The translations under genes and the position numbers were made by a program. The notes below the pieces were generated by a model, which saw only the letters and a list, made by a program, of their open reading frames with translations, was not told where the DNA came from and did no database searches. Positions 1 through 64,000 of a DNA stretch of 64,000 bases are shown in pieces. Where the stretch lies: positions 1-64,000 of the forward strand of contig JAJTAZ010000011.1 in assembly GCA_021287185.1 (NCBI GenBank), written 5' to 3'. Within the stretch, counting starts at the first letter, position 1; each line of letters opens with the position of its first letter. This DNA is from Burkholderiales bacterium. Its GTDB lineage: Bacteria > Pseudomonadota > Gammaproteobacteria > Burkholderiales > Burkholderiaceae.

Positions 1-538
1 ATTTTGACTGACATTTCGATTAATTTCTTAATCTGCTTTGTTTCGTCAAGCATGAGCTTATGTATTTTTTAAGTCCAATTCTTCAATCAGACTCGCTACA
101 TATGCCCACACTTATCGGCTGTTAGTTGTTAATGAACACTTTAACCAAACCCACCGTAGCAGGCTTTTGTTCTTGCCGAACTTCGTTCAGCAGAGAAGCG
201 AGATTATGAAGAACTTTTTATCTCTCGTCAAGCATTTTTTTATTTATTTTTGAATTTATTTTTTAACCACAAATTCAACAACAAACCAAACACTTAACCT
301 TCTCACCCCGCCAATCAACTTCCGTAGAACCAATTAGCGAAGAAGTGAAATTATGACAGCCTCAATTCAAACTGTCAATAGACTTTGGGGGCTTTTTTAC
401 ACTTTGTTAGAGTTATTTTTTGTGACGGAGGGTTTCTATTTTTAAATCAACCTTGCTCAACTCTATCTAACATCTAATAAGCCCGTCATCACCACACTCT
501 CCATCACATCAGTATGTCGTTGCAACACATGTTTTCAA
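1..538. other. Non-coding AT-rich region with degenerate repeats
   Basis: No convincing coding frame is visible on either strand in this stretch downstream of the first gene. It contains long T/A runs. A 21-base motif ending in GATTATGA occurs at 189-209, and a degenerate copy ending in AATTATGA at 336-356; by eye 17 of 21 bases match. The 11-base word TCGTCAAGCAT occurs exactly at 43-53 and 225-235. I recall similar motifs between genes in Burkholderiales chromosomes but cannot say what they do. No tRNA, rRNA or clear terminator is seen. Confidence 0.6.
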
Positions 539-1780
539 TCAATCAAGCGCCCGCTCCCAATCTGCAATTAAGTCTTTAATATCCTCGATACCAACCGACA
601 CGCGAATCAAACCATCCGTAATGCCCCAAGCAAGGCGTTGCTCAGTCGCCATTTCTGCATAAATGGTCTGTGCCACGGGCAATGCCATGGTGCGGTTGTC
701 ACCCAAGTGAGTGGAAATCATTACGACTTGCAACGCGTCCAACACGGCAAATACATCTTTATGTACTGGTTTGACCGTGAATGACAACAATGCGCCAAAA
801 CCACGAGAACCAAACAAAGTATTCGCTCTGAGATGCTGAGGATGGTTCGTCAAACCAGGATAGTCCACATGCTCAACCGCTGGATGCGTTTGCAACCATT
901 GCGCCAACTGAAGCGCATTTGCGCACGCGCGCTCGTTGCGCAGGAAGAATGTTTCCAAGCCCAAGGCAATCATGTGCGCCGCGTCCGCAGACAAAGTCGC
1001 GCCCACATCGCGCAGACCTTTTTTACGCAATTGTGCCAAACCCCATTTAGACGAATCGCCTGTGCGGTATTTGGCAAATATATTCGGGTAGTTTGACCAA
1101 TCAAATAAACCTGTATCGGTGATTGAGCCGCCCAATACCGCGCCGTGACCCGACAATCCTTTGCTCAAAGAGTTCATCACCAAACTCGCACCATAATCAC
1201 GCGCGCGCACCAAAGCAGGCGTTGCCATGGTGTTGTCCACGACAAACACGATGTTGCGCGCTTGACACAACTGCCCAATGCCTTGCAAATCGGCAATTTG
1301 CGTGCGTGGATTGGCCAGTGTTTCGACAAATACCATGCGGGTATTTTCACGCATGGATGCCGCCACATTTACAGCTTCGGTGACATCTACATAGGAAATA
1401 GCCACACCATGCAAAGCAAAGGTGTCAAACAAACTCGTGGTATTGCCAAACAGATATTGGCTCACAATCACGTGATCACCCTCTTTGAGCAGTGCCAACA
1501 TTGCGGTCGCAATCGCACCCATACCCGTTGCAAAAGAAACCGTGCCAATGCCTTGTTCCAACAAAGTCAATTGCGTTTCAAGCGCAGTCAAAGTCGGATT
1601 ATTTGAGCGTGCATAGGTGTAACCTGCGGACTTACCTTGAAACGCATCGGCAATGCCCTGCGCAGAATCGTAAGCAAATTGCACACTTTTATAAATGGGT
1701 TGATGACTCGGCGCGTGCTGAATACCAGCAAGGCGATCGCTGTGCAACAGTTGTGTTTGAATGCTTTTGGGAGTACTCAT
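539..1780 (-). CDS. Cystathionine gamma-synthase family PLP enzyme (sulfhydrylase-like)
   Basis: A 413-residue member of the Cys/Met-metabolism PLP-dependent fold-type I family. These cytoplasmic enzymes catalyse gamma-replacement or gamma-elimination on homoserine esters or cystathionine in methionine and cysteine metabolism. The YxYxRxxNPT segment (about residues 54-63), VDNT (181-184) and the Schiff-base lysine in NSLSKGLSGHG (K207) are intact, so it should be active. The start has AGGAC upstream of ATG. It lies 38 bp downstream of purF, where many betaproteobacteria carry metZ. The sequence looks closer to the generic 'cystathionine gamma-synthase family' branch than to classical MetZ, so the exact substrate (O-succinyl- or O-acetylhomoserine, or cystathionine) is open. 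Confidence 0.85.
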   Translation of the reverse strand: MSTPKSIQTQLLHSDRLAGIQHAPSHQPIYKSVQFAYDSAQGIADAFQGKSAGYTYARSNNPTLTALETQLTLLEQGIGTVSFATGMGAIATAMLALLKEGDHVIVSQYLFGNTTSLFDTFALHGVAISYVDVTEAVNVAASMRENTRMVFVETLANPRTQIADLQGIGQLCQARNIVFVVDNTMATPALVRARDYGASLVMNSLSKGLSGHGAVLGGSITDTGLFDWSNYPNIFAKYRTGDSSKWGLAQLRKKGLRDVGATLSADAAHMIALGLETFFLRNERACANALQLAQWLQTHPAVEHVDYPGLTNHPQHLRANTLFGSRGFGALLSFTVKPVHKDVFAVLDALQVVMISTHLGDNRTMALPVAQTIYAEMATEQRLAWGITDGLIRVSVGIEDIKDLIADWERALD

Positions 1781-1794
1781 AATGTCCTAATGAA

Positions 1795-1811
1795 ACTGGT
1801 CATTGACCAGT
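1795..1811. promoter_or_regulatory. Perfect 8-bp palindrome in the leader of the PLP enzyme gene
   Basis: ACTGGTCA and TGACCAGT flank a single base, in the 38-bp gap between the purF stop and the downstream start codon. The centre is about 22 bp upstream of that ATG. It could be an operator half-site pair or a small RNA hairpin; there is no T-tract, so it is not a classical terminator. The role is inferred from position only. Confidence 0.35.
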
Positions 1812-1818
1812 CTTGCGT

Positions 1819-3324
1819 TTATTCGTCTGTATCGTTGGCTGGTTTGGCTTCTTGCTTGGCACGCTTGCGATTTTCTTCCAAGGCATCCAAATACGCCGTA
1901 TCAATGTCACCCGTGACGTATTCACCATTAAAACAAGAGGCATCAAATTGGTTCAATCGCCCATGACTGACCGATTGTACCGCCTGAATTAAATCCGATA
2001 AGTCTTGGTAAATGACCTTGTCAGCGGTAATGGCATGAGAGATTTCATCAACCGATTTGTTGTTGGCAATCAACTCTGTCCGCGTTGGCATATCAATACC
2101 ATACACATTGGGAAATTTCACCGCAGGTGCAGCCGATGCAAAGAACACTTTTTTAGCACCCGACTCACGCGCAAGCGCAACAATTTCTTGACTGGTGGTT
2201 CCACGAACAATCGAATCATCGACCAACAATACATTTTTACCTTCAAACTCACTCGGCATGGCGGTGAGTTTCTGACGCACGGATTTTTTACGCGTTTCTT
2301 GCCCAGGCATGATAAACGTGCGTCCCACATAACGATTTTTGATAAAACCCTCGCGATACGGTAAACCCAGTTGATGTGCCAACTGCATGGCGGATGGGCG
2401 CGAGGTGTCGGGAATCGGCATGACCACGTCAATTTCTGAGGCGTCCATTTCACGTTTAATTTTTTCGGCCAAGGTCACACCCATGGCCAAGCGCGCCGCA
2501 TACACCGAAGTGCCTTCGATCGTCGAATCAGGTCGAGCGAAATAGACATATTCAAACAAACAAGGGCTCAACTGCGTCTCATGTGCGCAAATTTCGCTGA
2601 CCACATTGCCATCCGCATCAATCCAAATCGCCTCACCTGGCTCAATATCACGCACAGTGCGATAGCCCACACCTTCAATTGCCACGCTTTCAGAAGCCAA
2701 TATATAACTGTGTTTGCCCGACTCATCGGTGCGTTGTCCCAATAACAATGGGCGAATCCCATTGGGGTCACGAAAGCCAAACACGCCCAAACCAGCCACC
2801 ATGCCAACACACGCATACGCGCCACGAATGCGCGCATTCACACGACGCATGGCAATGAAAAAATGTTCGGCACGCAGGCTGTCTCGGTCAGCAATCGCCA
2901 TACTCAATTCGTGCGCCAAAACATTAAGTAAAACCTCCGAATCCGAGCCTGTGTTGATATGGCGTCTGTCCAAACGAAACAATTCGTCACGAATTTCATC
3001 GGTATTGGTGAGATTACCGTTGTGCGCCAAAGTCAAACCATACGGCGCATTCACATAAAATGGCTGGGCTTCTTCCAAGCAATCGACATTGCCCGCAGTC
3101 GGATAGCGCACATGGCCGATGCCCATATTACCCAGCAAATCACGCATATTGCGTGTGCGAAACACATCGCGCACCATGCCTTTGTTTTTGTGCATGAAAA
3201 AACGTTGACCTTGGTTGGTCACCATGCCCGCTGCGTCTTGTCCACGATGTTGCAACAGTAGCAACGCATCGTACACCAGTTGATTCACGGGGCTATTTGC
3301 CACCACACCAATGACACCGCACAT
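1819..3324 (-). CDS. purF: Amidophosphoribosyltransferase
   Basis: Catalyses the first committed step of de novo purine synthesis: PRPP plus glutamine gives 5-phosphoribosylamine. The protein has 501 residues, close to the usual length. It begins MCGVIGVV, so Cys2 is exposed after Met removal as the N-terminal nucleophile of the glutaminase (Ntn) domain. The LQHRGQDAAG segment follows. The phosphoribosyltransferase PRPP loop VLLVDDSIVRGTT sits near residue 365. Transcribed on the minus strand ahead of the PLP-enzyme gene with a 38-bp gap. The usual upstream partner cvpA is absent; a bidirectional terminator and glnB lie there instead, so purF probably has its own promoter. Confidence 0.97.
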   Translation of the reverse strand: MCGVIGVVANSPVNQLVYDALLLLQHRGQDAAGMVTNQGQRFFMHKNKGMVRDVFRTRNMRDLLGNMGIGHVRYPTAGNVDCLEEAQPFYVNAPYGLTLAHNGNLTNTDEIRDELFRLDRRHINTGSDSEVLLNVLAHELSMAIADRDSLRAEHFFIAMRRVNARIRGAYACVGMVAGLGVFGFRDPNGIRPLLLGQRTDESGKHSYILASESVAIEGVGYRTVRDIEPGEAIWIDADGNVVSEICAHETQLSPCLFEYVYFARPDSTIEGTSVYAARLAMGVTLAEKIKREMDASEIDVVMPIPDTSRPSAMQLAHQLGLPYREGFIKNRYVGRTFIMPGQETRKKSVRQKLTAMPSEFEGKNVLLVDDSIVRGTTSQEIVALARESGAKKVFFASAAPAVKFPNVYGIDMPTRTELIANNKSVDEISHAITADKVIYQDLSDLIQAVQSVSHGRLNQFDASCFNGEYVTGDIDTAYLDALEENRKRAKQEAKPANDTDE

Positions 3325-3388
3325 ATCAATACCTCAAAAATTTAAATTCAAGGCGTCATTTTACTGGTTTTTGCGACGACTCAGGCAC

Positions 3389-3429
3389 AAAAAAATCAGG
3401 ACGTTGGCTAAAAACATCCTGATTTTTTA
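3389..3429 (-). terminator. Rho-independent terminator between glnB and purF
   Basis: A perfect 12-bp inverted repeat (left arm 3390-3401, right arm 3417-3428) with core ATCAGGA/TCCTGAT and A/T runs on both sides. It can form a stem followed by U-rich RNA from either strand. It lies downstream of glnB on the minus strand, so its main role is probably to end the glnB transcript. Confidence 0.85.
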
Positions 3430-3485
3430 AAACACTTCGATGAAAAGACTGACCGATTCAGACTTTTACACACACCGACAAACGC

Positions 3486-4148
<663 letters not shown>

Positions 4149-5222
4149 ATGTCCATTTCCCGCACCGAAAATCTCAACGTGCAATCCGTTGACCACATGC
4201 CCTCGCCCGCAGAAATCAAAAATCTTGTTCCTCTATCCGATATTGCTGCCAATACGGTCGAGTCTGGTCGCACGGCACTACAAAATATTTTGAATCGCAA
4301 AGACCACCGACTCATCGTCGTGGTTGGCCCTTGCTCCATCCACGATCCCGTTGCAGGGATGGACTATGCGCGTCGGTTGAAAAAATTAGCCGATGAATTG
4401 TCTGACACCCTACTCATCGTGATGCGCGTGTATTTTGAAAAACCCCGCACCTCCACAGGCTGGAAAGGTTTTATCAATGACCCGTTTATGGACGATTCAT
4501 TTCACATTGAACAAGGCATGCAAAAAGCCCGTCAATTTTTACTGGATGTCAACGAATTGGGTTTACCTGCAGCGACCGAAGCACTCGATCCGATTGCGCC
4601 GCAATACTACGGTGATTTGATTGCATGGACAGCCATTGGTGCGCGCACCTCCGAATCACAAACCCACCGCGAAATGGCTTCGGGTTTATCTTCACCCGTC
4701 GGTTTTAAAAATGCCACCGATGGCTCACTGGACGCAGCAATTAACGGCATCATCTCTGCCTCCGCACCACACAGTTTCCTTGGCATGAATGATGAAGGAT
4801 TAAGCGCGATTTACCGCACGCGCGGCAATGCGTATGCGCACACCGTATTGCGCGGTGGCGGTGGTCGTCCCAACTACGACACGGTATCGGTGTCGCTGGC
4901 TGAAAAAGCCTTGAATCAGGCCAAATTGCCCGCAAACATCATGATTGACTGCTCACACGCCAACTCATGGAAAAACCCTGATTTTCAACCTTTGGTCATG
5001 AAGGATGTGACCCACCAGATTCGCGAAGGCAACACTTCCATCATCGGTGTGATGATTGAGAGTTTTATTGAAGCGGGCAATCAACCCATTCCTGAAGATT
5101 TAAGTCAACTGCGTTACGGCTGCTCGGTCACCGATGCTTGCGTGGATTGGGCAACAACCGAAACCATGTTGCGTGAAACCCATGATTTGCTCAAAGAACC
5201 GCTCAAAGCCCGTGTCAGCTGA
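4149..5222 (+). CDS. aroG: 3-deoxy-7-phosphoheptulonate synthase, class I (AroG type)
   Basis: Condenses phosphoenolpyruvate and erythrose 4-phosphate to DAHP, the entry to the shikimate pathway. At 357 residues it matches the usual size of about 350 for the class I, metal-dependent AroF/AroG/AroH group. The GPCSIHDP loop (about residue 60), EKPRT (about 97) and the C-terminal MIDCSHANSWK metal/substrate motif are present. The start MSISRTEN is chosen because the promoter at 4075-4103 excludes the longer frame. Which amino acid inhibits it cannot be read safely. aroK and aroB of the same pathway are elsewhere in this window (36-37.6 kb). Confidence 0.95.
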   Translation: MSISRTENLNVQSVDHMPSPAEIKNLVPLSDIAANTVESGRTALQNILNRKDHRLIVVVGPCSIHDPVAGMDYARRLKKLADELSDTLLIVMRVYFEKPRTSTGWKGFINDPFMDDSFHIEQGMQKARQFLLDVNELGLPAATEALDPIAPQYYGDLIAWTAIGARTSESQTHREMASGLSSPVGFKNATDGSLDAAINGIISASAPHSFLGMNDEGLSAIYRTRGNAYAHTVLRGGGGRPNYDTVSVSLAEKALNQAKLPANIMIDCSHANSWKNPDFQPLVMKDVTHQIREGNTSIIGVMIESFIEAGNQPIPEDLSQLRYGCSVTDACVDWATTETMLRETHDLLKEPLKARVS

Positions 5223-5249
5223 GACAAATCAAGCAAAACCCACTATAAT
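5221..5249 (+). promoter_or_regulatory. Candidate promoter of fdxA
   Basis: A perfect TATAAT (5244-5249) lies 17 bp downstream of GAGACA (5221-5226, 4/6 to consensus), just after the aroG stop. A start near 5256 would give a leader of about 29 nt containing AAGGAC ahead of the fdxA ATG. Confidence 0.55.
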
Positions 5250-5284
5250 TGTCGACTATTACCGCATCCAAATAAGGACTGATT

Positions 5285-5611
5285 ATGACCCACGTTGTAC
5301 TTGAAGCTTGCATCCAATGTCGCTATACCGACTGTGTGGACGTATGCCCCGTTGATTGTTTTAAAAAAGGCCCAAACTTTCTGACCATCGACCCAGATGA
5401 ATGCATTGACTGCGCTGTGTGCATCCCTGAATGTCCTGTAGAAGCAATTGTGCCCGAAGAGGACGTTCCCGCCAATCAACAACACATGATTGCATTAAAC
5501 GCCGAATTGGCGAAAAAATGGCCGACAATTTCGCGCATGGAAGATGCTTTACCCGAGGCCGACGAATGGGCCAAACGTACCGATAAATTACAGTATCTGA
5601 TTAAAGAGTGA
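5285..5611 (+). CDS. fdxA: Ferredoxin FdxA, 7Fe-8S type
   Basis: A small (108-residue) cytoplasmic electron carrier of the FdxA family, which holds one [3Fe-4S] and one [4Fe-4S] cluster. The N-terminal set is C9, C12, C17, C21 followed by PVDC. The second motif is CIDCAVCIPECP. The acidic helical C-terminus (EDALPEADEWAK) is typical of the family. AAGGAC precedes the ATG, and a strong terminator follows at 5636. Its redox partner is not known. Confidence 0.95.
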   Translation: MTHVVLEACIQCRYTDCVDVCPVDCFKKGPNFLTIDPDECIDCAVCIPECPVEAIVPEEDVPANQQHMIALNAELAKKWPTISRMEDALPEADEWAKRTDKLQYLIKE

Positions 5612-5635
5612 CATCGAACAAGCAGCCGCACACAA

Positions 5636-5666
5636 AGGGTTAAAACTTCAGGTTTTAGCCTTTTTT
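5636..5666 (+). terminator. Terminator after fdxA
   Basis: GGTTAAAAC (5638-5646) pairs with GTTTTAGCC (5652-5660), with one G-U pair, followed by six T residues. This is a typical rho-independent terminator 25 bp after the fdxA stop. Confidence 0.8.
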
Positions 5667-5753
5667 ATTGGGCATTGGCTTGGCTGAGAGAGAACAACGA
5701 CACCATACGCACTCATAAAATCTGCCCTAACAATTATCGGTCATAAAACCACG

Positions 5754-5762
5754 TGTTAGAAT
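5754..5762 (+). promoter_or_regulatory. Candidate extended -10 promoter of the I42 inhibitor gene
   Basis: TGTTAGAAT has the extended -10 form TGnTAnAAT, about 52 bp upstream of the ATG at 5815. No good -35 is seen at 17 bp spacing, which extended -10 promoters can tolerate. Confidence 0.4.
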
Positions 5763-5814
5763 CCCCACTGATTAATGGTCAGTTAATCATGATTAAAAAC
5801 CAAAAGGAGTCAAA

Positions 5815-6252
5815 ATGAACACAAAGTCAATGGGTCACGTATTGAGTTTCTGCGCTGCCATCGCTCTAAGCGCAAGTTTAGGCGCATGTCAAACACAACC
5901 CGTCATGAGTCAACCAACCATGCCAAACACCAATATTCTCGATAACAACGCCACCCACAAACAGTCAGTTAAGGTGGGCGATACATTCAGCATTCAAGTG
6001 CGTAGCAACCCAACCACAGGGTATCGCTGGCAATTGGCAGAACCTTTTGATAAAGCCCGTTTAGAAAAAATAAGCAACACCTACCAAGCGGATGCCAATC
6101 CCAATCGTCTGGTTGGGGTCGGCGGTACGGAAATTTGGACATTCAAGGCCCTAAAATCTGGGGACGCACACATCCAACTGCGTTACCTGCGCTCATGGGA
6201 AGCACAAGAGCCACCCGCACAAGTTGCAAACTATCAAATCCAAATCCGATGA
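5815..6252 (+). CDS. Chagasin-like (I42 family) protease-inhibitor lipoprotein
   Basis: A 145-residue predicted lipoprotein. The signal peptide ends in the lipobox LGAC with Cys25 as the lipidated residue. A low-complexity Pro/Thr/Asn linker follows, then a single immunoglobulin-like inhibitor domain. The three loops that chagasin-family inhibitors insert into papain-type cysteine proteases are recognisable: NPTTG (65-69), GVGG (101-104), and RSWE (126-129) in place of the usual RPW. From family knowledge it may protect the cell from host, protist or own proteases in the periplasm; this is inference. A strong AAGGAG site precedes the ATG. The gene stands alone between terminators. Confidence 0.85.
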   Translation: MNTKSMGHVLSFCAAIALSASLGACQTQPVMSQPTMPNTNILDNNATHKQSVKVGDTFSIQVRSNPTTGYRWQLAEPFDKARLEKISNTYQADANPNRLVGVGGTEIWTFKALKSGDAHIQLRYLRSWEAQEPPAQVANYQIQIR

Positions 6253-6297
6253 AATTCAAACAAAGCACGCCATGACAATGAATTGTGAATTGGCAAT

Positions 6298-6334
6298 AAA
6301 AAACAGCCTCAAACTTGTTTGAGGCTGTTTTTTT
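6298..6334. terminator. Bidirectional terminator between the inhibitor gene and rluB
   Basis: Inverted repeat ACAGCCTCAAAC/GTTTGAGGCTGT with A6 upstream and T6 downstream (arms 6298-6314 and 6317-6333). It serves two convergent genes, and its right edge reaches the rluB stop codon at 6333. Confidence 0.9.
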
Positions 6335-7961
6335 AACTTTGATGCCGGCGTGTTCCACGCGGGGTGGGTCGTGCGGGCGAGACCTCACCACGAGCGGCTT
6401 GCGAGCGATTTTTGCGCTGAAGATTGTGTCCGCGCCCCGCGTGCGCAACACCTTCTACTTGAAATGACGGTGATTGTTTTTGCTGTCCTCGCGGATGTGA
6501 AGCATTCGTTCGAGGTTTGGTGGGGCGTCCAATGACTGGCTGCGCTGCCGAGTTATCCACAGCACGGCCGCCCGCACGACGACCCGCCGCGTTCGTATTG
6601 CGTGCCGCATGTGTTTGACCCCGCGTATGTTTGTCACTTGGTACACGCGAAGTCAGCGTCTGTGTGCGATTATGGGTACGTGCATCTTTTTTATGGCCAC
6701 GATTTTCTCGCCCTGTGAGTCCCGCATCGCGATTGTGCGCCACGCCAAACGCGCTCATTAAATGTGCATCCTGCGGCACCACTTCACCATCATTGTGGCG
6801 ATCTGTGCGCTGACCACGAGAAGAAGCAACAGCCGCATTCAATCCCAATTCGCGCATGAGTTGCAACACCTGAGGGCGCTCCCACTCCATGGATTTACCG
6901 CGTTTGAGTTGACTTGGAAGAACAACCGAGCCAAAACGCACACGAATCAGTCGACTGACTGTCAAACCAATGGCTTCAAACATCCGACGCACTTCACGAT
7001 TACGACCTTCACTGATGATGACGCGCAACCAGCGGTTCGCCCCCTCTCCACCCAAATGCTCTACTTTAGAGAAGGTTGCCAAACCATCTTCCAGTTGAAT
7101 ACCTGTGGTGAGTTGCTTGAGTTGCGCATCGCTCACTTCGCCCAGCACACGCACCGCATATTCGCGCTCATGCCCGTAACGTGGGTGCATCATTTTGTTG
7201 GCAATATCACCCGAGGTGGTGAGAATCAGCAAACCTTCGGTGTTGAAATCCAGACGGCCAACCGCCAACCATTTGCCTTTGCGCGTGAACGGCAGTTTAT
7301 CAAACACCGTTGGGCGACCTTCGGGATCACTGTGGCTAACGATTTCACCCGCAGGTTTGTGGTAAATCACAATCCTCGGCACAGTTGGCGTGAGTTTTTT
7401 ACGCTGCAGTAATTTACCATTGATACGCACTTGGTCTGTGTCAAGAATGCGTTGACCAACATGCGCAGGCAAACCATTGACTGAAACGCGTCCCGAAATA
7501 ATCAACTCTTCCATATCGCGGCGCGAACCAATGCCTGCGTCCGCCAATACTTTTTGTAGCTTAATACTGCCGTCCAAATACGTCTCTGCTTGTTCATTGT
7601 CAACCTCATCCAACGCAGAAACTGCCGAAGTTTCAGTCAACTCATCAAGATTTTGTGCCGTCGGTTTGTGTGCGTTGTTTTTACGATTGGAACGCACACC
7701 AGCTCGGTAAAGACGTTGACCTTTGCGCTCGCGAGGTGCTTTGGACGTATCGGTAGAATGCGGTTCGGCTTTGTCCTGCCAACCCCATTGCTCAGGCAAA
7801 CTGTCATCAATGGTTTGGGGGTTGGTTTTTGCGGCGATGATTTTGGCCTGTTTGACCTGTAAGCTTGAAAAGTCCGAACGTTCAGGGCGTTTGCGCACGC
7901 CATGTTTACCGCGCAGCAATGTGCTTTTTTTCTTTGCGGGTTTATGTTCTATGTCGCTCAT
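6333..7961 (-). CDS. rluB: 23S rRNA pseudouridine synthase RluB with long Arg-rich tails
   Basis: Converts U2605 of 23S rRNA to pseudouridine (RluB/RsuA family). From ATG 7961 it has 542 residues, much longer than the roughly 290 of E. coli RluB. An N-terminal basic/low-complexity extension of about 130 residues is followed by the S4 RNA-binding domain (133-180, [16 protein letters not shown]). The synthase domain holds the catalytic Asp in GRLDFNTEG (about D238). A tail of roughly 170 residues is rich in Arg, Gly, Asn, Thr and His. Such tails are common in betaproteobacterial RluB and probably bind RNA non-specifically. GGAA precedes this ATG; an in-frame ATG at 7979 is an alternative start. 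It lies 59 bp downstream of scpB, a canonical pairing. Confidence 0.93.
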
Positions 7962-8020
7962 GTGATTCCATTTCTTCATCAAGAAATTGTTGGTTGGTAC
8001 CGCCCACGCGTCAAGTGCAT

Positions 8021-8758
8021 TTAGGAAGGGCGAGTATCGCTGTCTTTAGCCTGTTCAGAGGCATCTGCTGCATTGTCCAAGTGAATGGTCTGTTCGGTCA
8101 CATACACGGCCACGCCATCGGCCGCCATCACCTGCTCAGCCAATGGCTCAAGTGTTTGCGCCATTTGTTCTAACTGTTGTTCATCCACAATAGAATCTTC
8201 ATCCTCAGGGTGTTGAACCAATTCCAACTGTCCTGTTTCTGCGTCGGCTTGTCCGACCAAAGCGGGCAACTCTTTGAGCGAAAGCAAGCCCAAATCATTC
8301 AAAAATTGTTTGGTGGTTGCCAGTAACGCAGGACGACCAGGGACTTCACGATGTCCAACGGTGTCAATCCAACCGCGCTCTTCGAGGGTCTTGATGATGT
8401 TTGAAGACACGGTCACACCACGGATATCTTCAATATCACCTCGCGTCACGGGCTGTCGATAGGCAATAATCGCCAACGTTTCTAAAACCGCACGTGAGTA
8501 TTGGGCAGGTTTTTCAGCGCGCAGTCGGTCTATGTAAGGCGTTACATCAGGCGCTGTTTGAAAACGATAACCCGTCGCAACTTGAACCAAATGCACCGCA
8601 CGCTCAGACCACTCAGCCTTAATTTCATCCAACAACAAGCGCAAGGTGTCATGATTGATTTCAATCGCCAATGCTTCTTTAATTTGCCCAAGGGTCATCG
8701 GCGCGTCGTGGCACAATATCAGCGCTTCTATGATGCGTTTGATTTCGTTTGGTGTCAT
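8021..8758 (-). CDS. scpB: Segregation and condensation protein B
   Basis: A 245-residue ScpB, the winged-helix dimer that works with ScpA (kleisin) and SMC in chromosome condensation and segregation. The [15 protein letters not shown] start, the central [21 protein letters not shown] helix-turn-helix signature and GRPALLATT are characteristic. An acidic/Gln-rich C-terminal tail of about 70 residues extends past the two winged-helix domains. It is transcribed ahead of rluB. The usual upstream scpA is not present; a tRNA pair lies there instead, so scpA must be encoded elsewhere. Confidence 0.95.
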
Positions 8759-8984
8759 GTGACAATACCGTTATGTGGTCATCAAATTTTTAAAATTTAA
8801 ACAACAACCATGTGGAATCGGGTACAACTCAGAAAACAACAAATGGTGCGTTTACTTTGGAATTTCAAATCAATATGAAGTGTGCTCTTTGGCATTATTT
8901 ATGATTCTTGCAATACTGCTAAGAGATGACTGGCAAACCAAATGGGCGACGGATGCGCCTGTTTTCGATACTGTGTTTTTTGAT

Positions 8985-9061
<77 letters not shown>

Positions 9062-9077
9062 CCAGTAAAATTGTCGC

Positions 9078-9100
9078 GTCAAAAAATGATATTTTTTGAC
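9078..9100. repeat. AT-rich hairpin between the two tRNAs
   Basis: GTCAAAAAAT and ATTTTTTGAC form a perfect 10-bp inverted repeat with a 3-nt loop in the 48-nt tRNA spacer. It may help separate or process the tRNA precursor; low stem GC makes it a weak terminator. Confidence 0.5.
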
Positions 9101-9109
9101 ATGGTTATT

Positions 9110-9199
9110 TGGCGGAAGCGGTGAGATTCGAACTCACGAAGGGCTCACACCCTCGGCAGTTTTCAAGACTGCTGCATTCAACCACTCTGCCACGCTTCC
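9110..9199 (-). tRNA. tRNA-Ser (TGA)
   Basis: A 90-nt class II tRNA with encoded CCA (9110-9112). The anticodon loop CTTGAAA gives TGA, and the long variable arm (about GAGGGTGTGAGCCCTTC) is typical of tRNA-Ser. The acceptor stem GGAAGCG/CGCTTCC is perfect. First gene of the tRNA pair. Confidence 0.97.
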
Positions 9200-9214
9200 A
9201 TAACCAAGACCGCC

Positions 9215-9243
9215 ATTGTAATGCTTTAGATTTCCTTTAGCAA
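9215..9243 (-). promoter_or_regulatory. Promoter of the tRNA-Ser/tRNA-fMet unit
   Basis: On the minus strand TTGCTA (9243-9238), a 17-bp spacer and TACAAT (9220-9215) give a good sigma-70 promoter. The expected start is about 9 nt before the tRNA-Ser 5' end. Confidence 0.65.
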
Positions 9244-9274
9244 GTTTTATTTGCAATTATTCAAGCAACTCATC

Positions 9275-9311
9275 AACAAAAAAGGAAAAGGCAGACCATA
9301 AGGCCTGCCCA
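9275..9311 (-). terminator. Terminator after fabF
   Basis: On the minus strand GGCAGGCC pairs with GGTCTGCC (one G-U pair, 4-nt loop; 9309-9302 and 9297-9290), followed by a T-rich run TTTTCCTTTTTT. It ends the fabF transcript before the tRNA promoter. Confidence 0.75.
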
Positions 9312-9338
9312 TATCCGATGCGAACAACCTATCGTTGA

Positions 9339-10577
9339 TTAGATTTTTTTCATCAATAAAGTGCCGTTGGTACCACCAAAACCAAAGTTGTTACTCAAAG
9401 CAATGTCAATTTTGGCATCACGCGCCACATTGGCACAGTAATCCAAGTCACAACCCTCACCTGGGTTGTCTAAGTTGATGGTCGGTGGGGATTTTTGATG
9501 AGCAATGGCCAAGGCGGTAAATACAGCTTCAACCCCACCCGCACCACCAAGCAAATGTCCTGTCATGGATTTGGTTGAGTTAACAATGGCTTTATTTGCC
9601 GCATCACCCAATGCGCGTTTGATGGCAATGGTTTCTGCCACATCACCCAACGGTGTAGATGTGCCATGCGCATTAACGTAGTTTACTTCATCAGCATTGA
9701 CCCCCGCATCACGCATGGCATTGCGCATCGAGCGCATCGCGCCATCACCATCTTCGCACGGTGCAGTCATGTGGTAGCCATCAGCACTCATACCATAGCC
9801 TGCAAGTTCGGCATAAATTTTTGCGCCACGTGCTTTGGCATGCTCGTATTCTTCGAGCATCAATACACCTGCACCTTCACCCATGACAAAACCATCGCGG
9901 TCTTTGTCCCACGGACGTGAAGCAGCTGCTGGGTCGTCATTGCGCGTTGAGAGTGCACGCATGTTGGCAAAACCCGCCATTGCGAGTGCAGAAATCGTCG
10001 ATTCCGCACCGCCAGCGAGCATCGCATCGGCATCACCGTATTGGATCATACGCATGGCTTCACCGATACAGTGTGTGCCTGTGGTACAAGCAGTGACCAC
10101 CGCGATATTTGGTCCTTTCAAACCATACATAATCGACATATGACCCGAAATCATGTTGATGATGGAACCTGGAATCATAAAAGGCGAAACTCGACGCGCA
10201 CCTTTATTAAACAATGCTTCGCAATTGGACTCAATCATAGGCAAGCCGCCGATTCCAGAACCAATCACCACACCAATGCGCTCGGCATTTTCTTCAGTCA
10301 CGGTCAAGCCCGAATCGCGAAAAGCCTGTATGCCTGCAGCCAAGCCATAATGGATAAAAATATCCATTGTGCGTGCCTCTTTAGGCCCCACATACTCAGA
10401 CACATCAAAGTCTTTGACCTCACCCGCAATTTGGCTATTGATGTCTTTGGCATCGAACTTGCTGATGCGCACAATACCTGATTGTCCCGCAATTAAGTTG
10501 TCCCATGTGGTTTGTACCGTATTGCCCACGGGCGTAATCGCACCCAAACCTGTGATGACTACTCTACGTTTGCTCAT
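9339..10577 (-). CDS. fabF: 3-oxoacyl-[acyl-carrier-protein] synthase II
   Basis: KAS II elongates acyl-ACP with malonyl-ACP in type II fatty acid synthesis. At 412 residues it is full length. The catalytic triad is visible: Cys164 in [10 protein letters not shown], His304 in [12 protein letters not shown] and His341 in [12 protein letters not shown], with Lys336 just before. The C-terminal [13 protein letters not shown] loop is intact. It follows acpP on the same strand across a 125-bp gap that contains a terminator-like hairpin (10630-10656). ACP is therefore probably made in excess over the synthase, or fabF has its own promoter. Confidence 0.97.
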
Positions 10578-10629
10578 CGCTCACCTCTATCATATCTAAC
10601 AAATGGTCAACCAAGAACCATCCATACAA

Positions 10630-10656
10630 TAAAAGAGACCTTCGGGGTCTCTTTTA
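10630..10656 (-). terminator. Hairpin terminator between acpP and fabF
   Basis: AAAAGAGACC (10631-10640) and GGTCTCTTTT (10646-10655) enclose a TTCGG loop. This is a strong stem with T-rich ends on both strands. It probably terminates or attenuates the acpP transcript before fabF. Confidence 0.8.
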
Positions 10657-10702
10657 CTGAATAACGCCTTGATTCAGACAGCCCAAAGACTGATTGAACA
10701 AC

Positions 10703-10939
10703 TTATTTCAGATTGGCGGTCACGTAATCAATCGCTTGTTGTACTGTACCGATTTTTTCTGCGTCTTCATCGGGAATTTCGCATTCAAATTCGTCTTCCA
10801 AAGCCATCACGAGTTCAACGGTGTCTAATGAGTCCGCGCCCAAGTCGTTGGTAAAAGACGATTCGTTCTTGATGTCTGCTTCGTTCACGCCCAATTGTTC
10901 TGCAACAATTTTACGGACACGTTGTTCGATGTTTTCCAT
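10703..10939 (-). CDS. acpP: Acyl carrier protein
   Basis: A 78-residue acidic carrier protein that tethers growing fatty acids through 4'-phosphopantetheine. The attachment serine is Ser37 in [11 protein letters not shown]. The start [10 protein letters not shown] follows GGAGAG at good spacing; a longer in-frame ORF reaching 11026 lacks family support and crosses the predicted promoter. Next on the strand is fabF. The fabD/fabG genes that normally precede acpP are not upstream; ppc is. Confidence 0.98.
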
Positions 10940-10987
10940 GTTCTCTCCATTGATAGAAAAAAATAAATCCAACGATTTACTGCGCGC

Positions 10988-10996
10988 ATTGTAACA
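10988..10996 (-). promoter_or_regulatory. Candidate extended -10 promoter of acpP
   Basis: On the minus strand TGTTACAAT gives an extended -10 with a start near 10981 and a leader of about 42 nt. A TTGCAT (11018-11013) lies 19 bp upstream as a possible -35. The rest of the 10940-11179 gap is AT-rich with no coding signal. Confidence 0.45.
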
Positions 10997-11179
10997 GGAT
11001 TTGCACCGACTCATGCAATTATTCACCCAACTTTTAACGGTACGAGCGTTCGATTTTGTCTGAATTTACAAGGAGTTACTTAAAAATATTCAAAGTTCCC
11101 GTCAATTACCGAATATTTAAATCCGTTCAATAATAGCCGTATTTTTCACCCATCTATCACTAACTGCGCGCAAAAATCA

Positions 11180-14005
11180 TCATCCACTGTTGCGCAAACC
11201 TGCCGCCAAGCCATTGATGGCGATGTGAATACCATCTTGCACAGCCTCAGAGTCATCACCTGCACGATAGCGTTTGATGAGCTCAACCTGAAAATAATTC
11301 AAGGGATCAAGATAAGGCAAGCGATTGCGCAAGCTGCGCGCCAAAGTTTGGTTACTCGCCAACAAAGCATTTTCGCCCGTGACCGCCATAATGGCGTTCA
11401 CCACGCGTTTCCACTCCGCTACGATTTCACCAAAAATAGTGTCAGCCAAATCTCTGTCTTCAACCAACTGCACGTAGCGTTCGGCAATCGCCAAATCGGT
11501 TTTGGCAATCACCATATCCAAGTTGGAGATGACCGATTGGAAAAATGGCCACGATGCCTGCATCTGACGCAACTGTGCCCAGCGGGTTTCATTACCCGCA
11601 ACCCATTGTTCAATCGCCGAGCCCACGCCGTACCAACCTGGGAGCATCATGCGCGACTGGGCCCACGAAAACACCCACGGAATCGCGCGCAAATCTTCAA
11701 TCCGTTGTGAAGGCTTGCGCGAGGAAGGACGCGAGCCAATATTTAATTGAGAAATTTCATTGATGGGTGTGGCTGCGCGAAAAAAATCAGTGAAACCATC
11801 GGTTTCGTACACCAGTTTGCGATACGCCTGAAAACTCAATTGCGACATTTCACGCATCGCGGTTTCAAACTCAGTCCAATCCGCCGTATCGCCCACATCA
11901 TTGACTGCCGCTTCCATCGAGGCAGCCACCAGCGTTTCTAAATTGCGCAAGCCCATATCGGGGTCAGCGTATTTTGCACCAATGACTTCGCCTTGCTCAG
12001 TCAGACGAATCTTGCCCGTCATGCAGCCCGCAGGTTGCGCCAAAATTGCCTCGTAGGAAGGACCACCACCACGCCCGACCGAACCGCCGCGCCCATGGAA
12101 AAACGATACTTCAATTCCCGCGTGGCGCGCCGTTTTAATCAAAGCCTGCTGTGCTTCATACAACGACCAAATGGAGGTTAAAAAACCACCGTCTTTATTA
12201 CTATCTGAGTAACCGAGCATGATTTCTTGTTTGCGATTGCGGTTGGGTAAGTTGAGCCAGGTATTGACCAAATCAGTCGCAAACCAATCGCGCATAATTG
12301 CAGGCGCAGCGCGCAAATCTTCAATGGTTTCAAATAAAGGCACGATGCCCAGCGCACAGCGTGGTTCAGGCTGCACCGATACCAAACCCGCTTCTTTGAG
12401 CATCACCGCTAATTCAAGCATATCCGACACGCTGGTGGATTTGGAAATAATCGATTGCTCAATCAAGCGCGCACCAAACTGCTCGCGCAGTTCGCGGGCT
12501 GCATTAAAAATCGCCAATTCGCCACGCAATAAATCACTCTGCGCCACCCATGGACTGCCGAGCAAACGTGCTGTGCGCAATTGTTCAACCAACAGTTGAC
12601 AACGTTCTTCTTCATCCAACGCACCGTAGTTCGCACACACACCTGAACTGGCAAGCAACTCTGCCACACATGCCTCATGCACATCAGAGTTTTGACGCAA
12701 ATCAATCGTTGCCAAATGAAAACCAAACACATGCACCGTTTGAATCAATTGATTCAAACGACCTTCAATCAATAACGCAGCGTGGTTGTCGCGCAAAGAT
12801 TGGGCAATCATTTGCAAATCGTTGGCAAACTCTTGTGCCGATGTGTATGCGGGCGCGTCCATCACCTCGGTTTCCGAACCCATCACCCAATCGCACAGCA
12901 CATAGGCCGTTTTCACCATCCGTGCACACATACCGACCAAAACCTGACGATAGGGTTCTTGCGCCCGATGCAATGAATCATCGCCAGAACGCTCCGCCAG
13001 TTCCTGCAACTCGGCACTGACCGTGGTAATCGCATTGGACAAAGGCAACTCTTGTCCCAAGGCTTTGAGCTCACGGACATAGTGTGCAAAAACCACGCGC
13101 GCCTGCGCCAATGCACACTCACGCAAGGTTTGCGCGGTCACAAACGGATTACCATCGCGATCGCCACCAATCCACATCCCCATCGACATCGGCAACAAAG
13201 CCCGCACTTCGCGCTCATCAGCACCCAGTTCACGCGCCATTTTTTGAAACCGCGTGACCAAAGACGGAATGCGTTTTAAAAAGGTAATCGGGTAATAACT
13301 GACCGCACTGTTGATTTCATCAAGCACATTCAGTTTGGTCTTGCGCAAAATCGCGGTCTGCCACAGAGTTTGTACCAGCCGCTCAATGTCCGCCAACAAC
13401 TCTTGTTCTGTTTCCAAATCTTGCAAAACATTGTCACGCGCAGACAAACGTTTGGCCAAGGTACGGGTCAAATCCAAAATGGTTTTGCGTTGCACCTGCG
13501 TGGGATGGGCGGTCAAAACGGGGACAACATGCGTGCGCGTCATCGCGGACAAGGCTTCTTTGGCCGAAACCCCACGGTTTTGCAAATTCAGTAACGCACG
13601 CGACAAACTGCCGACCTGCGCCTGTGCACCATGCTGACGATAATACCGACGGCGACGATTTTGATGCACATCCTCGGCAATATTGGCCAACAAAGAAAAC
13701 AAACTAAACGCACGAATCACGCGCAAAGCCTGCGCATCACCCAGACTCTCGCACAAATCGGTGAGCATTTTACGAGCTTCGTGCGCAGCATTTTGCTCCT
13801 CAAGCGAACCCGCCAAACCCGATTCACTTTTGCGAAAACGCACCGCTGCTTGGCGTATGCTCTCGGTATGCGTAAACGCTTCATCGCCTGCGTAATTGCG
13901 CACCGCATCGCCAAGCATTCGCCCCAACAAGCGGATGTCTTCTAATAAAGGCTGCTCTTTTTCATCAGGAGCCAATTGAAACAAGGGGGTGGTGGGCAAA
14001 AACAT
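11180..14005 (-). CDS. ppc: Phosphoenolpyruvate carboxylase
   Basis: Anaplerotic enzyme that carboxylates PEP with bicarbonate to oxaloacetate to feed the TCA cycle. At 941 residues it is slightly longer than the E. coli enzyme of 883. Active-site segments are visible: VLTAHPTQVQRKT (catalytic His), MWIGGDRDGNP, and the glycine-rich FHGRGGSVGRGGGP. The C-terminus GLRNSG corresponds to the conserved terminal (R)NTG that enters the active site. It stands alone between addA and acpP on the minus strand, with about 120 bp upstream. Allosteric effectors are not deducible. Confidence 0.97.
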   Translation of the reverse strand: MFLPTTPLFQLAPDEKEQPLLEDIRLLGRMLGDAVRNYAGDEAFTHTESIRQAAVRFRKSESGLAGSLEEQNAAHEARKMLTDLCESLGDAQALRVIRAFSLFSLLANIAEDVHQNRRRRYYRQHGAQAQVGSLSRALLNLQNRGVSAKEALSAMTRTHVVPVLTAHPTQVQRKTILDLTRTLAKRLSARDNVLQDLETEQELLADIERLVQTLWQTAILRKTKLNVLDEINSAVSYYPITFLKRIPSLVTRFQKMARELGADEREVRALLPMSMGMWIGGDRDGNPFVTAQTLRECALAQARVVFAHYVRELKALGQELPLSNAITTVSAELQELAERSGDDSLHRAQEPYRQVLVGMCARMVKTAYVLCDWVMGSETEVMDAPAYTSAQEFANDLQMIAQSLRDNHAALLIEGRLNQLIQTVHVFGFHLATIDLRQNSDVHEACVAELLASSGVCANYGALDEEERCQLLVEQLRTARLLGSPWVAQSDLLRGELAIFNAARELREQFGARLIEQSIISKSTSVSDMLELAVMLKEAGLVSVQPEPRCALGIVPLFETIEDLRAAPAIMRDWFATDLVNTWLNLPNRNRKQEIMLGYSDSNKDGGFLTSIWSLYEAQQALIKTARHAGIEVSFFHGRGGSVGRGGGPSYEAILAQPAGCMTGKIRLTEQGEVIGAKYADPDMGLRNLETLVAASMEAAVNDVGDTADWTEFETAMREMSQLSFQAYRKLVYETDGFTDFFRAATPINEISQLNIGSRPSSRKPSQRIEDLRAIPWVFSWAQSRMMLPGWYGVGSAIEQWVAGNETRWAQLRQMQASWPFFQSVISNLDMVIAKTDLAIAERYVQLVEDRDLADTIFGEIVAEWKRVVNAIMAVTGENALLASNQTLARSLRNRLPYLDPLNYFQVELIKRYRAGDDSEAVQDGIHIAINGLAAGLRNSG

Positions 14006-14125
14006 GTCATCTCCAAGGTTATTGTTTATTGAATCAAGTCTAACATAATCTTGAAAAAATGCGTGGCACGTTGTTGGTGCAGGATTGGTGTTGCGCCATC
14101 AATATGTTTTGTATTGAAAACCCAA

Positions 14126-17100
14126 TTATTCAACACCGTGCGATGCACCATCCACTCGAAGCAGCACGCCCTGTATGCGGTGCTCAGGATAAATTTGTTT
14201 CATCAAATCCATATATTCGCGCACCTGCGTTTCATACACGGCTAAATTTTCAACCGACCAAGCACTTTTATAGTCCAAAATCGTGATGGACTGACCACAA
14301 CGCACCCAACGATCCATACGTTTGACCTGACCCTGTACATCCACCAATGCCATCTCATTGTGCGCCTCATCAAATTGAGTTTTGTCAAACCATGTTTGAT
14401 GCTCAGGATGGTGCAGAATTTGTGTCACCCATTGCATGACGGTGCGCGCTTGTGTCTGAGTCAATTTACAGCGTTCAATGAGCGTATCCTCTGTCACAGT
14501 TTGTGGGTGATGGGCATCGGTTGTCCATTCCATAGCACTGTGCAAAGCCAAGCCCATTTGAGTAGCTTGCTCTTCGAGCGCATCGGTGGTATTCGATGCG
14601 AACGCACCGCGCCAACGCGCTAAGCCCTGTGGATTGGGCGTAATTTCCGATACTTTTAATACTTCCGAATTTGCCACAGCAATAGCACTCTGCGTTGTAT
14701 CTTGCGCCAACTCAGACGATTGCAGGCTATGTGTTTGCCAGTGTGCTTGCCACTGGGTAATCTCATTGGGCAAGTTGTACGCCGTTAAAGCCAATGATTC
14801 CTCATGCAAGGCTTCAAACAAACCGTCCATTTTTTTGCTCGGTTTGCTTGATTCAGCGTTGCCTTCTTCATCGCGCTGAATGTCGATTTCTTGCGCCGCG
14901 CTCACGAGCAGCATTTGTTTGGCTCGGGTCATGGCGACATAGCATTTGTTGTAATGCTCTTTGGCATTGAGTTCAGATTCACGCGCGATGGTTGCTGCGC
15001 GCCAGCGGCCGCGCTCGCTTTGATTGCCCAACCACGACAGATGCACAGGCACTGCACCACCTTCACGCTGGATGAACCACTGATTGCCTTTGACATCGGG
15101 CTTTTTACTCGTGCGCATATCAATCAACATGACAATCGGCGACTCTAAACCCTTAGACGCGTGTACGGTGAGGATTTTCACTGCATTGTGCATGCCCAGC
15201 GGCTCGCCTTCGGACACGCCTTCGGTGTCGCGCGCTTGCCAACGTTCTAAAGCGTGCAAAAAAGTGGTCAAACTGGGGTAACGCCCTGCGTTGACATTCA
15301 ACGCCAACTGTAAAAACCCACGCAAATTTGATTGCACTTGCGGATTGAGCCAAGTCGGTACAACCCGCGCATAAGCATTGTAAATATCGCCTTGCGCATA
15401 AATTCGATCGAGCACATCGTGTGGCGGCGCGTGTCCTGCCATCTGCAACCATTCATTCAACAACTCATAAGCCGCGCGCCATTGGGTATCAAGCTGTGCC
15501 AGTTGCGCCAGCGTTTGCCAATACGAACAATTCGTTGAATGCTCTTGTTCTAAACCACGTTTGTACATCAACAGTTGTGTCAATTGTATATCGCTCACAG
15601 CAAACATCGGCGCACGCAAAACCTGAACCAAAGCCCAATCATCATCGGCACGCAACAACCATTTGAGCAAAGCCATCAAGTCCAAGGCCTCGAGCGTATC
15701 CATCAGCCCGCCACGGCGTGTGCTCTCGTAGGGAATCTGCGCTTGGCGCAACAACCGTTCATAATTGCTCAAATGCGTGCGCCCGTAAATCAATACCATA
15801 ATGTCGGCATACTGCGCAGGACGATAATACTCGTGCTGCTCATCCCACACAGGATAGTGCCCGACCAAGGCATGAATCGCCTGCACCAACTGCGCGCTTT
15901 CATCGTCATGACGCGTCAGTTCAATTACCTGCGCAGGCTCATTGAGCCAATCACGTTGCGCTTGATTTTCATGGCTTTCAACAACTGCATTTTCACCACT
16001 CGCGGGTTCATCCGCCTTGACCAATCCCAAACAAGCAATGTGCCCCACCCGATCCACTTGTGCGGTGCTGTGGGTGATGAAATCATCCAGTTGGCTGTCG
16101 GCACGCTCAAACATGCGATTGACCCACGCCACCACCGCAGGGCTATTGCGCCGCGTGAACTGGGTTTGCAGCACGGTTGCATCAAATTCGTTCACCAAAT
16201 AATCCTGCGCTGTGGCGAACAGGGTTGAATCGGCATCGCGAAAACGGTAAATCGACTGCTTGACATCACCAACCAAAAACACGCACGGTTTGTGCGCATC
16301 GCCCTGATACGCCGTAAGCCAACCGTGGATAATGCCCCACTGCACAGGGTTGGTGTCTTGAAATTCATCGAACAATAAATGCCGATAGCGCGCATCCAAA
16401 GCGGTCTGCATAAACGCCGCTGTTTCAGGACTGTTGAGCAGTTCGAAACACTGGCGCGACACATCTGAAAACTCGACCGCATTGGCAGTCCGCTTGTGTT
16501 GGCGATACAACTCAAGCAAAGCAAACACACACGGCAGCATGTCCTCGTGAATTTGATAAGCCTGTAAATCCGCGCTCTGTGCACGCACATCATCCAAATG
16601 CAAATTGATCTGCGCCACCGCTTGCGCATAGTCATCCTCGCTAATGCCAGCGCCTTGCATGGTGGCTTTTTGTTTTTTCTCTAATTTAAATTGCGTGCCG
16701 TTGAGATGCCCCGTGCTCGCCGCGATATATTGATTGACGATGTGCCAAAAAACCTCGGCATCGTTTGCATCCAAAGCCTTTTGTAAATGCTCAGCGCGTG
16801 CGACTTTCTTGTCATCGCCCGCATCCAAACTGCGCACAACAACGGCCAATGCGCCTGACGCCACGATGGCTTGATGTGCATTGTGCGCAATGCCCGATGC
16901 GCCTATACTGACATCCAAGCCCGTTTCCGCCAAAATTTCGTTTTGCAAGGCGAGCAAACCCTCATCAACCGTGCCGCCAACGCTGTCCAACCACAACTCA
17001 AATTCATTGCTCAAATACAATGCGGAGTTGAGCATGTTCTCCGTGTTGTGCGCGCCCATGCGCTCAATTAAATTCAAATAGTGTGTGCGAATGCGTTCAC

Positions 17101-17632
17101 CATTTGGACGGTTAAACAACTCAAAAAAATCCTGCCAAGCCGCCTCGCGCAATTCATCCGCATCGGTCAGCAACATCGCATCGCGCGCCACGCCCGAGCC
17201 CATCGGCGCGGCTTTGAGCAAACGGTAAAACCACGCATCAAAGGTATAGATGGGCAACTCTTGCCCCGCGCCGAGAATCTCGTCGTACAACGATTGCGCG
17301 CGCACCACACTCTTGGCAGCTTGCGCCGCGCTCAAACCGCGCAGCGTCAACAATTCAACCACTTGCTCAGGTGTGCCATCCGCCATCTCGCGCAACAGTT
17401 GCGCGACACGATCGCGCATTTCCTGCGCGGCTTTTTTGGTAAAGGTAATTGCTAAAATATGCTTGGGCGCGACCCCAGCGATGAGCAGTCGAATAATGCG
17501 CGAGGTCAACAACCACGTCTTGCCACTGCCTGCGCAGGCGCGCACCACTACAGACTGAGCTGGCTCTAAAGCCGAGCGTGTAAACTCGGCCAGTTCAACG
17601 GGGGCATTGTTTTTCAAATACGGTGTGTTCAT
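14126..17632 (-). CDS. addA: AddA-like helicase-nuclease subunit (UvrD/RecB superfamily)
   Basis: A 1168-residue SF1 helicase fused to a RecB-type nuclease. Walker A is ACAGSGKT (about residues 32-39). The Walker B region LLFDEFQDTNPVQW is near residue 420. A helicase motif VHASKGLESP lies in the second half. The C-terminal nuclease signature ILDYKSAWS is near residue 1116. Together with the next gene it forms an AddAB heterodimer that resects double-strand breaks to load RecA; recA is also in this window. Its ATG overlaps the end of addB by 4 bp (ATGA), so the two are translationally coupled. A generic name 'UvrD-helicase domain protein' would also be defensible. Confidence 0.88.
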   Translation of the reverse strand: MNTPYLKNNAPVELAEFTRSALEPAQSVVVRACAGSGKTWLLTSRIIRLLIAGVAPKHILAITFTKKAAQEMRDRVAQLLREMADGTPEQVVELLTLRGLSAAQAAKSVVRAQSLYDEILGAGQELPIYTFDAWFYRLLKAAPMGSGVARDAMLLTDADELREAAWQDFFELFNRPNGERIRTHYLNLIERMGAHNTENMLNSALYLSNEFELWLDSVGGTVDEGLLALQNEILAETGLDVSIGASGIAHNAHQAIVASGALAVVVRSLDAGDDKKVARAEHLQKALDANDAEVFWHIVNQYIAASTGHLNGTQFKLEKKQKATMQGAGISEDDYAQAVAQINLHLDDVRAQSADLQAYQIHEDMLPCVFALLELYRQHKRTANAVEFSDVSRQCFELLNSPETAAFMQTALDARYRHLLFDEFQDTNPVQWGIIHGWLTAYQGDAHKPCVFLVGDVKQSIYRFRDADSTLFATAQDYLVNEFDATVLQTQFTRRNSPAVVAWVNRMFERADSQLDDFITHSTAQVDRVGHIACLGLVKADEPASGENAVVESHENQAQRDWLNEPAQVIELTRHDDESAQLVQAIHALVGHYPVWDEQHEYYRPAQYADIMVLIYGRTHLSNYERLLRQAQIPYESTRRGGLMDTLEALDLMALLKWLLRADDDWALVQVLRAPMFAVSDIQLTQLLMYKRGLEQEHSTNCSYWQTLAQLAQLDTQWRAAYELLNEWLQMAGHAPPHDVLDRIYAQGDIYNAYARVVPTWLNPQVQSNLRGFLQLALNVNAGRYPSLTTFLHALERWQARDTEGVSEGEPLGMHNAVKILTVHASKGLESPIVMLIDMRTSKKPDVKGNQWFIQREGGAVPVHLSWLGNQSERGRWRAATIARESELNAKEHYNKCYVAMTRAKQMLLVSAAQEIDIQRDEEGNAESSKPSKKMDGLFEALHEESLALTAYNLPNEITQWQAHWQTHSLQSSELAQDTTQSAIAVANSEVLKVSEITPNPQGLARWRGAFASNTTDALEEQATQMGLALHSAMEWTTDAHHPQTVTEDTLIERCKLTQTQARTVMQWVTQILHHPEHQTWFDKTQFDEAHNEMALVDVQGQVKRMDRWVRCGQSITILDYKSAWSVENLAVYETQVREYMDLMKQIYPEHRIQGVLLRVDGASHGVE

Positions 17633-20463
17633 TGCGCCACCTCTACCGCATTGTCATCGTTCGCCGCCAACACATAATCCTTGCGACAGACTGCTCGATA
17701 ATCGCAATACGCACACGCACTCAATTCACCCAACGCGCGCAGTGGCTCGCCCGCACACATCCGCACAAATACTTGATTAACTTGTTCACGCAGTTTTTGC
17801 GCTTTGGCTTTGAGTTCATCCTCTGTGCCTATACTGACTTGTGGGCTCGATTTGCTCGCATCTTTCTCAACCCCCACATAAAGCGCATCGGCGATGGCTG
17901 CGCTTTGCGACTGTTCCATCAGATTGACGTAAAACGCCAATTGCACATCCTCGTCATTCGCCACTTGTTTTTTATGCTTGCTCAGCCCATTGGTTTTGTA
18001 GTCAATCAGCGCGAGTGCGCCCTCGGCATTTTCGTCCACCTGATCAATGCGCCCTTGCCATTGCAATGAATGAATCGGCTTGTATGCCGCATCCACAATG
18101 GTTTGCACGGGAGAAACCGCAGGCGAATGTTCACTATCAACATGATGCCAACCCTGCGCCTCACGCGCTTGCCACCAGCGAACAAACGCGCTTTGATATG
18201 AGGCAAACAAAGGCTTTAATGCCCAATAACGTGGGTTTTCAATGCGCTTATCGTGCAGTATTTTTTCGATGCTTTGCGCAAAAACATCTTCATCGTTGAT
18301 TCCGCTTTGACGCATTTTATGAAAATATTCAACCACCTTGTGCCACGCATTGCCGATGTCACTTGGGCTGACCGCATCGGTAGCAGACACTATGGGCGCG
18401 ATGTCCAGCACTTGACGCGCGTAAAATTGATACGGACACGCGGACAAACTGCTCAAGGCCGTAGCAGACACCACGCTGGGCACACACTCTGAAACCACAG
18501 CCGCGCTACGTCCACGCACGTGTGGTTGAATGTCCACAACGTGCGGTTCTATGCGAATAGTTTGAGTATTGCTCGCGCGTAGATATTGTTTGAGCCACGG
18601 CGATAAACCATTCGGCGCGCCGTCTTTTTGCGTGCAGTAACTCGCGCAAACAATCGGATTGAGCGCGAGCACATCAAGCAAGGCTTCGCGCAAGACGGCT
18701 TGTTTGTCCTCAACATTCGGCAAGCCCAAAGCACGGCGCACCGCGGTATTGAGCAAACCAATATCCATCTCGCTGCTCGGTAAATTGCCCGCATCCGCGC
18801 CCATCAACCACACCGCGTCAAATTGGCGCAAGCGCGTATTGCCCAAAGGCATCAACACCACGGTCTCCGCTCGGTTCTCTTGCTCACGTTCAGGGCGGTA
18901 GGTCAAGCCATCAACCTCACTGCTCATCAAACGCAATGCGGTTGTCAGCGGCATCTGCCAATCATCCTCAACCCGTGTCCAGCGCGTCATCAGCGCGCAC
19001 CATTTTTGCCCCGCACCATCGGCATTGAGTGCGTCCCACAAGCCAAACATCTGCGCCCATTCGATGAACGCCTGCGCCCATTGCGCCAAACTGCGTGCGG
19101 CGGATTTTGAGTTTGCCCCCGAATTCGTCCACTGCCGACTCAACTGCGCTGCTTGAGTGACACACTCATGCAAAGGCGTGTGCTCAGAATATTGATGCAC
19201 CGCATGTTGCCAATCCGTCCAAGTGCGCCAAACAGTGGTTTTTTGATATTGCACTTGCTGATCAGAGGTTTGTTGCAACGCTTGCACCAAAGTCGATTTA
19301 TCTTCGTCCGAAAACTGCGCGTACACCAATGGATGCGCCAACCAATCGAGCAAATCATTTGAGTGTACCTCGCCCTGCATCAAGCGCAGACCCGTTTGCC
19401 ATGCGTGTGATGCGCGCGAAGTGGAAAGCAACCAACCCGTATCGTCGCGAATGTCCACACCAACGCGTTGCAACAACGCCCACACCCGCCGCGAGACCTG
19501 CCGATCCAAAGCAACCAAGGCAATGTTTTTGTCCTCGCCGCGCCATGCCAAAACCTGCTGCACCACTGCTTGGGCTTCATCCTCGATATTTGCTGCAGCA
19601 TAAACCTGAACCGCAGCGTTGACAGTCTCAACGCTCGCAGTATAACGCGCAGAATGTGCCGCGATTTTTTGCAATGCTTGCTGCCGCGTGTCATCGGCAG
19701 CCACCTGAATGTGTGAAATATCCAAAACCTGTACGCGCGCGTTGGCACTCAGTCGCTGCCAAAAATCCGCCTCATGCGCCGTCCACGCACGGTTGCGCAC
19801 AACCCAAATTTGCTGGAATTCTGGCGCATTTGCCATCTCGCGCAAAGTTGCCAAATACTCAACAATTGGCGTGGTTTTCTCCACATCCGCAGCCCAGCAA
19901 TGCAACAACACCTGCAACTCTTCTTGTGCCAAGTGATACCCAGCGTCTGAGTACACTTGTTCAATTGCAGCAGTGACCGACTTTTTCAAGGAAATATCAA
20001 CCTCGGCAACACCGCGCCCTGCGAGCAAATGCACACTCAACTCGTCACTCATGGCGATGATTTGTTGTGCCAAACCAAGCACATCATCGGGCGCGCTTTG
20101 CCCCAACAAATTCAGCAACGCAGGCACCGTGGGTAAAGACTGCATCCATTGCAAAACGCGCTCAGTATTTCTCGCATCCCAATCGTTTGCACCATGCGCT
20201 CGCGCCCAATTCATCAAAGTCAAAATCCTCGGCATGACACATGCGCGTTGATGCGACTGCGCCCAACTCGCCCAAGCCTGCCGATACGCCAACCCCATCG
20301 AACCATCAGGCACAATGAGCAACTGACCCGTCAACGGCACGTCCGAACCAACCATCCGCGCCACCACTTCATCCCAAAAGGCGTGGGAAAACGTGCAGGG
20401 CAAGACGTTCAAACCATACGCAGTATCGGATAAATCATCGGAAAATAAATCAGGCGTGGACAT
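17629..20463 (-). CDS. addB: AddB-like PD-(D/E)XK nuclease subunit
   Basis: A 944-residue partner of the AddA-like protein. The C-terminal PD-(D/E)XK nuclease has GRIDQVDE...ALIDYKTNG (near residue 820). Four cysteines arranged as in Fe-S-stapled AddB nucleases are present: one in SACPYQFYAR (near 675) and three in CAYCDYRAVC (about 913-922). The N-terminal region has no intact Walker A, which suggests a non-ATPase, scaffold helicase fold as in many proteobacterial AddB proteins. It is the first gene of the addBA operon. No Shine-Dalgarno is evident before the ATG, and a hairpin with T6 lies 10-36 bp upstream. Confidence 0.85.
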   Translation of the reverse strand: MSTPDLFSDDLSDTAYGLNVLPCTFSHAFWDEVVARMVGSDVPLTGQLLIVPDGSMGLAYRQAWASWAQSHQRACVMPRILTLMNWARAHGANDWDARNTERVLQWMQSLPTVPALLNLLGQSAPDDVLGLAQQIIAMSDELSVHLLAGRGVAEVDISLKKSVTAAIEQVYSDAGYHLAQEELQVLLHCWAADVEKTTPIVEYLATLREMANAPEFQQIWVVRNRAWTAHEADFWQRLSANARVQVLDISHIQVAADDTRQQALQKIAAHSARYTASVETVNAAVQVYAAANIEDEAQAVVQQVLAWRGEDKNIALVALDRQVSRRVWALLQRVGVDIRDDTGWLLSTSRASHAWQTGLRLMQGEVHSNDLLDWLAHPLVYAQFSDEDKSTLVQALQQTSDQQVQYQKTTVWRTWTDWQHAVHQYSEHTPLHECVTQAAQLSRQWTNSGANSKSAARSLAQWAQAFIEWAQMFGLWDALNADGAGQKWCALMTRWTRVEDDWQMPLTTALRLMSSEVDGLTYRPEREQENRAETVVLMPLGNTRLRQFDAVWLMGADAGNLPSSEMDIGLLNTAVRRALGLPNVEDKQAVLREALLDVLALNPIVCASYCTQKDGAPNGLSPWLKQYLRASNTQTIRIEPHVVDIQPHVRGRSAAVVSECVPSVVSATALSSLSACPYQFYARQVLDIAPIVSATDAVSPSDIGNAWHKVVEYFHKMRQSGINDEDVFAQSIEKILHDKRIENPRYWALKPLFASYQSAFVRWWQAREAQGWHHVDSEHSPAVSPVQTIVDAAYKPIHSLQWQGRIDQVDENAEGALALIDYKTNGLSKHKKQVANDEDVQLAFYVNLMEQSQSAAIADALYVGVEKDASKSSPQVSIGTEDELKAKAQKLREQVNQVFVRMCAGEPLRALGELSACAYCDYRAVCRKDYVLAANDDNAVEVAQ

Positions 20464-20473
20464 TGAGAAATAA

Positions 20474-20499
20474 TAAAAAAGGGTTCAAAATTGAACCCA
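20474..20499 (-). terminator. Hairpin with T-tract upstream of addB
   Basis: On the minus strand GGGTTCAA-TT-TTGAACCC (arms 20498-20491 and 20488-20481) is followed by six T. It would terminate yheT transcription. A TATAAT sits immediately upstream (about 20506-20501), so it may instead be the 5' hairpin of the addB mRNA. Confidence 0.7.
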
Positions 20500-20521
20500 T
20501 TATAACGATTTATAAGTCAAT

Positions 20522-20546
20522 GTAGGGTGGGTAATGCCCATCCTAC
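20522..20546. repeat. GTAGGGTGGG-type palindromic repeat
   Basis: GTAGGGTGGG and CCCATCCTAC form a 10-bp inverted repeat with one mismatch. It overlaps the TAG stop codon of yheT. The same word family recurs at 35276-35316, so this is a dispersed repeat rather than only a local hairpin. Confidence 0.6.
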
Positions 20547-21553
20547 CTATTCTCAAAAAAGTTTAATACCTTCTCAGGCATCCACCCAAAATGCGCCATC
20601 TCGTCACCAATTGCGCCTGCTTGCCGAGCGGTGATAAAGCCCACGTGTCCACCATCTTCGGTATAGCACAGTTGTACCGATGGGCTCACTTCATCGGCAC
20701 ACGCGAGACTGTGTTTGGGCACGATGGGGTCGTTTGCGGTGTTGAGGATGAGGGTGGGTACGGCGATGTCGCGCAGGTATTGTTTGCTCGATGATTTTTG
20801 CCAATAATCCTCGGCATTTTTGAACCCATGCAGCGGCGCGGTGAAGTATTCATCCACGTGGAAAAAATTGCGCGCCGAGTGGATTTGTTCCGCTGTGATG
20901 GGTAAATCAGGAAATTGCGCGAGTTTTGCTAAGGCTTTTTGTTTGAGCGTGGAGAGAAACGAGCGCATATAAACACGCTGATTGAAGCCTGATTCCAACG
21001 CCACCGCACCTGCTTTGAGGTCATGTGGTGCGCAAATGGACGCAGCACTGGCAACCAACCGCTCAGCATCCGCGCCCGACTCGCCCAACCATTTGAGCAG
21101 GGCATTGCCACCGAGCGACACACCTGCGATGTACCGCACACTGTCGGGGAAACGCTGTGCGATGCGTTTGACCACCCAGTCAATTTCGCTTGAGAAGCCA
21201 GAATGGTACATGACGCGCCCACGGTTCATTTGTCCACTACACGAACGCCAGTGCACCACCACGCCCGTCCAGCCGCGCAATTGTGCAAGGCGCATCAAGG
21301 CTTTGGCGTACGAACTTTGACTGGAGCCTTCTAAGCCATGAAATAGGATGAATATTTTTTGCTGAGGGCTACCCGCTGACTCAAGATTGACCCAGTCTAA
21401 GTCGATGAAATCACGAATATTGTCCACCGCTGGCGTATCCCAACGCTCTCGGGTGTAGTTCGGTGCAGTGAAAGGCATGAGTACGGGCAGTATGGTTTGC
21501 AGATGGGCGTGACGCGCCCACCAAGCTGGTTGAAATGAGTGATTTTCCATCAT
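20543..21553 (-). CDS. YheT-family alpha/beta hydrolase
   Basis: A 336-residue cytoplasmic alpha/beta-fold hydrolase of the YheT (YMC) family, substrate unknown. The nucleophile elbow GVSLGGN (Ser), the NTANDPIVP acid region and the late DGGHVGF histidine complete a triad. ILFHGLEGSSQSSYA is the oxyanion region. The N-terminal WARHAHLQTILP is a family signature. The start overlaps the glnD stop as TAATG, implying translational coupling; a second ATG follows directly. The last codons run into a palindromic repeat. Confidence 0.9.
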   Translation of the reverse strand: MMENHSFQPAWWARHAHLQTILPVLMPFTAPNYTRERWDTPAVDNIRDFIDLDWVNLESAGSPQQKIFILFHGLEGSSQSSYAKALMRLAQLRGWTGVVVHWRSCSGQMNRGRVMYHSGFSSEIDWVVKRIAQRFPDSVRYIAGVSLGGNALLKWLGESGADAERLVASAASICAPHDLKAGAVALESGFNQRVYMRSFLSTLKQKALAKLAQFPDLPITAEQIHSARNFFHVDEYFTAPLHGFKNAEDYWQKSSSKQYLRDIAVPTLILNTANDPIVPKHSLACADEVSPSVQLCYTEDGGHVGFITARQAGAIGDEMAHFGWMPEKVLNFFENR

Positions 21554-24192
21554 TAAATGGTACAAACGGTCATCAATCGATGCTCCAATTCAGCCGCAAA
21601 ACTCGGCGAGGCCAGTTGTGGACTGTGCACAACAAACACGTCCTCCAATCGCTCGCCCAATGTGGTGATGCGCGCATTGTGCAACTTCACACCCATTTCG
21701 TGGAAGTGATACGCCACGCTGTACAACACCCCCGGTCGGTCGGTTGCGGTCAGTTTAAGCACGTAGTCATCGTTGCCTGTCGGCATTAAGCTCATAGAGG
21801 GTTTAATCGGGAAGTTGCGCGAGCGCGCAGACAGCCGCCCCAAACTTGGTTTACGCAAATGGGTGTGGTTTTGCACCGAGTCGCGCACAGCGTGGGCAAA
21901 CTGATTTAAAAACTGTTGGTCAACCTGTACCGAGTCAGGGACGATGATTTGAAAGGTGTCCAAAGCTCTGTTTTGCGCACTGGTGTAGATATGCGCCGAA
22001 AAAATGGAGTAACCACGCTGCATAATCGCCGCACAAATGCGTGCGAATAAATCAGGCTGGTCATGGGTATAAACCATGAGTTGCACACAGTTATCGTCAT
22101 CATTGAGCACATAATGCTGCCCCGCCACCAAAATCTCTTCGTGCTCATCGGCTTGGATGATGTGGTAGGCATGCCACGCAATCGTCATGGTGTCGTGACG
22201 CAAAAAGTATTCGGGCGTGAGGTCGCGCCAAAGTTGCTCGGCTCGCTCTAACACCTCTGGTCGTTCAATTTGCTGGGCGAGTAACTCACGCACGCGCTCT
22301 TGACGCTCTTTAATCACGGTCGCGCGCGGTTGTTGGCTATTGCCCTCCAGCACATGCATGGCAGCACGATACAGACCTGCGAGCAATTTATCTTTCCATG
22401 CGTTCCAGACTTTCGGACTGGTGCCACGAATATCGGCGACGGTCAATAAGTACAAGGCTTGCAAACGTTCAGGGGTTTTAACTTTTTCAACAAAACGCAA
22501 AATCACATCAGGGTCTGACAAATCTTCTTTTTGTGCAAATTGGCTCATCTCCAAATGCTCGCCGACGAGAAACACCACGAGGTCGGTTTGCGCTTTGTTC
22601 AATCCATGCTGGCGCGCAAAACGCGCTACTTCGACCATACCCAGTTTGGAGTGGTCACCGCCACGCCCTTTGGCAATGTCGTGGAATAAACCCGCAATGT
22701 ACATCAACCACGGCTGACCAAACTCCGCCATGACTTGATTGGCCAACTCATGCTGCGGGATGTACTCATCCATGGTAAATCGGCGCAGATTGCGCACGAC
22801 CATCAAGATGTGTTGATCAACGGTGTAGATGTGAAATAAATCATGCTGCATCTGCCCGACAATTTTGCGAAACACGGGTAAATAACGCGCAAGAATACCC
22901 ATCTGATGCATTAAGCGGATGGTGTGCGTGATGCCACTGTCCATTTTCAGTATGCGAACGAAACGTGCACGGTTGGCTTTGTCTCGGCGAAAGGCAGGGT
23001 TGACCAAATCGCGGTATTTGAGCACCGCATCCCACAGCCGTGCCGTACACCCTGTCAGACCAGGGCGCGTGCCAAACACGTAAAACATATCGAGCAGCAA
23101 ATGTGGCTTGCGTGCAAATTCGTCCACATCAACGATGTCCAACTCATGATTGACTTCGATGAACTCAGGAAACCCTTCGATGGCGTGTTCGATGCGCGGG
23201 GCATTTTCGGGCGCAATGTAGTCTTCAAATTTTTGCAAAAATAATTTCATGCGAATCGAGTTCACACTCGCAGCCACATAGTATTTTTGCATCAAAAATT
23301 CGCTCGCACGCTTGCCATCGGCATCCGCAAAACCAAAAGCCTGTGCCAAACCATTTTGCAAATCAAACAACAAACGGTTCTCAGAGCGGCGGGTCATGAT
23401 GTGCAAATGAGCACGAATCGCCAGCAGCAGGGTTTCGCATTTTTGAATCAATTTTACTTGACGTTCATTGAGCCAGCCAATGGTGTGCAAATCCGCCCAG
23501 TTTTGCGCGATGCCTGAGGATTTACTCAACCACATCATCAAATGCAAATCACGCAAACCGCCTGGGGACTCTTTGCAATTGGGTTCCAAACTGAACGGGG
23601 TTTCTTCAAAACGTGAATAGCGGGCATTTTTTTCGGCTATTTTATTGCGCCAAAAAGTGCGTGCCTGAAAACCTTTATAAAAACGCGCATAAAAAGCATC
23701 GAAAACTTTTTTTTCACCAATCAGCCAACGCCCTTCAATAATCGCCGTTTCGGTTGCCAAGTCTTCGTGACAAAACTGCAGACATTCACTGATGGTGCGC
23801 ACACTGTGCGAAGGCGCAAGCCCAGAGTCCCACAGCGAGCCGAGCCATTGCTCAATCGCCGCATTGATGCGCTCACGTCCTTGCTCTGAGAGTTTTTTAT
23901 CCTCAATCAACACCAAAACATCGACATCAGAATTGGGCAACAATTCGCCCCGCCCATAGCCACCAACCGCAGCCAAAGAAACGTGAGGCAATAATTCAGG
24001 CGGCAATACCTGTGTCACCGAACTGTGCCAACGCGCTTGTACCATCGCATCGGTCAATGCGGTGAGTTTGCGTATCAGACGGCGCACTGCGCGCGTTGGG
24101 GCGGAGGATGCAACGTACTCGTCCAAATAAGTTTGCCTTGTGGCTTGATAATATTCCGCAGAATAAGCCTGCGTGGATGAGCGGTTGCGCAT
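21553..24192 (-). CDS. glnD: Bifunctional uridylyltransferase/uridylyl-removing enzyme GlnD
   Basis: The nitrogen sensor that uridylylates P-II (GlnB) when glutamine is low and removes UMP when it is high. All family domains are present in 879 residues. These are a nucleotidyltransferase (GGYGRGELLPNSDVDV, about 77-92), an HD hydrolase (AGLFHDIAKGRGGDH, near residue 500) and two C-terminal ACT domains that bind glutamine. Its substrate glnB is at 3.5 kb. It follows lspA after 9 bp and couples to yheT by a 1-bp overlap. Elsewhere glnD often sits by map/rpsB, so this placement after ileS-lspA is worth noting. Confidence 0.97.
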   Translation of the reverse strand: MRNRSSTQAYSAEYYQATRQTYLDEYVASSAPTRAVRRLIRKLTALTDAMVQARWHSSVTQVLPPELLPHVSLAAVGGYGRGELLPNSDVDVLVLIEDKKLSEQGRERINAAIEQWLGSLWDSGLAPSHSVRTISECLQFCHEDLATETAIIEGRWLIGEKKVFDAFYARFYKGFQARTFWRNKIAEKNARYSRFEETPFSLEPNCKESPGGLRDLHLMMWLSKSSGIAQNWADLHTIGWLNERQVKLIQKCETLLLAIRAHLHIMTRRSENRLLFDLQNGLAQAFGFADADGKRASEFLMQKYYVAASVNSIRMKLFLQKFEDYIAPENAPRIEHAIEGFPEFIEVNHELDIVDVDEFARKPHLLLDMFYVFGTRPGLTGCTARLWDAVLKYRDLVNPAFRRDKANRARFVRILKMDSGITHTIRLMHQMGILARYLPVFRKIVGQMQHDLFHIYTVDQHILMVVRNLRRFTMDEYIPQHELANQVMAEFGQPWLMYIAGLFHDIAKGRGGDHSKLGMVEVARFARQHGLNKAQTDLVVFLVGEHLEMSQFAQKEDLSDPDVILRFVEKVKTPERLQALYLLTVADIRGTSPKVWNAWKDKLLAGLYRAAMHVLEGNSQQPRATVIKERQERVRELLAQQIERPEVLERAEQLWRDLTPEYFLRHDTMTIAWHAYHIIQADEHEEILVAGQHYVLNDDDNCVQLMVYTHDQPDLFARICAAIMQRGYSIFSAHIYTSAQNRALDTFQIIVPDSVQVDQQFLNQFAHAVRDSVQNHTHLRKPSLGRLSARSRNFPIKPSMSLMPTGNDDYVLKLTATDRPGVLYSVAYHFHEMGVKLHNARITTLGERLEDVFVVHSPQLASPSFAAELEHRLMTVCTI

Positions 24193-24201
24193 AAAGAACC
24201 T

Positions 24202-24708
24202 CTATTGTTTTTTGCGGAAAAATTCCTGCCAAATCACCAAAACAACGCCAATGAAAATCGCTGAATCCGCGATATTAAACGCGGGCCAATGCACGTCCTG
24301 CCAGTGAAAATCTAAAAAATCAACCACCATACCGATGCGCACACGGTCTATCATATTGCCCAATGCCCCACCTGCAATCATAGCAAAACCAATGTTTTGC
24401 AGGGTTTTTTCAAGGTTTGCGCGAATTTGTATGACGAGAAAAATCGATGCACCGATGGCCAACAAGGTAAACAACCACTTTTGCCAACCGTTGTGGTCGG
24501 CTAAGAAACTAAACGCCGCACCTGGATTGTAGGTCAAGCCCAAATTAAAAAACGAGGTGATGGGCTCAAACTCGTGAAAAGCATAACGCGCCTCAATCGC
24601 GAATTTGGTGATTTGATCGAGCACAATCACCAGCACAATCAGCACATAATAAAACCACATGCTACGTGGTGTCGATGCTGGGGTAGAGGGTTGAGAATTA
24701 TTTGACAC
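24202..24708 (-). CDS. lspA: Lipoprotein signal peptidase (signal peptidase II)
   Basis: An inner-membrane aspartyl protease that cleaves prolipoprotein signal peptides; at least five predicted lipoproteins in this window are its likely substrates. It has 168 residues and four hydrophobic segments. The catalytic aspartates lie in GNMIDRVRIGMVVDF and FNIADSAIF. The GTG at 24708 is chosen because AAAAGG lies at proper spacing; a TTG two codons upstream is too close to that site. It sits between ileS and glnD. Confidence 0.95.
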   Translation of the reverse strand: MSNNSQPSTPASTPRSMWFYYVLIVLVIVLDQITKFAIEARYAFHEFEPITSFFNLGLTYNPGAAFSFLADHNGWQKWLFTLLAIGASIFLVIQIRANLEKTLQNIGFAMIAGGALGNMIDRVRIGMVVDFLDFHWQDVHWPAFNIADSAIFIGVVLVIWQEFFRKKQ

Positions 24709-24795
24709 AAGCAAACCTTTTTAATAAATCTATTACGAAACACACAATGGCGCAAAAATCATGTGATGATGAGCGCGATGTTAAGGAAACACACC

Positions 24796-24892
24796 GTCAT
24801 TGCGAGCAGTTTGACCGCGAAGCAATCCATGCTCAATCATTTGTTTAACGCGGCGTGGATTGCTTCGTTGATGAACCTTCACTCGCAATGAC
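24796..24892. repeat. Dispersed palindromic repeat, copy 1 (GTCATTGCGAG family)
   Basis: GTCATTGCGAG (24796-24806) and CTCGCAATGAC (24882-24892) are perfect terminal inverted repeats. Inside them GCGAAGCAATCCA (24817-24829) faces TGGATTGCTTCG (24856-24867). The structure recurs at 31264-31354. The family is widespread in bacterial genomes and resembles a small non-autonomous palindromic element. Confidence 0.85.
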
Positions 24893-24910
24893 AATCAATG
24901 ACAACCCACA

Positions 24911-27706
24911 TCAAGCAAATTGTCGCGTTTCACCGTGTGCAAATAAATTATCAACGCAACGCGCGCACAAAGTTGGATGCTCAGTATGGGTGCCCACATC
25001 CACAGTGACGTGCCAACAACGCTCGCATTTACTGCCCTGCGCCAATTCAACCGAAACCTGTGCCTCGCCTTCAACCGCCAATGCGCCCGACGTAATCAAT
25101 ACAAATTTTAAATCATTGCCCAAGCGTTGCAGCAGTTGCGCGTCTGCGGCAGGCGCGCTGATGCGCACCGTCGCTTGCAAAGCCGAACCGATTTGCTCGG
25201 CAGCACGCGCATCTTCCAAGGCTTTATTGACATCATCGCGCAGCGCACGAATGCGCGTCCAGTCGCTCAGCAATTGTGCGCTGTTGGTAGGCACCGGAAT
25301 GTCGTGATACAACTCGGTAAAAATGGTTTGCGTGTCGTCACCCGTCATCACCGCCCATGCTTCCTCAGCAGTGAAACTCAAAATCGGTGCCATCACGCGC
25401 ACGAGTGATTGAGTGATGTGCCACAGCGCGGTTTGCGCCGAGCGGCGGGTTTTAGAGTCAGGCGCGTTGGTGTACAAGCGGTCTTTGAGAATATCCAAAT
25501 AAAAGCCACCCAAATCCTCTGAGCAAAAGTTTTGGATTTTCGCCACCATTGGATGGAACTCATATTTATCGGCATGGGCGAGCAAATCCGCCTGCCACTC
25601 ACGCGTTTTCACCAAAGCGTATTGGTCAATTTCGAGCAGTTCGTTGACATCCAATAACTGTGTTTTGGCATCAAAATCCGAAATATTCGCCAGTAAAAAA
25701 CGCAAGGTGTTGCGAATGCGGCGATAGCCTTCAGACACCCGTTTGAGAATTTCGTCTGAAATCGAGAGTTCACCCGAATAATCGGTTGAAGCGCACCACA
25801 GGCGGATGATTTCCGCGCCCATTTTATTGGCCACGGTTTGTGGCGCGACAATATTGCCGACTGATTTACTCATCTTGCGCCCTTGCCCATCAACCACAAA
25901 ACCATGGGTGAGCAAAGCGTTGTACGGTGCACGCCCATCCAACATCGAACCCGTGAGCAAAGACGAGTGGAACCAACCACGGTGCTGGTCTGAACCTTCT
26001 AAATACAAATCCGCTGGATACGCCAACTGCTCGGCGTGCGAACCACGCAGCACATGAAAATGCGTTGTGCCTGAGTCGAACCACACGTCCAGCGTGTCTT
26101 TATTTTTCACATAATCATTCGCATCCGCGCCGAGGAATTCGTTGATATCCAAAGTCTGCCAAGACTCAATCCCACCTGCCTCGACCAATTGCGCCACACG
26201 TTCGAGCAACTCAGGTGTGTTCGGGTGCAATTGTCCCGTGGCTTTGTGCAGGAAAAACGGCATCGGCACGCCCCATTGACGTTGGCGCGACAGCGTCCAA
26301 TCGGGGCGATTGGCAATCATCGCGTGCAAACGCGCCTTGCCCCACGCAGGGAAAAACTGTGTCGCTTCCACGCCTTTAAGCGCGGTCTGGCGCAAGGATT
26401 CACCATTGACAGGTTTATCCATGCTGGCAAACCATTGTGTGGTCGCACGGAAAATCAAGGGCGTTTTGTGTCGCCAGCAGTGCATGTAACTGTGCGGTGC
26501 GTTCACCACTTTGAACAACGCGCCAACCTCGGTGAGTTTTTCAACAATGGCAGGGTTGGCTTTCCAAATGTGCATCCCACCAAAAAACGGCAAATCAGAC
26601 GCATACACGCCGTTGCCCATCACGGGGGTCAAAATATCGTCGTTTGCCACACCGTGCGAGGTGCAGGAAATAAAGTCATCCACACCATACGCAGGCGCAG
26701 AATGCACAATCCCTGTACCCGCATCGGTGGTCACGTATTCACCCAAATAGATTGGAGACAAACGTGCATAGCCCTCATCGGCATCATAGAATGGGTGCTT
26801 GAATGCAATGTGGTCAAGCTGATCGCCCGTGGTCGTCGCCACGATGTCGCCTGTCAAACCGTAGCGTTCCAAACAAGATGCCACCAAATCCTGTGCCAAA
26901 ATCAATTGACCTTTATCGGTATTGACCAAGGCATAAACCACTTCGGGATGTACGTTCAAGGCCTGATTGGCGGGAATCGTCCACGGCGTGGTGGTCCAAA
27001 TAACCACATAGCCCTTTTGTGCCACGGTCACGCCAAAGGCTTTGGACAATTTGTCGTGCTCGGCAAAGCCAAAACCCACGTCAATCGCAGGGTCGGTTTT
27101 ATCGGCGTATTCCACCTCGGCTTCGGCCAATGCCGACTCGCAATCAAAACACCAGTTCACAGGTTTTAAACCGCGATACACATAGCCTTTTTCGAGAATT
27201 TTGCCGAGTGCGCGAATTTCATTCGCTTCGTTGGCAAAATTCATGGTTTTGTACGGATTGCCCCATTCGCCCAAAACGCCCAAACGCATGAAATCAATTT
27301 TTTGACTTTCGATTTGCTCGCTCGCGTAGGCGCGAGATTTTTCCTGCACTTCACGCGTGGGCAATCCACGCCCGTGAATCGACTCGATTTTGTTCTCAAT
27401 CGGCATCCCGTGACAGTCCCACCCAGGCACATATGGCGCGTCAAAACCCGCCATGGTTTTGGACTTGACAATCATGTCTTTGAGAATTTTATTGACCGCG
27501 TGACCAATGTGAATGTCGCCGTTGGCATACGGCGGACCGTCGTGCAGAACGAATTTCGGACGACCTTTGGCGGCAACACGAATTTTTTCATAACGTTTCT
27601 GTGCTTGCCAAGCGGCGACCCACTGCGGTTCGCGTTTGGCCAAATCCCCCCGCATCGGGAAGGGCGTGTCCAATAAATTAACGGGGTAGTTGTTCTTGTC
27701 ACTCAT
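24911..27706 (-). CDS. ileS: Isoleucyl-tRNA synthetase
   Basis: Class I aminoacyl-tRNA synthetase charging tRNA-Ile, 931 residues (E. coli 938). HIGH occurs at 66-69 ([12 protein letters not shown]). The KMSKS loop [10 protein letters not shown] is near residue 609. The CP1 editing domain lies between them. A C-terminal zinc knuckle (CERCW...CARCV) is present, as expected for the bacterial type. The start [10 protein letters not shown] is preceded by a short leader. lspA follows after about 200 bp that contain a palindromic repeat; ribF, its usual upstream partner, is separated by an inserted plus-strand transporter gene. Confidence 0.98.
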
Positions 27707-27928
27707 AACGGGCTTTGCAATCGGTGGGTTTAAAAATGGGACATTTTAACTGAAAACCAAGGGTAAATCATGATGAAATGGCCATCGCATGGGTTTTGAA
27801 TGAATTTTTCGCACCGCTTTTTGGAATCAATTGCCCATCGTTTTATGAGCCATATGAACGCAAGATGCCCGCTAACGCCCGAACAATTCATAGTACACTG
27901 CCACCTCAATATAGAATTCATTCAGACC

Positions 27929-28699
27929 ATGCACGATATTTTGATTTTTACCTTATTGTTTGCTTCAGGCATCATGGCAGGCATCTGCAACGCCACGGCG
28001 GGCGGCGGGACATTTTTTACCTTTCCCGTATTTTTAGCCGCAGGTTTACCCCCTGTTGTGGCAAACGCCTCCAATGCCATCGCCGTTTGGCCTGGGCACG
28101 CTTTGGCAGTGGTGGCATATCGCCGTGAGTTGCGTGCACACCCACAGGGTTTGCGCTTGTCTTTATTTTTAGGGTTGCTTGGCGGCATCATGGGTGCTGC
28201 ACTGTTGGTGTGGATTCAAAATTCGGTATTTCTCAAACTGATTCCCATCTTGATTTTATTTGCCACACTGTTATTTGCGTTCAGTGATGTGATTCGTGGC
28301 TGGCTTGCCAACAATACCGATAACCCTCAAGACTTGCCACAACGCGGCTTTGCGCATGTATTTGAATTGGTGATTGCGATTTACGGTGGGTTTTTTATCG
28401 CGGGTTTGGGCATCATGCTGATGGCGGGTTTGCAAATGCTCGGCGTGCGCGATATACAGATGAACAACGCGCTGAAAAATCTATTGGCCGCAGTGATTAG
28501 CAGCGTCGCCGCGCTGGTGTTTGTGTTCTCTGGCTTGGTGCATTGGCAATACACGCTGATTGCTTTTATTGGCGCGGTGATGGGTGGTTACTGGGGCGGA
28601 CGGATTGCACGGTGGTTGCCAGCGCTGTGGCTACGCCGCATTGTGATTGCTTTGGGCTTGGGTTTATCGGTGTTTTACGCGCTTAAATACTACGGTTAA
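27929..28699 (+). CDS. TauE/SafE-family sulfite exporter-like membrane protein
   Basis: A 256-residue integral membrane protein with about eight hydrophobic segments. It belongs to the TauE/SafE (TSUP) family, implicated in export of sulfite, sulfoacetate or related organic anions. The two-fold repeat is visible: AGICNATAGGGTFFTFPVF near the N-terminus and GGFFIAGLGIMLMAGLQMLG in the second half. The start MHDILIFTLL is preferred to an in-frame start at 27800, which adds a hydrophilic stretch not typical of the family. It lies alone on the plus strand between ribF and ileS. Substrate unknown. Confidence 0.88.
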   Translation: MHDILIFTLLFASGIMAGICNATAGGGTFFTFPVFLAAGLPPVVANASNAIAVWPGHALAVVAYRRELRAHPQGLRLSLFLGLLGGIMGAALLVWIQNSVFLKLIPILILFATLLFAFSDVIRGWLANNTDNPQDLPQRGFAHVFELVIAIYGGFFIAGLGIMLMAGLQMLGVRDIQMNNALKNLLAAVISSVAALVFVFSGLVHWQYTLIAFIGAVMGGYWGGRIARWLPALWLRRIVIALGLGLSVFYALKYYG

Positions 28700-28710
28700 T
28701 TCTGCAGATG

Positions 28711-29646
28711 CTATTTTTGAGCGAAAAATGCACGGCATTGCGCCATGTCGTTTTGGATGGCGTTGAGCAATTCATCAAAATCATCGAATTTGGCTTCATC
28801 ACGAATTTTTTGATGTAGGGTCACGCAAGCAATTTGTCCATAGATTTCTTGATTGAAATCAAATAAATGCACTTCGCACCAGCACTGTCCATTGGTTTTC
28901 ACGCTTGGACGAACGCCTATGCTCGCCGCGCCCTGAATGGTTTTTTCAGGCGCGGATTGCAATTGCACACTGGCTGCGTAAATTCCCTGTAATGCCAAAC
29001 GCTCAGGCATTTTGATATTGATGGTCGGCACGCCAATCGTGCGACCCAGTTTTTCGCCATGAATAACATGCCCCGATAGGGTCAACGGGTGTCCCAGCAT
29101 CTGTATCGCCTGAGCAACCTCACCGCTCGCCAAATGCTCACGAATCGCTGAAGACGAAATACGCACCCCGTTTTGTTCAACCGAATGAAGGTTCTCCAAA
29201 ACATAACCGTATCGCGATTGCAAGGATTGCAGCAATGCGAAATCGCCCTTGCGCTGCGCACCAAAGCGAAAATCATCACCCACCAATAGCAATTTGGCAT
29301 TCAATCGCTCAATTAAAATGTCACTGACAAAAGCCTCGGCAGACATACTCGCCAAGTGGCTGTCAAACGGCAAAACCACCACCTGCTCAACGCCCAATGC
29401 CTTCATCGTCGCCACCTTATCGCGCAGCGGCATGATTTGTGTCGGCGCGGGTACACCACGCTTGTGCGCAAAATAGGCTTTGGGATTGGGAGCAAAGGTA
29501 ACGACGGTTGGCGTCAAATGCTGCTGTTTCGCTAATGCAACCAAGCGTCTGAGCACAACCGCATGACCCGCATGCACACCATCAAAGTTGCCGATGGTGA
29601 TTGCAGATGGAATGCCAATTTGCTTCGGACGATGAACGATGAGCAT
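28711..29646 (-). CDS. ribF: Bifunctional riboflavin kinase/FAD synthetase
   Basis: Phosphorylates riboflavin to FMN, then adenylylates FMN to FAD. It has 311 residues from ATG 29646; a GTG two codons earlier is possible. The N-terminal nucleotidyltransferase contains GNFDGVHAGH (HxGH-like), and ISSSAIREHLASG is its second signature. The C-terminal riboflavin kinase has GRTIGVPTINI, the PTAN-like motif with Ile in place of Ala. It follows lysS with a gap of about 14 bp, probably co-transcribed. Confidence 0.96.
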   Translation of the reverse strand: MLIVHRPKQIGIPSAITIGNFDGVHAGHAVVLRRLVALAKQQHLTPTVVTFAPNPKAYFAHKRGVPAPTQIMPLRDKVATMKALGVEQVVVLPFDSHLASMSAEAFVSDILIERLNAKLLLVGDDFRFGAQRKGDFALLQSLQSRYGYVLENLHSVEQNGVRISSSAIREHLASGEVAQAIQMLGHPLTLSGHVIHGEKLGRTIGVPTINIKMPERLALQGIYAASVQLQSAPEKTIQGAASIGVRPSVKTNGQCWCEVHLFDFNQEIYGQIACVTLHQKIRDEAKFDDFDELLNAIQNDMAQCRAFFAQK

Positions 29647-29660
29647 GGTCACTGGGGTTT

Positions 29661-31184
29661 TTAATCTTCTTTACGCAAATGTGGAAACAGCAGCACATCA
29701 CGAATATTTGGATTGTCGGTGAGCAACATCATCAAGCGGTCTAAACCAATCCCACAACCGCCCGTTGGCGGCATACCATACTCCAGAGCGCGGATATAGT
29801 CGGCATCGTAGAACATCGCTTCATCATCGCCCGCATCCTTCGCGGCAACCTGCGCGAGGAAACGCTCGGATTGGTCTTCGGGGTCGTTCAATTCAGAAAA
29901 ACCGTTAGCAACTTCGCGCCCTGTCATGAATAATTCAAAGCGTTCGGTAATGCCTTGATGCGTGTCAGACGCGCGCGCCAGCGGTGAGACTTCAATCGGA
30001 TAGTCGATGATGAAGGTAGGATTCCACAATAGATGCTCAGCCACTTCCTCAAACAATGTCAATTGCAACGCGCCCACGCCCGCATTTTTCACCTGTGGAT
30101 CGTTCAAATCCACACCGTGTTTTTTCAACTCGGCACGCAAATAATCTGCGTCATCCAAAGTCGCGCCCACATACTGCGGTGCGTATTTTTCAATCGCACC
30201 CACGATGGTCAAACGATCAAACGCAGGCGCCAAATCCAACACTTTACCTTGATAGTTCAATGTCGCACTGCCCGTTGCGCGAATGGCGACATTGCGCAAC
30301 AATTCCTCAGTGTAGTTCATCAACCATTGATAGTCGGTGTACGCCGCGTAGAACTCCATCATGGTGAATTCGGGATTGTGGCGTGGGGATACGCCCTCAT
30401 TGCGGAAGCTGCGGTTGATTTCAAACACACGCTCAAAACCACCGACAATCAAGCGTTTAAGGTACAACTCTGGCGCAATGCGCAAAAACATTTGCATGTC
30501 GAGCGCATTGTGGTGCGTGACAAACGGTTTCGCCGATGCGCCACCTGGGATTGGGTGCAACATCGGGGTTTCCACTTCCATGAAATTATTTTCAACCATA
30601 AATTCGCGCACGGCGTTCATGGCTTTGGTGCGTTTGATGAAAGTCGCACGAGTCTCAGGTGTAACGATGAGGTCAACATAGCGTTGACGATAACGCATTT
30701 CTTGATCCGCCAAACCATGAAATTTATCAGGCAAGGGACGCAAAGACTTGCTCAGCAAACGCAAAGTGGCACAACGCACGGATAACTCACCATGCTGGGT
30801 TTTAAACAACTGCCCCGTGGTGGCAACGATGTCGCCCATGTCCCAGTGCTTGAATTGCTCGTGTACCGCCTCAGTTACGCCCTTATCATTGATGTAAAAC
30901 TGAATTTGCCCTGTACCGTCCTGCACCGTGGCAAAACTCGCTTTGCCCATCACCCGTTTGAGCATCATGCGCCCCGCGATGGAGACCTGTACATTGGCTT
31001 GCTCCAAATCCTCACGCGTCCACGCGCCGTACTGCTCGTGCAATTGTGCGGCGCGGTGCTCAGGCACGAAGTCGTTTGGAAACGCAATGCCTTGCTCACG
31101 CAATTGAGATAACTTATGGCGACGCTCTGCTATGATGGCGTTTTCGTCTATTTGAATTTCTGGGTTTTGGTTGTGTTCGGTCAT
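29661..31184 (-). CDS. lysS: Lysyl-tRNA synthetase, class II
   Basis: Charges tRNA-Lys; 507 residues, matching the family. It has an N-terminal OB-fold anticodon domain ([18 protein letters not shown]) and a class II core: motif 2 [20 protein letters not shown] and motif 3 [13 protein letters not shown]. The start [10 protein letters not shown] is chosen; the frame stays open to 31301, but that extension runs into a palindromic repeat and is an artefact. It lies downstream of prfB, a canonical order in many proteobacteria, with about 200 bp between them occupied by the repeat, so it may have its own promoter. Confidence 0.97.
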
Positions 31185-31263
31185 GGTGGTTTCAGTTTTC
31201 AATTTTATATTTAAGTAGAAGTAGCAAACAGGCTCATCACTGATACATTTTGTAAATGTTCTC

Positions 31264-31354
31264 GTCATTGCAAGCACAGCGAAACAATCCACAAAACTCA
31301 AGTTTATTGATACCTCATGGACTGCTTCGCTGATGACCCATCGCTCGCAATGAC
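31264..31354. repeat. Dispersed palindromic repeat, copy 2 (GTCATTGCGAG family)
   Basis: GTCATTGCAAG (31264-31274) faces CTCGCAATGAC (31344-31354). Internally GCGAAACAATCCA (31279-31291) faces TGGACTGCTTCGC (31318-31330). The layout and near-identical length match copy 1 at 24796-24892, but a few arm positions have diverged. It lies between lysS and prfB. Confidence 0.85.
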
Positions 31355-31388
31355 CATGATGTGTTTCACACTTGAGTATCGCCCCGCT

Positions 31389-32493
31389 TTATACACCCTG
31401 TTTCAAACTCGCCTCAATAAACGCATCCAAGTCGCCATCGAGCACCTTCTGTGTGGCAGAGATTTCAACATTGGTACGCAAATCTTTAATGCGCGAATTG
31501 TCCAATACATACGAGCGAATTTGATGTCCCCAACCCACATCTGACTTGGTCGCTTCTAACTTATCTTGCTCGGATTGACGCTTGCGCAATTCCAACTCAT
31601 ACAGGCGCGATTTTAACATTGACATCGCTTCGGCACGATTCTTGTGTTGTGAGCGGTCGTTTTGGCATTGCACCACCGTGTTGGTTGGAATATGCGTGAT
31701 GCGCACCGCTGAATCGGTTTTATTAATATGCTGACCACCCGCACCCGAAGCACGGTAGGTGTCAATGCGCAAATCCGCAGGATTGATGTCAATCTCAATC
31801 GAGTCATCGACTTCGGGGTAAACGAAAATTGAGGCAAACGAGGTGTGCCGCCCACCTGACGAATCAAACGGTGATTTACGCACGAGGCGATGCACGCCCG
31901 TTTCGGTGCGCAATAAACCGTAGGCATATTCGCCATCAACCTTGATACTGGCCGATTTAATCCCCGCCACATCACCTGGGGACTCTTCGAGAATCTCGAC
32001 TTTAAAGCCTTTGCGCTCACAATAACGCACATATTGACGCAACAACATGCTCGCCCAATCACACGCCTCAGTACCGCCCGCACCTGCTTGTATATCGATA
32101 AAGCACGGCTGGGGATCAAGCGGATTGTTGAACATCCGTCGGAATTCCATTTGTGAGACTTCGTCTTCCAATGTCGCCACATCCGCCTCCAATGCGGTCA
32201 TGGTCGCGACATCGTCCTCCATCTGCGCCATTTCAAACAATTCTGAAGTGTCGGCTCGGTGGGCTTTGAGTTGATCTAATTTAAGGGTCGTGCCTTCTAA
32301 CAATTTTTTTTCACGCCCCAAATCCTGCGCACGTTTGGGATCATTCCAAACGTTGGGGTCTTCTAACTCAGCGTTGACAACCACCAGACGGTCGGCTTTG
32401 ACAGCGTAGTCAAAGATACCCCCATAGCGCGTCAATTCGCGCTTGCAGGTCAGCCAATTGATTCGATAAGGCGTTGATGCGTTCGATTTCCAT
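31389..32493 (-). CDS. prfB: Peptide chain release factor 2 with programmed +1 frameshift
   Basis: RF2 recognises UGA and UAA stops. The gene starts at ATG 32493 and reads 27 codons ([12 protein letters not shown]...ALWGYL) to an in-frame TGA at 32412-32410. The site GGGGGTATCTTTGAC is the classical autoregulatory frameshift signal: a Shine-Dalgarno-like G-run, then CUU-UGA-C. After the +1 shift, translation continues DYAVKADR for 340 residues, giving about 367 in total, the normal RF2 length. [11 protein letters not shown] (SPF tripeptide anticodon) and [14 protein letters not shown] (GGQ) are intact. lysS is downstream. Confidence 0.98.
32410..32425 (-). promoter_or_regulatory. prfB programmed frameshift site
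   Basis: On the minus strand a G5 run is followed by TATCTTTGAC. The UGA (32412-32410) is read slowly when RF2 is scarce, and ribosomes slip +1 from CUU to UUU, making RF2 autoregulate its own level. Confidence 0.95.
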
Positions 32494-32626
32494 GATTTTT
32501 AACCAAATATGTGTTCGCTCAGACAAGTGAGCCATTAACTAATCGCGCATTATAAAGCATGTACCGCATTTTTCCAATGTTCATGCTAAAATCCGCCCTC
32601 AAAATCAAGGATATTAGGTCAACCCC

Positions 32627-33490
32627 ATGCAATCACTGTGGATGCTCGCGGCATCGTTTTTCTTTTCGCTCATGGGTGTGTGCATCAAACTCGCTTCTGC
32701 GCACCACAATCTCGGTGAAATCATTATGTTTCGTGGCGTGCCCAGCGTACTCCTACTCGCAGGTTTTGCCCTATACAAAGGTTATCCACTGCTCGGGCAG
32801 AATTTGCGCACCCATGCCATTCGCAACGCCAGCGGCGTAACTTCAATGTGGATGGGCTTTTATGGCATGACCCATCTGCCCTTGGGCATGTCCACCACAT
32901 TGAACTACACCTCTCCTTTATTCATCGCCATTGCACTTCTCTACACAGGTTACTATTCAGGCATTTTGCGCGAGCAATGGCTGCGCTTTGGCGCAATTGT
33001 GCTTGGCTTTATCGGTGTATTGTTGATTTTTAATCCATTCGGCGAAACCGATTGGAGTCGTTTTGCCATGCTCGTTGGCTTGTGCGGTGGGGCATTCGGC
33101 GCGATGGCATATATGACTGTGCGCAATTTGGGGCAAATTGGCGAACCCGAGTGGCGCACGGTGATGTTGTTTTCCGTGTCGGTGATACTTTCAGGTGTGG
33201 TGGGTGTGGCAGTTTTGGGATTTTCTCCCCATTATTCACTCAACTCCATCCTTGAATTGGCGGGTATCGGCGTGTTTGGCATGATTGCACAGTTGTGTAT
33301 GACGCGCGCCTTTGGTCACGGCCATGCCACGTTGAGCGCGACCTTGCAATACACCACGATTATTTTTGCGACGATTTGGGGTGAAGTCATTTGGCACGAA
33401 CGCATTGATTTTATGGGAATTTTAGGTATGTTTTTGGTCATTGTTGCGGGGCTGTCAGCGACGGTGTATAGTTTGAAACACAAACAATAA
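32627..33490 (+). CDS. DMT-superfamily (EamA) transporter
   Basis: A 287-residue inner-membrane protein with about ten hydrophobic segments forming two EamA repeats, typical of drug/metabolite exporters. No signal peptide and no substrate-specific motif is visible. MWMGFYGMTHLPLGMSTTLNYTSPLF ends the first repeat region and TLQYTTIIFATIWGEVIWHER the second. A TGCTAAAAT sequence about 35 bp upstream could be an extended -10 promoter. It precedes sseA by 20 bp and may be co-transcribed. Confidence 0.85.
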   Translation: MQSLWMLAASFFFSLMGVCIKLASAHHNLGEIIMFRGVPSVLLLAGFALYKGYPLLGQNLRTHAIRNASGVTSMWMGFYGMTHLPLGMSTTLNYTSPLFIAIALLYTGYYSGILREQWLRFGAIVLGFIGVLLIFNPFGETDWSRFAMLVGLCGGAFGAMAYMTVRNLGQIGEPEWRTVMLFSVSVILSGVVGVAVLGFSPHYSLNSILELAGIGVFGMIAQLCMTRAFGHGHATLSATLQYTTIIFATIWGEVIWHERIDFMGILGMFLVIVAGLSATVYSLKHKQ

Positions 33491-33510
33491 AAGACCAAAG
33501 GATGCCCTTT

Positions 33511-34377
33511 ATGACCAGCCCCTATTTCAATAATTTGATTGGCGCAAAAGCACTGCATCTACTCCCCGCCAACGACGTGCTCATCATTGATGCGCGTCAC
33601 AGTTTGACGGACTTTGATTTTGGGGCAAACGCTTATTCAAAAGCACACATCCCCAACGCACATTTTCTCAACATGGAAAGCGATTTATCAGGCAATAAAA
33701 CAGGTACCAACGGCCGCCATCCTTTGCCTGATTTGGATGTATTGACAGATAAACTCCGCGCCTTGGGCTTACGCGACGACATGCATGTGGTGGCTTATGA
33801 TGATGCCGCTGGCGCGATGGCGGCTCGGGTGTGGTGGTTGTTGCGCCACTTGGGGTTTGAGCATGTTGCGGTTTTAGATGGCGGCATTGGTGCTTGGACA
33901 CAGACGGGCTTTGCGTTGAGCACAGAACCCTCAACCCCAAGCACAGGTACATTCACCCGAAAACCCTCACTTAATCGCACGGTGAGTGCGGATGAGATTT
34001 TAGCGCAGTTACCCATAGGCACATTCACTTTGGTCGATGCACGCGCCCCTGAACGCTATCGCGGCGAGGTTGAACCGCTTGACCCTGTCGCGGGACACAT
34101 TCCCACTGCACTCAATCAATTTATGATGAACAACATCACTGAGCACGGATATTTTAAACCCGCTCAGACCTTGCGCGAGCAGTGGGTGGATTTGCTGGAC
34201 GATACGCCCCTAAACACGGTGGTGCATTACTGTGGTTCAGGTGTGACCGCCTGTCACAACCTGCTCTCAATGCACATCGCTGGTTTGGATGTATCACCCA
34301 CGGGTGCAGGCATTTATACTGGCTCGTGGTCAGAGTGGTGCGCGGATACGCATCGACCCATCGCAAAAAAATCATAA
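33511..34377 (+). CDS. sseA: Mercaptopyruvate/thiosulfate sulfurtransferase (SseA type)
   Basis: A 288-residue two-domain rhodanese-fold enzyme that transfers sulfur from 3-mercaptopyruvate (or thiosulfate) to an acceptor. The N-terminal domain is non-catalytic. The C-terminal domain holds VHYCGSGVTACHN, where CGSGVTA is the loop of the 3-mercaptopyruvate group, rather than CRKGVT of true rhodaneses. The start MTSPYFNN has AAGGA at 9-nt spacing; an ATG 9 bp upstream overlaps that site. A terminator follows. Confidence 0.92.
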   Translation: MTSPYFNNLIGAKALHLLPANDVLIIDARHSLTDFDFGANAYSKAHIPNAHFLNMESDLSGNKTGTNGRHPLPDLDVLTDKLRALGLRDDMHVVAYDDAAGAMAARVWWLLRHLGFEHVAVLDGGIGAWTQTGFALSTEPSTPSTGTFTRKPSLNRTVSADEILAQLPIGTFTLVDARAPERYRGEVEPLDPVAGHIPTALNQFMMNNITEHGYFKPAQTLREQWVDLLDDTPLNTVVHYCGSGVTACHNLLSMHIAGLDVSPTGAGIYTGSWSEWCADTHRPIAKKS

Positions 34378-34411
34378 AAAAATCCGCAGATACTTCACTG
34401 CGGGGTTTTTT
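34378..34411. terminator. Terminator after sseA
   Basis: CCGCAG (34384-34389) pairs with CTGCGG (34398-34403), 8-nt loop, followed by GGTTTTTT. An A-run on the left means it could also serve transcription from the minus strand. Confidence 0.8.
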
Positions 34412-34432
34412 ATGGCATGAGCTCTTCAAATG

Positions 34433-35182
34433 TTATTGATAAACCACTTGCCCTGAGCCTTCGTTGGTAACTGCACGATTTTTTGGATTACCACTGACAA
34501 CCACGGAGCCTGAATCAGCAATGCTTCCACTGACTTCTTGTTTCACTTGCGCCACAATATTGCCTGAGCCTGATACGTTTAACCTTGCCTTTTGCGCCAC
34601 CAATTGCGCGCCAACAAAAGAGCCACTGCCAGTCACATCAATATTCAACTGCTGTGTTTGTCCATCGGCATCCACCGCGCCTGAACCTGAGATTTTAACG
34701 TTGAGTTGACTGCCTTTGAATTGATGCACAATCACTTTGGATGAGCCTTTGATATCCAGTTGCTCAGGTGCAGTTCCACCCCATGTGATTTGAATTGGGG
34801 TTTTTTGTTGCACGCTACTGGTCATCGGTGCGAGTCTGAGCACACCCTGCTCAACGCTCACTTTGATTTGGTTTTGAATATTGTCATCCGCCGTCACCAC
34901 AATTTTATCGCCGACCGATGGGTCGTAAATAAAAGTCGCAGATACATCAGCCAATACGTTTTTCACAGGTTGATTGAGCACCAAAGTTTGTGTGGTAGAA
35001 ACACCTGAGCCAACCAAAACACTGGTACTTGGAACAACTGAGGCAGCCGCAGTATTGCTCACCGTCATGACATTGGTTACGTTGGCAGGTTCTTGCACCT
35101 GCGGTTTTTTGTCACAAGCGGTTAAGGTCAAACCAAACAATGCACTGATGGCAAAAATGGGCAATAAATTAAATTTTTTCAT
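34433..35182 (-). CDS. DUF2807-domain lipoprotein
   Basis: A 249-residue predicted lipoprotein: signal peptide MKKFNLLPIFAISALFGL, lipobox LTAC, lipidated Cys23. After a Thr/Val/Ala/Ser-rich linker comes a repetitive beta-rich region with recurring short turns: SGSGAVDADG, TGSGSFVGA, SGSGNIVAQ, DSGSVVVSG. This is typical of the DUF2807 'head GIN' domain, which forms a right-handed beta-helix-like fold. The family is usually surface or periplasmic; no biochemical role is established. It is convergent with sseA. No operon partner is seen. Confidence 0.85.
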   Translation of the reverse strand: MKKFNLLPIFAISALFGLTLTACDKKPQVQEPANVTNVMTVSNTAAASVVPSTSVLVGSGVSTTQTLVLNQPVKNVLADVSATFIYDPSVGDKIVVTADDNIQNQIKVSVEQGVLRLAPMTSSVQQKTPIQITWGGTAPEQLDIKGSSKVIVHQFKGSQLNVKISGSGAVDADGQTQQLNIDVTGSGSFVGAQLVAQKARLNVSGSGNIVAQVKQEVSGSIADSGSVVVSGNPKNRAVTNEGSGQVVYQ

Positions 35183-35275
35183 GGGGTCTCGATGTTGGTG
35201 TGTGCAAGATGCACGGGTCGCACTGTAGCATAAATGGAGGGGGTGCGTGAGAGTAGACTATTAAGATAGGTGGAT

Positions 35276-35316
35276 GGTGGGTCAACAAACCCAATTGACC
35301 CACCCTACTACCCTAC
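35276..35316. repeat. Palindromic repeat with GTAGGGTGGG words
   Basis: GGTGGGTCAA (35276-35285) and TTGACCCACC (35295-35304) are a perfect 10-bp inverted repeat. On the minus strand the same word family (GTAGGGTAGTAGGGTGGG) continues through the stop codon of the next gene. It resembles the repeat at 20522-20546 and likewise sits on the 3' end of a minus-strand gene. Confidence 0.6.
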
Positions 35317-35844
35317 ATAGTTCTCAATTAAAAAATCATTTAAAGCGATTGCAACCTTTTTCGCCTCGGCAACCAAATGAAAACTATTTTCATAATTCCA
35401 GTATTCATCGCACCAGTCACAACAATTCCAAAGATTACCCAACCAATCGAATTTATCTAAATTTTGAAGTTGTTGTGGTCTTGGTTGCCCTGCGAAACCA
35501 TTGGAAATAAAATTAGCATCCAACGTTTGAACCAAAGTACATAACGAAACAACGGATATTTTTTTATCTAGAAACAGATTGATGTGTTTTTTTAATGTGA
35601 TTATTGCATAAGGCTCAGCCTCCCAAGAATTAGGAATGAAGCCATTTACATTTTTGGCGATTTGGCACAAAGCCTCAGTCGCTTCTTCGTATGTCTGGAA
35701 TGCGTATAACTCCGAAACCTTAGAATTCACCCCCTTAACATGTTGAGGAATACCCTCTAACCAAACAATAATTTCCGACTGCACTCCAACGCCAATCCAA
35801 AACTCAGTGGTCAGACGATTCAACTCCACTCGCCAATTGTCCAT
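35308..35844 (-). CDS. Hypothetical protein, AT-rich orphan after aroB
   Basis: A 178-residue protein I do not recognise. It has no signal peptide or membrane segment. It is acidic, and rich in Trp/Asn/Cys near the C-terminus (NLWNCCDWCDEYWNYEN). Its base composition differs sharply from its neighbours: two 60-base lines counted by hand (from 35341 and 35521) have 22 and 18 G+C, against 37 for a line inside aroB (from 36121). That suggests horizontal acquisition. It follows aroB by 20 bp on the same strand, so it may be transcribed with the pil-aro operon. The size and soluble, aromatic-rich character would suit a small immunity-type protein, but that is a guess. Confidence 0.7.
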   Translation of the reverse strand: MDNWRVELNRLTTEFWIGVGVQSEIIVWLEGIPQHVKGVNSKVSELYAFQTYEEATEALCQIAKNVNGFIPNSWEAEPYAIITLKKHINLFLDKKISVVSLCTLVQTLDANFISNGFAGQPRPQQLQNLDKFDWLGNLWNCCDWCDEYWNYENSFHLVAEAKKVAIALNDFLIENYVG

Positions 35845-35864
35845 GACATTCTCTCATTCGAGCA

Positions 35865-36941
35865 TTATTCACACACCGCCAATGTTTCTCGCAAAACCTC
35901 GTCATCGACTTTTTGAACCACCGCTTTGCCCAGTCCATTGAGTAGCACAAAGCGTATTGAACCAGCGCTGTTTTTCTTGTCCAACTGCATGTGCTCAAGC
36001 ATGGCCTGTACACCCAAACGCGGGGCTTCGGTGGGCAAACCCGCCGCTTGGACGAGTACACGAATACGGTTTGCTTCTGATTCGGTCAACTGCCCAAGTC
36101 GATGTGATAAATCAGCCGCCAAAACCATGCCCGCACCAACGGCTTCGCCGTGCAGCCAATTGCCATAGCCCATGCCAGCCTCAATCGCATGCCCAAAGGT
36201 GTGTCCAAAATTTAAAATCGCGCGCAAACCCGATTCACGTTCGTCCTGCGCCACTACTTCGGCTTTGATTTCACACGAACGCACGATGGTGTGCGTGAGT
36301 GCGTCCACATCGCGCGCACGTATCGCATCAATATTGTTTTCTAAATATTCAAAGTATGCGGCATCGTAGATCGCACCGTGCTTGATGATTTCCGCCAACC
36401 CTGCTGACAATTCTCGATCGGGTAAGGTATTCAAGGTATTGATGTCGGCGAGCACGAGTTGCGGCTGATAAAACGCACCAATCATGTTTTTACCCAATGG
36501 GTGGTTGATGCCTGTTTTACCACCCACCGATGAATCAACCTGAGACAGCAAGGTGGTGGGACACTGAATGAACGGCACGCCACGCATATAGGCTGCCGCC
36601 GCAAAGCCCGTCATATCACCAATCACACCACCACCCAATGCCATCAGCGTGGTTTTACGATCGCACTGTTTGGACAACAATGTATCGAAGATGGTTTGCC
36701 AATTCGCCAAGTCTTTGTATTGTTCACCATCAGGCAAAATATGGATGTGCACCGTTTTACCCAAATCACGCACCGTTTGTGCCACAGCATCGGCGTACAA
36801 CGGCGCAACCGTGGTATTTGAAACAATCACCACGGTATTACCAACGATGGCTTGTTTGAGTGCCTCGCTGTGGTGCAATGCATTTGGGGCAATGATGATG
36901 GGGTAGGCGCGCTCGCCCAATTCTACAGTCAAGGTGGTCAT
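35865..36941 (-). CDS. aroB: 3-dehydroquinate synthase
   Basis: Second enzyme of the shikimate pathway: converts DAHP (made by aroG at 4.1 kb) to 3-dehydroquinate, using NAD and a divalent metal. 358 residues. The [22 protein letters not shown] nucleotide loop, the [19 protein letters not shown] substrate segment and the metal-site histidines in [10 protein letters not shown] and [10 protein letters not shown] are all intact. It lies 12 bp downstream of aroK in the pilMNOPQ-aroKB arrangement common in proteobacteria. Confidence 0.97.
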
Positions 36942-36953
36942 AGGTTATACGTA

Positions 36954-37595
36954 TCAAATATGCGGGTTCGATTGTTCGTTTAAATTTTGTTCAATCCGAC
37001 GGGTGAGTTGTTCAATGATGTGGGTCACCACATGGGTCACATGCCCCGACCCCGTGGTGATGACGATGTCTGCCAATTCTTGATAAATCGGATGACGTGC
37101 TGCATACAACTGGGTAAGTACGGCCAAAGGGTCAGCCGTCTGTAGCAAAGGGCGGTTTTTATCATAGCGTGTGCGGTGAATCAAACGCTCGGGTGACGTG
37201 GATAAATAAACCACCCAACCCGTGTTTTTTAGGGCTTCGCGATTGGCTTCTCGCAATATCGCACCTCCCCCCGTACCCAAAACGACTGATTTTTTCGCGC
37301 ACAACTCAGCAATCATGCGCTGCTCGCGCTCACGAAAGCCTGCCTCACCTTCAATTTCGAATATGGTCGGAATGCTCGCGCCCGTGCGCTTGACAATTTC
37401 ATCGTCCGAATCATAAAACTCGCGTCCCAAGGTTTGGGCGAGCAATCGACCTGCGGTTGACTTACCCGCGCCCATCAGTCCAATCAAATAAATATTGGGG
37501 GCTTGTTTGAGCAATACTTTTTGCGCAGGCGTCATCGCTAAAGTGTTTTTATGTTGTCGTGAAGTCATTGGGGGCTTTGCTGTTTGCTTACTCAT
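36954..37595 (-). CDS. aroK: Shikimate kinase
   Basis: Phosphorylates shikimate with ATP. The start ATG at 37595 overlaps the last 8 bases of pilQ and gives 213 residues. Walker A is GLMGAGKST (about residues 39-47). The shikimate-binding YDSDDEI and GTGGGAILRE motifs and the lid REREQR follow. A basic N-terminal extension of about 35 residues precedes the kinase core; an internal ATG (MTPAQK) is a possible shorter start. The overlap with pilQ suggests coupling. Confidence 0.95.
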   Translation of the reverse strand: MSKQTAKPPMTSRQHKNTLAMTPAQKVLLKQAPNIYLIGLMGAGKSTAGRLLAQTLGREFYDSDDEIVKRTGASIPTIFEIEGEAGFREREQRMIAELCAKKSVVLGTGGGAILREANREALKNTGWVVYLSTSPERLIHRTRYDKNRPLLQTADPLAVLTQLYAARHPIYQELADIVITTGSGHVTHVVTHIIEQLTRRIEQNLNEQSNPHI

Positions 37596-38934
37596 CAATA
37601 CCAATTTTTTGAATTTTCGTAGGCAAAATATTACCACGTGAGTCCAAAATATGCGGCGTTAAAAAAATCAATAACTCCGTTTTACTGGTGGCGCGCGTGG
37701 TGGTTTTAAATAGATTTCCCAGCAACGGAATGTCGCCCAAAAGTGGCACTTTATCGACGGCTTTGCGGTTGTCTTCTTGATAAATCCCACCAATCACCAA
37801 AGCACCACCATTGTCAATATTCACCTGTGTTTGCACATGTTTGGTGTTGATGGTGTAGCCATCAGCGGTGTACGTTCCCACACTGTCCTTGGTCACATCC
37901 ACATCCAATAACACCTCACCATTCGGTGCGATTTGTGGTGTGACTTCGAGTTTTAAATTGGCTTTGCGAAATGAGGTATTGGTCGCACCCAAAGTGCTGG
38001 TTTCTTTGTACGGAATTTCTGTGCCTTGTTCAATCACAGCTTTGATGTTATTCCCCGTCACCACACGGGGGTTGGAAATCATTTTACCCTTGCCGTCTGT
38101 CTCTAAGGCGGTCAATTCCAAATTGATGAAACGGGTCAAACCCGAATTAAATAAGGTCATGGCAAATGCGGCAGGGTCTGTTCCCGACACAGAGGCTGCT
38201 GCGGGAAAATTAATCATGGTGTTGGCAACGGAAGGGATTTGCCCAATGCCCGTTGCTGAGTTTTGTCCACTCAAACTTTGCAGGCTTTCGGTATTGCCAC
38301 CAAACATCACGCCGCTGTCGGTGCGCGCAGGCACTTGAATAAATTTGCCCGCATTGGCAGGGTCTGGCACATAGGTTGTACCCATACGGCTTTTGTCATT
38401 AAAGCCCAGTTTGACCCCCAAACTGCGCGAAAATGAGTCTTCCGCTTCAACAATGCGCGCTTCTATCAAAACCTGCTGGTCAAATTTACGGCTGTTTTGT
38501 GCTCTTGGGTAGGGGTTGCCATTGGTTGAATAGGTATCTGAATTTAGAAATCCATTGTTTCCGCGCACGTAGATGATGCCGTTCGATTGTTCCAAACGCA
38601 GGTTTTTTGTGCGCACAATCACGTCCAAAGCTTCTTGCCATGTGGCATCTTTGAGATTTAAGGTGATAGTCCCCGCAACCGATTCATCGGTCACAATATT
38701 CACACCTGCGGTTTCACCCAAGACTTGCAACAAGGCCCGCACGGGAATGTCTTGAAACGCAAAAGCCATGCGTTTGGTGGAACCCTGCTGCGCGGGTGAC
38801 ACGCTCACACTCAAGTCGCTCGAATTTTGCGCCCAAACATTCGGTGCGCACCACGTACAAAGCACAATAGACGCACACACAGCGCGCCGCATCGCCTCGA
38901 CTCGTATCCGTTCAATTGTCACTCGTTTTTTCAT
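37588..38934 (-). CDS. pilQ: Type IV pilus secretin PilQ, short form
   Basis: Outer-membrane secretin through which the pilus passes. From ATG 38934 it has 448 residues, clearly shorter than the roughly 700 of Neisseria or Pseudomonas PilQ. A signal peptide ends near VWAQ. One STN/N0-like module follows (PVRALLQVLGETAGVNIVTDESVAGTITL), then a short N1 and the secretin barrel (VLIEARIVEAEDSF, LELTALETDGKGKMISNPRVVT, VPLLGDIPLLGNLFK). The N-terminal AMIN domains that bind peptidoglycan are absent. Alternative starts are ATG 38979, overlapping pilP, and an internal MRRAV. It is the last pil gene of the operon. Confidence 0.92.
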   Translation of the reverse strand: MKKRVTIERIRVEAMRRAVCASIVLCTWCAPNVWAQNSSDLSVSVSPAQQGSTKRMAFAFQDIPVRALLQVLGETAGVNIVTDESVAGTITLNLKDATWQEALDVIVRTKNLRLEQSNGIIYVRGNNGFLNSDTYSTNGNPYPRAQNSRKFDQQVLIEARIVEAEDSFSRSLGVKLGFNDKSRMGTTYVPDPANAGKFIQVPARTDSGVMFGGNTESLQSLSGQNSATGIGQIPSVANTMINFPAAASVSGTDPAAFAMTLFNSGLTRFINLELTALETDGKGKMISNPRVVTGNNIKAVIEQGTEIPYKETSTLGATNTSFRKANLKLEVTPQIAPNGEVLLDVDVTKDSVGTYTADGYTINTKHVQTQVNIDNGGALVIGGIYQEDNRKAVDKVPLLGDIPLLGNLFKTTTRATSKTELLIFLTPHILDSRGNILPTKIQKIGIDE

Positions 38935-38968
38935 ACAATTGCACCCATCATGAGGTTGTTCTGTGTTG

Positions 38969-39607
38969 TTATTTATCATACGTCACGACTTTGCCATTGA
39001 CGTTGAGTTGCATACGCGACTCGTCAATAGAAACCACCCGCCATTTACCCGCGCCGATTGGCTCATGTTGCTTCACCCGATACACCCGTTCACCGACTTG
39101 CACCAATCCAAACAATTCATGCTGATTTTGAATCACACCCAAAAATTTGATTTGCGAGGCATTTGCCTGAGCCAATTCTAACTCAGTTTGTGCCTTGGTT
39201 TCGGCTTGGATGCTCGCAAGATGATTGCCCACGCCCCATCCATCTGCCACCAAAGAACTGGATGCAGGGTCATTCTGCCCCGCCTCGGTATTTCGGCTTT
39301 TAGCATTTTCAGCCGCTGTGTTGTTTAGGGAGATGAATACTTTATCCGAAATCGGGCTGGCTGTACGCAACAAGCGATGGTCTGTAACCTGTGACGGGCG
39401 ACTGGGGTTGTCAATATTTTGTGCGTGCTGCGCTTGTTTTTCTAACCACAACTGCGCATCACGCGGATTGTCTACGATTGGTAACGAGGCATCCGATGAC
39501 GAACCACCCTGTGCAGACAAGCCACCATCGCACGCCGAGAGCAGCGCACCCAAACAGTAAGCAAGCACCCATATCGTCACACCGTTTTTGAATTTAACGA
39601 GTCGCAT
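38969..39607 (-). CDS. pilP: Type IV pilus inner-membrane lipoprotein PilP
   Basis: A 212-residue lipoprotein that links the PilMNO inner-membrane complex to the secretin. Signal peptide MRLVKFKNGVTIWVLAYCLGALLSAC with lipobox LSAC. A disordered linker follows, then a C-terminal beta-domain (IKFLGVIQNQHELFGLVQVGERVYRVKQHEPIGAGKWRVV) that is the PilP homology region. The start overlaps the end of pilO by 14 bp. An in-frame extension to 39670 is rejected because it would bury the signal peptide. Confidence 0.92.
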   Translation of the reverse strand: MRLVKFKNGVTIWVLAYCLGALLSACDGGLSAQGGSSSDASLPIVDNPRDAQLWLEKQAQHAQNIDNPSRPSQVTDHRLLRTASPISDKVFISLNNTAAENAKSRNTEAGQNDPASSSLVADGWGVGNHLASIQAETKAQTELELAQANASQIKFLGVIQNQHELFGLVQVGERVYRVKQHEPIGAGKWRVVSIDESRMQLNVNGKVVTYDK

Positions 39608-40247
39608 GATTGGCCTCTTTGTAATACCAAAAACCACCTTGCCAACGCACCTGTCCTTGACTGACGGCATTTAACTCAATATCCCCCATCGCCAACCATT
39701 CATCATGTTCGCCCAAAGCCGAGACAAACGCCACCAAGTCCGAATATGAGCCCTGCGCCGCAATATGCACCCAACCCACTTGGTTCAACCAATCCGAGGG
39801 TACAGTTCCGCCTTGGCTGTTGAACCATTGTGGGTGGTCTTTGAGGGTATTTTGAATGCGTTCACGCAATTGATTGCGCTCGGTGTCGCTCAACTCGTGG
39901 GTCTTGAGCACCACCGAATTCAGGTGGTGATGACTGGCAAGGCTCGCTAAATCGCTCAACCACGCGCTTTCTTCATTCTGCTTAATCTGACGAACAGGCG
40001 GAATCTCGCTCAATGACAGCGGCGAGGTCTGATAGGTTTTGACAATTTGATTTTGCGTCTGCAACACCTGCTGTTGCACCTGTGTCAAACGCGTGTAACG
40101 TGGTAACAAAAACACGAACACCCCAGCCACAAGCAGCAATGCCGCGAAAAATACCACAGTCCAGCGTCTCGGCCCATTTGGCCACAGGTGCATTTGTGCC
40201 ACATCCAAATCTCGCCAACGTGCCGTGCGCGTCCAATCATTGCTCAT
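39594..40247 (-). CDS. pilO: Type IV pilus assembly protein PilO
   Basis: A 217-residue inner-membrane protein with one transmembrane segment (about residues 28-47, WTVVFFAALLLVAGVFVFLL), a short coiled-coil and a periplasmic ferredoxin-like domain. It pairs with PilN to align the pilus motor. The start MSNDWTR overlaps pilN by 11 bp. WLNQVGWVHIAAQGSYSDLVAFVSAL is the conserved PilO region. Confidence 0.92.
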   Translation of the reverse strand: MSNDWTRTARWRDLDVAQMHLWPNGPRRWTVVFFAALLLVAGVFVFLLPRYTRLTQVQQQVLQTQNQIVKTYQTSPLSLSEIPPVRQIKQNEESAWLSDLASLASHHHLNSVVLKTHELSDTERNQLRERIQNTLKDHPQWFNSQGGTVPSDWLNQVGWVHIAAQGSYSDLVAFVSALGEHDEWLAMGDIELNAVSQGQVRWQGGFWYYKEANHATR

Positions 40248-40872
40248 GTCCGCCCCCCACATTACTTGATTTGGTTGTTGTTGGGTCATCGTTTTCCTGT
40301 GCCGCTGGATTGGGCGCAACCAGTGGCGTTTGATTCAACGCGGGTTGAACTTTGTTGCGCAAAGCATGGGAATCAATATGCATTTCGAAACGCCACACAT
40401 TTTGCCCCGCCATATTCACATTTGCAATTTCACTGACTTGTACAGGAGGCTGGGTATAACGCGCTGCAACCGCTTGCAGCATGGCATTGATGGCATCACT
40501 GTCAACAGCCACACCGACCAAATGAAGACCACCGTCATCGAACTTAGTAGAAACCCAGTGCACACGCTGGTCAACCAACCACTGTGGCAACTCACCCATC
40601 CAGTCGAGCTGTCCAGCCAACAGTTGGCGCATCACCCGAGGCATATCAACGTCTGAAGCAATCTCAACCGTGCGCGATTGCTGCAATTTCGTCCACTCAG
40701 CTTTCAGTTGTTGGTTGGCAAGATTGAGGTTACGTGAGCGCCAATCAAACCACAAACCCACACTCAATAAAACCACAATAACCAGCAGCAAAGCCAGCAA
40801 CATTTCCAATAACAAACGTTTTTGAGGCTGCACAACCTCCTGCTCTTGAGGCCATAGATTGAGTAATTTCAT
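40237..40872 (-). CDS. pilN: Type IV pilus assembly protein PilN
   Basis: A 211-residue bitopic inner-membrane protein. The N-terminus MKLLNLWPQ corresponds to the conserved INLLPWR-type motif that binds PilM. It is followed by basic residues and one transmembrane helix (LLLEMLLALLLVIVVLLSVGLW). The periplasmic domain is divergent. It starts inside the pilM stop (ATGA, 4-bp overlap) and ends 11 bp into pilO. Confidence 0.9.
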   Translation of the reverse strand: MKLLNLWPQEQEVVQPQKRLLLEMLLALLLVIVVLLSVGLWFDWRSRNLNLANQQLKAEWTKLQQSRTVEIASDVDMPRVMRQLLAGQLDWMGELPQWLVDQRVHWVSTKFDDGGLHLVGVAVDSDAINAMLQAVAARYTQPPVQVSEIANVNMAGQNVWRFEMHIDSHALRNKVQPALNQTPLVAPNPAAQENDDPTTTKSSNVGGGHEQ

Positions 40873-41837
40873 GTATTCACCTGTTTGGATAAATGCCATA
40901 AAATCACTAAGCCTGCCTGTATAGAGGGGACCTGCCCTCTGAGCCGATTGGCAATCAGCCCTTCTTCTGCAATGCGTATGGGTAAACCAATACGTGATTG
41001 AATGGCTGCCATGCCCTCACGCCAAGCGAACCCCTTGCCCGCACCATAAATCATGGTCAAATCTTGTACACTGGAACCAAGCCAAACAGGCAACAAACTG
41101 GCCAACTCATCTGCAACGAAGCGCGCTGGCAACTGCAATAGACCGCCTTCTTTTTGAGCCGAAGTTTGGTACACAAAACCCGCACGTGCAATTTGAGTCT
41201 CATCCAATCGCTTATAAAATGAGCGCACACGCAAATCGGCATCAATGAACCAAAGTGTTATTTCACGCGACTCAACTTGGCAAATCGCAATCGGTGGGCG
41301 CGTCATTCGATTTTGATAGGCAAACGCCCATACTTGAGCCTCGGAACACACCCATTTCATACGCCAATCCGTATCGGCAAAGACATGGCTGTAAGGCACA
41401 ACATCTGTTTGTCGAGCAATCGCCAATTGGATGTCGGTATTGCGTTTATCAATAGAAGTACTCCGAACTGCCCAGTCATAAAACACATCATTGAGAGACA
41501 AACCCAAGGTATGGGTGATATGGCGACTGACTTGATAAGACAATTCTTCACGATCCAAGCCACGGGGCAAACTCATGTCATGCACATGCAACCAACGCGT
41601 GGGCAGGACTGTGGCGACTTGTCCCTTGAGCTTGGGCAATTTGGGCAACAGAACCCGTGCCAAGCCTGCGGGGTCAACCAAACGCCCCTCCACAACCGCA
41701 TTGGGGGCAACACAAAAACCTTGCGCCAATATGTGCGAACCTTGACGCACGACATAACGTGCTTCTTGCTCCACCAATTGCAACGCCAATGTCGGCTTTT
41801 TTACCCCGAACCAATGACGCAACGTTTCACGAACCAT
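40869..41837 (-). CDS. pilM: Type IV pilus assembly protein PilM (divergent)
   Basis: The cytoplasmic actin/FtsA-like protein that caps the PilN tail. At 322 residues it is somewhat shorter than the typical 350. It is divergent: the canonical N-terminal GIDISS-type phosphate loop is replaced by LALQLVEQEARYVV. The PilM assignment rests on the LSYQVSRHI region, PTRWLHVHDMSLPRGL and above all its place as the first gene before pilNOPQ. Nucleotide binding may be altered. It is divergent from mrcA, with a 157-bp shared control region (41838-41994). Confidence 0.85.
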   Translation of the reverse strand: MVRETLRHWFGVKKPTLALQLVEQEARYVVRQGSHILAQGFCVAPNAVVEGRLVDPAGLARVLLPKLPKLKGQVATVLPTRWLHVHDMSLPRGLDREELSYQVSRHITHTLGLSLNDVFYDWAVRSTSIDKRNTDIQLAIARQTDVVPYSHVFADTDWRMKWVCSEAQVWAFAYQNRMTRPPIAICQVESREITLWFIDADLRVRSFYKRLDETQIARAGFVYQTSAQKEGGLLQLPARFVADELASLLPVWLGSSVQDLTMIYGAGKGFAWREGMAAIQSRIGLPIRIAEEGLIANRLRGQVPSIQAGLVILWHLSKQVNT

Positions 41838-41994
41838 GCTCTGATACCTTTTTGTATGCCAAATATGTGTTTATAAAATTGTGTTGTTGGCACATGAAGA
41901 ACCATCGGATTTTTGCACAACTGTTGTTCAAGAGTATACAATAAGCACCTTTGTTTCACTCAAAATTTCGCACTTTACTCGCACACACCACACT

Positions 41995-44469
41995 ATGAGC
42001 ACTGAATCTTCTCCAAATTCTCAACCCACGCGCTCTGTGGGACGCATTTTTAAAACCCTATTTCTTTGGGGAAGTTTTGCCGCTTTGATGGCGATTATTG
42101 TTTTGGTGTTTGCCTCCGTTGTCGCATGGCGAAACCTACCCTCCGTGGACACCTTAAAAGATTACAAACCACGCATGGCCATGCAAATTTTCAGCGAAGA
42201 TGGTCAACTCATTGGGGAATTTGGCGAGGAACGACGTAGACCTGTATTGATTTCTGAAGTACCAGACCACCTGAAAAAAGCCCTGATTGCGATTGAAGAT
42301 GCGCGTTTTTACGAACACGGTGGTATTGATTACTTGGGTTTGGGGCGCGCCATTGTCAACAATGTCACAGGTGGTAACAAACAAGGCGCTTCAACCATCA
42401 CCCAACAGTTGGCAAAAAATTTCTTTTTGACCAATGAACGCACCTTTACGCGTAAGTTTTACGAAGCCTTGATGGCGAAAAAAATCGAACAAAACCTCAC
42501 CAAAGACGAGATTTTAGAACGTTACATGAATCACATCTATTTGGGGGAACGTGCGTATGGCTTTGCGGCAGCAGCGGATATTTATTTCGGCAAAGAACTC
42601 AAAGACTTGACTTTGGCTGAATCGGCGATGCTGGCCACCCTGCCGCAAGCACCGAGCAGCAACAACCCAGCGCGTAATCGCAAACGTGCCGATGAACGCC
42701 AACGGTATGTGTTGGAACGCATGTTGGAACTGAACTTCATTACCAAAGCACAGTACGACCAAGCACGTGCAGAAGTGGTTCAACTGGTGGACAAAAAATC
42801 CAACCTTCGCAACGATCAATCCACAGTCCACGCGGATTATATTGCCGAGATGGCGCGCATGTTGATGTACGACCGATTTAAAGAAGCGGCATACACTGAA
42901 GGCCTAAAAGTGTACACCACCATACGCAGTCAAGAACAAAACGCCGCTTACGCCGCTGTGCGTAAAGCCGTTTTCGCCTATGATCGAAAATACGGCTATC
43001 GCGGTGCCGAAGCACAATATAATTTGCCCAGCAAACCTGAAGAGCGGCTCAAAATGTTGGATACCATTTTTGACGAGCACCCCGATTTAGACAATGTCAA
43101 AGCGGTGGTGGTTTTATCAACCAGTGGTGGCATTCTCAAAGGTGTGACTTCCGAGGGTAAAGAAATCGAACTCAAAGGTGCCAGTTTAGGCCCAGCCAAG
43201 AGCCTTTTGGGCAGCGGTGATAAAAAAGGCATTCGCACAGGCTCAGTGGTGCGCGTGATTGAATCCACCGACGGTTTAGAGTATCGAATCACTCAAGTGC
43301 CCAGCGTACAAGCGTCGTTCATATCCATGGATCCGACCGATGGTGCCATCCATGCTTTGGTGGGTGGTTTTGATTTTCAGTTGAGCAAATTCAACCACGT
43401 GACACAAGGCTATCGCCAACCAGGCTCGACCATCAAGCCGTTTATCTACTCCGCTGCGATGGAAAAAAATGGCATGAACCCGAATTCAATCGTGGACGAC
43501 AAACCGATTAAAATTGGCTCGTGGGAGCCCAAAAACTCGGATGGTCGTTATTTAGGGCCGATTCCACTGTCCACTGCCTTGGCTTCTTCGCGCAATATGG
43601 TGTCAATTCGTTTGTTACAAAGCATCGGCAATGATTACTTCCGCAGTTATGCTGAGCGCTTTGGTTTTGAAGGCAACCGAATCGATAAATATTTAACCGT
43701 CGCACTGGGTGCGATTGAGGTCACCCCTTATGAAATGGTGGGCGCGTATGGCGTATTTGCCAACGGCGGTTACAAAGTTGACCCCTACTTCATTAAAAAA
43801 GTGGTGGATCGCTCAGGTGCCGTCATATTGGAAGCCAAACCCCGATTGACCAGTGATGAGAAAAACCGTGTGATTACCAAAGAGAATGCAGCCATGACCG
43901 ATGCCTTACTCAAAGGCGTGGTTCGGGGCGGCACCGCACGCGCCGCCAGCGCACTGGGACGCTCAGACATTGCGGGCAAAACAGGTACGACCAATGATGC
44001 GGTGGATGCTTGGTTTGCAGGGTATCAACCCAAACTCGTTGCAGTGGCGTGGATGGGTTTTGACACAGGCAATAAATCTTTGGGTGAAGGCGAATTCGGT
44101 GGTGGTTTGGCATTGCCGATTTGGATGGATTACATGCGCATGGCTCTGCAAGGCAAAAAAGTCGAAGTGCGCGAGACCCAGTGGCAAAATGCCGTCACCA
44201 ACGCAGGCGGCAACATCACCCGCAACCCAACCGATCCGAGCCTCACCATCGATGGACAACCCGCGCCACCACCAGCGCCTGAGGAATTGAACGCGGATCC
44301 AAACTCGGTGCCGCTGCCTAACTCGGATGCACGGAAAGCTTCCGAAACTGTCAATGAAGCGGACGTCAAAGCAGCCTCTGAGGGTAAATTACAGGAAATC
44401 ATTGCCCCTGTAAAACCAGCCGCACCGGCGCAACCCAAGCCCGTCAAACCGGCTGGCGCACCTAATTAG
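41995..44469 (+). CDS. mrcA: Class A penicillin-binding protein 1A
   Basis: A bifunctional peptidoglycan glycosyltransferase/transpeptidase anchored in the inner membrane (transmembrane segment about residues 22-46). The start MSTESSPNS is chosen over an upstream in-frame ATG at 41881, giving 824 residues. GT51 motifs are EDARFYEHGGIDYLGLGRA (Glu about 101) and QGASTITQQLAKNFFL. The transpeptidase has the catalytic Ser in GSTIKPF (about 478), SRN and KTGTT (about 662). A Pro/Ala-rich tail follows. The divergent pairing with pilM is the standard proteobacterial arrangement. Confidence 0.97.
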   Translation: MSTESSPNSQPTRSVGRIFKTLFLWGSFAALMAIIVLVFASVVAWRNLPSVDTLKDYKPRMAMQIFSEDGQLIGEFGEERRRPVLISEVPDHLKKALIAIEDARFYEHGGIDYLGLGRAIVNNVTGGNKQGASTITQQLAKNFFLTNERTFTRKFYEALMAKKIEQNLTKDEILERYMNHIYLGERAYGFAAAADIYFGKELKDLTLAESAMLATLPQAPSSNNPARNRKRADERQRYVLERMLELNFITKAQYDQARAEVVQLVDKKSNLRNDQSTVHADYIAEMARMLMYDRFKEAAYTEGLKVYTTIRSQEQNAAYAAVRKAVFAYDRKYGYRGAEAQYNLPSKPEERLKMLDTIFDEHPDLDNVKAVVVLSTSGGILKGVTSEGKEIELKGASLGPAKSLLGSGDKKGIRTGSVVRVIESTDGLEYRITQVPSVQASFISMDPTDGAIHALVGGFDFQLSKFNHVTQGYRQPGSTIKPFIYSAAMEKNGMNPNSIVDDKPIKIGSWEPKNSDGRYLGPIPLSTALASSRNMVSIRLLQSIGNDYFRSYAERFGFEGNRIDKYLTVALGAIEVTPYEMVGAYGVFANGGYKVDPYFIKKVVDRSGAVILEAKPRLTSDEKNRVITKENAAMTDALLKGVVRGGTARAASALGRSDIAGKTGTTNDAVDAWFAGYQPKLVAVAWMGFDTGNKSLGEGEFGGGLALPIWMDYMRMALQGKKVEVRETQWQNAVTNAGGNITRNPTDPSLTIDGQPAPPPAPEELNADPNSVPLPNSDARKASETVNEADVKAASEGKLQEIIAPVKPAAPAQPKPVKPAGAPN

Positions 44470-44504
44470 GCTCGTACCACAGCCGTTACAGACGCGGCAC
44501 AGCC

Positions 44505-44537
44505 CTAAAAAAGCGGATTGAATAATCCGCTTTTTTG
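44505..44537. terminator. Terminator after mrcA
   Basis: A 13-bp perfect stem AAAAAAGCGGATT/AATCCGCTTTTTT (arms 44507-44519 and 44524-44536) with a 4-nt loop. Textbook rho-independent, functional from either strand. Confidence 0.9.
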
Positions 44538-44598
44538 GTGCACATCGTTTACAATTGGACTTAATATTTAACTCACCACCAAACCATTCGAGTACCTC

Positions 44599-47265
44599 AT
44601 GCCACTGCGCCAAGACTATCTACCCTATCCTTACACATTTTCTGAAATTCATTTATCTTTGCTTTTGGATGCACACAGCACACAGGTGCGCACACGCCTA
44701 TTGTTTGAGCGCAAAGCAGGTTTTGAAACCGACACTTTGGTGCTTGATGGAGAGCAGATTGAACTCATCAGTATTGCGCTTGACGGTAAAACACTCAGTC
44801 AAACAGACTACGTCCTAACCGACAAAACCCTTACTCTGCACAATGTCCCGAAATCAGGCGAGTTGGTCACCACCACCACCTGTGCCCCCATCAAAAACAC
44901 CAGTCTGTCGGGTTTATTCGCAACAGGCAAACACTTGATGACCCAGTGCGAAGCCGAAGGTTTTCGCCGCATTACCTATTTTGCCGACCGTCCCGATGTA
45001 TTAACGGTGTACACGGTTGAACTGATTGCCGATAAAGTGACCTATCCTGTGTTATTGGCCAATGGCAATTTGCTCGAAGCACACGATTTGGACAATGGTT
45101 TGCATCGCAGTCTATGGCATGATCCTTTCCCCAAACCTTCTTATTTATTCGCAGTGGTAGCGGGTCAATTGGCACATATTGAAGAAACAATTGAGCACAA
45201 CGGGCAATCGAAATTGTTACAAGTATATGTTGAACCACACGATATTGCCAAAGCGCAATTTGCACTCGACAGCCTCAAAGCCTCAATGAAATGGGATTTA
45301 GCGCGCTATGGTTTGCCACTGGATTTAGAGCGCTTTATGATTGTTGCAACCAGCGACTTCAATATGGGCGCAATGGAGAACAAGGGTCTGAACATTTTCA
45401 ACACCAAATTCGTGCTGGCGCATCCCGACACTTCGACTGATGTCGATTTTGAACATGTTGAAGCGGTGGTTGGACATGAATACTTTCACAACTGGACGGG
45501 CAACCGCGTGACCTGTCAAGATTGGTTTCAACTGAGTTTAAAAGAAGGATTGACTGTCTATCGTGACCAAGAATTCACGGCGGACCAACTGGCGCAAGGT
45601 TTATCTGAATCCGAAGCCCAATCCGCACGCGCGGTGCAACGCATCGGTAATGTGATGAATTTGTGTGCCGCACAATTTATGGAAGACGCGGGACCAATGG
45701 CGCATCCGATACGCCCGAACGCGTATGAGGAAATCAATAATTTTTACACCATGACCGTTTATGAAAAAGGTGCGGAAGTGGTGCGCATGTACGAAACCTT
45801 GCTCGGACGCGACGGTTTTCGTCGTGGGATGGATGAGTACTTCAAACGCCATGACGGTCAAGCGGTGACATGCGATGATTTTCGCATGGCGATGGCGGAT
45901 GCCAACGGCATGGATTTAACCCAATTTGCCCGCTGGTACGAACAAGCAGGCACGCCACGCGTTCATGCACAGGGCAGATACGATGCAGCAGCGCAGACCT
46001 ACACATTGACTCTGAGCCAATCCAATCCTGCGGTCGGCATTGAATTGGAAGAGGTGAACTTGGTCAAACCGCCTTTGCACATTCCATTTAATTTGGGTTT
46101 GATTGACAGCGTGACACACACCAGTTTGCCTTTAAATCCAGCGGGTGCGCAAACCCTCACGTTGAACTTAACCGAAACCACACAAAGTTTTGTGTTTGAA
46201 CACATTCCACACGCACCCATTCCATCGCTCAATCGCAATTTTGGCGCACCGATACAAGTGCAGTTTGACTACAGCGAGGCCGAATTATTGACTTTGCTGG
46301 CGTGTGACACCGATGCGTTCAATCGTTGGGATGCTGGGCAACAATTGTTCACGCGCGCGATTCTGCGTGTCATGAATGGTCAAACTCAAGCCACGGTATT
46401 GGATGAAGCATTGCTTGAACGTTTAAACCGCTTACTCAACGATATGAGCCTGTCACCTGCGTATCGCGCTGTGCTGTTCACATTACCAAGTTTTGCCACC
46501 CTCTCACAACGTGTGCAGCAAACACAACTGCTGGATCCCCAAGCACTATTCAGCGCGCGCGAAACGGTGGTCAACGCTCTTGCCAAAGCACTCGCATCAC
46601 AATGGCAAAACACCTATAATCAATTCAACCTGAATAAACCTTACGAGTACAACGGCAGCGCGGCAGGTGAGCGCAGCCTGAAAAACTTGGCTCTGAGTTA
46701 TTGGGCGAAAGCCGATGCCGCTGCTTGGGATGCGGTGCAAACCCAGTACCACCAAGCAGACAATATGACCGACCGCTACAGCGCACTCAACACCGCGATT
46801 CAAAACTTTAGCGAACAATCAAATACATTGATTGAAGACTTTTACCAGCGTTTTGCAAACGAAGCACTGGTGATTGATAAATGGTTCACCGCTCAGGCGA
46901 CACGCACCTCAGGCGAGTTTTCGCACATGCACGACTCACTCACACAGTTGATGGCACACCCTGCTTTTACCAACCCCAATCCAAACCGCCTGCGCTCGTT
47001 GATATTCGCATTTTGCAACAGCAACCCTCGCCACTTTCACCAAGCCAACGGCGCTGGTTATCAATTTTGGGCGGAGCAAGTGTTGGTGATTGATGCCAAA
47101 AATCCGCAGGTGGCCTCGCGTTTGGCGCGTACATGCGAGCACTGGCGCACGTTTGCCGAGCCATATCAAGCACAGATGAAACGCGCATTGACACGCATTG
47201 CTCAAGCGAACACGCTCTCAGACGACACGCGTGAAATCGTACATAAAGCACTACGAATTCAATAA
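44599..47265 (+). CDS. pepN: Aminopeptidase N (M1 family)
   Basis: A cytoplasmic zinc metalloaminopeptidase of the E. coli PepN type, 888 residues against 870. The exopeptidase motif [12 protein letters not shown] starts near residue 257. The zinc site [16 protein letters not shown]...[13 protein letters not shown] is near 291-320 (HEYFH plus the downstream Glu). The C-terminal alpha-helical cap is complete. It broadly trims N-terminal residues in peptide turnover. It has its own start after the mrcA terminator and precedes fbp. Confidence 0.97.
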
Positions 47266-47323
47266 TTGCAACCCATACGGGACTCGTACATCAGACCGAT
47301 TTTTAAACTTCAAAGGAAATCTT

Positions 47324-48328
47324 ATGAAACGCAAATCACTTTCACGCTATTTGATTGAACAAGAACGCGAACACGGCAACATTCCGAATGATTTACGCTT
47401 GCTGCTGGAAGTCGTTTCACGTGCCTGCAAACTCATCAGCCATTCAGTCTCCAAAGGCGCGCTCGGCGACGTACTCGGTGGCGCAGGTACCGAAAATGTA
47501 CAAGGTGAAGCACAAAAAAAACTTGATGTGCTTTCCAATGAGATTTTATTGGAGGCCAACGAATGGGGTGGGCACCTTGCAGGCATGGCTTCTGAAGAAA
47601 TGGAAACCATTTATGAGATTCCCAATCGCTTTCCTCAAGGCGAATATCTATTGGTCTTTGACCCGCTGGATGGCTCATCCAATATTGACATCAATTCACC
47701 CGTTGGCACGATTTTCTCAGTGATGAAAAAAGTCGATATGGACACCCAAGTCGATGAAGAGGATTTCCTTCAACCAGGCAACCAGCAGGTCGCGGCAGGT
47801 TACGCGATTTATGGCCCACAGACGTTATTGGTGCTCTCAACGGGCTTTGGCACGCACTGTTTTACCTTGGACTTGGAACTGGGTTCATGGATTTTGACCA
47901 AAGAAAACATGCAAATCCCCAAAGCCACCGCCGAATACGCCATCAACGCCTCAAATGAGCGTCATTGGCAAGCACCCGTACAACGTTATATCAACGAATT
48001 GCGTGCGGGCAAAACAGGGCCTTTGGGTAAAGACTACAACATGCGCTGGGTGGCCGCCATGGTCGCCGATGCGCATCGCATTCTCACGCGTGGCGGCATC
48101 TTCATGTACCCTTATGACTTGCGCGAGCCAGACCGTGCAGGCAAATTGCGTTTGCTGTACGAAGCCAACCCAATTTCAATGCTGATTGAACAAGCGGGCG
48201 GTTTATCCACCAATGGCACACAACGCATTTTGGACATTCAACCTTCAGGATTGCATGAGCGCGTGGCAGTGTTTATGGGCTCATCCGAGGAAGTCCAGCG
48301 CATTACTGATTACCATTTGAACGCTTAA
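47324..48328 (+). CDS. fbp: Fructose-1,6-bisphosphatase, class I
   Basis: Hydrolyses fructose 1,6-bisphosphate to fructose 6-phosphate in gluconeogenesis or the Calvin cycle; 334 residues. The metal/phosphate loop [12 protein letters not shown] is near residue 112, and [20 protein letters not shown] and [20 protein letters not shown] are conserved. AAAGGAAA precedes the ATG at good spacing. An in-frame extension to 47198 overlaps pepN and is rejected. It sits just before recA, with no obvious functional link. Confidence 0.97.
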
Positions 48329-48502
48329 AATCAGAACAATGGGACAAGCGCACAGTGCGTTTGCCTATTTGTCTTTCGATGGTTTGATTTTTGTAACAAA
48401 AACCACACGGCCATTTTAAACTGTGTTAGAGTGACGCACTGATAGCGTTTGCTCGCGTTACAAACGAACAAACACCCACCCACAGCATAAGGACACAACA
48501 CC

Positions 48503-49621
48503 ATGGCAAAAGCCGAAAGCAAACCACAGGTCAATCAAGCCACCAATAATTCCGAAAAAGCCAAAGCCCTCGCCGCTGCATTGGCGCAAATTGAAAAACA
48601 ATTTGGCAAAGGCTCCATCATGCGTTTGGGTAACAACGACACCCCGCCCGACATTGATGTGGTGTCCACTGGCTCACTTGGCTTGGACGTAGCATTGGGT
48701 GTGGGCGGTTTGCCTCGTGGTCGCGTGATTGAAATTTACGGCCCTGAGTCTTCAGGTAAAACCACCTTGACCCTACACGTTGTTGCAGAAATGCAAAAAC
48801 TCGGCGGTACGTGTGCCTTTGTCGATGCCGAACACGCGTTGGATACCCAATACGCGCAAAAACTGGGTGTGGACTTGAACGATTTATTGATTTCTCAGCC
48901 CGACACAGGCGAGCAAGCCCTCGAAATGGTTGACGCGTTGGTGCGCTCAGGCGCAGTTGACCTCATCGTGGTCGACTCGGTTGCAGCACTCGTACCCCGC
49001 GCCGAGATCGAAGGTGACATGGGGGATTCATTACCCGGTTTGCAAGCGCGTTTGATGAGCCAAGCCCTGCGCAAACTCACTGCATCGATTGGTCGCTCGA
49101 ACTGCACTGTGATATTCATCAACCAAATCCGCATGAAAATCGGCGTGATGTTTGGTTCACCCGAAACCACTACTGGTGGTAACGCACTCAAATTCTACGC
49201 TTCGGTACGTTTGGACATCCGCCGCATCGGCAGCATCAAAAAAGGCGATGAAATTGTCGGCAATGAAACCAAAGTCAAAGTGGTCAAAAACAAAGTTGCG
49301 CCACCGTTCAAAGAAGTGTTTTTTGACATCATCTATGGCGAAGGCATTTCACGCGAAGGCGAAGTCATTGACATGGGTGTGGCACAAGGCGTTATCGAAA
49401 AATCAGGCGCATGGTATAGCTATGGCGCAGATCGCATCGGCCAAGGCAAGGACAACGTGCGCGAATATCTGCGTCAAAACCCAGCAATTTCAACTGAAAT
49501 CGAAAACCTCGTGCGCGACAAACTCGGTGTAAAGTCACGCGCCGTGGCGGACAAACCCGTTGAGGACAAAAAAGCCGCCAAAGCCTCTTTTGAAGACAAA
49601 GCCCTTGCTGAAGATGAGTAA
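48503..49621 (+). CDS. recA: Recombinase A
   Basis: Forms ATP-dependent filaments on single-stranded DNA for homologous pairing and SOS induction. At 372 residues it is slightly longer than E. coli RecA (353) because of an N-terminal Lys/Ala-rich lead and an acidic tail. Walker A is GPESSGKTT (80-88). The conserved [21 protein letters not shown]2 loop region is intact. Upstream (48329-48502) I found no CTGT-N8-ACAG LexA box, so SOS control here is unproven. recX does not follow; rlmJ does. Its natural partners in this window are addAB and comEC. Confidence 0.99.
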
Positions 49622-49638
49622 AAGCCGATAGGTTTATT

Positions 49639-49647
49639 TGTTACAAT
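49639..49647 (+). promoter_or_regulatory. Candidate extended -10 promoter of rlmJ
   Basis: TGTTACAAT lies about 18 bp after the recA stop. Initiation near 49654 would put the strong hairpin at 49663-49690 inside the rlmJ leader. The motif is identical to the acpP candidate. Confidence 0.45.
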
Positions 49648-49662
49648 CGCGTATTGCGCACA

Positions 49663-49697
49663 ATAGGGGCAAATCAATATTTGCCCCTATCATTTTT
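49663..49697 (+). terminator. Hairpin with T-tract between recA and rlmJ
   Basis: A perfect 12-bp stem ATAGGGGCAAAT/ATTTGCCCCTAT (49663-49674, 49679-49690) with a CAAT loop and a short T-run. It would terminate recA transcripts. It ends 18 bp before the rlmJ ATG. Confidence 0.8.
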
Positions 49698-49707
49698 GGA
49701 AAATACC

Positions 49708-50607
49708 ATGTTCAGTTACCGCCACGCCTTTCACGCAGGCAATCACGCCGATGTGCTCAAGCACATGACACTGTTGCAAATTTGCCAGTACATGACACAA
49801 AAAGATAAACCCGTCACTTACATCGATACCCATGCGGGCGTGGGCATGTACCAATTGTCTAATCCAATGGCGCAAAAAAGCGGTGAGCATGAGACGGGTA
49901 TCAGCAAATTATGGGCTTTGTGGACGGACAAAAATCAGCGCAATCAATTGCCTGAATTATTGCAAAAATACCTTAAATTCATCAGCGATTTAAATCCATC
50001 GGGCGAACTCAAACATTACCCAGGTTCACCCACGGTTGCATCACACAACCTGCGTGAAATTGACCGTCTGAAAATATTTGAATTGCATCCGACCGACATG
50101 CGTTTGCTGGATGACAATATTCGATACATCAACCTACCCAATAGCACAGATGACAAACGCATTTTATTCAAAACTGTTGATGGTTTTGTTGGTCTCAAGG
50201 CCAACCTACCACCGCCCTCGCGACGCGGCGTGGTGCTGATTGACCCATCGTATGAAATCAAAGATGACTACACTAAAGTCGCCAAAGCGATGAAAGATGT
50301 CATGGTGCGCTTTCCTACAGGCACGTATGCGATTTGGTATCCCATCCTTGCGCGCCCCGAATCGCGCAACCTCGCCACCCAGTTGGAGCGTATTGCCACC
50401 GATGCAGGGGCAAAATGGCTACACGCCAGTTTGGCAATTGACCAAGTGCAACCGTCCCACCTCGCGGCAGGCTTGCAAGCCTCTGGTATGTTCGTATTCA
50501 ACCCACCGTGGACATTGGCAGAGCAACTACAAGCGAGTTTACCCGTGGTGACTGAATGCCTCAAAACCAGTGGTTCTGGGCGATATGAATTGATGACGGG
50601 GATGTAA
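49708..50607 (+). CDS. rlmJ: 23S rRNA (adenine(2030)-N6)-methyltransferase
   Basis: The RlmJ (YhiR) methyltransferase adds a methyl group to A2030 in 23S rRNA with SAM; 299 residues. The N-terminus MFSYRHAFHAGNHADVLKHM is a strong family signature. YIDTHAGVGMYQL is motif I, VLIDPSYE is motif IV and FVFNPPWTL is in the C-terminal part. The start at 49708 is set by this signature; an extension to 49654 would cross the hairpin. No partner gene is seen. Confidence 0.96.
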   Translation: MFSYRHAFHAGNHADVLKHMTLLQICQYMTQKDKPVTYIDTHAGVGMYQLSNPMAQKSGEHETGISKLWALWTDKNQRNQLPELLQKYLKFISDLNPSGELKHYPGSPTVASHNLREIDRLKIFELHPTDMRLLDDNIRYINLPNSTDDKRILFKTVDGFVGLKANLPPPSRRGVVLIDPSYEIKDDYTKVAKAMKDVMVRFPTGTYAIWYPILARPESRNLATQLERIATDAGAKWLHASLAIDQVQPSHLAAGLQASGMFVFNPPWTLAEQLQASLPVVTECLKTSGSGRYELMTGM

Positions 50608-50676
50608 AAATTATTGACTGAGTCGAAATAACGATTGAGGCATTGCGAGCTCACCCCGCAGTCTCCTTGTCAGGTC

Positions 50677-50754
50677 GTAGGGGCGCACCCGCGTGTGCGC
50701 CCAGTTCGCATGGCACTGTGCAAGTGCAGGGCAGACACATGGGTCTGCCCCTAC
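50677..50754. repeat. Nested palindromic intergenic repeat
   Basis: The outer arms GTAGGGGC (50677-50684) and GCCCCTAC (50747-50754) enclose two further hairpins: GGGCGCAC/GTGCGCCC (50681-50699 area) and GGGCAGAC/GTCTGCCC (50730-50750 area). It lies in the gap between rlmJ and the DUF4197 gene. The words belong to a class of dispersed GTAGGGGC repeats common in bacteria. Confidence 0.75.
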
Positions 50755-50792
50755 ATCAAAAAACTTTAAATTCGCTAACGTACTACCTGCTT

Positions 50793-51506
50793 TTATTTAA
50801 TCGCCCCCAAAATCCCCTGTATCGCCACCGTTCCGCGTTGTGCAGGGTTTTTGCGAATCAAGGTTTCCTCATTCGCCATTTTCGCAAACATGCCATCCAA
50901 GGTTTTATCCAGCACATAGGTTTCTAAATCCAAGTTCGGTTTGGAGGTCAATGGAATGGCGTTGTAGGCATTGATGAGGGTTTGGTATTGGTTGTAGTAG
51001 CCTGTTTGTTTCAGTGAGGACTGCACAATCGGCTGAAATTTTGCACGCAAAGCGGCTTCGGTTTTTCCCCTGAAGTATTGCGTCGCAGCCGTATCGCCGC
51101 CTTTCCAAATCGACAAAGCATCAACCACCGTCATATCGCGCACCGCTGCTGCAAAAATCGGTTTGGCCTCTTGCACTGCCAAAGCTGCACCTTGGTTCAT
51201 TGTGCCTTGCACTTTATCCACATACCCACCCAAACCGACCGCACGCAGCGTTGTCACCACGTTTTTCGCCGAATCGGGCAACAGCATATTCCATACGTTG
51301 GCACTGGATAAATACGTGCTGGCACGGTCAGAACTGAGTGTAAGCATTTCTTTTAACCCGCCCACCATGCTGGTTTGGTTGCCATACACCGACGCCATGG
51401 CGATTTGCGCGCCCAAGTCCACCACCGATTGTAAATTGCCCATGTTTTGACAGGCAGAGAGCGATAAGGTAGCCGCGAATACACCGACGAGATAGTGTTG
51501 TTTCAT
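50793..51506 (-). CDS. DUF4197-family lipoprotein
   Basis: A 237-residue predicted lipoprotein: short signal peptide MKQHYLVGVFAATLSLSAC with Cys19 as lipid anchor. The rest is mostly alpha-helical and matches the DUF4197 pattern: LKEMLTLSSDRAS, NVVTTLRAVGLGGYVDKVQGTMNQGA, DALSIWKGGDTAATQYFRGKT, LDKTLDGMFAKMANEETLIRKNPAQRGT. The function is unknown; the family is generally periplasmic. It is divergent from the PepSY/cytochrome cluster, sharing a 227-bp control region with a two-component-type direct repeat. Confidence 0.85.
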   Translation of the reverse strand: MKQHYLVGVFAATLSLSACQNMGNLQSVVDLGAQIAMASVYGNQTSMVGGLKEMLTLSSDRASTYLSSANVWNMLLPDSAKNVVTTLRAVGLGGYVDKVQGTMNQGAALAVQEAKPIFAAAVRDMTVVDALSIWKGGDTAATQYFRGKTEAALRAKFQPIVQSSLKQTGYYNQYQTLINAYNAIPLTSKPNLDLETYVLDKTLDGMFAKMANEETLIRKNPAQRGTVAIQGILGAIK

Positions 51507-51613
51507 ATCAAATCCTTTTGTTTGATTCTACATAGGCACATCATAACGCAAACTTTTTCCTTCTTTGGTTTTGTAAAGTGATTTTTTACAATTAATCGCG
51601 GACTTCAACCATT

Positions 51614-51646
51614 CTTAATACTACCTTAATCTAAACTTGGTTTAAT
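51614..51646. promoter_or_regulatory. CTTAAT direct-repeat box (PmrA/QseB-like)
   Basis: CTTAAT at 51614-51619 and 51625-51630 are separated by exactly 5 bp, with a third degenerate copy CTTGGT (51636-51641) in the same 11-bp register. This spacing is the recognised form of OmpR/PhoB-family response-regulator sites such as PmrA and QseB. It lies about 88-120 bp upstream of the PepSY lipoprotein ATG. A possible promoter follows: TGACAG then TATTAA at 51684. Confidence 0.55.
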
Positions 51647-51733
51647 CACGCCGTCCTCGTGACAGCTGTACACCAATTCATTGTATTAACTTCATCACAT
51701 CATTTGGATCATCTACTTTTTAAAGGAATCATT

Positions 51734-52096
51734 ATGAACTATTCTTTCAAACTCGCATTGCTTGGCTCTGTTGTTGCACTGTCATTGGGCGCCTGTGGCG
51801 ATGACAAAAAAGAACTTAAAACCGCAGCGACTGCCCCAGTCACTGCCGCCGCCAATACTGCCACCACAGTTGCCGCAGCTGTGGTTAAGGATAAAAATGG
51901 TTGTATCGCTTATCCAAAAAATGAATGGATGAATGAAACAGATGCCAAAGCCAAAGTAGCCGAATTGGGTTATAAGGCCAAAACATTTGAAGTTACAGGC
52001 AACTGTTATGAAATTTATGGCTTTGACAAAGATGGTAAAAAAGCCGAAGTATATTTCGATGCAAAAACCATGGCAATTGTGAAAAAAGGCGATTGA
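51734..52096 (+). CDS. PepSY-domain lipoprotein
   Basis: A 120-residue predicted lipoprotein; signal peptide with lipobox LGAC and lipidated Cys21, then an Ala/Thr-rich linker. From about residue 55 it is a single PepSY-like domain (DAKAKVAELGYKAKTFEVTGNCYEIYGFDKDGKKAEVYFDAKTMAIVKK). Cys57 and Cys91 could form a disulfide. The start follows AAAGGAATCATT. It is the first gene of a run with a DUF4405 protein, a cytochrome b and a ZIP transporter. PepSY proteins often go with membrane cytochromes and two-component systems. The role is unproven. Confidence 0.85.
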   Translation: MNYSFKLALLGSVVALSLGACGDDKKELKTAATAPVTAAANTATTVAAAVVKDKNGCIAYPKNEWMNETDAKAKVAELGYKAKTFEVTGNCYEIYGFDKDGKKAEVYFDAKTMAIVKKGD

Positions 52097-52188
52097 CACT
52101 AATTATCAAATACACAGTACCCGAGAACATGAACACATGACTTGGATACTGGTTTTATTTAGTTTATTTTTCGAGATTGGAATTCAAA

Positions 52189-52494
52189 ATGGCATTTGAT
52201 AGAAAATGGATTACGCCCATCATGGCTGGTTCAATACTCGTTTCGGGCTTAACAGGCGCACTGATGTTCTTTGACATAGCAAACGATTTTCAAGAAGAAA
52301 TCCATGAATGGCTGGGCGTGGTACTGATGTCTGGTGCGGTATTACACACTTTACTCAATTGGCAGGGACTGAAAAAACAACTGCAAACCCCTCGTGGCAA
52401 ATGGATTTTTGGCACATTTGCTGCCTTGTTGTTGCTGAGTTTTGTGGGTGGGTTTGGTGAGTTGGGTGACAGCGGCGAAGAATACGATGATTAA
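52189..52494 (+). CDS. DUF4405 small membrane protein, possible b-heme carrier
   Basis: A 101-residue protein with three hydrophobic segments. It resembles DUF4405 proteins, which look like half a cytochrome b. Two membrane-facing histidines, His39 in EIHEWLG and His53 in VLHTLLNW, are plausible heme ligands. A TTG four codons upstream is possible, but the ATG at 52189 is the better start. It ends 14 bp before the cytochrome b gene, so the two probably form an operon and a shared redox complex. Confidence 0.78.
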   Translation: MAFDRKWITPIMAGSILVSGLTGALMFFDIANDFQEEIHEWLGVVLMSGAVLHTLLNWQGLKKQLQTPRGKWIFGTFAALLLLSFVGGFGELGDSGEEYDD

Positions 52495-52508
52495 ATTTGG
52501 GGGTTATG

Positions 52509-53033
52509 ATGAATAAAATATTGGTTTGGGATCCGTTGGTGCGTCTTTTACACTGGATTTTGGCTATTTTAGTTATTGCTAATTTTTTAAATGAAGATGG
52601 TAAATTTTATCACCGCTGGATAGGTTATACGGCCACTGCGATTGTTGTGATGCGCATTATTTGGGGATTCGTTGGTACGAAACACGCACGCTTCTCAGAT
52701 TGGTTCCCAACACCTTCGCGCGTGGTAGAATACACGCGACTGAAACTTAAAGGGCAAGCACCACGTTACATCGGGCACAACCCTTTGGGTGCTGTCATGA
52801 TGTTGCTGTTGATTGTATTGGTATTAAATCAAGGATTAACGGGCTTTATGATGGGAACCGACCAATTTTTTGGCGAAAAATGGCTTGAAGAATGGCATGA
52901 AATCGCTTCAAACTTAATTTTAGTTGCCATCGGATTGCACGTTTTGGGTGCGATTTTTGAAAGCATTAAAACCCGTGAAAATCTGCCTTTGGCAATGATA
53001 CACGGCAAAAAACGCCCACACGGTCATCGTTAA
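52509..53033 (+). CDS. Cytochrome b (b561/HydC-like) membrane protein
   Basis: A 174-residue four-helix cytochrome b domain protein of the small b-type 'cytochrome b/b6 domain' group. Candidate heme ligands are His15 (LLHWILA), His35 (YHRWIGY), His130 (EWHEIAS) and His144 (GLHVLG), one in each helix, so two hemes could bind. A Gly-rich site precedes the ATG; another ATG lies one codon upstream. Such proteins pass electrons between quinol and a periplasmic partner. Here the partner may be the PepSY lipoprotein or something outside the window. Confidence 0.85.
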   Translation: MNKILVWDPLVRLLHWILAILVIANFLNEDGKFYHRWIGYTATAIVVMRIIWGFVGTKHARFSDWFPTPSRVVEYTRLKLKGQAPRYIGHNPLGAVMMLLLIVLVLNQGLTGFMMGTDQFFGEKWLEEWHEIASNLILVAIGLHVLGAIFESIKTRENLPLAMIHGKKRPHGHR

Positions 53034-53065
53034 TTCCCTTAACCCACAAACGTATAAGGAAAATT

Positions 53066-53779
53066 ATGCCCCCTATCGCCATTATGCTCATTCCAGCCAT
53101 TGTGGTCGCCCTCAGTGGTATTTTGGCACTCATTTGGCATCCCTCTCATCAAGCACGCAGTTTGATTCAGCACTTCGCCGCTGGCGTGGTGATTGCTGTG
53201 CTTGCAGTGGAAGTGTTGCCCGAACTGACGCGTGAGCACGCGCCCAATTGGGTCTTGATTGCTTCTTTTGCTTTCGGTGTGCTCTTCATGTACCTCATGA
53301 AAATTTTGAGCGAACACTTAGAAGCCCAATCTGCCGCATCGGGCAGTGAAGGTGCAAATATCGGTTTGATTTCTACAGTGTTTATCGATGCGGCGGTGGA
53401 TGGCTTAATCATCGGCGCAGGTTTCGCTGCCAGTAAAGAAACGGGCTTAATTTTAGCCATTGGCTTGTCAGTAGAAATGTTGTTTTTAGGTCTGTCGTTG
53501 GTATCCAATACCATGAAGGGTTGGCGGATTGTGGGGCTGACCACACTGCTCGGTATTGACATGATTGCATCGATTTTGCTCGGCAACTATTTTCTCACAG
53601 GCGCATCCACCGCGATTATCAGTGCGATTTTAGCGTTTGGGGTTGCAGCGTTACTGTATTTGGTAACAGAGGAACTGCTCATTGAAGCGCACACAATACA
53701 AGAAAAACCCACCTCGGTGCTGTGGCTGTTCTCAGGGTTTTTGATGTTTTGGGCGTTTCAGTTGTACACCGCGCATTGA
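53066..53779 (+). CDS. ZIP-family metal transporter
   Basis: A 237-residue membrane protein with about seven to eight helices, resembling ZIP (zinc/iron) permeases. HFAAGVVIAVLAVEVLPE (residues 36-53) is the first half of the family core. FIDAAVDGLIIGAGF (D108, D112) replaces the usual HN/HS-xxDG of helix 4. TEELLIEAH (E202, E207, H209) is the helix-5-like second metal motif. The aspartate substitution may shift metal preference. It starts 33 bp after the cytochrome b gene and may be co-transcribed. A terminator follows. Confidence 0.85.
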   Translation: MPPIAIMLIPAIVVALSGILALIWHPSHQARSLIQHFAAGVVIAVLAVEVLPELTREHAPNWVLIASFAFGVLFMYLMKILSEHLEAQSAASGSEGANIGLISTVFIDAAVDGLIIGAGFAASKETGLILAIGLSVEMLFLGLSLVSNTMKGWRIVGLTTLLGIDMIASILLGNYFLTGASTAIISAILAFGVAALLYLVTEELLIEAHTIQEKPTSVLWLFSGFLMFWAFQLYTAH

Positions 53780-53805
53780 TGATGACACAAACTTTGAGCT
53801 GTTTT

Positions 53806-53838
53806 GAATACTGGGGCATTTTTGCCCCAGTATTTTTT
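53806..53838 (+). terminator. Terminator between the ZIP gene and DUF2461 gene
   Basis: A 12-bp perfect stem AATACTGGGGCA/TGCCCCAGTATT (53807-53818, 53823-53834) with a T4 loop and following T-run. It serves the plus strand; the convergent DUF2461 gene ends at 53837. Confidence 0.85.
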
Positions 53839-54502
53839 ATGAACTGGCTGAATTCAAAAATTGCTGAAAAGGTTGGTACGCTGTAAAAACTTTATCAATG
53901 TGGGTGTGTAATTTGTTTCCCGCGATGGTTTCATCAGACACATCGCTTTTGACCCACAAGGTTTTGTATTTGATGAGTTCGATGTTCACATCGTCTTTTG
54001 AAAACCCTTGCGGCGGTCGCAGCAAACGCTCTCCTTGAACCCCACCAAAGTATTTTTTAAAATTTTTGTCTTGAAGAATGGCCTGTAATTCACTGCCATT
54101 GTGCAGAATGCGCAGACGAATTTGTTTGAGCCACGCGGGTGATGGCGAATGCGCGCCACCCGCAATCATGCTCGCGTTCGGCCCAATGTGCAGATAAAAC
54201 CCCGCACGATTAAAGTCCGAACGTTTGCCACTGCTGACCACGTGAATGCCAAAATGGGTTTTATACGGTGCGCCATCGCGCGCAAAACGCGCGTCTTTAT
54301 AAATCCGAAACAAGCAATTTTTTGGCTCAACCCCAATGAGCAAGGGATCATGGGCAATCAGGACGCCGATTAAATCATCGGTGAAATCCAACAATTCGCT
54401 GTGCAGTGTTTGATAACGCATTTTATGCTCGGCGAACCACTCGCGGTTGTTGTTGTTCGCCAGCTCACGCAAAAAAGGTAAGGTATCTGAAGGCAGTTGC
54501 AT
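53837..54502 (-). CDS. DUF2461-domain protein
   Basis: A 221-residue cytoplasmic protein of the DUF2461 (TIGR02453) family, whose members are widespread and of unknown function. Family signatures are visible: LPFLRELANNNNREWFAEHK at the N-terminus, and CLFRIYKDARFARDGAPYKTHFG followed by GFYLHIGP in the middle. The length is typical. No operon partner is clear; rubredoxin lies 67 bp upstream on the same strand. Confidence 0.88.
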   Translation of the reverse strand: MQLPSDTLPFLRELANNNNREWFAEHKMRYQTLHSELLDFTDDLIGVLIAHDPLLIGVEPKNCLFRIYKDARFARDGAPYKTHFGIHVVSSGKRSDFNRAGFYLHIGPNASMIAGGAHSPSPAWLKQIRLRILHNGSELQAILQDKNFKKYFGGVQGERLLRPPQGFSKDDVNIELIKYKTLWVKSDVSDETIAGNKLHTHIDKVFTAYQPFQQFLNSASS

Positions 54503-54569
54503 GGTCGCTCCTTAGTAGCGGTCGTGTGATGCCAAATTGTAGCACCGCTGCACTGCCTCATCGTGTGAT

Positions 54570-54743
54570 TTAAATTTCCACCATATCAAAATCGTCTTTA
54601 CCCATTTGACACTCTGGGCACAGCCAATCTTCAGGGACGTCTTGCCAGCGTGTGCCTGCGGCGATGCCGTCTTCAGGTGCGCCTGTTGCTTCGTCATAAA
54701 TCCAACCACAGGTTGCACACATCCAAGTTTTAAATTCACTCAT
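54570..54743 (-). CDS. Rubredoxin
   Basis: A 57-residue one-iron electron carrier. The two Cys pairs, CATCG and CPECQ, coordinate the iron. [14 protein letters not shown] and [18 protein letters not shown] are typical. The start MSEFKTW is preceded by GGAGAACGAA; a 5-codon extension to 54758 lacks support. Rubredoxins serve alkane hydroxylases or oxygen/superoxide detoxification; no partner is adjacent. Confidence 0.95.
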
Positions 54744-54862
54744 TTCGTTCTCCTTCATGGGTTAAAAATTTCAATGCTGATTGCATGGACGTATTAAACC
54801 AAATTCAGATTAACGCAAGATTAACCGCATGTGAATATTTGTAAAGTGAATACAACCAAGTA

Positions 54863-56197
54863 TTATTGCCCGCGCCCACCTGTGCGGTGCATCGATGGTT
54901 TATGCCCTGATGCAGGTTTTTTCGCACCGTGGGCGGTTGGACCTTGCGGACGGTTTATACGGTTTTGTGGTGACACTGGTTTGGCTGAGCTCGTGCGCGC
55001 ACCGCCTCGATTGGCAGGGCTTGAACGAACGCCTGTGCGTGGTTTTTGAATCGGCTCTGGCTTCACACTCAAATCAGGCTCAAAACCTTTGACCGCATAG
55101 CGCGTGAATTCACGGTGGGTCAATCGCTCAATGTCCTTGAGCAATTTAAATTCGTCCACACAAACCAGCGACACCGCCAAGCCCGTTGCGCCTGCGCGCC
55201 CCGTGCGGCCGATGCGATGTACATAATCTTCGGCGACTTGGGGCAATTCGTAGTTCACCACATACGGCAATTGATCAATATCAATTCCACGCGCCGCAAT
55301 ATCAGTCGCGACCAAAACCTGTAATTTACCGTCTTTGAATTCGTTCAATGCCCGCGTGCGTGCGCCTTGACTTTTGTTGCCATGAATCGCCATCGCGCTG
55401 ATGCCGTCTTTATCTAATTGCTCGGCAAGGCGGTTCGCGCCGTGTTTGGTGCGTGTGAACACCAGCACTTGAAACCAGTTTTGCGCTTTAATCAGGTGCG
55501 TGAGCAACTCACGTTTGCGCTCACGATCCACGGTGTAAATGGTTTGCTCAATCACCTCAACGGTTGAATTTCTGCGCGCGACCTCAATGGTTTTGGGTTC
55601 GTGCAGCAAGCCTTGTGCCAGCGTGCGAATTTCATCCGAGAAGGTCGCTGAGAACAATAAATTTTGACGCTGTTTGGGCAGCAATTTAAAAATTCGTTTG
55701 ATGTCGTGAATGAAACCCATATCCAGCATACGGTCGGCTTCATCGAGCACCAAAATTTCGACGTGTGATAAATCGATATTGCCTTGCCCGTGGTGATCCA
55801 TCAAACGCCCTGGCGTGGCGACCAAAATATCCACGCCGCGACGGAGTTTGTCGGTTTGCGGATTGATGTTGACCCCACCAAACATCACCATGGATTTAAG
55901 TTTCAAGTATTTGCCATAGTTGTGCACACTCTCGCCCACCTGCGCAGCGAGTTCTCGCGTGGGCGTGAGCACGAGCACGCGTGGGTGTTTTTGATTGGGT
56001 GTGCCGATGAGCCGCTGTAAAATCGGCAAAGTAAAACCAGCGGTTTTGCCTGTACCTGTTTGTGCGGCGGCAAGCAAATCACCGCCTGCTAAAACCTGCG
56101 GAATTGCTTGCGCTTGAATTGGGGTTGGGGTGTCGTAGCCTTGTTCGGCAACGGCGCGGAGAATGGGCTCGGCCAAACCGAGTTCAGTAAATTTCAT
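54863..56197 (-). CDS. rhlE: DEAD-box ATP-dependent RNA helicase RhlE
   Basis: Unwinds RNA in rRNA maturation and mRNA turnover. From ATG 56197 it has 444 residues. Q-motif and motif I AQTGTGKT (45-52), motif Ia PTRELAAQ, motif II DEAD (152-155), SAT, and motif [12 protein letters not shown] are all present. The C-terminal tail (about 65 residues) is rich in Arg, Gly and Pro, typical of RhlE. It is divergent from an ABC-F gene with about 225 bp between the starts. An N-terminal extension to 56260 is rejected. Confidence 0.95.
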
Positions 56198-56386
56198 AGT
56201 ATCAACTTTGTTAAATGGTGCGCAGAGTTGATTCACTTCAAAATAATCACTGATTCCCACTGCGCGGTGGTTGCGCCAAACATATCACGCAAAAAATAAC
56301 CGCGCATAAAATTGTTTTGCGCGGTGCGCCATTGTAACAGAGTTTGCCTCAAGCGATTGGATAGCCCTATTGGCTCATGCTCGTTT

Positions 56387-56395
56387 TGGTATAAT
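56387..56395 (+). promoter_or_regulatory. Extended -10 promoter of the ABC-F gene
   Basis: TGGTATAAT contains a perfect TATAAT with an upstream TG, about 27 bp before the ATG at 56422. It gives a very short leader of about 20 nt. No good -35 is needed for extended -10 promoters. Confidence 0.6.
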
Positions 56396-56421
56396 CTCGC
56401 CTTTATCACTCAGCCAAGTCC

Positions 56422-58359
56422 ATGATTACAATCACCAATCTTCGCCTACAACGCGGACAAAAAGTCCTGCTCGAGTCCGCCAACGCCCGCGTTGATATTG
56501 GACAACGCGTCGGTGTGATTGGACGCAACGGCACGGGTAAATCGAGCTTGTTCGCATTGTTGCGTGGCGAGTTGCACGGCGATGCAGGTGATGTCAGTAT
56601 TCCCTCCAACTGGGTGATTGCGCATGTCGCGCAGGAAATGCCTGAAACTGAAATGTCTGCGCTGGATTATGTGCTTGAAGGTGATGAAGAATTGATGCGT
56701 TTGAAGGCAGAACTCAAAATCGCCGAGGAGCAAAATGACGGCGTTGCCATCGCTCATTGCCACAGCGAATGGGCACGTATTGATGCCTACAGTGCGCCTG
56801 CGCGTGCGGGGCAATTGCTCAATGGTTTGGGCTTTGCGCAAAGTTTGCAAGGTAATCCCGTCAATTCATTTTCTGGCGGCTGGCGCATGCGTTTAAACTT
56901 GGCGCGTGCGCTGATGTGTCGCTCGGAATTATTACTATTGGACGAGCCGACCAATCACTTGGATTTGGACACGGTGTTGTGGTTGGAACAGTATTTAAAA
57001 TCGCATCCAGCGACACAACTCATCATTTCGCACGACCGTGATTTTCTCGACACGCTGTGCACCCACATCATCGAAGTGGCGCAACAAACGCTCACCAGTT
57101 ACAAAGGCAATTACACCCAGTTTGAACGCATTCGCGGCGAACGACTGGCACAACAACAAGCCCTGTACGCACAACAGCAACGCCACATTGCCCATCTGCA
57201 AAGTTATATTGACCGTTTTCGCGCCAAAGCGACCAAAGCGCGCCAAGCGCAATCGCGCATCAAAGCCTTGGACCGTCTCGAACTGGTGGCAGCGGCACAT
57301 TTGGATTCGCCGTTTACTTTTGAATTTGCCGAACTGCATGATTTACCGAATCCCTTGATGCAAACCGATGGCATTCAACTGGGCTATGGTGACAAAACCT
57401 TGCTCGATAAAGTTGCTTTTTCGATTCAATCACACGACCGCATCGGTTTGCTCGGCATGAACGGCGCGGGCAAATCCACGCTGATTAAAGCCCTTGCACA
57501 AGAACTCACGCCGCTGTCTGGCAGTATCACCACCGCACAAAACCTGCGCATCGGCTATTTTTCGCAACAACATTTGGATACCCTGCGCGAAGACGAATCA
57601 CCACTGTGGCACATGCAACGGCTTGCACCGAATGAAAACGTACAAGTTTTGCGTAATTTCCTCGGTGGATTTCATTTCCAAGGTGATCGCGTGATTGAGC
57701 GCATCACCAATTTTTCAGGCGGTGAAAAAGCGCGTTTGGCATTGGCGTTATTGATTTGGCAAAAGCCACATTTACTACTGCTCGATGAACCGACCAATCA
57801 CTTGGATTTGGACATGCGCCACGCGCTCACCGTGGCATTGCAACAGTTTAACGGCGCATTGATTGTGGTCTCGCATGACCGCAGTTTACTGGCGAACTGC
57901 GTGGATGATTTTTGGTTGGTGGCCAATGGTACGGTCAAACCTTTTGACGGTGATTTAGAAGATTACCGTGCGTGGTGTGCGAAAAGTTGGCAGTTGTATC
58001 AACACGATAAAAATCAAGCCAATGCACAAGAATCACTTGCCGAATCCCAGTCCAACGTGAATAAACGCGAAGCACGCCAGCAAGCGACACAAAATCGCAT
58101 CGCTTTGGCCAATGCGCAAAAACCGTTGAAACAGCAACTTGCTAAACTTGAAAAAACCTTGCACAGTGCGCAAACCGAGCACAGTGAATTGCAAAACTGG
58201 CTCGCCTCGGAATCTGCTTACGCGCCTGAACACAAAGACAGTCTCGCGGAAAAAGTACGTCGTACCAGTGAATTGTCAGCACAGATCGAGGCTTTAGAAG
58301 AAGAATGGTTGCTGCTGCATGAGCAGTTAGAAGCCATTGAAAATGAAATGAGTGCCTGA
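56422..58359 (+). CDS. ABC-F family ATP-binding protein (YheS type)
   Basis: A 645-residue soluble tandem ABC ATPase without membrane domains. Such proteins act on the ribosome E-site and can relieve stalling or confer antibiotic resistance. ABC1: Walker A GRNGTGKSS (34-42), signature FSGGWRMRL, Walker B LLLLDEPTNHLD. The P-site linker Arg/Gln-rich region lies between the two ABCs. ABC2: GMNGAGKST (about 346-354), FSGGEKARLAL, LLDEPTNHLDLD. The C-terminal coiled-coil extension (about residue 530 onward) and length match YheS/Uup; YheS is preferred by size. comEC converges 7 bp downstream. Confidence 0.93.
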   Translation: MITITNLRLQRGQKVLLESANARVDIGQRVGVIGRNGTGKSSLFALLRGELHGDAGDVSIPSNWVIAHVAQEMPETEMSALDYVLEGDEELMRLKAELKIAEEQNDGVAIAHCHSEWARIDAYSAPARAGQLLNGLGFAQSLQGNPVNSFSGGWRMRLNLARALMCRSELLLLDEPTNHLDLDTVLWLEQYLKSHPATQLIISHDRDFLDTLCTHIIEVAQQTLTSYKGNYTQFERIRGERLAQQQALYAQQQRHIAHLQSYIDRFRAKATKARQAQSRIKALDRLELVAAAHLDSPFTFEFAELHDLPNPLMQTDGIQLGYGDKTLLDKVAFSIQSHDRIGLLGMNGAGKSTLIKALAQELTPLSGSITTAQNLRIGYFSQQHLDTLREDESPLWHMQRLAPNENVQVLRNFLGGFHFQGDRVIERITNFSGGEKARLALALLIWQKPHLLLLDEPTNHLDLDMRHALTVALQQFNGALIVVSHDRSLLANCVDDFWLVANGTVKPFDGDLEDYRAWCAKSWQLYQHDKNQANAQESLAESQSNVNKREARQQATQNRIALANAQKPLKQQLAKLEKTLHSAQTEHSELQNWLASESAYAPEHKDSLAEKVRRTSELSAQIEALEEEWLLLHEQLEAIENEMSA

Positions 58360-58366
58360 TGCCTGC

Positions 58367-60862
58367 TCACTCACCCAATACAAATACTTTTGAATACTGC
58401 TGATCCGTGCGCCAGACGCGCGTACCTGCATCTTGATAACGTTTTAGCACACCTTCTCGTGGGTGTTTAAATTGATTGTACATTCCTGCCTGCGCGACCG
58501 CCCATTTGGGTTGAGTGGCTTGTATCAATGGTGCACTCGAACTGCTGTCACTGCCGTGATGGGGCATGAGCACGATGTCGGTTTGCAGCGGCGTTTGGCT
58601 CAACGCATCAACGGTGCGCACAGCAACCCCATTGGGCATATTATCCACCACCATGTTGGCTTCGGACAGCATGTCCATATCCCCCGTGAGCAAAATGCTT
58701 TTAAGTACATCTGGTTTTTCACTATTCACCTCAAAACGCAACACACAACTTTTTTGATTGTCGGGTGAATTCTCCGCATTCAAGGTCTGCACATCGGGTG
58801 AGAGCACCGCCATGCGCACACCGTCAAATTGCTCAGTTTGCCCTGCGACACATTCACTCACAGCCATTTGATCCAAACCCAGTGCATCGCGCTGCGATTG
58901 GTTGAGCGAAGTGATGATGCGGTGTACTGGCAAGGCGTTGACAACGCTTTGCGCGCCGCCTGTGTGATCAGAATCGTTGTGCGAGAGCACGAGTGTATCA
59001 ATTTGCTTGACTCCGATATAGCGCAGGTGCGGCACGATGATGCGCGCGCCTGCATCTGCATCGAACGAGAATCGCGCACCTGCGTCATACAGCCAATTTT
59101 GATGCGCGCTTTGTAACAGCACGGCACTGCCTTGCCCCACATCAAAAATCGTCACACGCAGTTGTCCCTCTTGGACACATGGGTAGTTCGGCGGTATGCT
59201 AATGACCATGATGATTGCCAAAACCGCCGCGCCAATAAATCCCCATGCACGTTTAAGGGGTTCGCCGTGCCAAAGTTTACGAATCCACACGACCAAACAC
59301 AACGAGAGCACAAACAACGCCAACACCTGCCACAACTCAATTCGCCCAACCCAATGACTCAACCGCGCCCAATCCTGCACATATTGCAAGCCACTTAACA
59401 TATGGTTCAATACCACATTCATCCACAAAATGGGTTCGCCCCAACCTGTGAATGCCAACACAAACACACTCAACAGCAACGGCACAAGCACAATGCTCAT
59501 CAGCGGAATCGCTATCAAGTTCACACCAATGCCCAAAAGCGAGGTTTGTCGGAAGAAATATAAAGTGATGGGCAATAATGACACAGAAATCCCCACCTGC
59601 GCCCCAAATACACCCACCAACCAACGAGCCAATTGGCGGTGTTTGAGCATATCTTCGGCTGATTGTTTGGTCACCGCAAACGAATCAAACGCCACAATCA
59701 ACCACGCCACCGCACCATAAGACAACCAAAACCCAACCGACAGCACTGCGAATGGATCAAATATCAGCACCCAAAACACACTGAAGCCCAACACGCGCAA
59801 TCCCGAACGCGCCACACCGAGCCGTGCCAAACCCAACCACAATGCCAGCATCCACACCGTGCGTTGCGCGGGCAAGCCCCAACCAGAGAGCAAAGCATAC
59901 GCCAGAGCGCCGATGAGCCCAACCCACTGCGCCACATGCGTGGCTGGGACGCGCGTGGTCAACCACACATTGCGCCGCCAAGACCAGCCGGCACAGAATG
60001 CCAAAATTCCTGCCAGCACGGTCACATGCAATCCCGAAATACTCACCAAGTGCGTCACGCCAGTGTCTTGAAACAACTGCCATTGCTGCGCCGATACAGC
60101 AGATTGATCGCCTAAAGCGAGTGCTTTAAACACATTACCACTGGCTTGTGTATTCGGATAAGTTTGCTCAGACAGCACACCATCAATTGCTTGCAAGGTA
60201 TCAAAACGCCAGTTTTCAATCGCGGACAACACACTGTGATGAGTACTCAACAATTGAGGCATTTGCTCGGATGTGCTGTTTTTGTAAACGCGCACATACG
60301 CCAGCCCCATGATATTGTTCGCCAACCAATAACGTGTTTGATCAAACACACCTTCATTCTTAGAGGCGTGGGGCGCGCGAATGTGTACAGGCAAACGCCA
60401 AGTTTGCCCAACACGAATAGAGGAAATGGGCATGGGCAAATCATCGTCCGCCCATGAAAGCGACATCTGCGCGGGAATATTTGGTGTGACTTGAATTTGC
60501 GTGGATTCGGGTTGAATCAACATGCGCCAACCATAATCGGTGCGTGTCGGCATCGATGTGATGCGCACCTGCACTATCTGCACTTGAGTATTCCATTCAG
60601 GTGGAATGGTGTGCGCGATGCGTTCGAGCCAGCGCAACTGCGCCCAAGAAAAAGCCAATAACGCACACAACAGCACCGCCGTAAACGTATCCATAGCACT
60701 CGAACGATGCGTGCGCACCCACCACACAAACGCCATGGCACATATTAAAGCACACACAAACAGACATTTCGCACCCACCCAAGGCGCTTCGAATGCGAAT
60801 GCCACACAGACCGCCCAAAGCGCAACCACCGCCAACAGAATCAAACGCCAAGGTTGATGCAC
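58367..60862 (-). CDS. comEC: DNA internalization protein ComEC/Rec2
   Basis: The inner-membrane channel that takes single-stranded DNA into the cytoplasm during transformation. 831 residues from GTG 60862, which has GAGGAG at 6-nt spacing. A frame reaching 61069 is rejected because it overlaps tatD. There is a DUF4131-type N-terminal region, a Competence multi-helix domain (FQDTGVTHLVSISGLHVTVLAG) and a metallo-beta-lactamase-like C-terminal domain with FDVGQGSAVLL and SHNDSDHTGG (near residue 628), a possible nuclease. It is the last gene after tatD (10-bp gap). With pilMNOPQ it supports competence in this organism. Confidence 0.95.
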   Translation of the reverse strand: MHQPWRLILLAVVALWAVCVAFAFEAPWVGAKCLFVCALICAMAFVWWVRTHRSSAMDTFTAVLLCALLAFSWAQLRWLERIAHTIPPEWNTQVQIVQVRITSMPTRTDYGWRMLIQPESTQIQVTPNIPAQMSLSWADDDLPMPISSIRVGQTWRLPVHIRAPHASKNEGVFDQTRYWLANNIMGLAYVRVYKNSTSEQMPQLLSTHHSVLSAIENWRFDTLQAIDGVLSEQTYPNTQASGNVFKALALGDQSAVSAQQWQLFQDTGVTHLVSISGLHVTVLAGILAFCAGWSWRRNVWLTTRVPATHVAQWVGLIGALAYALLSGWGLPAQRTVWMLALWLGLARLGVARSGLRVLGFSVFWVLIFDPFAVLSVGFWLSYGAVAWLIVAFDSFAVTKQSAEDMLKHRQLARWLVGVFGAQVGISVSLLPITLYFFRQTSLLGIGVNLIAIPLMSIVLVPLLLSVFVLAFTGWGEPILWMNVVLNHMLSGLQYVQDWARLSHWVGRIELWQVLALFVLSLCLVVWIRKLWHGEPLKRAWGFIGAAVLAIIMVISIPPNYPCVQEGQLRVTIFDVGQGSAVLLQSAHQNWLYDAGARFSFDADAGARIIVPHLRYIGVKQIDTLVLSHNDSDHTGGAQSVVNALPVHRIITSLNQSQRDALGLDQMAVSECVAGQTEQFDGVRMAVLSPDVQTLNAENSPDNQKSCVLRFEVNSEKPDVLKSILLTGDMDMLSEANMVVDNMPNGVAVRTVDALSQTPLQTDIVLMPHHGSDSSSSAPLIQATQPKWAVAQAGMYNQFKHPREGVLKRYQDAGTRVWRTDQQYSKVFVLGE

Positions 60863-60872
60863 GTGATGCTCC

Positions 60873-61682
60873 TCAAATATCTGCTGGCAACACCTGAACC
60901 AATCTTGGCAACGCATTGAGCGTGTTGTGCCACAGCGATTGCGCCAAAACCTCATGTCTGAGCCCACGCAACTCGGCCAAAGTGTGCGCAATACGCGGCA
61001 GGTGGTAAGAATAATTGTGCTCACCCGCATTGACCCACGCAGGCGGTATATCGGGCGCGTCGGTTTCAATCACCAACGATGACAAAGGCAAGTCGCTCGC
61101 CAAGCGGCGAATTTGCCGTGCGCGTTCAAAAGTCATAGTGCCGCCAAAACCCAGATGTAAGCCCATGTTGACGTACACGCTCGCCTGTTCAAAACTACCG
61201 TTGAACGCGTGGGCAATGCCTTTTTGAATATTGAATTCACGCAGATGTTTGCTGACCTGATCCACACTGCGCCGAACATGGAGCAACACAGGCAAATCAA
61301 ACTCGCGCGCGATTTTCAACTGCTCGCGTAAAAACCACACCTGCGTGTCCCAATCCACATCGGATACAAAACCATCCAAGCCAATTTCACCAATTGCAAC
61401 AAATTTGTCTTCGTCCATACTGCGCACAACAGCAGAATGCAATAATTCAATCGAGTCTTCTCGTGCCAAACCCATCACATACATCGGATGAATGCCGAGT
61501 GCATAAAATGTATTGGGAAACAACGATGACTGAGCACGCACGGTCTCAAAATTCGCAGGCCAGACCGTAGGAATGATTTGCGCCGACACACCCGCATCGC
61601 GCGCCCATGCCCAATCATCGGCGCGGGTTGCGTCAAACTCAGGGGTATCAAAGTGAACGTGTGTGTCTATCCACATATGCAT
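60873..61682 (-). CDS. TatD-family metal-dependent hydrolase
   Basis: A 269-residue TIM-barrel enzyme of the TatD DNase family. IDTHVHFD (metal His), IHPMYV, FVAIGEIGLDGF (Glu), PVLLHVRRS (His), GIAHAFNGS (His) and VIETDAPDIPP (Asp) are the metal-binding motifs in order. 3'-5' exonuclease activity is known for family members. It lies between an HPP-family gene (9 bp upstream) and comEC, a plausible but unproven tie to DNA metabolism. Note AFNGS in place of the usual HCFSG. Confidence 0.92.
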   Translation of the reverse strand: MHMWIDTHVHFDTPEFDATRADDWAWARDAGVSAQIIPTVWPANFETVRAQSSLFPNTFYALGIHPMYVMGLAREDSIELLHSAVVRSMDEDKFVAIGEIGLDGFVSDVDWDTQVWFLREQLKIAREFDLPVLLHVRRSVDQVSKHLREFNIQKGIAHAFNGSFEQASVYVNMGLHLGFGGTMTFERARQIRRLASDLPLSSLVIETDAPDIPPAWVNAGEHNYSYHLPRIAHTLAELRGLRHEVLAQSLWHNTLNALPRLVQVLPADI

Positions 61683-61691
61683 TGCTTCTTG

Positions 61692-62240
61692 TCAATACCA
61701 GTAGGTGGGGTAATGTCTTTTGTCGTTTGAAGACAAATTGTTAATCAATAAGGCGACCAACAGCATAATCAACGCCCCAATCAATACTGGAGAGAGTACA
61801 TACACATAGCCCAATTGATGAATTTCAGAACCACCAATCACCGCAATTAAAGCCGTCGCACCACCAGGTGGGTGCATGGTTCTGGTCAAATGCATGGCTA
61901 CAATGGATAAAGATACTGCCAACGCGCTGGCCAATCCCGCGAATTGCCCCATGACTAAAAATACCGTGACCCCAACCACAGCAGAGACCACATGCCCACC
62001 AACTAAATTGCGTGGTTGTGAAAAAATCGCATCGGGCGCACCGTACAGTAAAACCGCCGATGCTCCAAATGAACCAATTAAAAAGACGCCATCCGTTTGA
62101 CCAAAAGGCATTTCTTTTGAGTAAATACTCATCAAAATGATGGCCATAAACGAACCCAAGCCAGACCAAAAAATATGGGTCATCGGTTTTTGGGGCGGAC
62201 AAGCATCCTTGGCTCTCATACGGGCTAAATAATATTTCAT
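61692..62240 (-). CDS. HPP-family membrane protein
   Basis: A 182-residue inner-membrane protein with four to five hydrophobic helices and the family signature MHPPGGATAL. The HPP family includes chloroplast nitrite transporters; bacterial members are otherwise uncharacterised. The N-terminus is basic and short, with no signal sequence. It lies 9 bp upstream of tatD and about 64 bp downstream of the RluF-like gene. A link to nitrite is only by family analogy. Confidence 0.88.
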   Translation of the reverse strand: MKYYLARMRAKDACPPQKPMTHIFWSGLGSFMAIILMSIYSKEMPFGQTDGVFLIGSFGASAVLLYGAPDAIFSQPRNLVGGHVVSAVVGVTVFLVMGQFAGLASALAVSLSIVAMHLTRTMHPPGGATALIAVIGGSEIHQLGYVYVLSPVLIGALIMLLVALLINNLSSNDKRHYPTYWY

Positions 62241-62304
62241 AGCAGTACTTTATGAAAAAGGCGCTTGGCCTGATACATCAATCATTTTATGCACTGATTG
62301 ACTA

Positions 62305-63708
62305 TTAAAAATACTCGTCCTCAGCCAAATAACGCCATTTACCTGTGGGCAAGTGTCCCAGTCTGATGTTGCCGATGCGCACACGCTTTAAGCCCACCAC
62401 TTTCAAACCCACCAATTCACACATGCGGCGGATTTGACGTTTTTTGCCTTCGCGCAAAACGAACATCAATTGTTCGTCATTTTGCCAACTCACTTGCGCG
62501 GGGCGCAAGGGCACACCATCAAGTTCCAAGCCGTGGTTGAGCAAAGCCAAACCATTTTCGACGAGTTCACCTTCCACGCGCACCAAGTACTCTTTGTCCA
62601 CGTCAGAATCTTCACCAATCAGTTGCTTGGCAATTCGACCATCTTGCGTGAGCACCAATAAGCCCACTGAATCAATGTCCAAACGCCCTGCTGGCGCGAG
62701 TCCTCGCAGGTGTTTAAAACTAAAATCTTGTTGAAATTCTGCTTCATCCCACTGATTTTCAGCCGTGACCAAACTCACTGCTGGTTCGTAACCGTCCTCA
62801 GCTTGCCCTGAAACATAACCCATCGGTTTATTGATGAGAATGGTCACGCGAGACTGTTGCGCCACGCTGGCTTGACGTGCAAGTTGAACTTTATCGGTGG
62901 GCAAAATACGCTGTCCCAAAGTCGCACGTACGCCATTGACCGTGACCCAACCTTTTTCAATGTAGTGATCGGCCTCGCGGCGAGAACACATACCCTTATC
63001 GGCTAAGTATTTGGACACACGCACACCCTCGGCAGGATTGCGCTTGATTTCACTGCTGTGGTCACGCTCTTTGGGGAACTGTGGTTTGCGCGGCGCAGGA
63101 CGTTTTTCGCCACGCACCACATGCCCATCCACCACCTCACGCACGCCATCGCGTACTTTACCGTGGCGTTGTGGCGCACGTGATAAGGACTCACGATGGC
63201 TGGGTTTGGCACTTCGTGCATCACGGCCATTATGACCATCACGCTTATCATTCTCTTCACGCGGTTCTCTTGGCGGGCGCGACGCTTTAGCTTCTCGTGC
63301 TGGACGTACGCCAAAGTCTGAGCGTACTGCACGTGGACGATCTTCGCGTCGCTCATCTCTTTTATCACCCTCCTTACGACTCTCTCGTGGTGGACGGGGT
63401 GCTCTGTCATCGCGTGGAGGTCGCGCGCCAAAGTCCGAACGCGGTGCGCGTGGGCGGTCATCTCGGCGGTCGTCGCGACCATTACGACCATCGCGTCTGT
63501 CACCACCCTCACGATTTTCTCGTAGTGGACGCGGTCCTCTGTCATCGCGTGCTGAACGTGCACCAGAATCTGCACGCGCCACAGGCGATTTACTTGGTGC
63601 GACGTGGTTATTGCGATTTCGCCCGCGCACAGGTGAACGTGCAGTGCTGTTTGCGCCCTTGCTTGAGCCTGATGCGGCACGTTTCTGAATGGTGAGGGTT
63701 TTGCTCAT
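62305..63708 (-). CDS. RluF-like 23S rRNA pseudouridine synthase with Arg/Asp-rich repeat N-terminus
   Basis: A 467-residue RsuA-family synthase. The S4 domain is at about 226-275 ([22 protein letters not shown]). The catalytic domain has [15 protein letters not shown] with Asp344, and [24 protein letters not shown] near the end, all resembling RluF (U2604). The first 210 residues are unlike RluF: three imperfect repeats of about 39-45 residues, each with an SDFG- or DSGAR-led start then PRP...RE...KRD (about residues 46-79, 91-119, 130-163). This basic, charged region is presumably disordered and RNA-binding. RluB (6.3 kb) is a second, distinct synthase with a similar tail. Confidence 0.9.
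63220..63573 (-). repeat. Three imperfect tandem repeats inside the RluF-like gene
   Basis: The coding DNA for residues 46-79, 91-119 and 130-163 (63573-63472, 63438-63352, 63321-63220) encodes the same pattern: an (S/D)-FG/SG start, RP-rich middle, and KRD/RRD end. Unit spacing is about 39-45 codons. Expansion by tandem duplication followed by drift is likely, so copy number may vary between strains. Confidence 0.7.
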
Positions 63709-63852
63709 GTTGACTTTGCCTGATTATTTCTAAAGTGGACAGTTTATATTAGTTTGTCCTTCGTGCCTATCCAAGAATGCGCCACATATCAAAGCATCTT
63801 TTGTAAATTTTGTAAAAATAATTTGGTAACCAATCAAGGGAGTTTTGAAACG

Positions 63853-64000
63853 TCAAATATTTTTCGCCAACCAAGCATCTAAAGCATTGGCAAAATTTTG
63901 CACATCGCGTGCAGACAGTGCAGCGGGTCCACCTGTTTGCGCGCCTGAATCACGTAACGCTTGCATAAAGTTGCGCATCGACAGCAATGCGTGGACGTTC
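63853..64000 (-). CDS. UPF0178 (YaiI/YqxD) family protein, 3' end only
   Basis: The frame is open at the window edge, so the 5' part is missing. The last 48 residues include [17 protein letters not shown] and LDAWLAK, which match the C-terminal region of the YaiI/YqxD (DUF188, UPF0178) family. The fold resembles a PIN-type nuclease, but the function is unknown. The stop is TGA at 63853-63855. It is upstream of the RluF-like gene on the same strand, about 144 bp away. Confidence 0.85.

Follow-up and report, generated by a model that had tools for sequence, protein, structure and literature searches.

Four plus-strand genes in a 64,000-nucleotide stretch of contig JAJTAZ010000011.1, from a bacterium of the order Burkholderiales (the whole stretch is referred to here as the window), are best explained as an activator-dependent operon of a two-component regulon of the PmrA/BqsR type, with heme proteins that would act in the iron or redox homeostasis of the cell envelope. 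Taken as a whole, this explanation is held with rather better than even confidence; its regulatory part we regard as very probable, and iron or redox homeostasis, as the inferred function, stands at roughly an even chance. The operon is read as part of such a regulon because one promoter module, a direct repeat followed at a fixed distance by a -10 element, is common to the operon, a rubredoxin gene, the gene for a two-component regulator and the operon divergent from that regulator.

The operon and its promoter

The genes lie where the initial annotation had placed them and are separated by short gaps of 92, 11 and 32 bp. They encode a PepSY_2 lipoprotein of 120 residues (51734-52096; PF13670, 9e-21; lipobox LGAC, C21), a putative half-size DUF4405 membrane cytochrome b of 101 residues (52189-52494; PF14358, 2.8e-7, 31.4 bits against a cut-off of 26.7), a cytochrome b561 of the Ni_hydr_CYTB family with 175 residues (52506-53033; PF01292, 8e-28, 97.8 bits against a cut-off of 30.1) and a membrane protein of the ZIP fold (53066-53779), recognized from its AlphaFold model, its alignment and its matches to BbZIP structures. 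A scan of the plus strand between the four genes found no terminator-like site, and 3′ of the ZIP gene there is an intrinsic terminator hairpin followed by a T-run (53806-53835, plus strand; RNA fold z -6.4). With gaps this short, no internal terminator and a strong hairpin only after the last gene, the ZIP gene probably belongs to the same transcription unit, as had been proposed; the terminator scan and fold analysis gave no sign of separate ZIP transcription. The only match in a scan of the locus for RNA elements was a sub-threshold L20_leader, lying over the 3′ end of the ZIP gene and the terminator. There is also a 20-codon hydrophobic open reading frame, MTWILVLFSLFFEIGIQNGI, at 52137-52199, which overlaps the start of the DUF4405 gene; it is kept in one genome of the same genus (G001) and absent from another (G002), and is perhaps a leader or a small membrane protein, or perhaps nothing.

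The exact CTTAAT-N5-CTTAAT repeat reported upstream of the genes is present at 51614-51630 of the plus strand, a direct repeat with an 11-bp period. A pattern scan finds it once in the window and twice in the 2.03 Mb genome, the second copy lying 84 bp before a response-regulator gene. It conforms to the published PmrA consensus, (C/T)TTAA(G/T)-N5-(C/T)TTAA(G/T) (quoted in PMC10729948), as a direct repeat YTTAAK-N5-YTTAAK that overlaps the promoter core. The spacing had been taken to suit regulators of the PmrA/QseB type: this holds for PmrA but not for E. coli QseB, for which a motif unlike the PmrA-type box has been published (PMC10729948). The third copy claimed in 11-bp register is CTTCAA at 51603, which agrees in four of six letters and has no counterpart in the G002 promoter when the two are aligned, so it falls away.

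Comparison of the two exact boxes brought out a -10-like hexamer exactly 10 nt past the second half-site. At the operon this is an extended -10, TGG-TTTAAT (51638-51646, plus strand), in the geometry common to the regulon promoters, and transcription is predicted to start near 51653. The full promoter pattern can be written YTTAAK-N5-YTTAAK-N10-TTTAAT with an extended -10, and our argument rests on this full promoter because, at one mismatch, the box by itself shows no enrichment in its own genome (6 matches, against 7 for a reversed-pattern control). The box with its -10, at no more than one mismatch, gives 13 matches against 1 for the reversed control, a count to be read with the fact that the pattern was partly derived from sites that it finds, the independent test being conservation. 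In G001 the same pattern gives 3 matches against 4, and a consensus drawn from the whole order gives 6 against 0 in the genome under study and 37 against 9 across 17 genomes.

Zero-mismatch matches occur at the window operon, at the regulator promoter, at the promoter divergent from it and at one porin promoter. The last is a full pattern match on the minus strand (G000:C9:56464-56496), and a Gram-negative porin gene follows it after 49 bp; judged from sequence, this gene is a possible further member of the regulon, with a weak -10. The second regulon promoter of the window is a one-mismatch match to the box and -10 on the minus strand, GTTAAT-N5-GTTAAT-N10-TTTAAT (54793-54825), conserved in both G001 and G002. 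It precedes a rubredoxin gene (54570-54758, minus strand; PF00301, 1.9e-21), the predicted regulon member, at a distance of some 1 kb from the operon. On its minus strand the window also carries CACTTTACAA in exact form upstream of each of the two regulated promoters, at 51571-51580 and 54839-54848, and at the operon this is one half of an inverted repeat, TTGTAAA-N7-TTTACAA. These sites are possibly those of a second regulator; at one mismatch, the frequency of CACTTTACAA in the window is no higher than chance.

The probable regulator and the conservation of the operator

The response-regulator gene with the second exact box (G000:C1:28094) encodes a PmrA/QseB-like protein and is accompanied by a QseC/PmrB-like kinase gene. 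On the opposite strand, divergent from this two-component system, lie genes for an acidic-tailed PepSY protein of the PF03413 type, a flavin transferase (ApbE), a membrane protein with a weak match to Ferric_reduct and one further small protein; PF01794 proteins clustered with ApbE have been named MsrQ-like systems in the flavinylation literature (PMC8238504). Both the regulator's own promoter and that of the divergent PepSY/ApbE/MsrQ-like operon carry the box and -10 module. No FMN_bind substrate for ApbE was found in the genome. Against the equivalog models, the regulator scores 218 bits for PmrA (cut-off 330) and 198 for QseB (cut-off 345), and the kinase 202 for PmrB (cut-off 314) and 235 for QseC (cut-off 475), all below the cut-offs. 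This regulator is probably the one that acts on the window operon; a paralogue, C1:130773, could bind the operator instead. Assignment by phylogeny was set aside: a tree of response regulators does not place the C1:28094 protein as an orthologue of the operon-linked regulators and does not decide the matter. Two further observations concern the same genome. An RcnB-like (nickel/cobalt) protein is encoded downstream of the two-component system, at a distance of about 5.5 kb (L007:15639-16232). Another PmrA/QseB-like regulator, the third, is encoded in a region (G000:C1:148500-159500) whose GC content is 67.6%, compared with about 48-50% elsewhere; this region is either an island of foreign origin or a chimera of the assembly.

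Within the genus, G001 has the operon together with both window promoters, those of the operon and of rubredoxin. A regulator locus of the C1:28094 type was sought in the G001 assembly, which is 88% complete, and was not found; the flanking stomatin gene is missing as well, and the loss may be an assembly gap. In G002 the two-component system and the PepSY gene divergent from it are retained together with both of their boxes, and so is rubredoxin, again with a box. The G002 counterpart of the window locus contains only the DUF4405 and ZIP genes, still behind a box and -10, and there the operator is degenerate and the module forms a conserved island in otherwise diverged DNA.

An order-wide search found a close cytochrome b561 in 89 of 399 genomes, and the loci compared are those of the best 30 cytochrome matches, that is, 29 besides the window, which are not a random sample. 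PepSY_2 directly precedes cytochrome b561 in all 29. A response-regulator gene follows in 20, nearly always with a kinase gene in view, and upstream of PepSY_2 there is an operator in 24, in the form of [CGT]TTAAG-N5-[CT]TTAAG-like repeats (23 chosen by score and one, an exact GGTAAG repeat, added by hand); several of the loci are from close relatives (families f28 and f5), so the operator sites are not independent draws. The -10 AAT occurs at a single offset in 20 of the 24 promoters and the extended -10 G likewise in 20, neither feature having been used in choosing the sites. All 20 loci with a linked response regulator have the operator, against four of the nine without one (Fisher p 0.001), and in six genomes the sole match to the extended consensus is the PepSY_2 operator. 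The expectation that the operator would recur in orthologous promoters is thus borne out, both within the genus and across the Burkholderiales loci examined. Conservation of the gene order beyond this strain holds for the PepSY_2-cytochrome b561 pair and not for the other two genes, since DUF4405 and ZIP were observed in this operon only within the genus. Outside the order the pair is sporadic, and the cytochrome is often found with a diheme cytochrome c in place of PepSY_2. Judged from sequence, the window operon represents a conserved module of the PepSY_2-cytochrome b561-PmrA/BqsR type in a form unlinked from its regulator, to which DUF4405 and a ZIP-fold protein have been added.

Additional operator targets in relatives are EptA, in two genomes, and, in one genome each, a ferric-reductase-like FAD/NAD protein and a di-haem oxidoreductase. 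In three genomes of a single family (L213 in G040, L215 in G089, and G381:C10:92616), the gene of another OmpR-family regulator is preceded, at 39 bp, by a conserved exact CTTAAG-N5-CTTAAG, which suggests possible cross-regulation between two-component systems.

The encoded proteins and their possible function

In the PepSY_2 lipoprotein, C57 and C91 are invariant in 31 of 31 homologues, and its description as disulfide-capable stands. The DUF4405 protein has exactly two histidines, H39 and H53, as had been stated. Members of the DUF4405 family are ApbE-associated cytochromes of the heme-b type, and heme binding has been shown for them (PMC11334425); those cytochromes have six helices and four histidines, whereas the window protein is half that size and would have to dimerise to equal them. 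A search of the PDB by sequence gave it no match. The third protein had been called a four-histidine cytochrome b, which is right as to family and slightly off as to number: it has nine histidines, five of which (H16, H36, H91, H131 and H145) are invariant in the family alignment. Its nearest relative in the PDB is hydrogenase-1 cytochrome b (4gd3), and with the model for E. coli cytochrome b561 it reaches only 13 bits (cut-off 170).

The ZIP-like identity of the fourth protein is borne out at the level of fold. Its AlphaFold model (pLDDT 86.7) finds good matches in the PDB only among BbZIP structures (TM 0.77 for 8czj, E 1.7e-5), the only ones below 0.001; the protein itself has no Pfam match, including Pfam Zip, and 11 of the 16 members of the model's alignment do match Pfam Zip. 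It falls in an eight-member subfamily whose metal ligands are altered together, with carboxylates in place of metal-binding histidines: HNxxDG in TM4 becomes DxxxDG, HExPxE in TM5 becomes E(M/L/V)xFL(G/A), and (E/D)EL..EAH in TM7 is retained. The window protein reads DAAVDG in TM4 and EMLFLG in TM5 and retains only the EEL of TM7; the canonical binuclear metal site (HNxPE/HExPxE, TM4/TM5) is absent from it, and in the subfamily alignment the second metal site is essentially lost. Subfamily members in G052 and G073 adjoin RND efflux genes, as read by eye. Flavinylation of the protein at TGAS was considered and rejected, as TGAS is not kept in homologues. Most of the canonical metal ligands are gone from the protein; that the operon might reduce or import a metal, as first suggested, is a proposal.

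In the mechanism that we envision, a phosphorylated OmpR-family regulator would bind both half-sites (roughly -39 to -23) and recruit RNA polymerase to an extended -10 promoter without a usable -35; we infer activation rather than repression. The four genes would be transcribed as one unit, the heme-b proteins would probably carry electrons, in a presumed direction, between the quinol pool and the periplasm, and the PepSY_2 lipoprotein, with its conserved cysteine pair, may be a partner of the heme proteins or may feed into the sensor kinase. The outcome would be a loop that keeps the iron or redox state of the envelope in balance, with its presumed signal and substrate and a presumed role for the ZIP-fold protein. 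The reading as a regulated membrane redox operon, as first suggested, is supported. The explanation is favored because the module before DUF4405-ZIP in G002 is a conserved island and the operator tracks the linked response regulator in relatives, and also because the EptA, ferric-reductase-like and di-haem oxidoreductase targets fit, because Salmonella offers a precedent in STM1253, a cytochrome b561 activated by PmrA and PreA (PMC2653508), and because a motif in the kinases recalls BqsS. The explanation as a whole is weakened because no C1:28094 regulator was found in the incomplete G001 assembly, because DbfRS of Vibrio cholerae gave no response to iron (PMC12714742) and because the ligands of the ZIP-like protein are mostly lost.

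Several other outcomes can be envisioned for these parts. It is very improbable that the repeat is a chance match before an operon that is constitutive or otherwise regulated: the bare box, lacking enrichment at one mismatch, would allow it, and the fixed -10 offset, the conservation across families, the enrichment of the full pattern over the reversed control and the genus-level footprint left in G002 all oppose it. The PepSY_2 protein might instead be a dedicated signalling accessory like DbfQ, binding the sensor kinase in the periplasm while cytochrome b561 and DUF4405 set the redox state of its cysteines, in which case the operon would mainly provide feedback to the two-component system and would not be a metal reductase. 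PepSY proteins adjoin two-component genes more than 60-fold above expectation and the sensor domain of DbfS is bound by DbfQ (PMC12714742), and the linkage of PepSY_2 and cytochrome b561 to regulator and kinase genes, the autoregulatory operator and the invariant cysteine pair point the same way; we nevertheless think it rather unlikely, as DbfQ is a PepSY of the PF03413 type and the window protein a PF13670, and a separate PF03413 PepSY already adjoins the two-component system in this genome.

An oxidative-stress device, in which electrons taken by cytochrome b561 from superoxide or lipid radicals in the periplasm would pass to the quinone pool, with rubredoxin serving a cytosolic reductase or oxygen scavenging, strikes us as unlikely. 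Small b561 proteins can reportedly be superoxide oxidases, as in the case of CybB (PMC11869295), or act with a lipocalin against lipid peroxyl radicals, as in Burkholderia (PMC9113575); rubredoxin, moreover, has the same promoter module. The window cytochrome, however, has its nearest solved structure in hydrogenase-1 cytochrome b and not in CybB, it falls far short of the E. coli cytochrome b561 cut-off, and no lipocalin or superoxide dismutase gene was recognized beside the operon. More speculative, and quite unlikely, is a sensor of the quinone pool or redox state, in which cytochrome b561 (with DUF4405) would reduce the invariant Cys57-Cys91 pair of PepSY_2, whose state would tune a PmrB/BqsS-type kinase, and in this genus an all-carboxylate ZIP-fold transporter, added to the output, would move the reduced metal. 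If true, electron flow across the membrane, signalling by a PepSY protein and the transport of metal would be parts of a single autoregulated circuit, conserved in Burkholderiales.

Overall, the regulon reading brings PepSY, DUF4405 and cytochrome b561 “unknowns” into one regulon with a defined switch, and flags a ZIP-fold subfamily with a metal site rebuilt in carboxylates. The precise operator lets PepSY_2-cytochrome b561-two-component modules be located across Burkholderiales even where the regulator gene has moved away, the conserved switch before the same core genes opens to testing a redox or metal response of the envelope that as yet has no name, and the role of PepSY beside PmrB/BqsS/QseC-type kinases becomes testable by simple reporters.

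Comparison with known systems

The initial annotation could place the operon in no named pathway; it can now stand beside the named systems PmrAB, BqsRS and DbfQRS. The parts and the operator are of already known kinds. A literature search, in which most subscription journals lay outside coverage, returned no description of PepSY with b561 and a two-component or response regulator, and we found no earlier description of a PepSY_2-cytochrome b561-two-component operon with this promoter, of a regulon unlinked from its two-component system and including DUF4405, ZIP-fold and rubredoxin genes, or of the carboxylate ZIP subfamily. The PmrAB regulon shares the operator (PMC10729948), a cytochrome b561 among its activated genes (STM1252-STM1253) and, in two relatives, the EptA target. 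It differs in that the regulator and kinase here fall below the PmrA/PmrB equivalog cut-offs, in that the PepSY_2-cytochrome operon usually has its own two-component system, and in the DUF4405, ZIP-fold and rubredoxin targets.

The BqsR box of Pseudomonas aeruginosa, TTAAG-N6-TTAAG (PMC4682146), fits the window-type operator on the other strand and overlaps the promoter core. BqsRS/CarRS and DbfQRS also have a PepSY gene beside the two-component system, as do the PF03413 gene here and the PepSY_2-cytochrome b-regulator-kinase loci of relatives; the PepSY of the window operon, in contrast, is a PF13670 protein linked to cytochrome b561, with the two-component system elsewhere in the genome. BqsS has an ExxE motif for Fe2+ (PMC12666569), and all 13 kinases inspected have a membrane-proximal ExxE, a short motif, directly after the first helix; nearly all of them have Leu or Met after it, where BqsS has Asn49.

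BbZIP shares the fold and the TM7 (E/D)EL..EAH motif with the ZIP-fold protein and differs in the TM4 and TM5 ligand motifs, replaced in the window subfamily, and in the second metal site, there essentially lost. ApbE-linked DUF4405 and MsrQ-like systems resemble ours in the DUF4405 protein, here a presumed heme-b cytochrome, and in the ApbE and Ferric_reduct-like proteins of the predicted regulon (PMC11334425, PMC8238504), and differ in that the window DUF4405 protein is half-size and unlinked from apbE, in a genome in which no FMN_bind protein was found. Finally, SHP operons combine cytochrome b, diheme cytochrome c and SHP with a QseC-like kinase (PMC2909971). No SHP or diheme cytochrome c gene was recognized between 50.5 and 55.5 kb of the window; what the two arrangements share is a related membrane diheme cytochrome b adjoining a QseBC-like two-component system, with PepSY_2 here in the place of the diheme cytochrome c.
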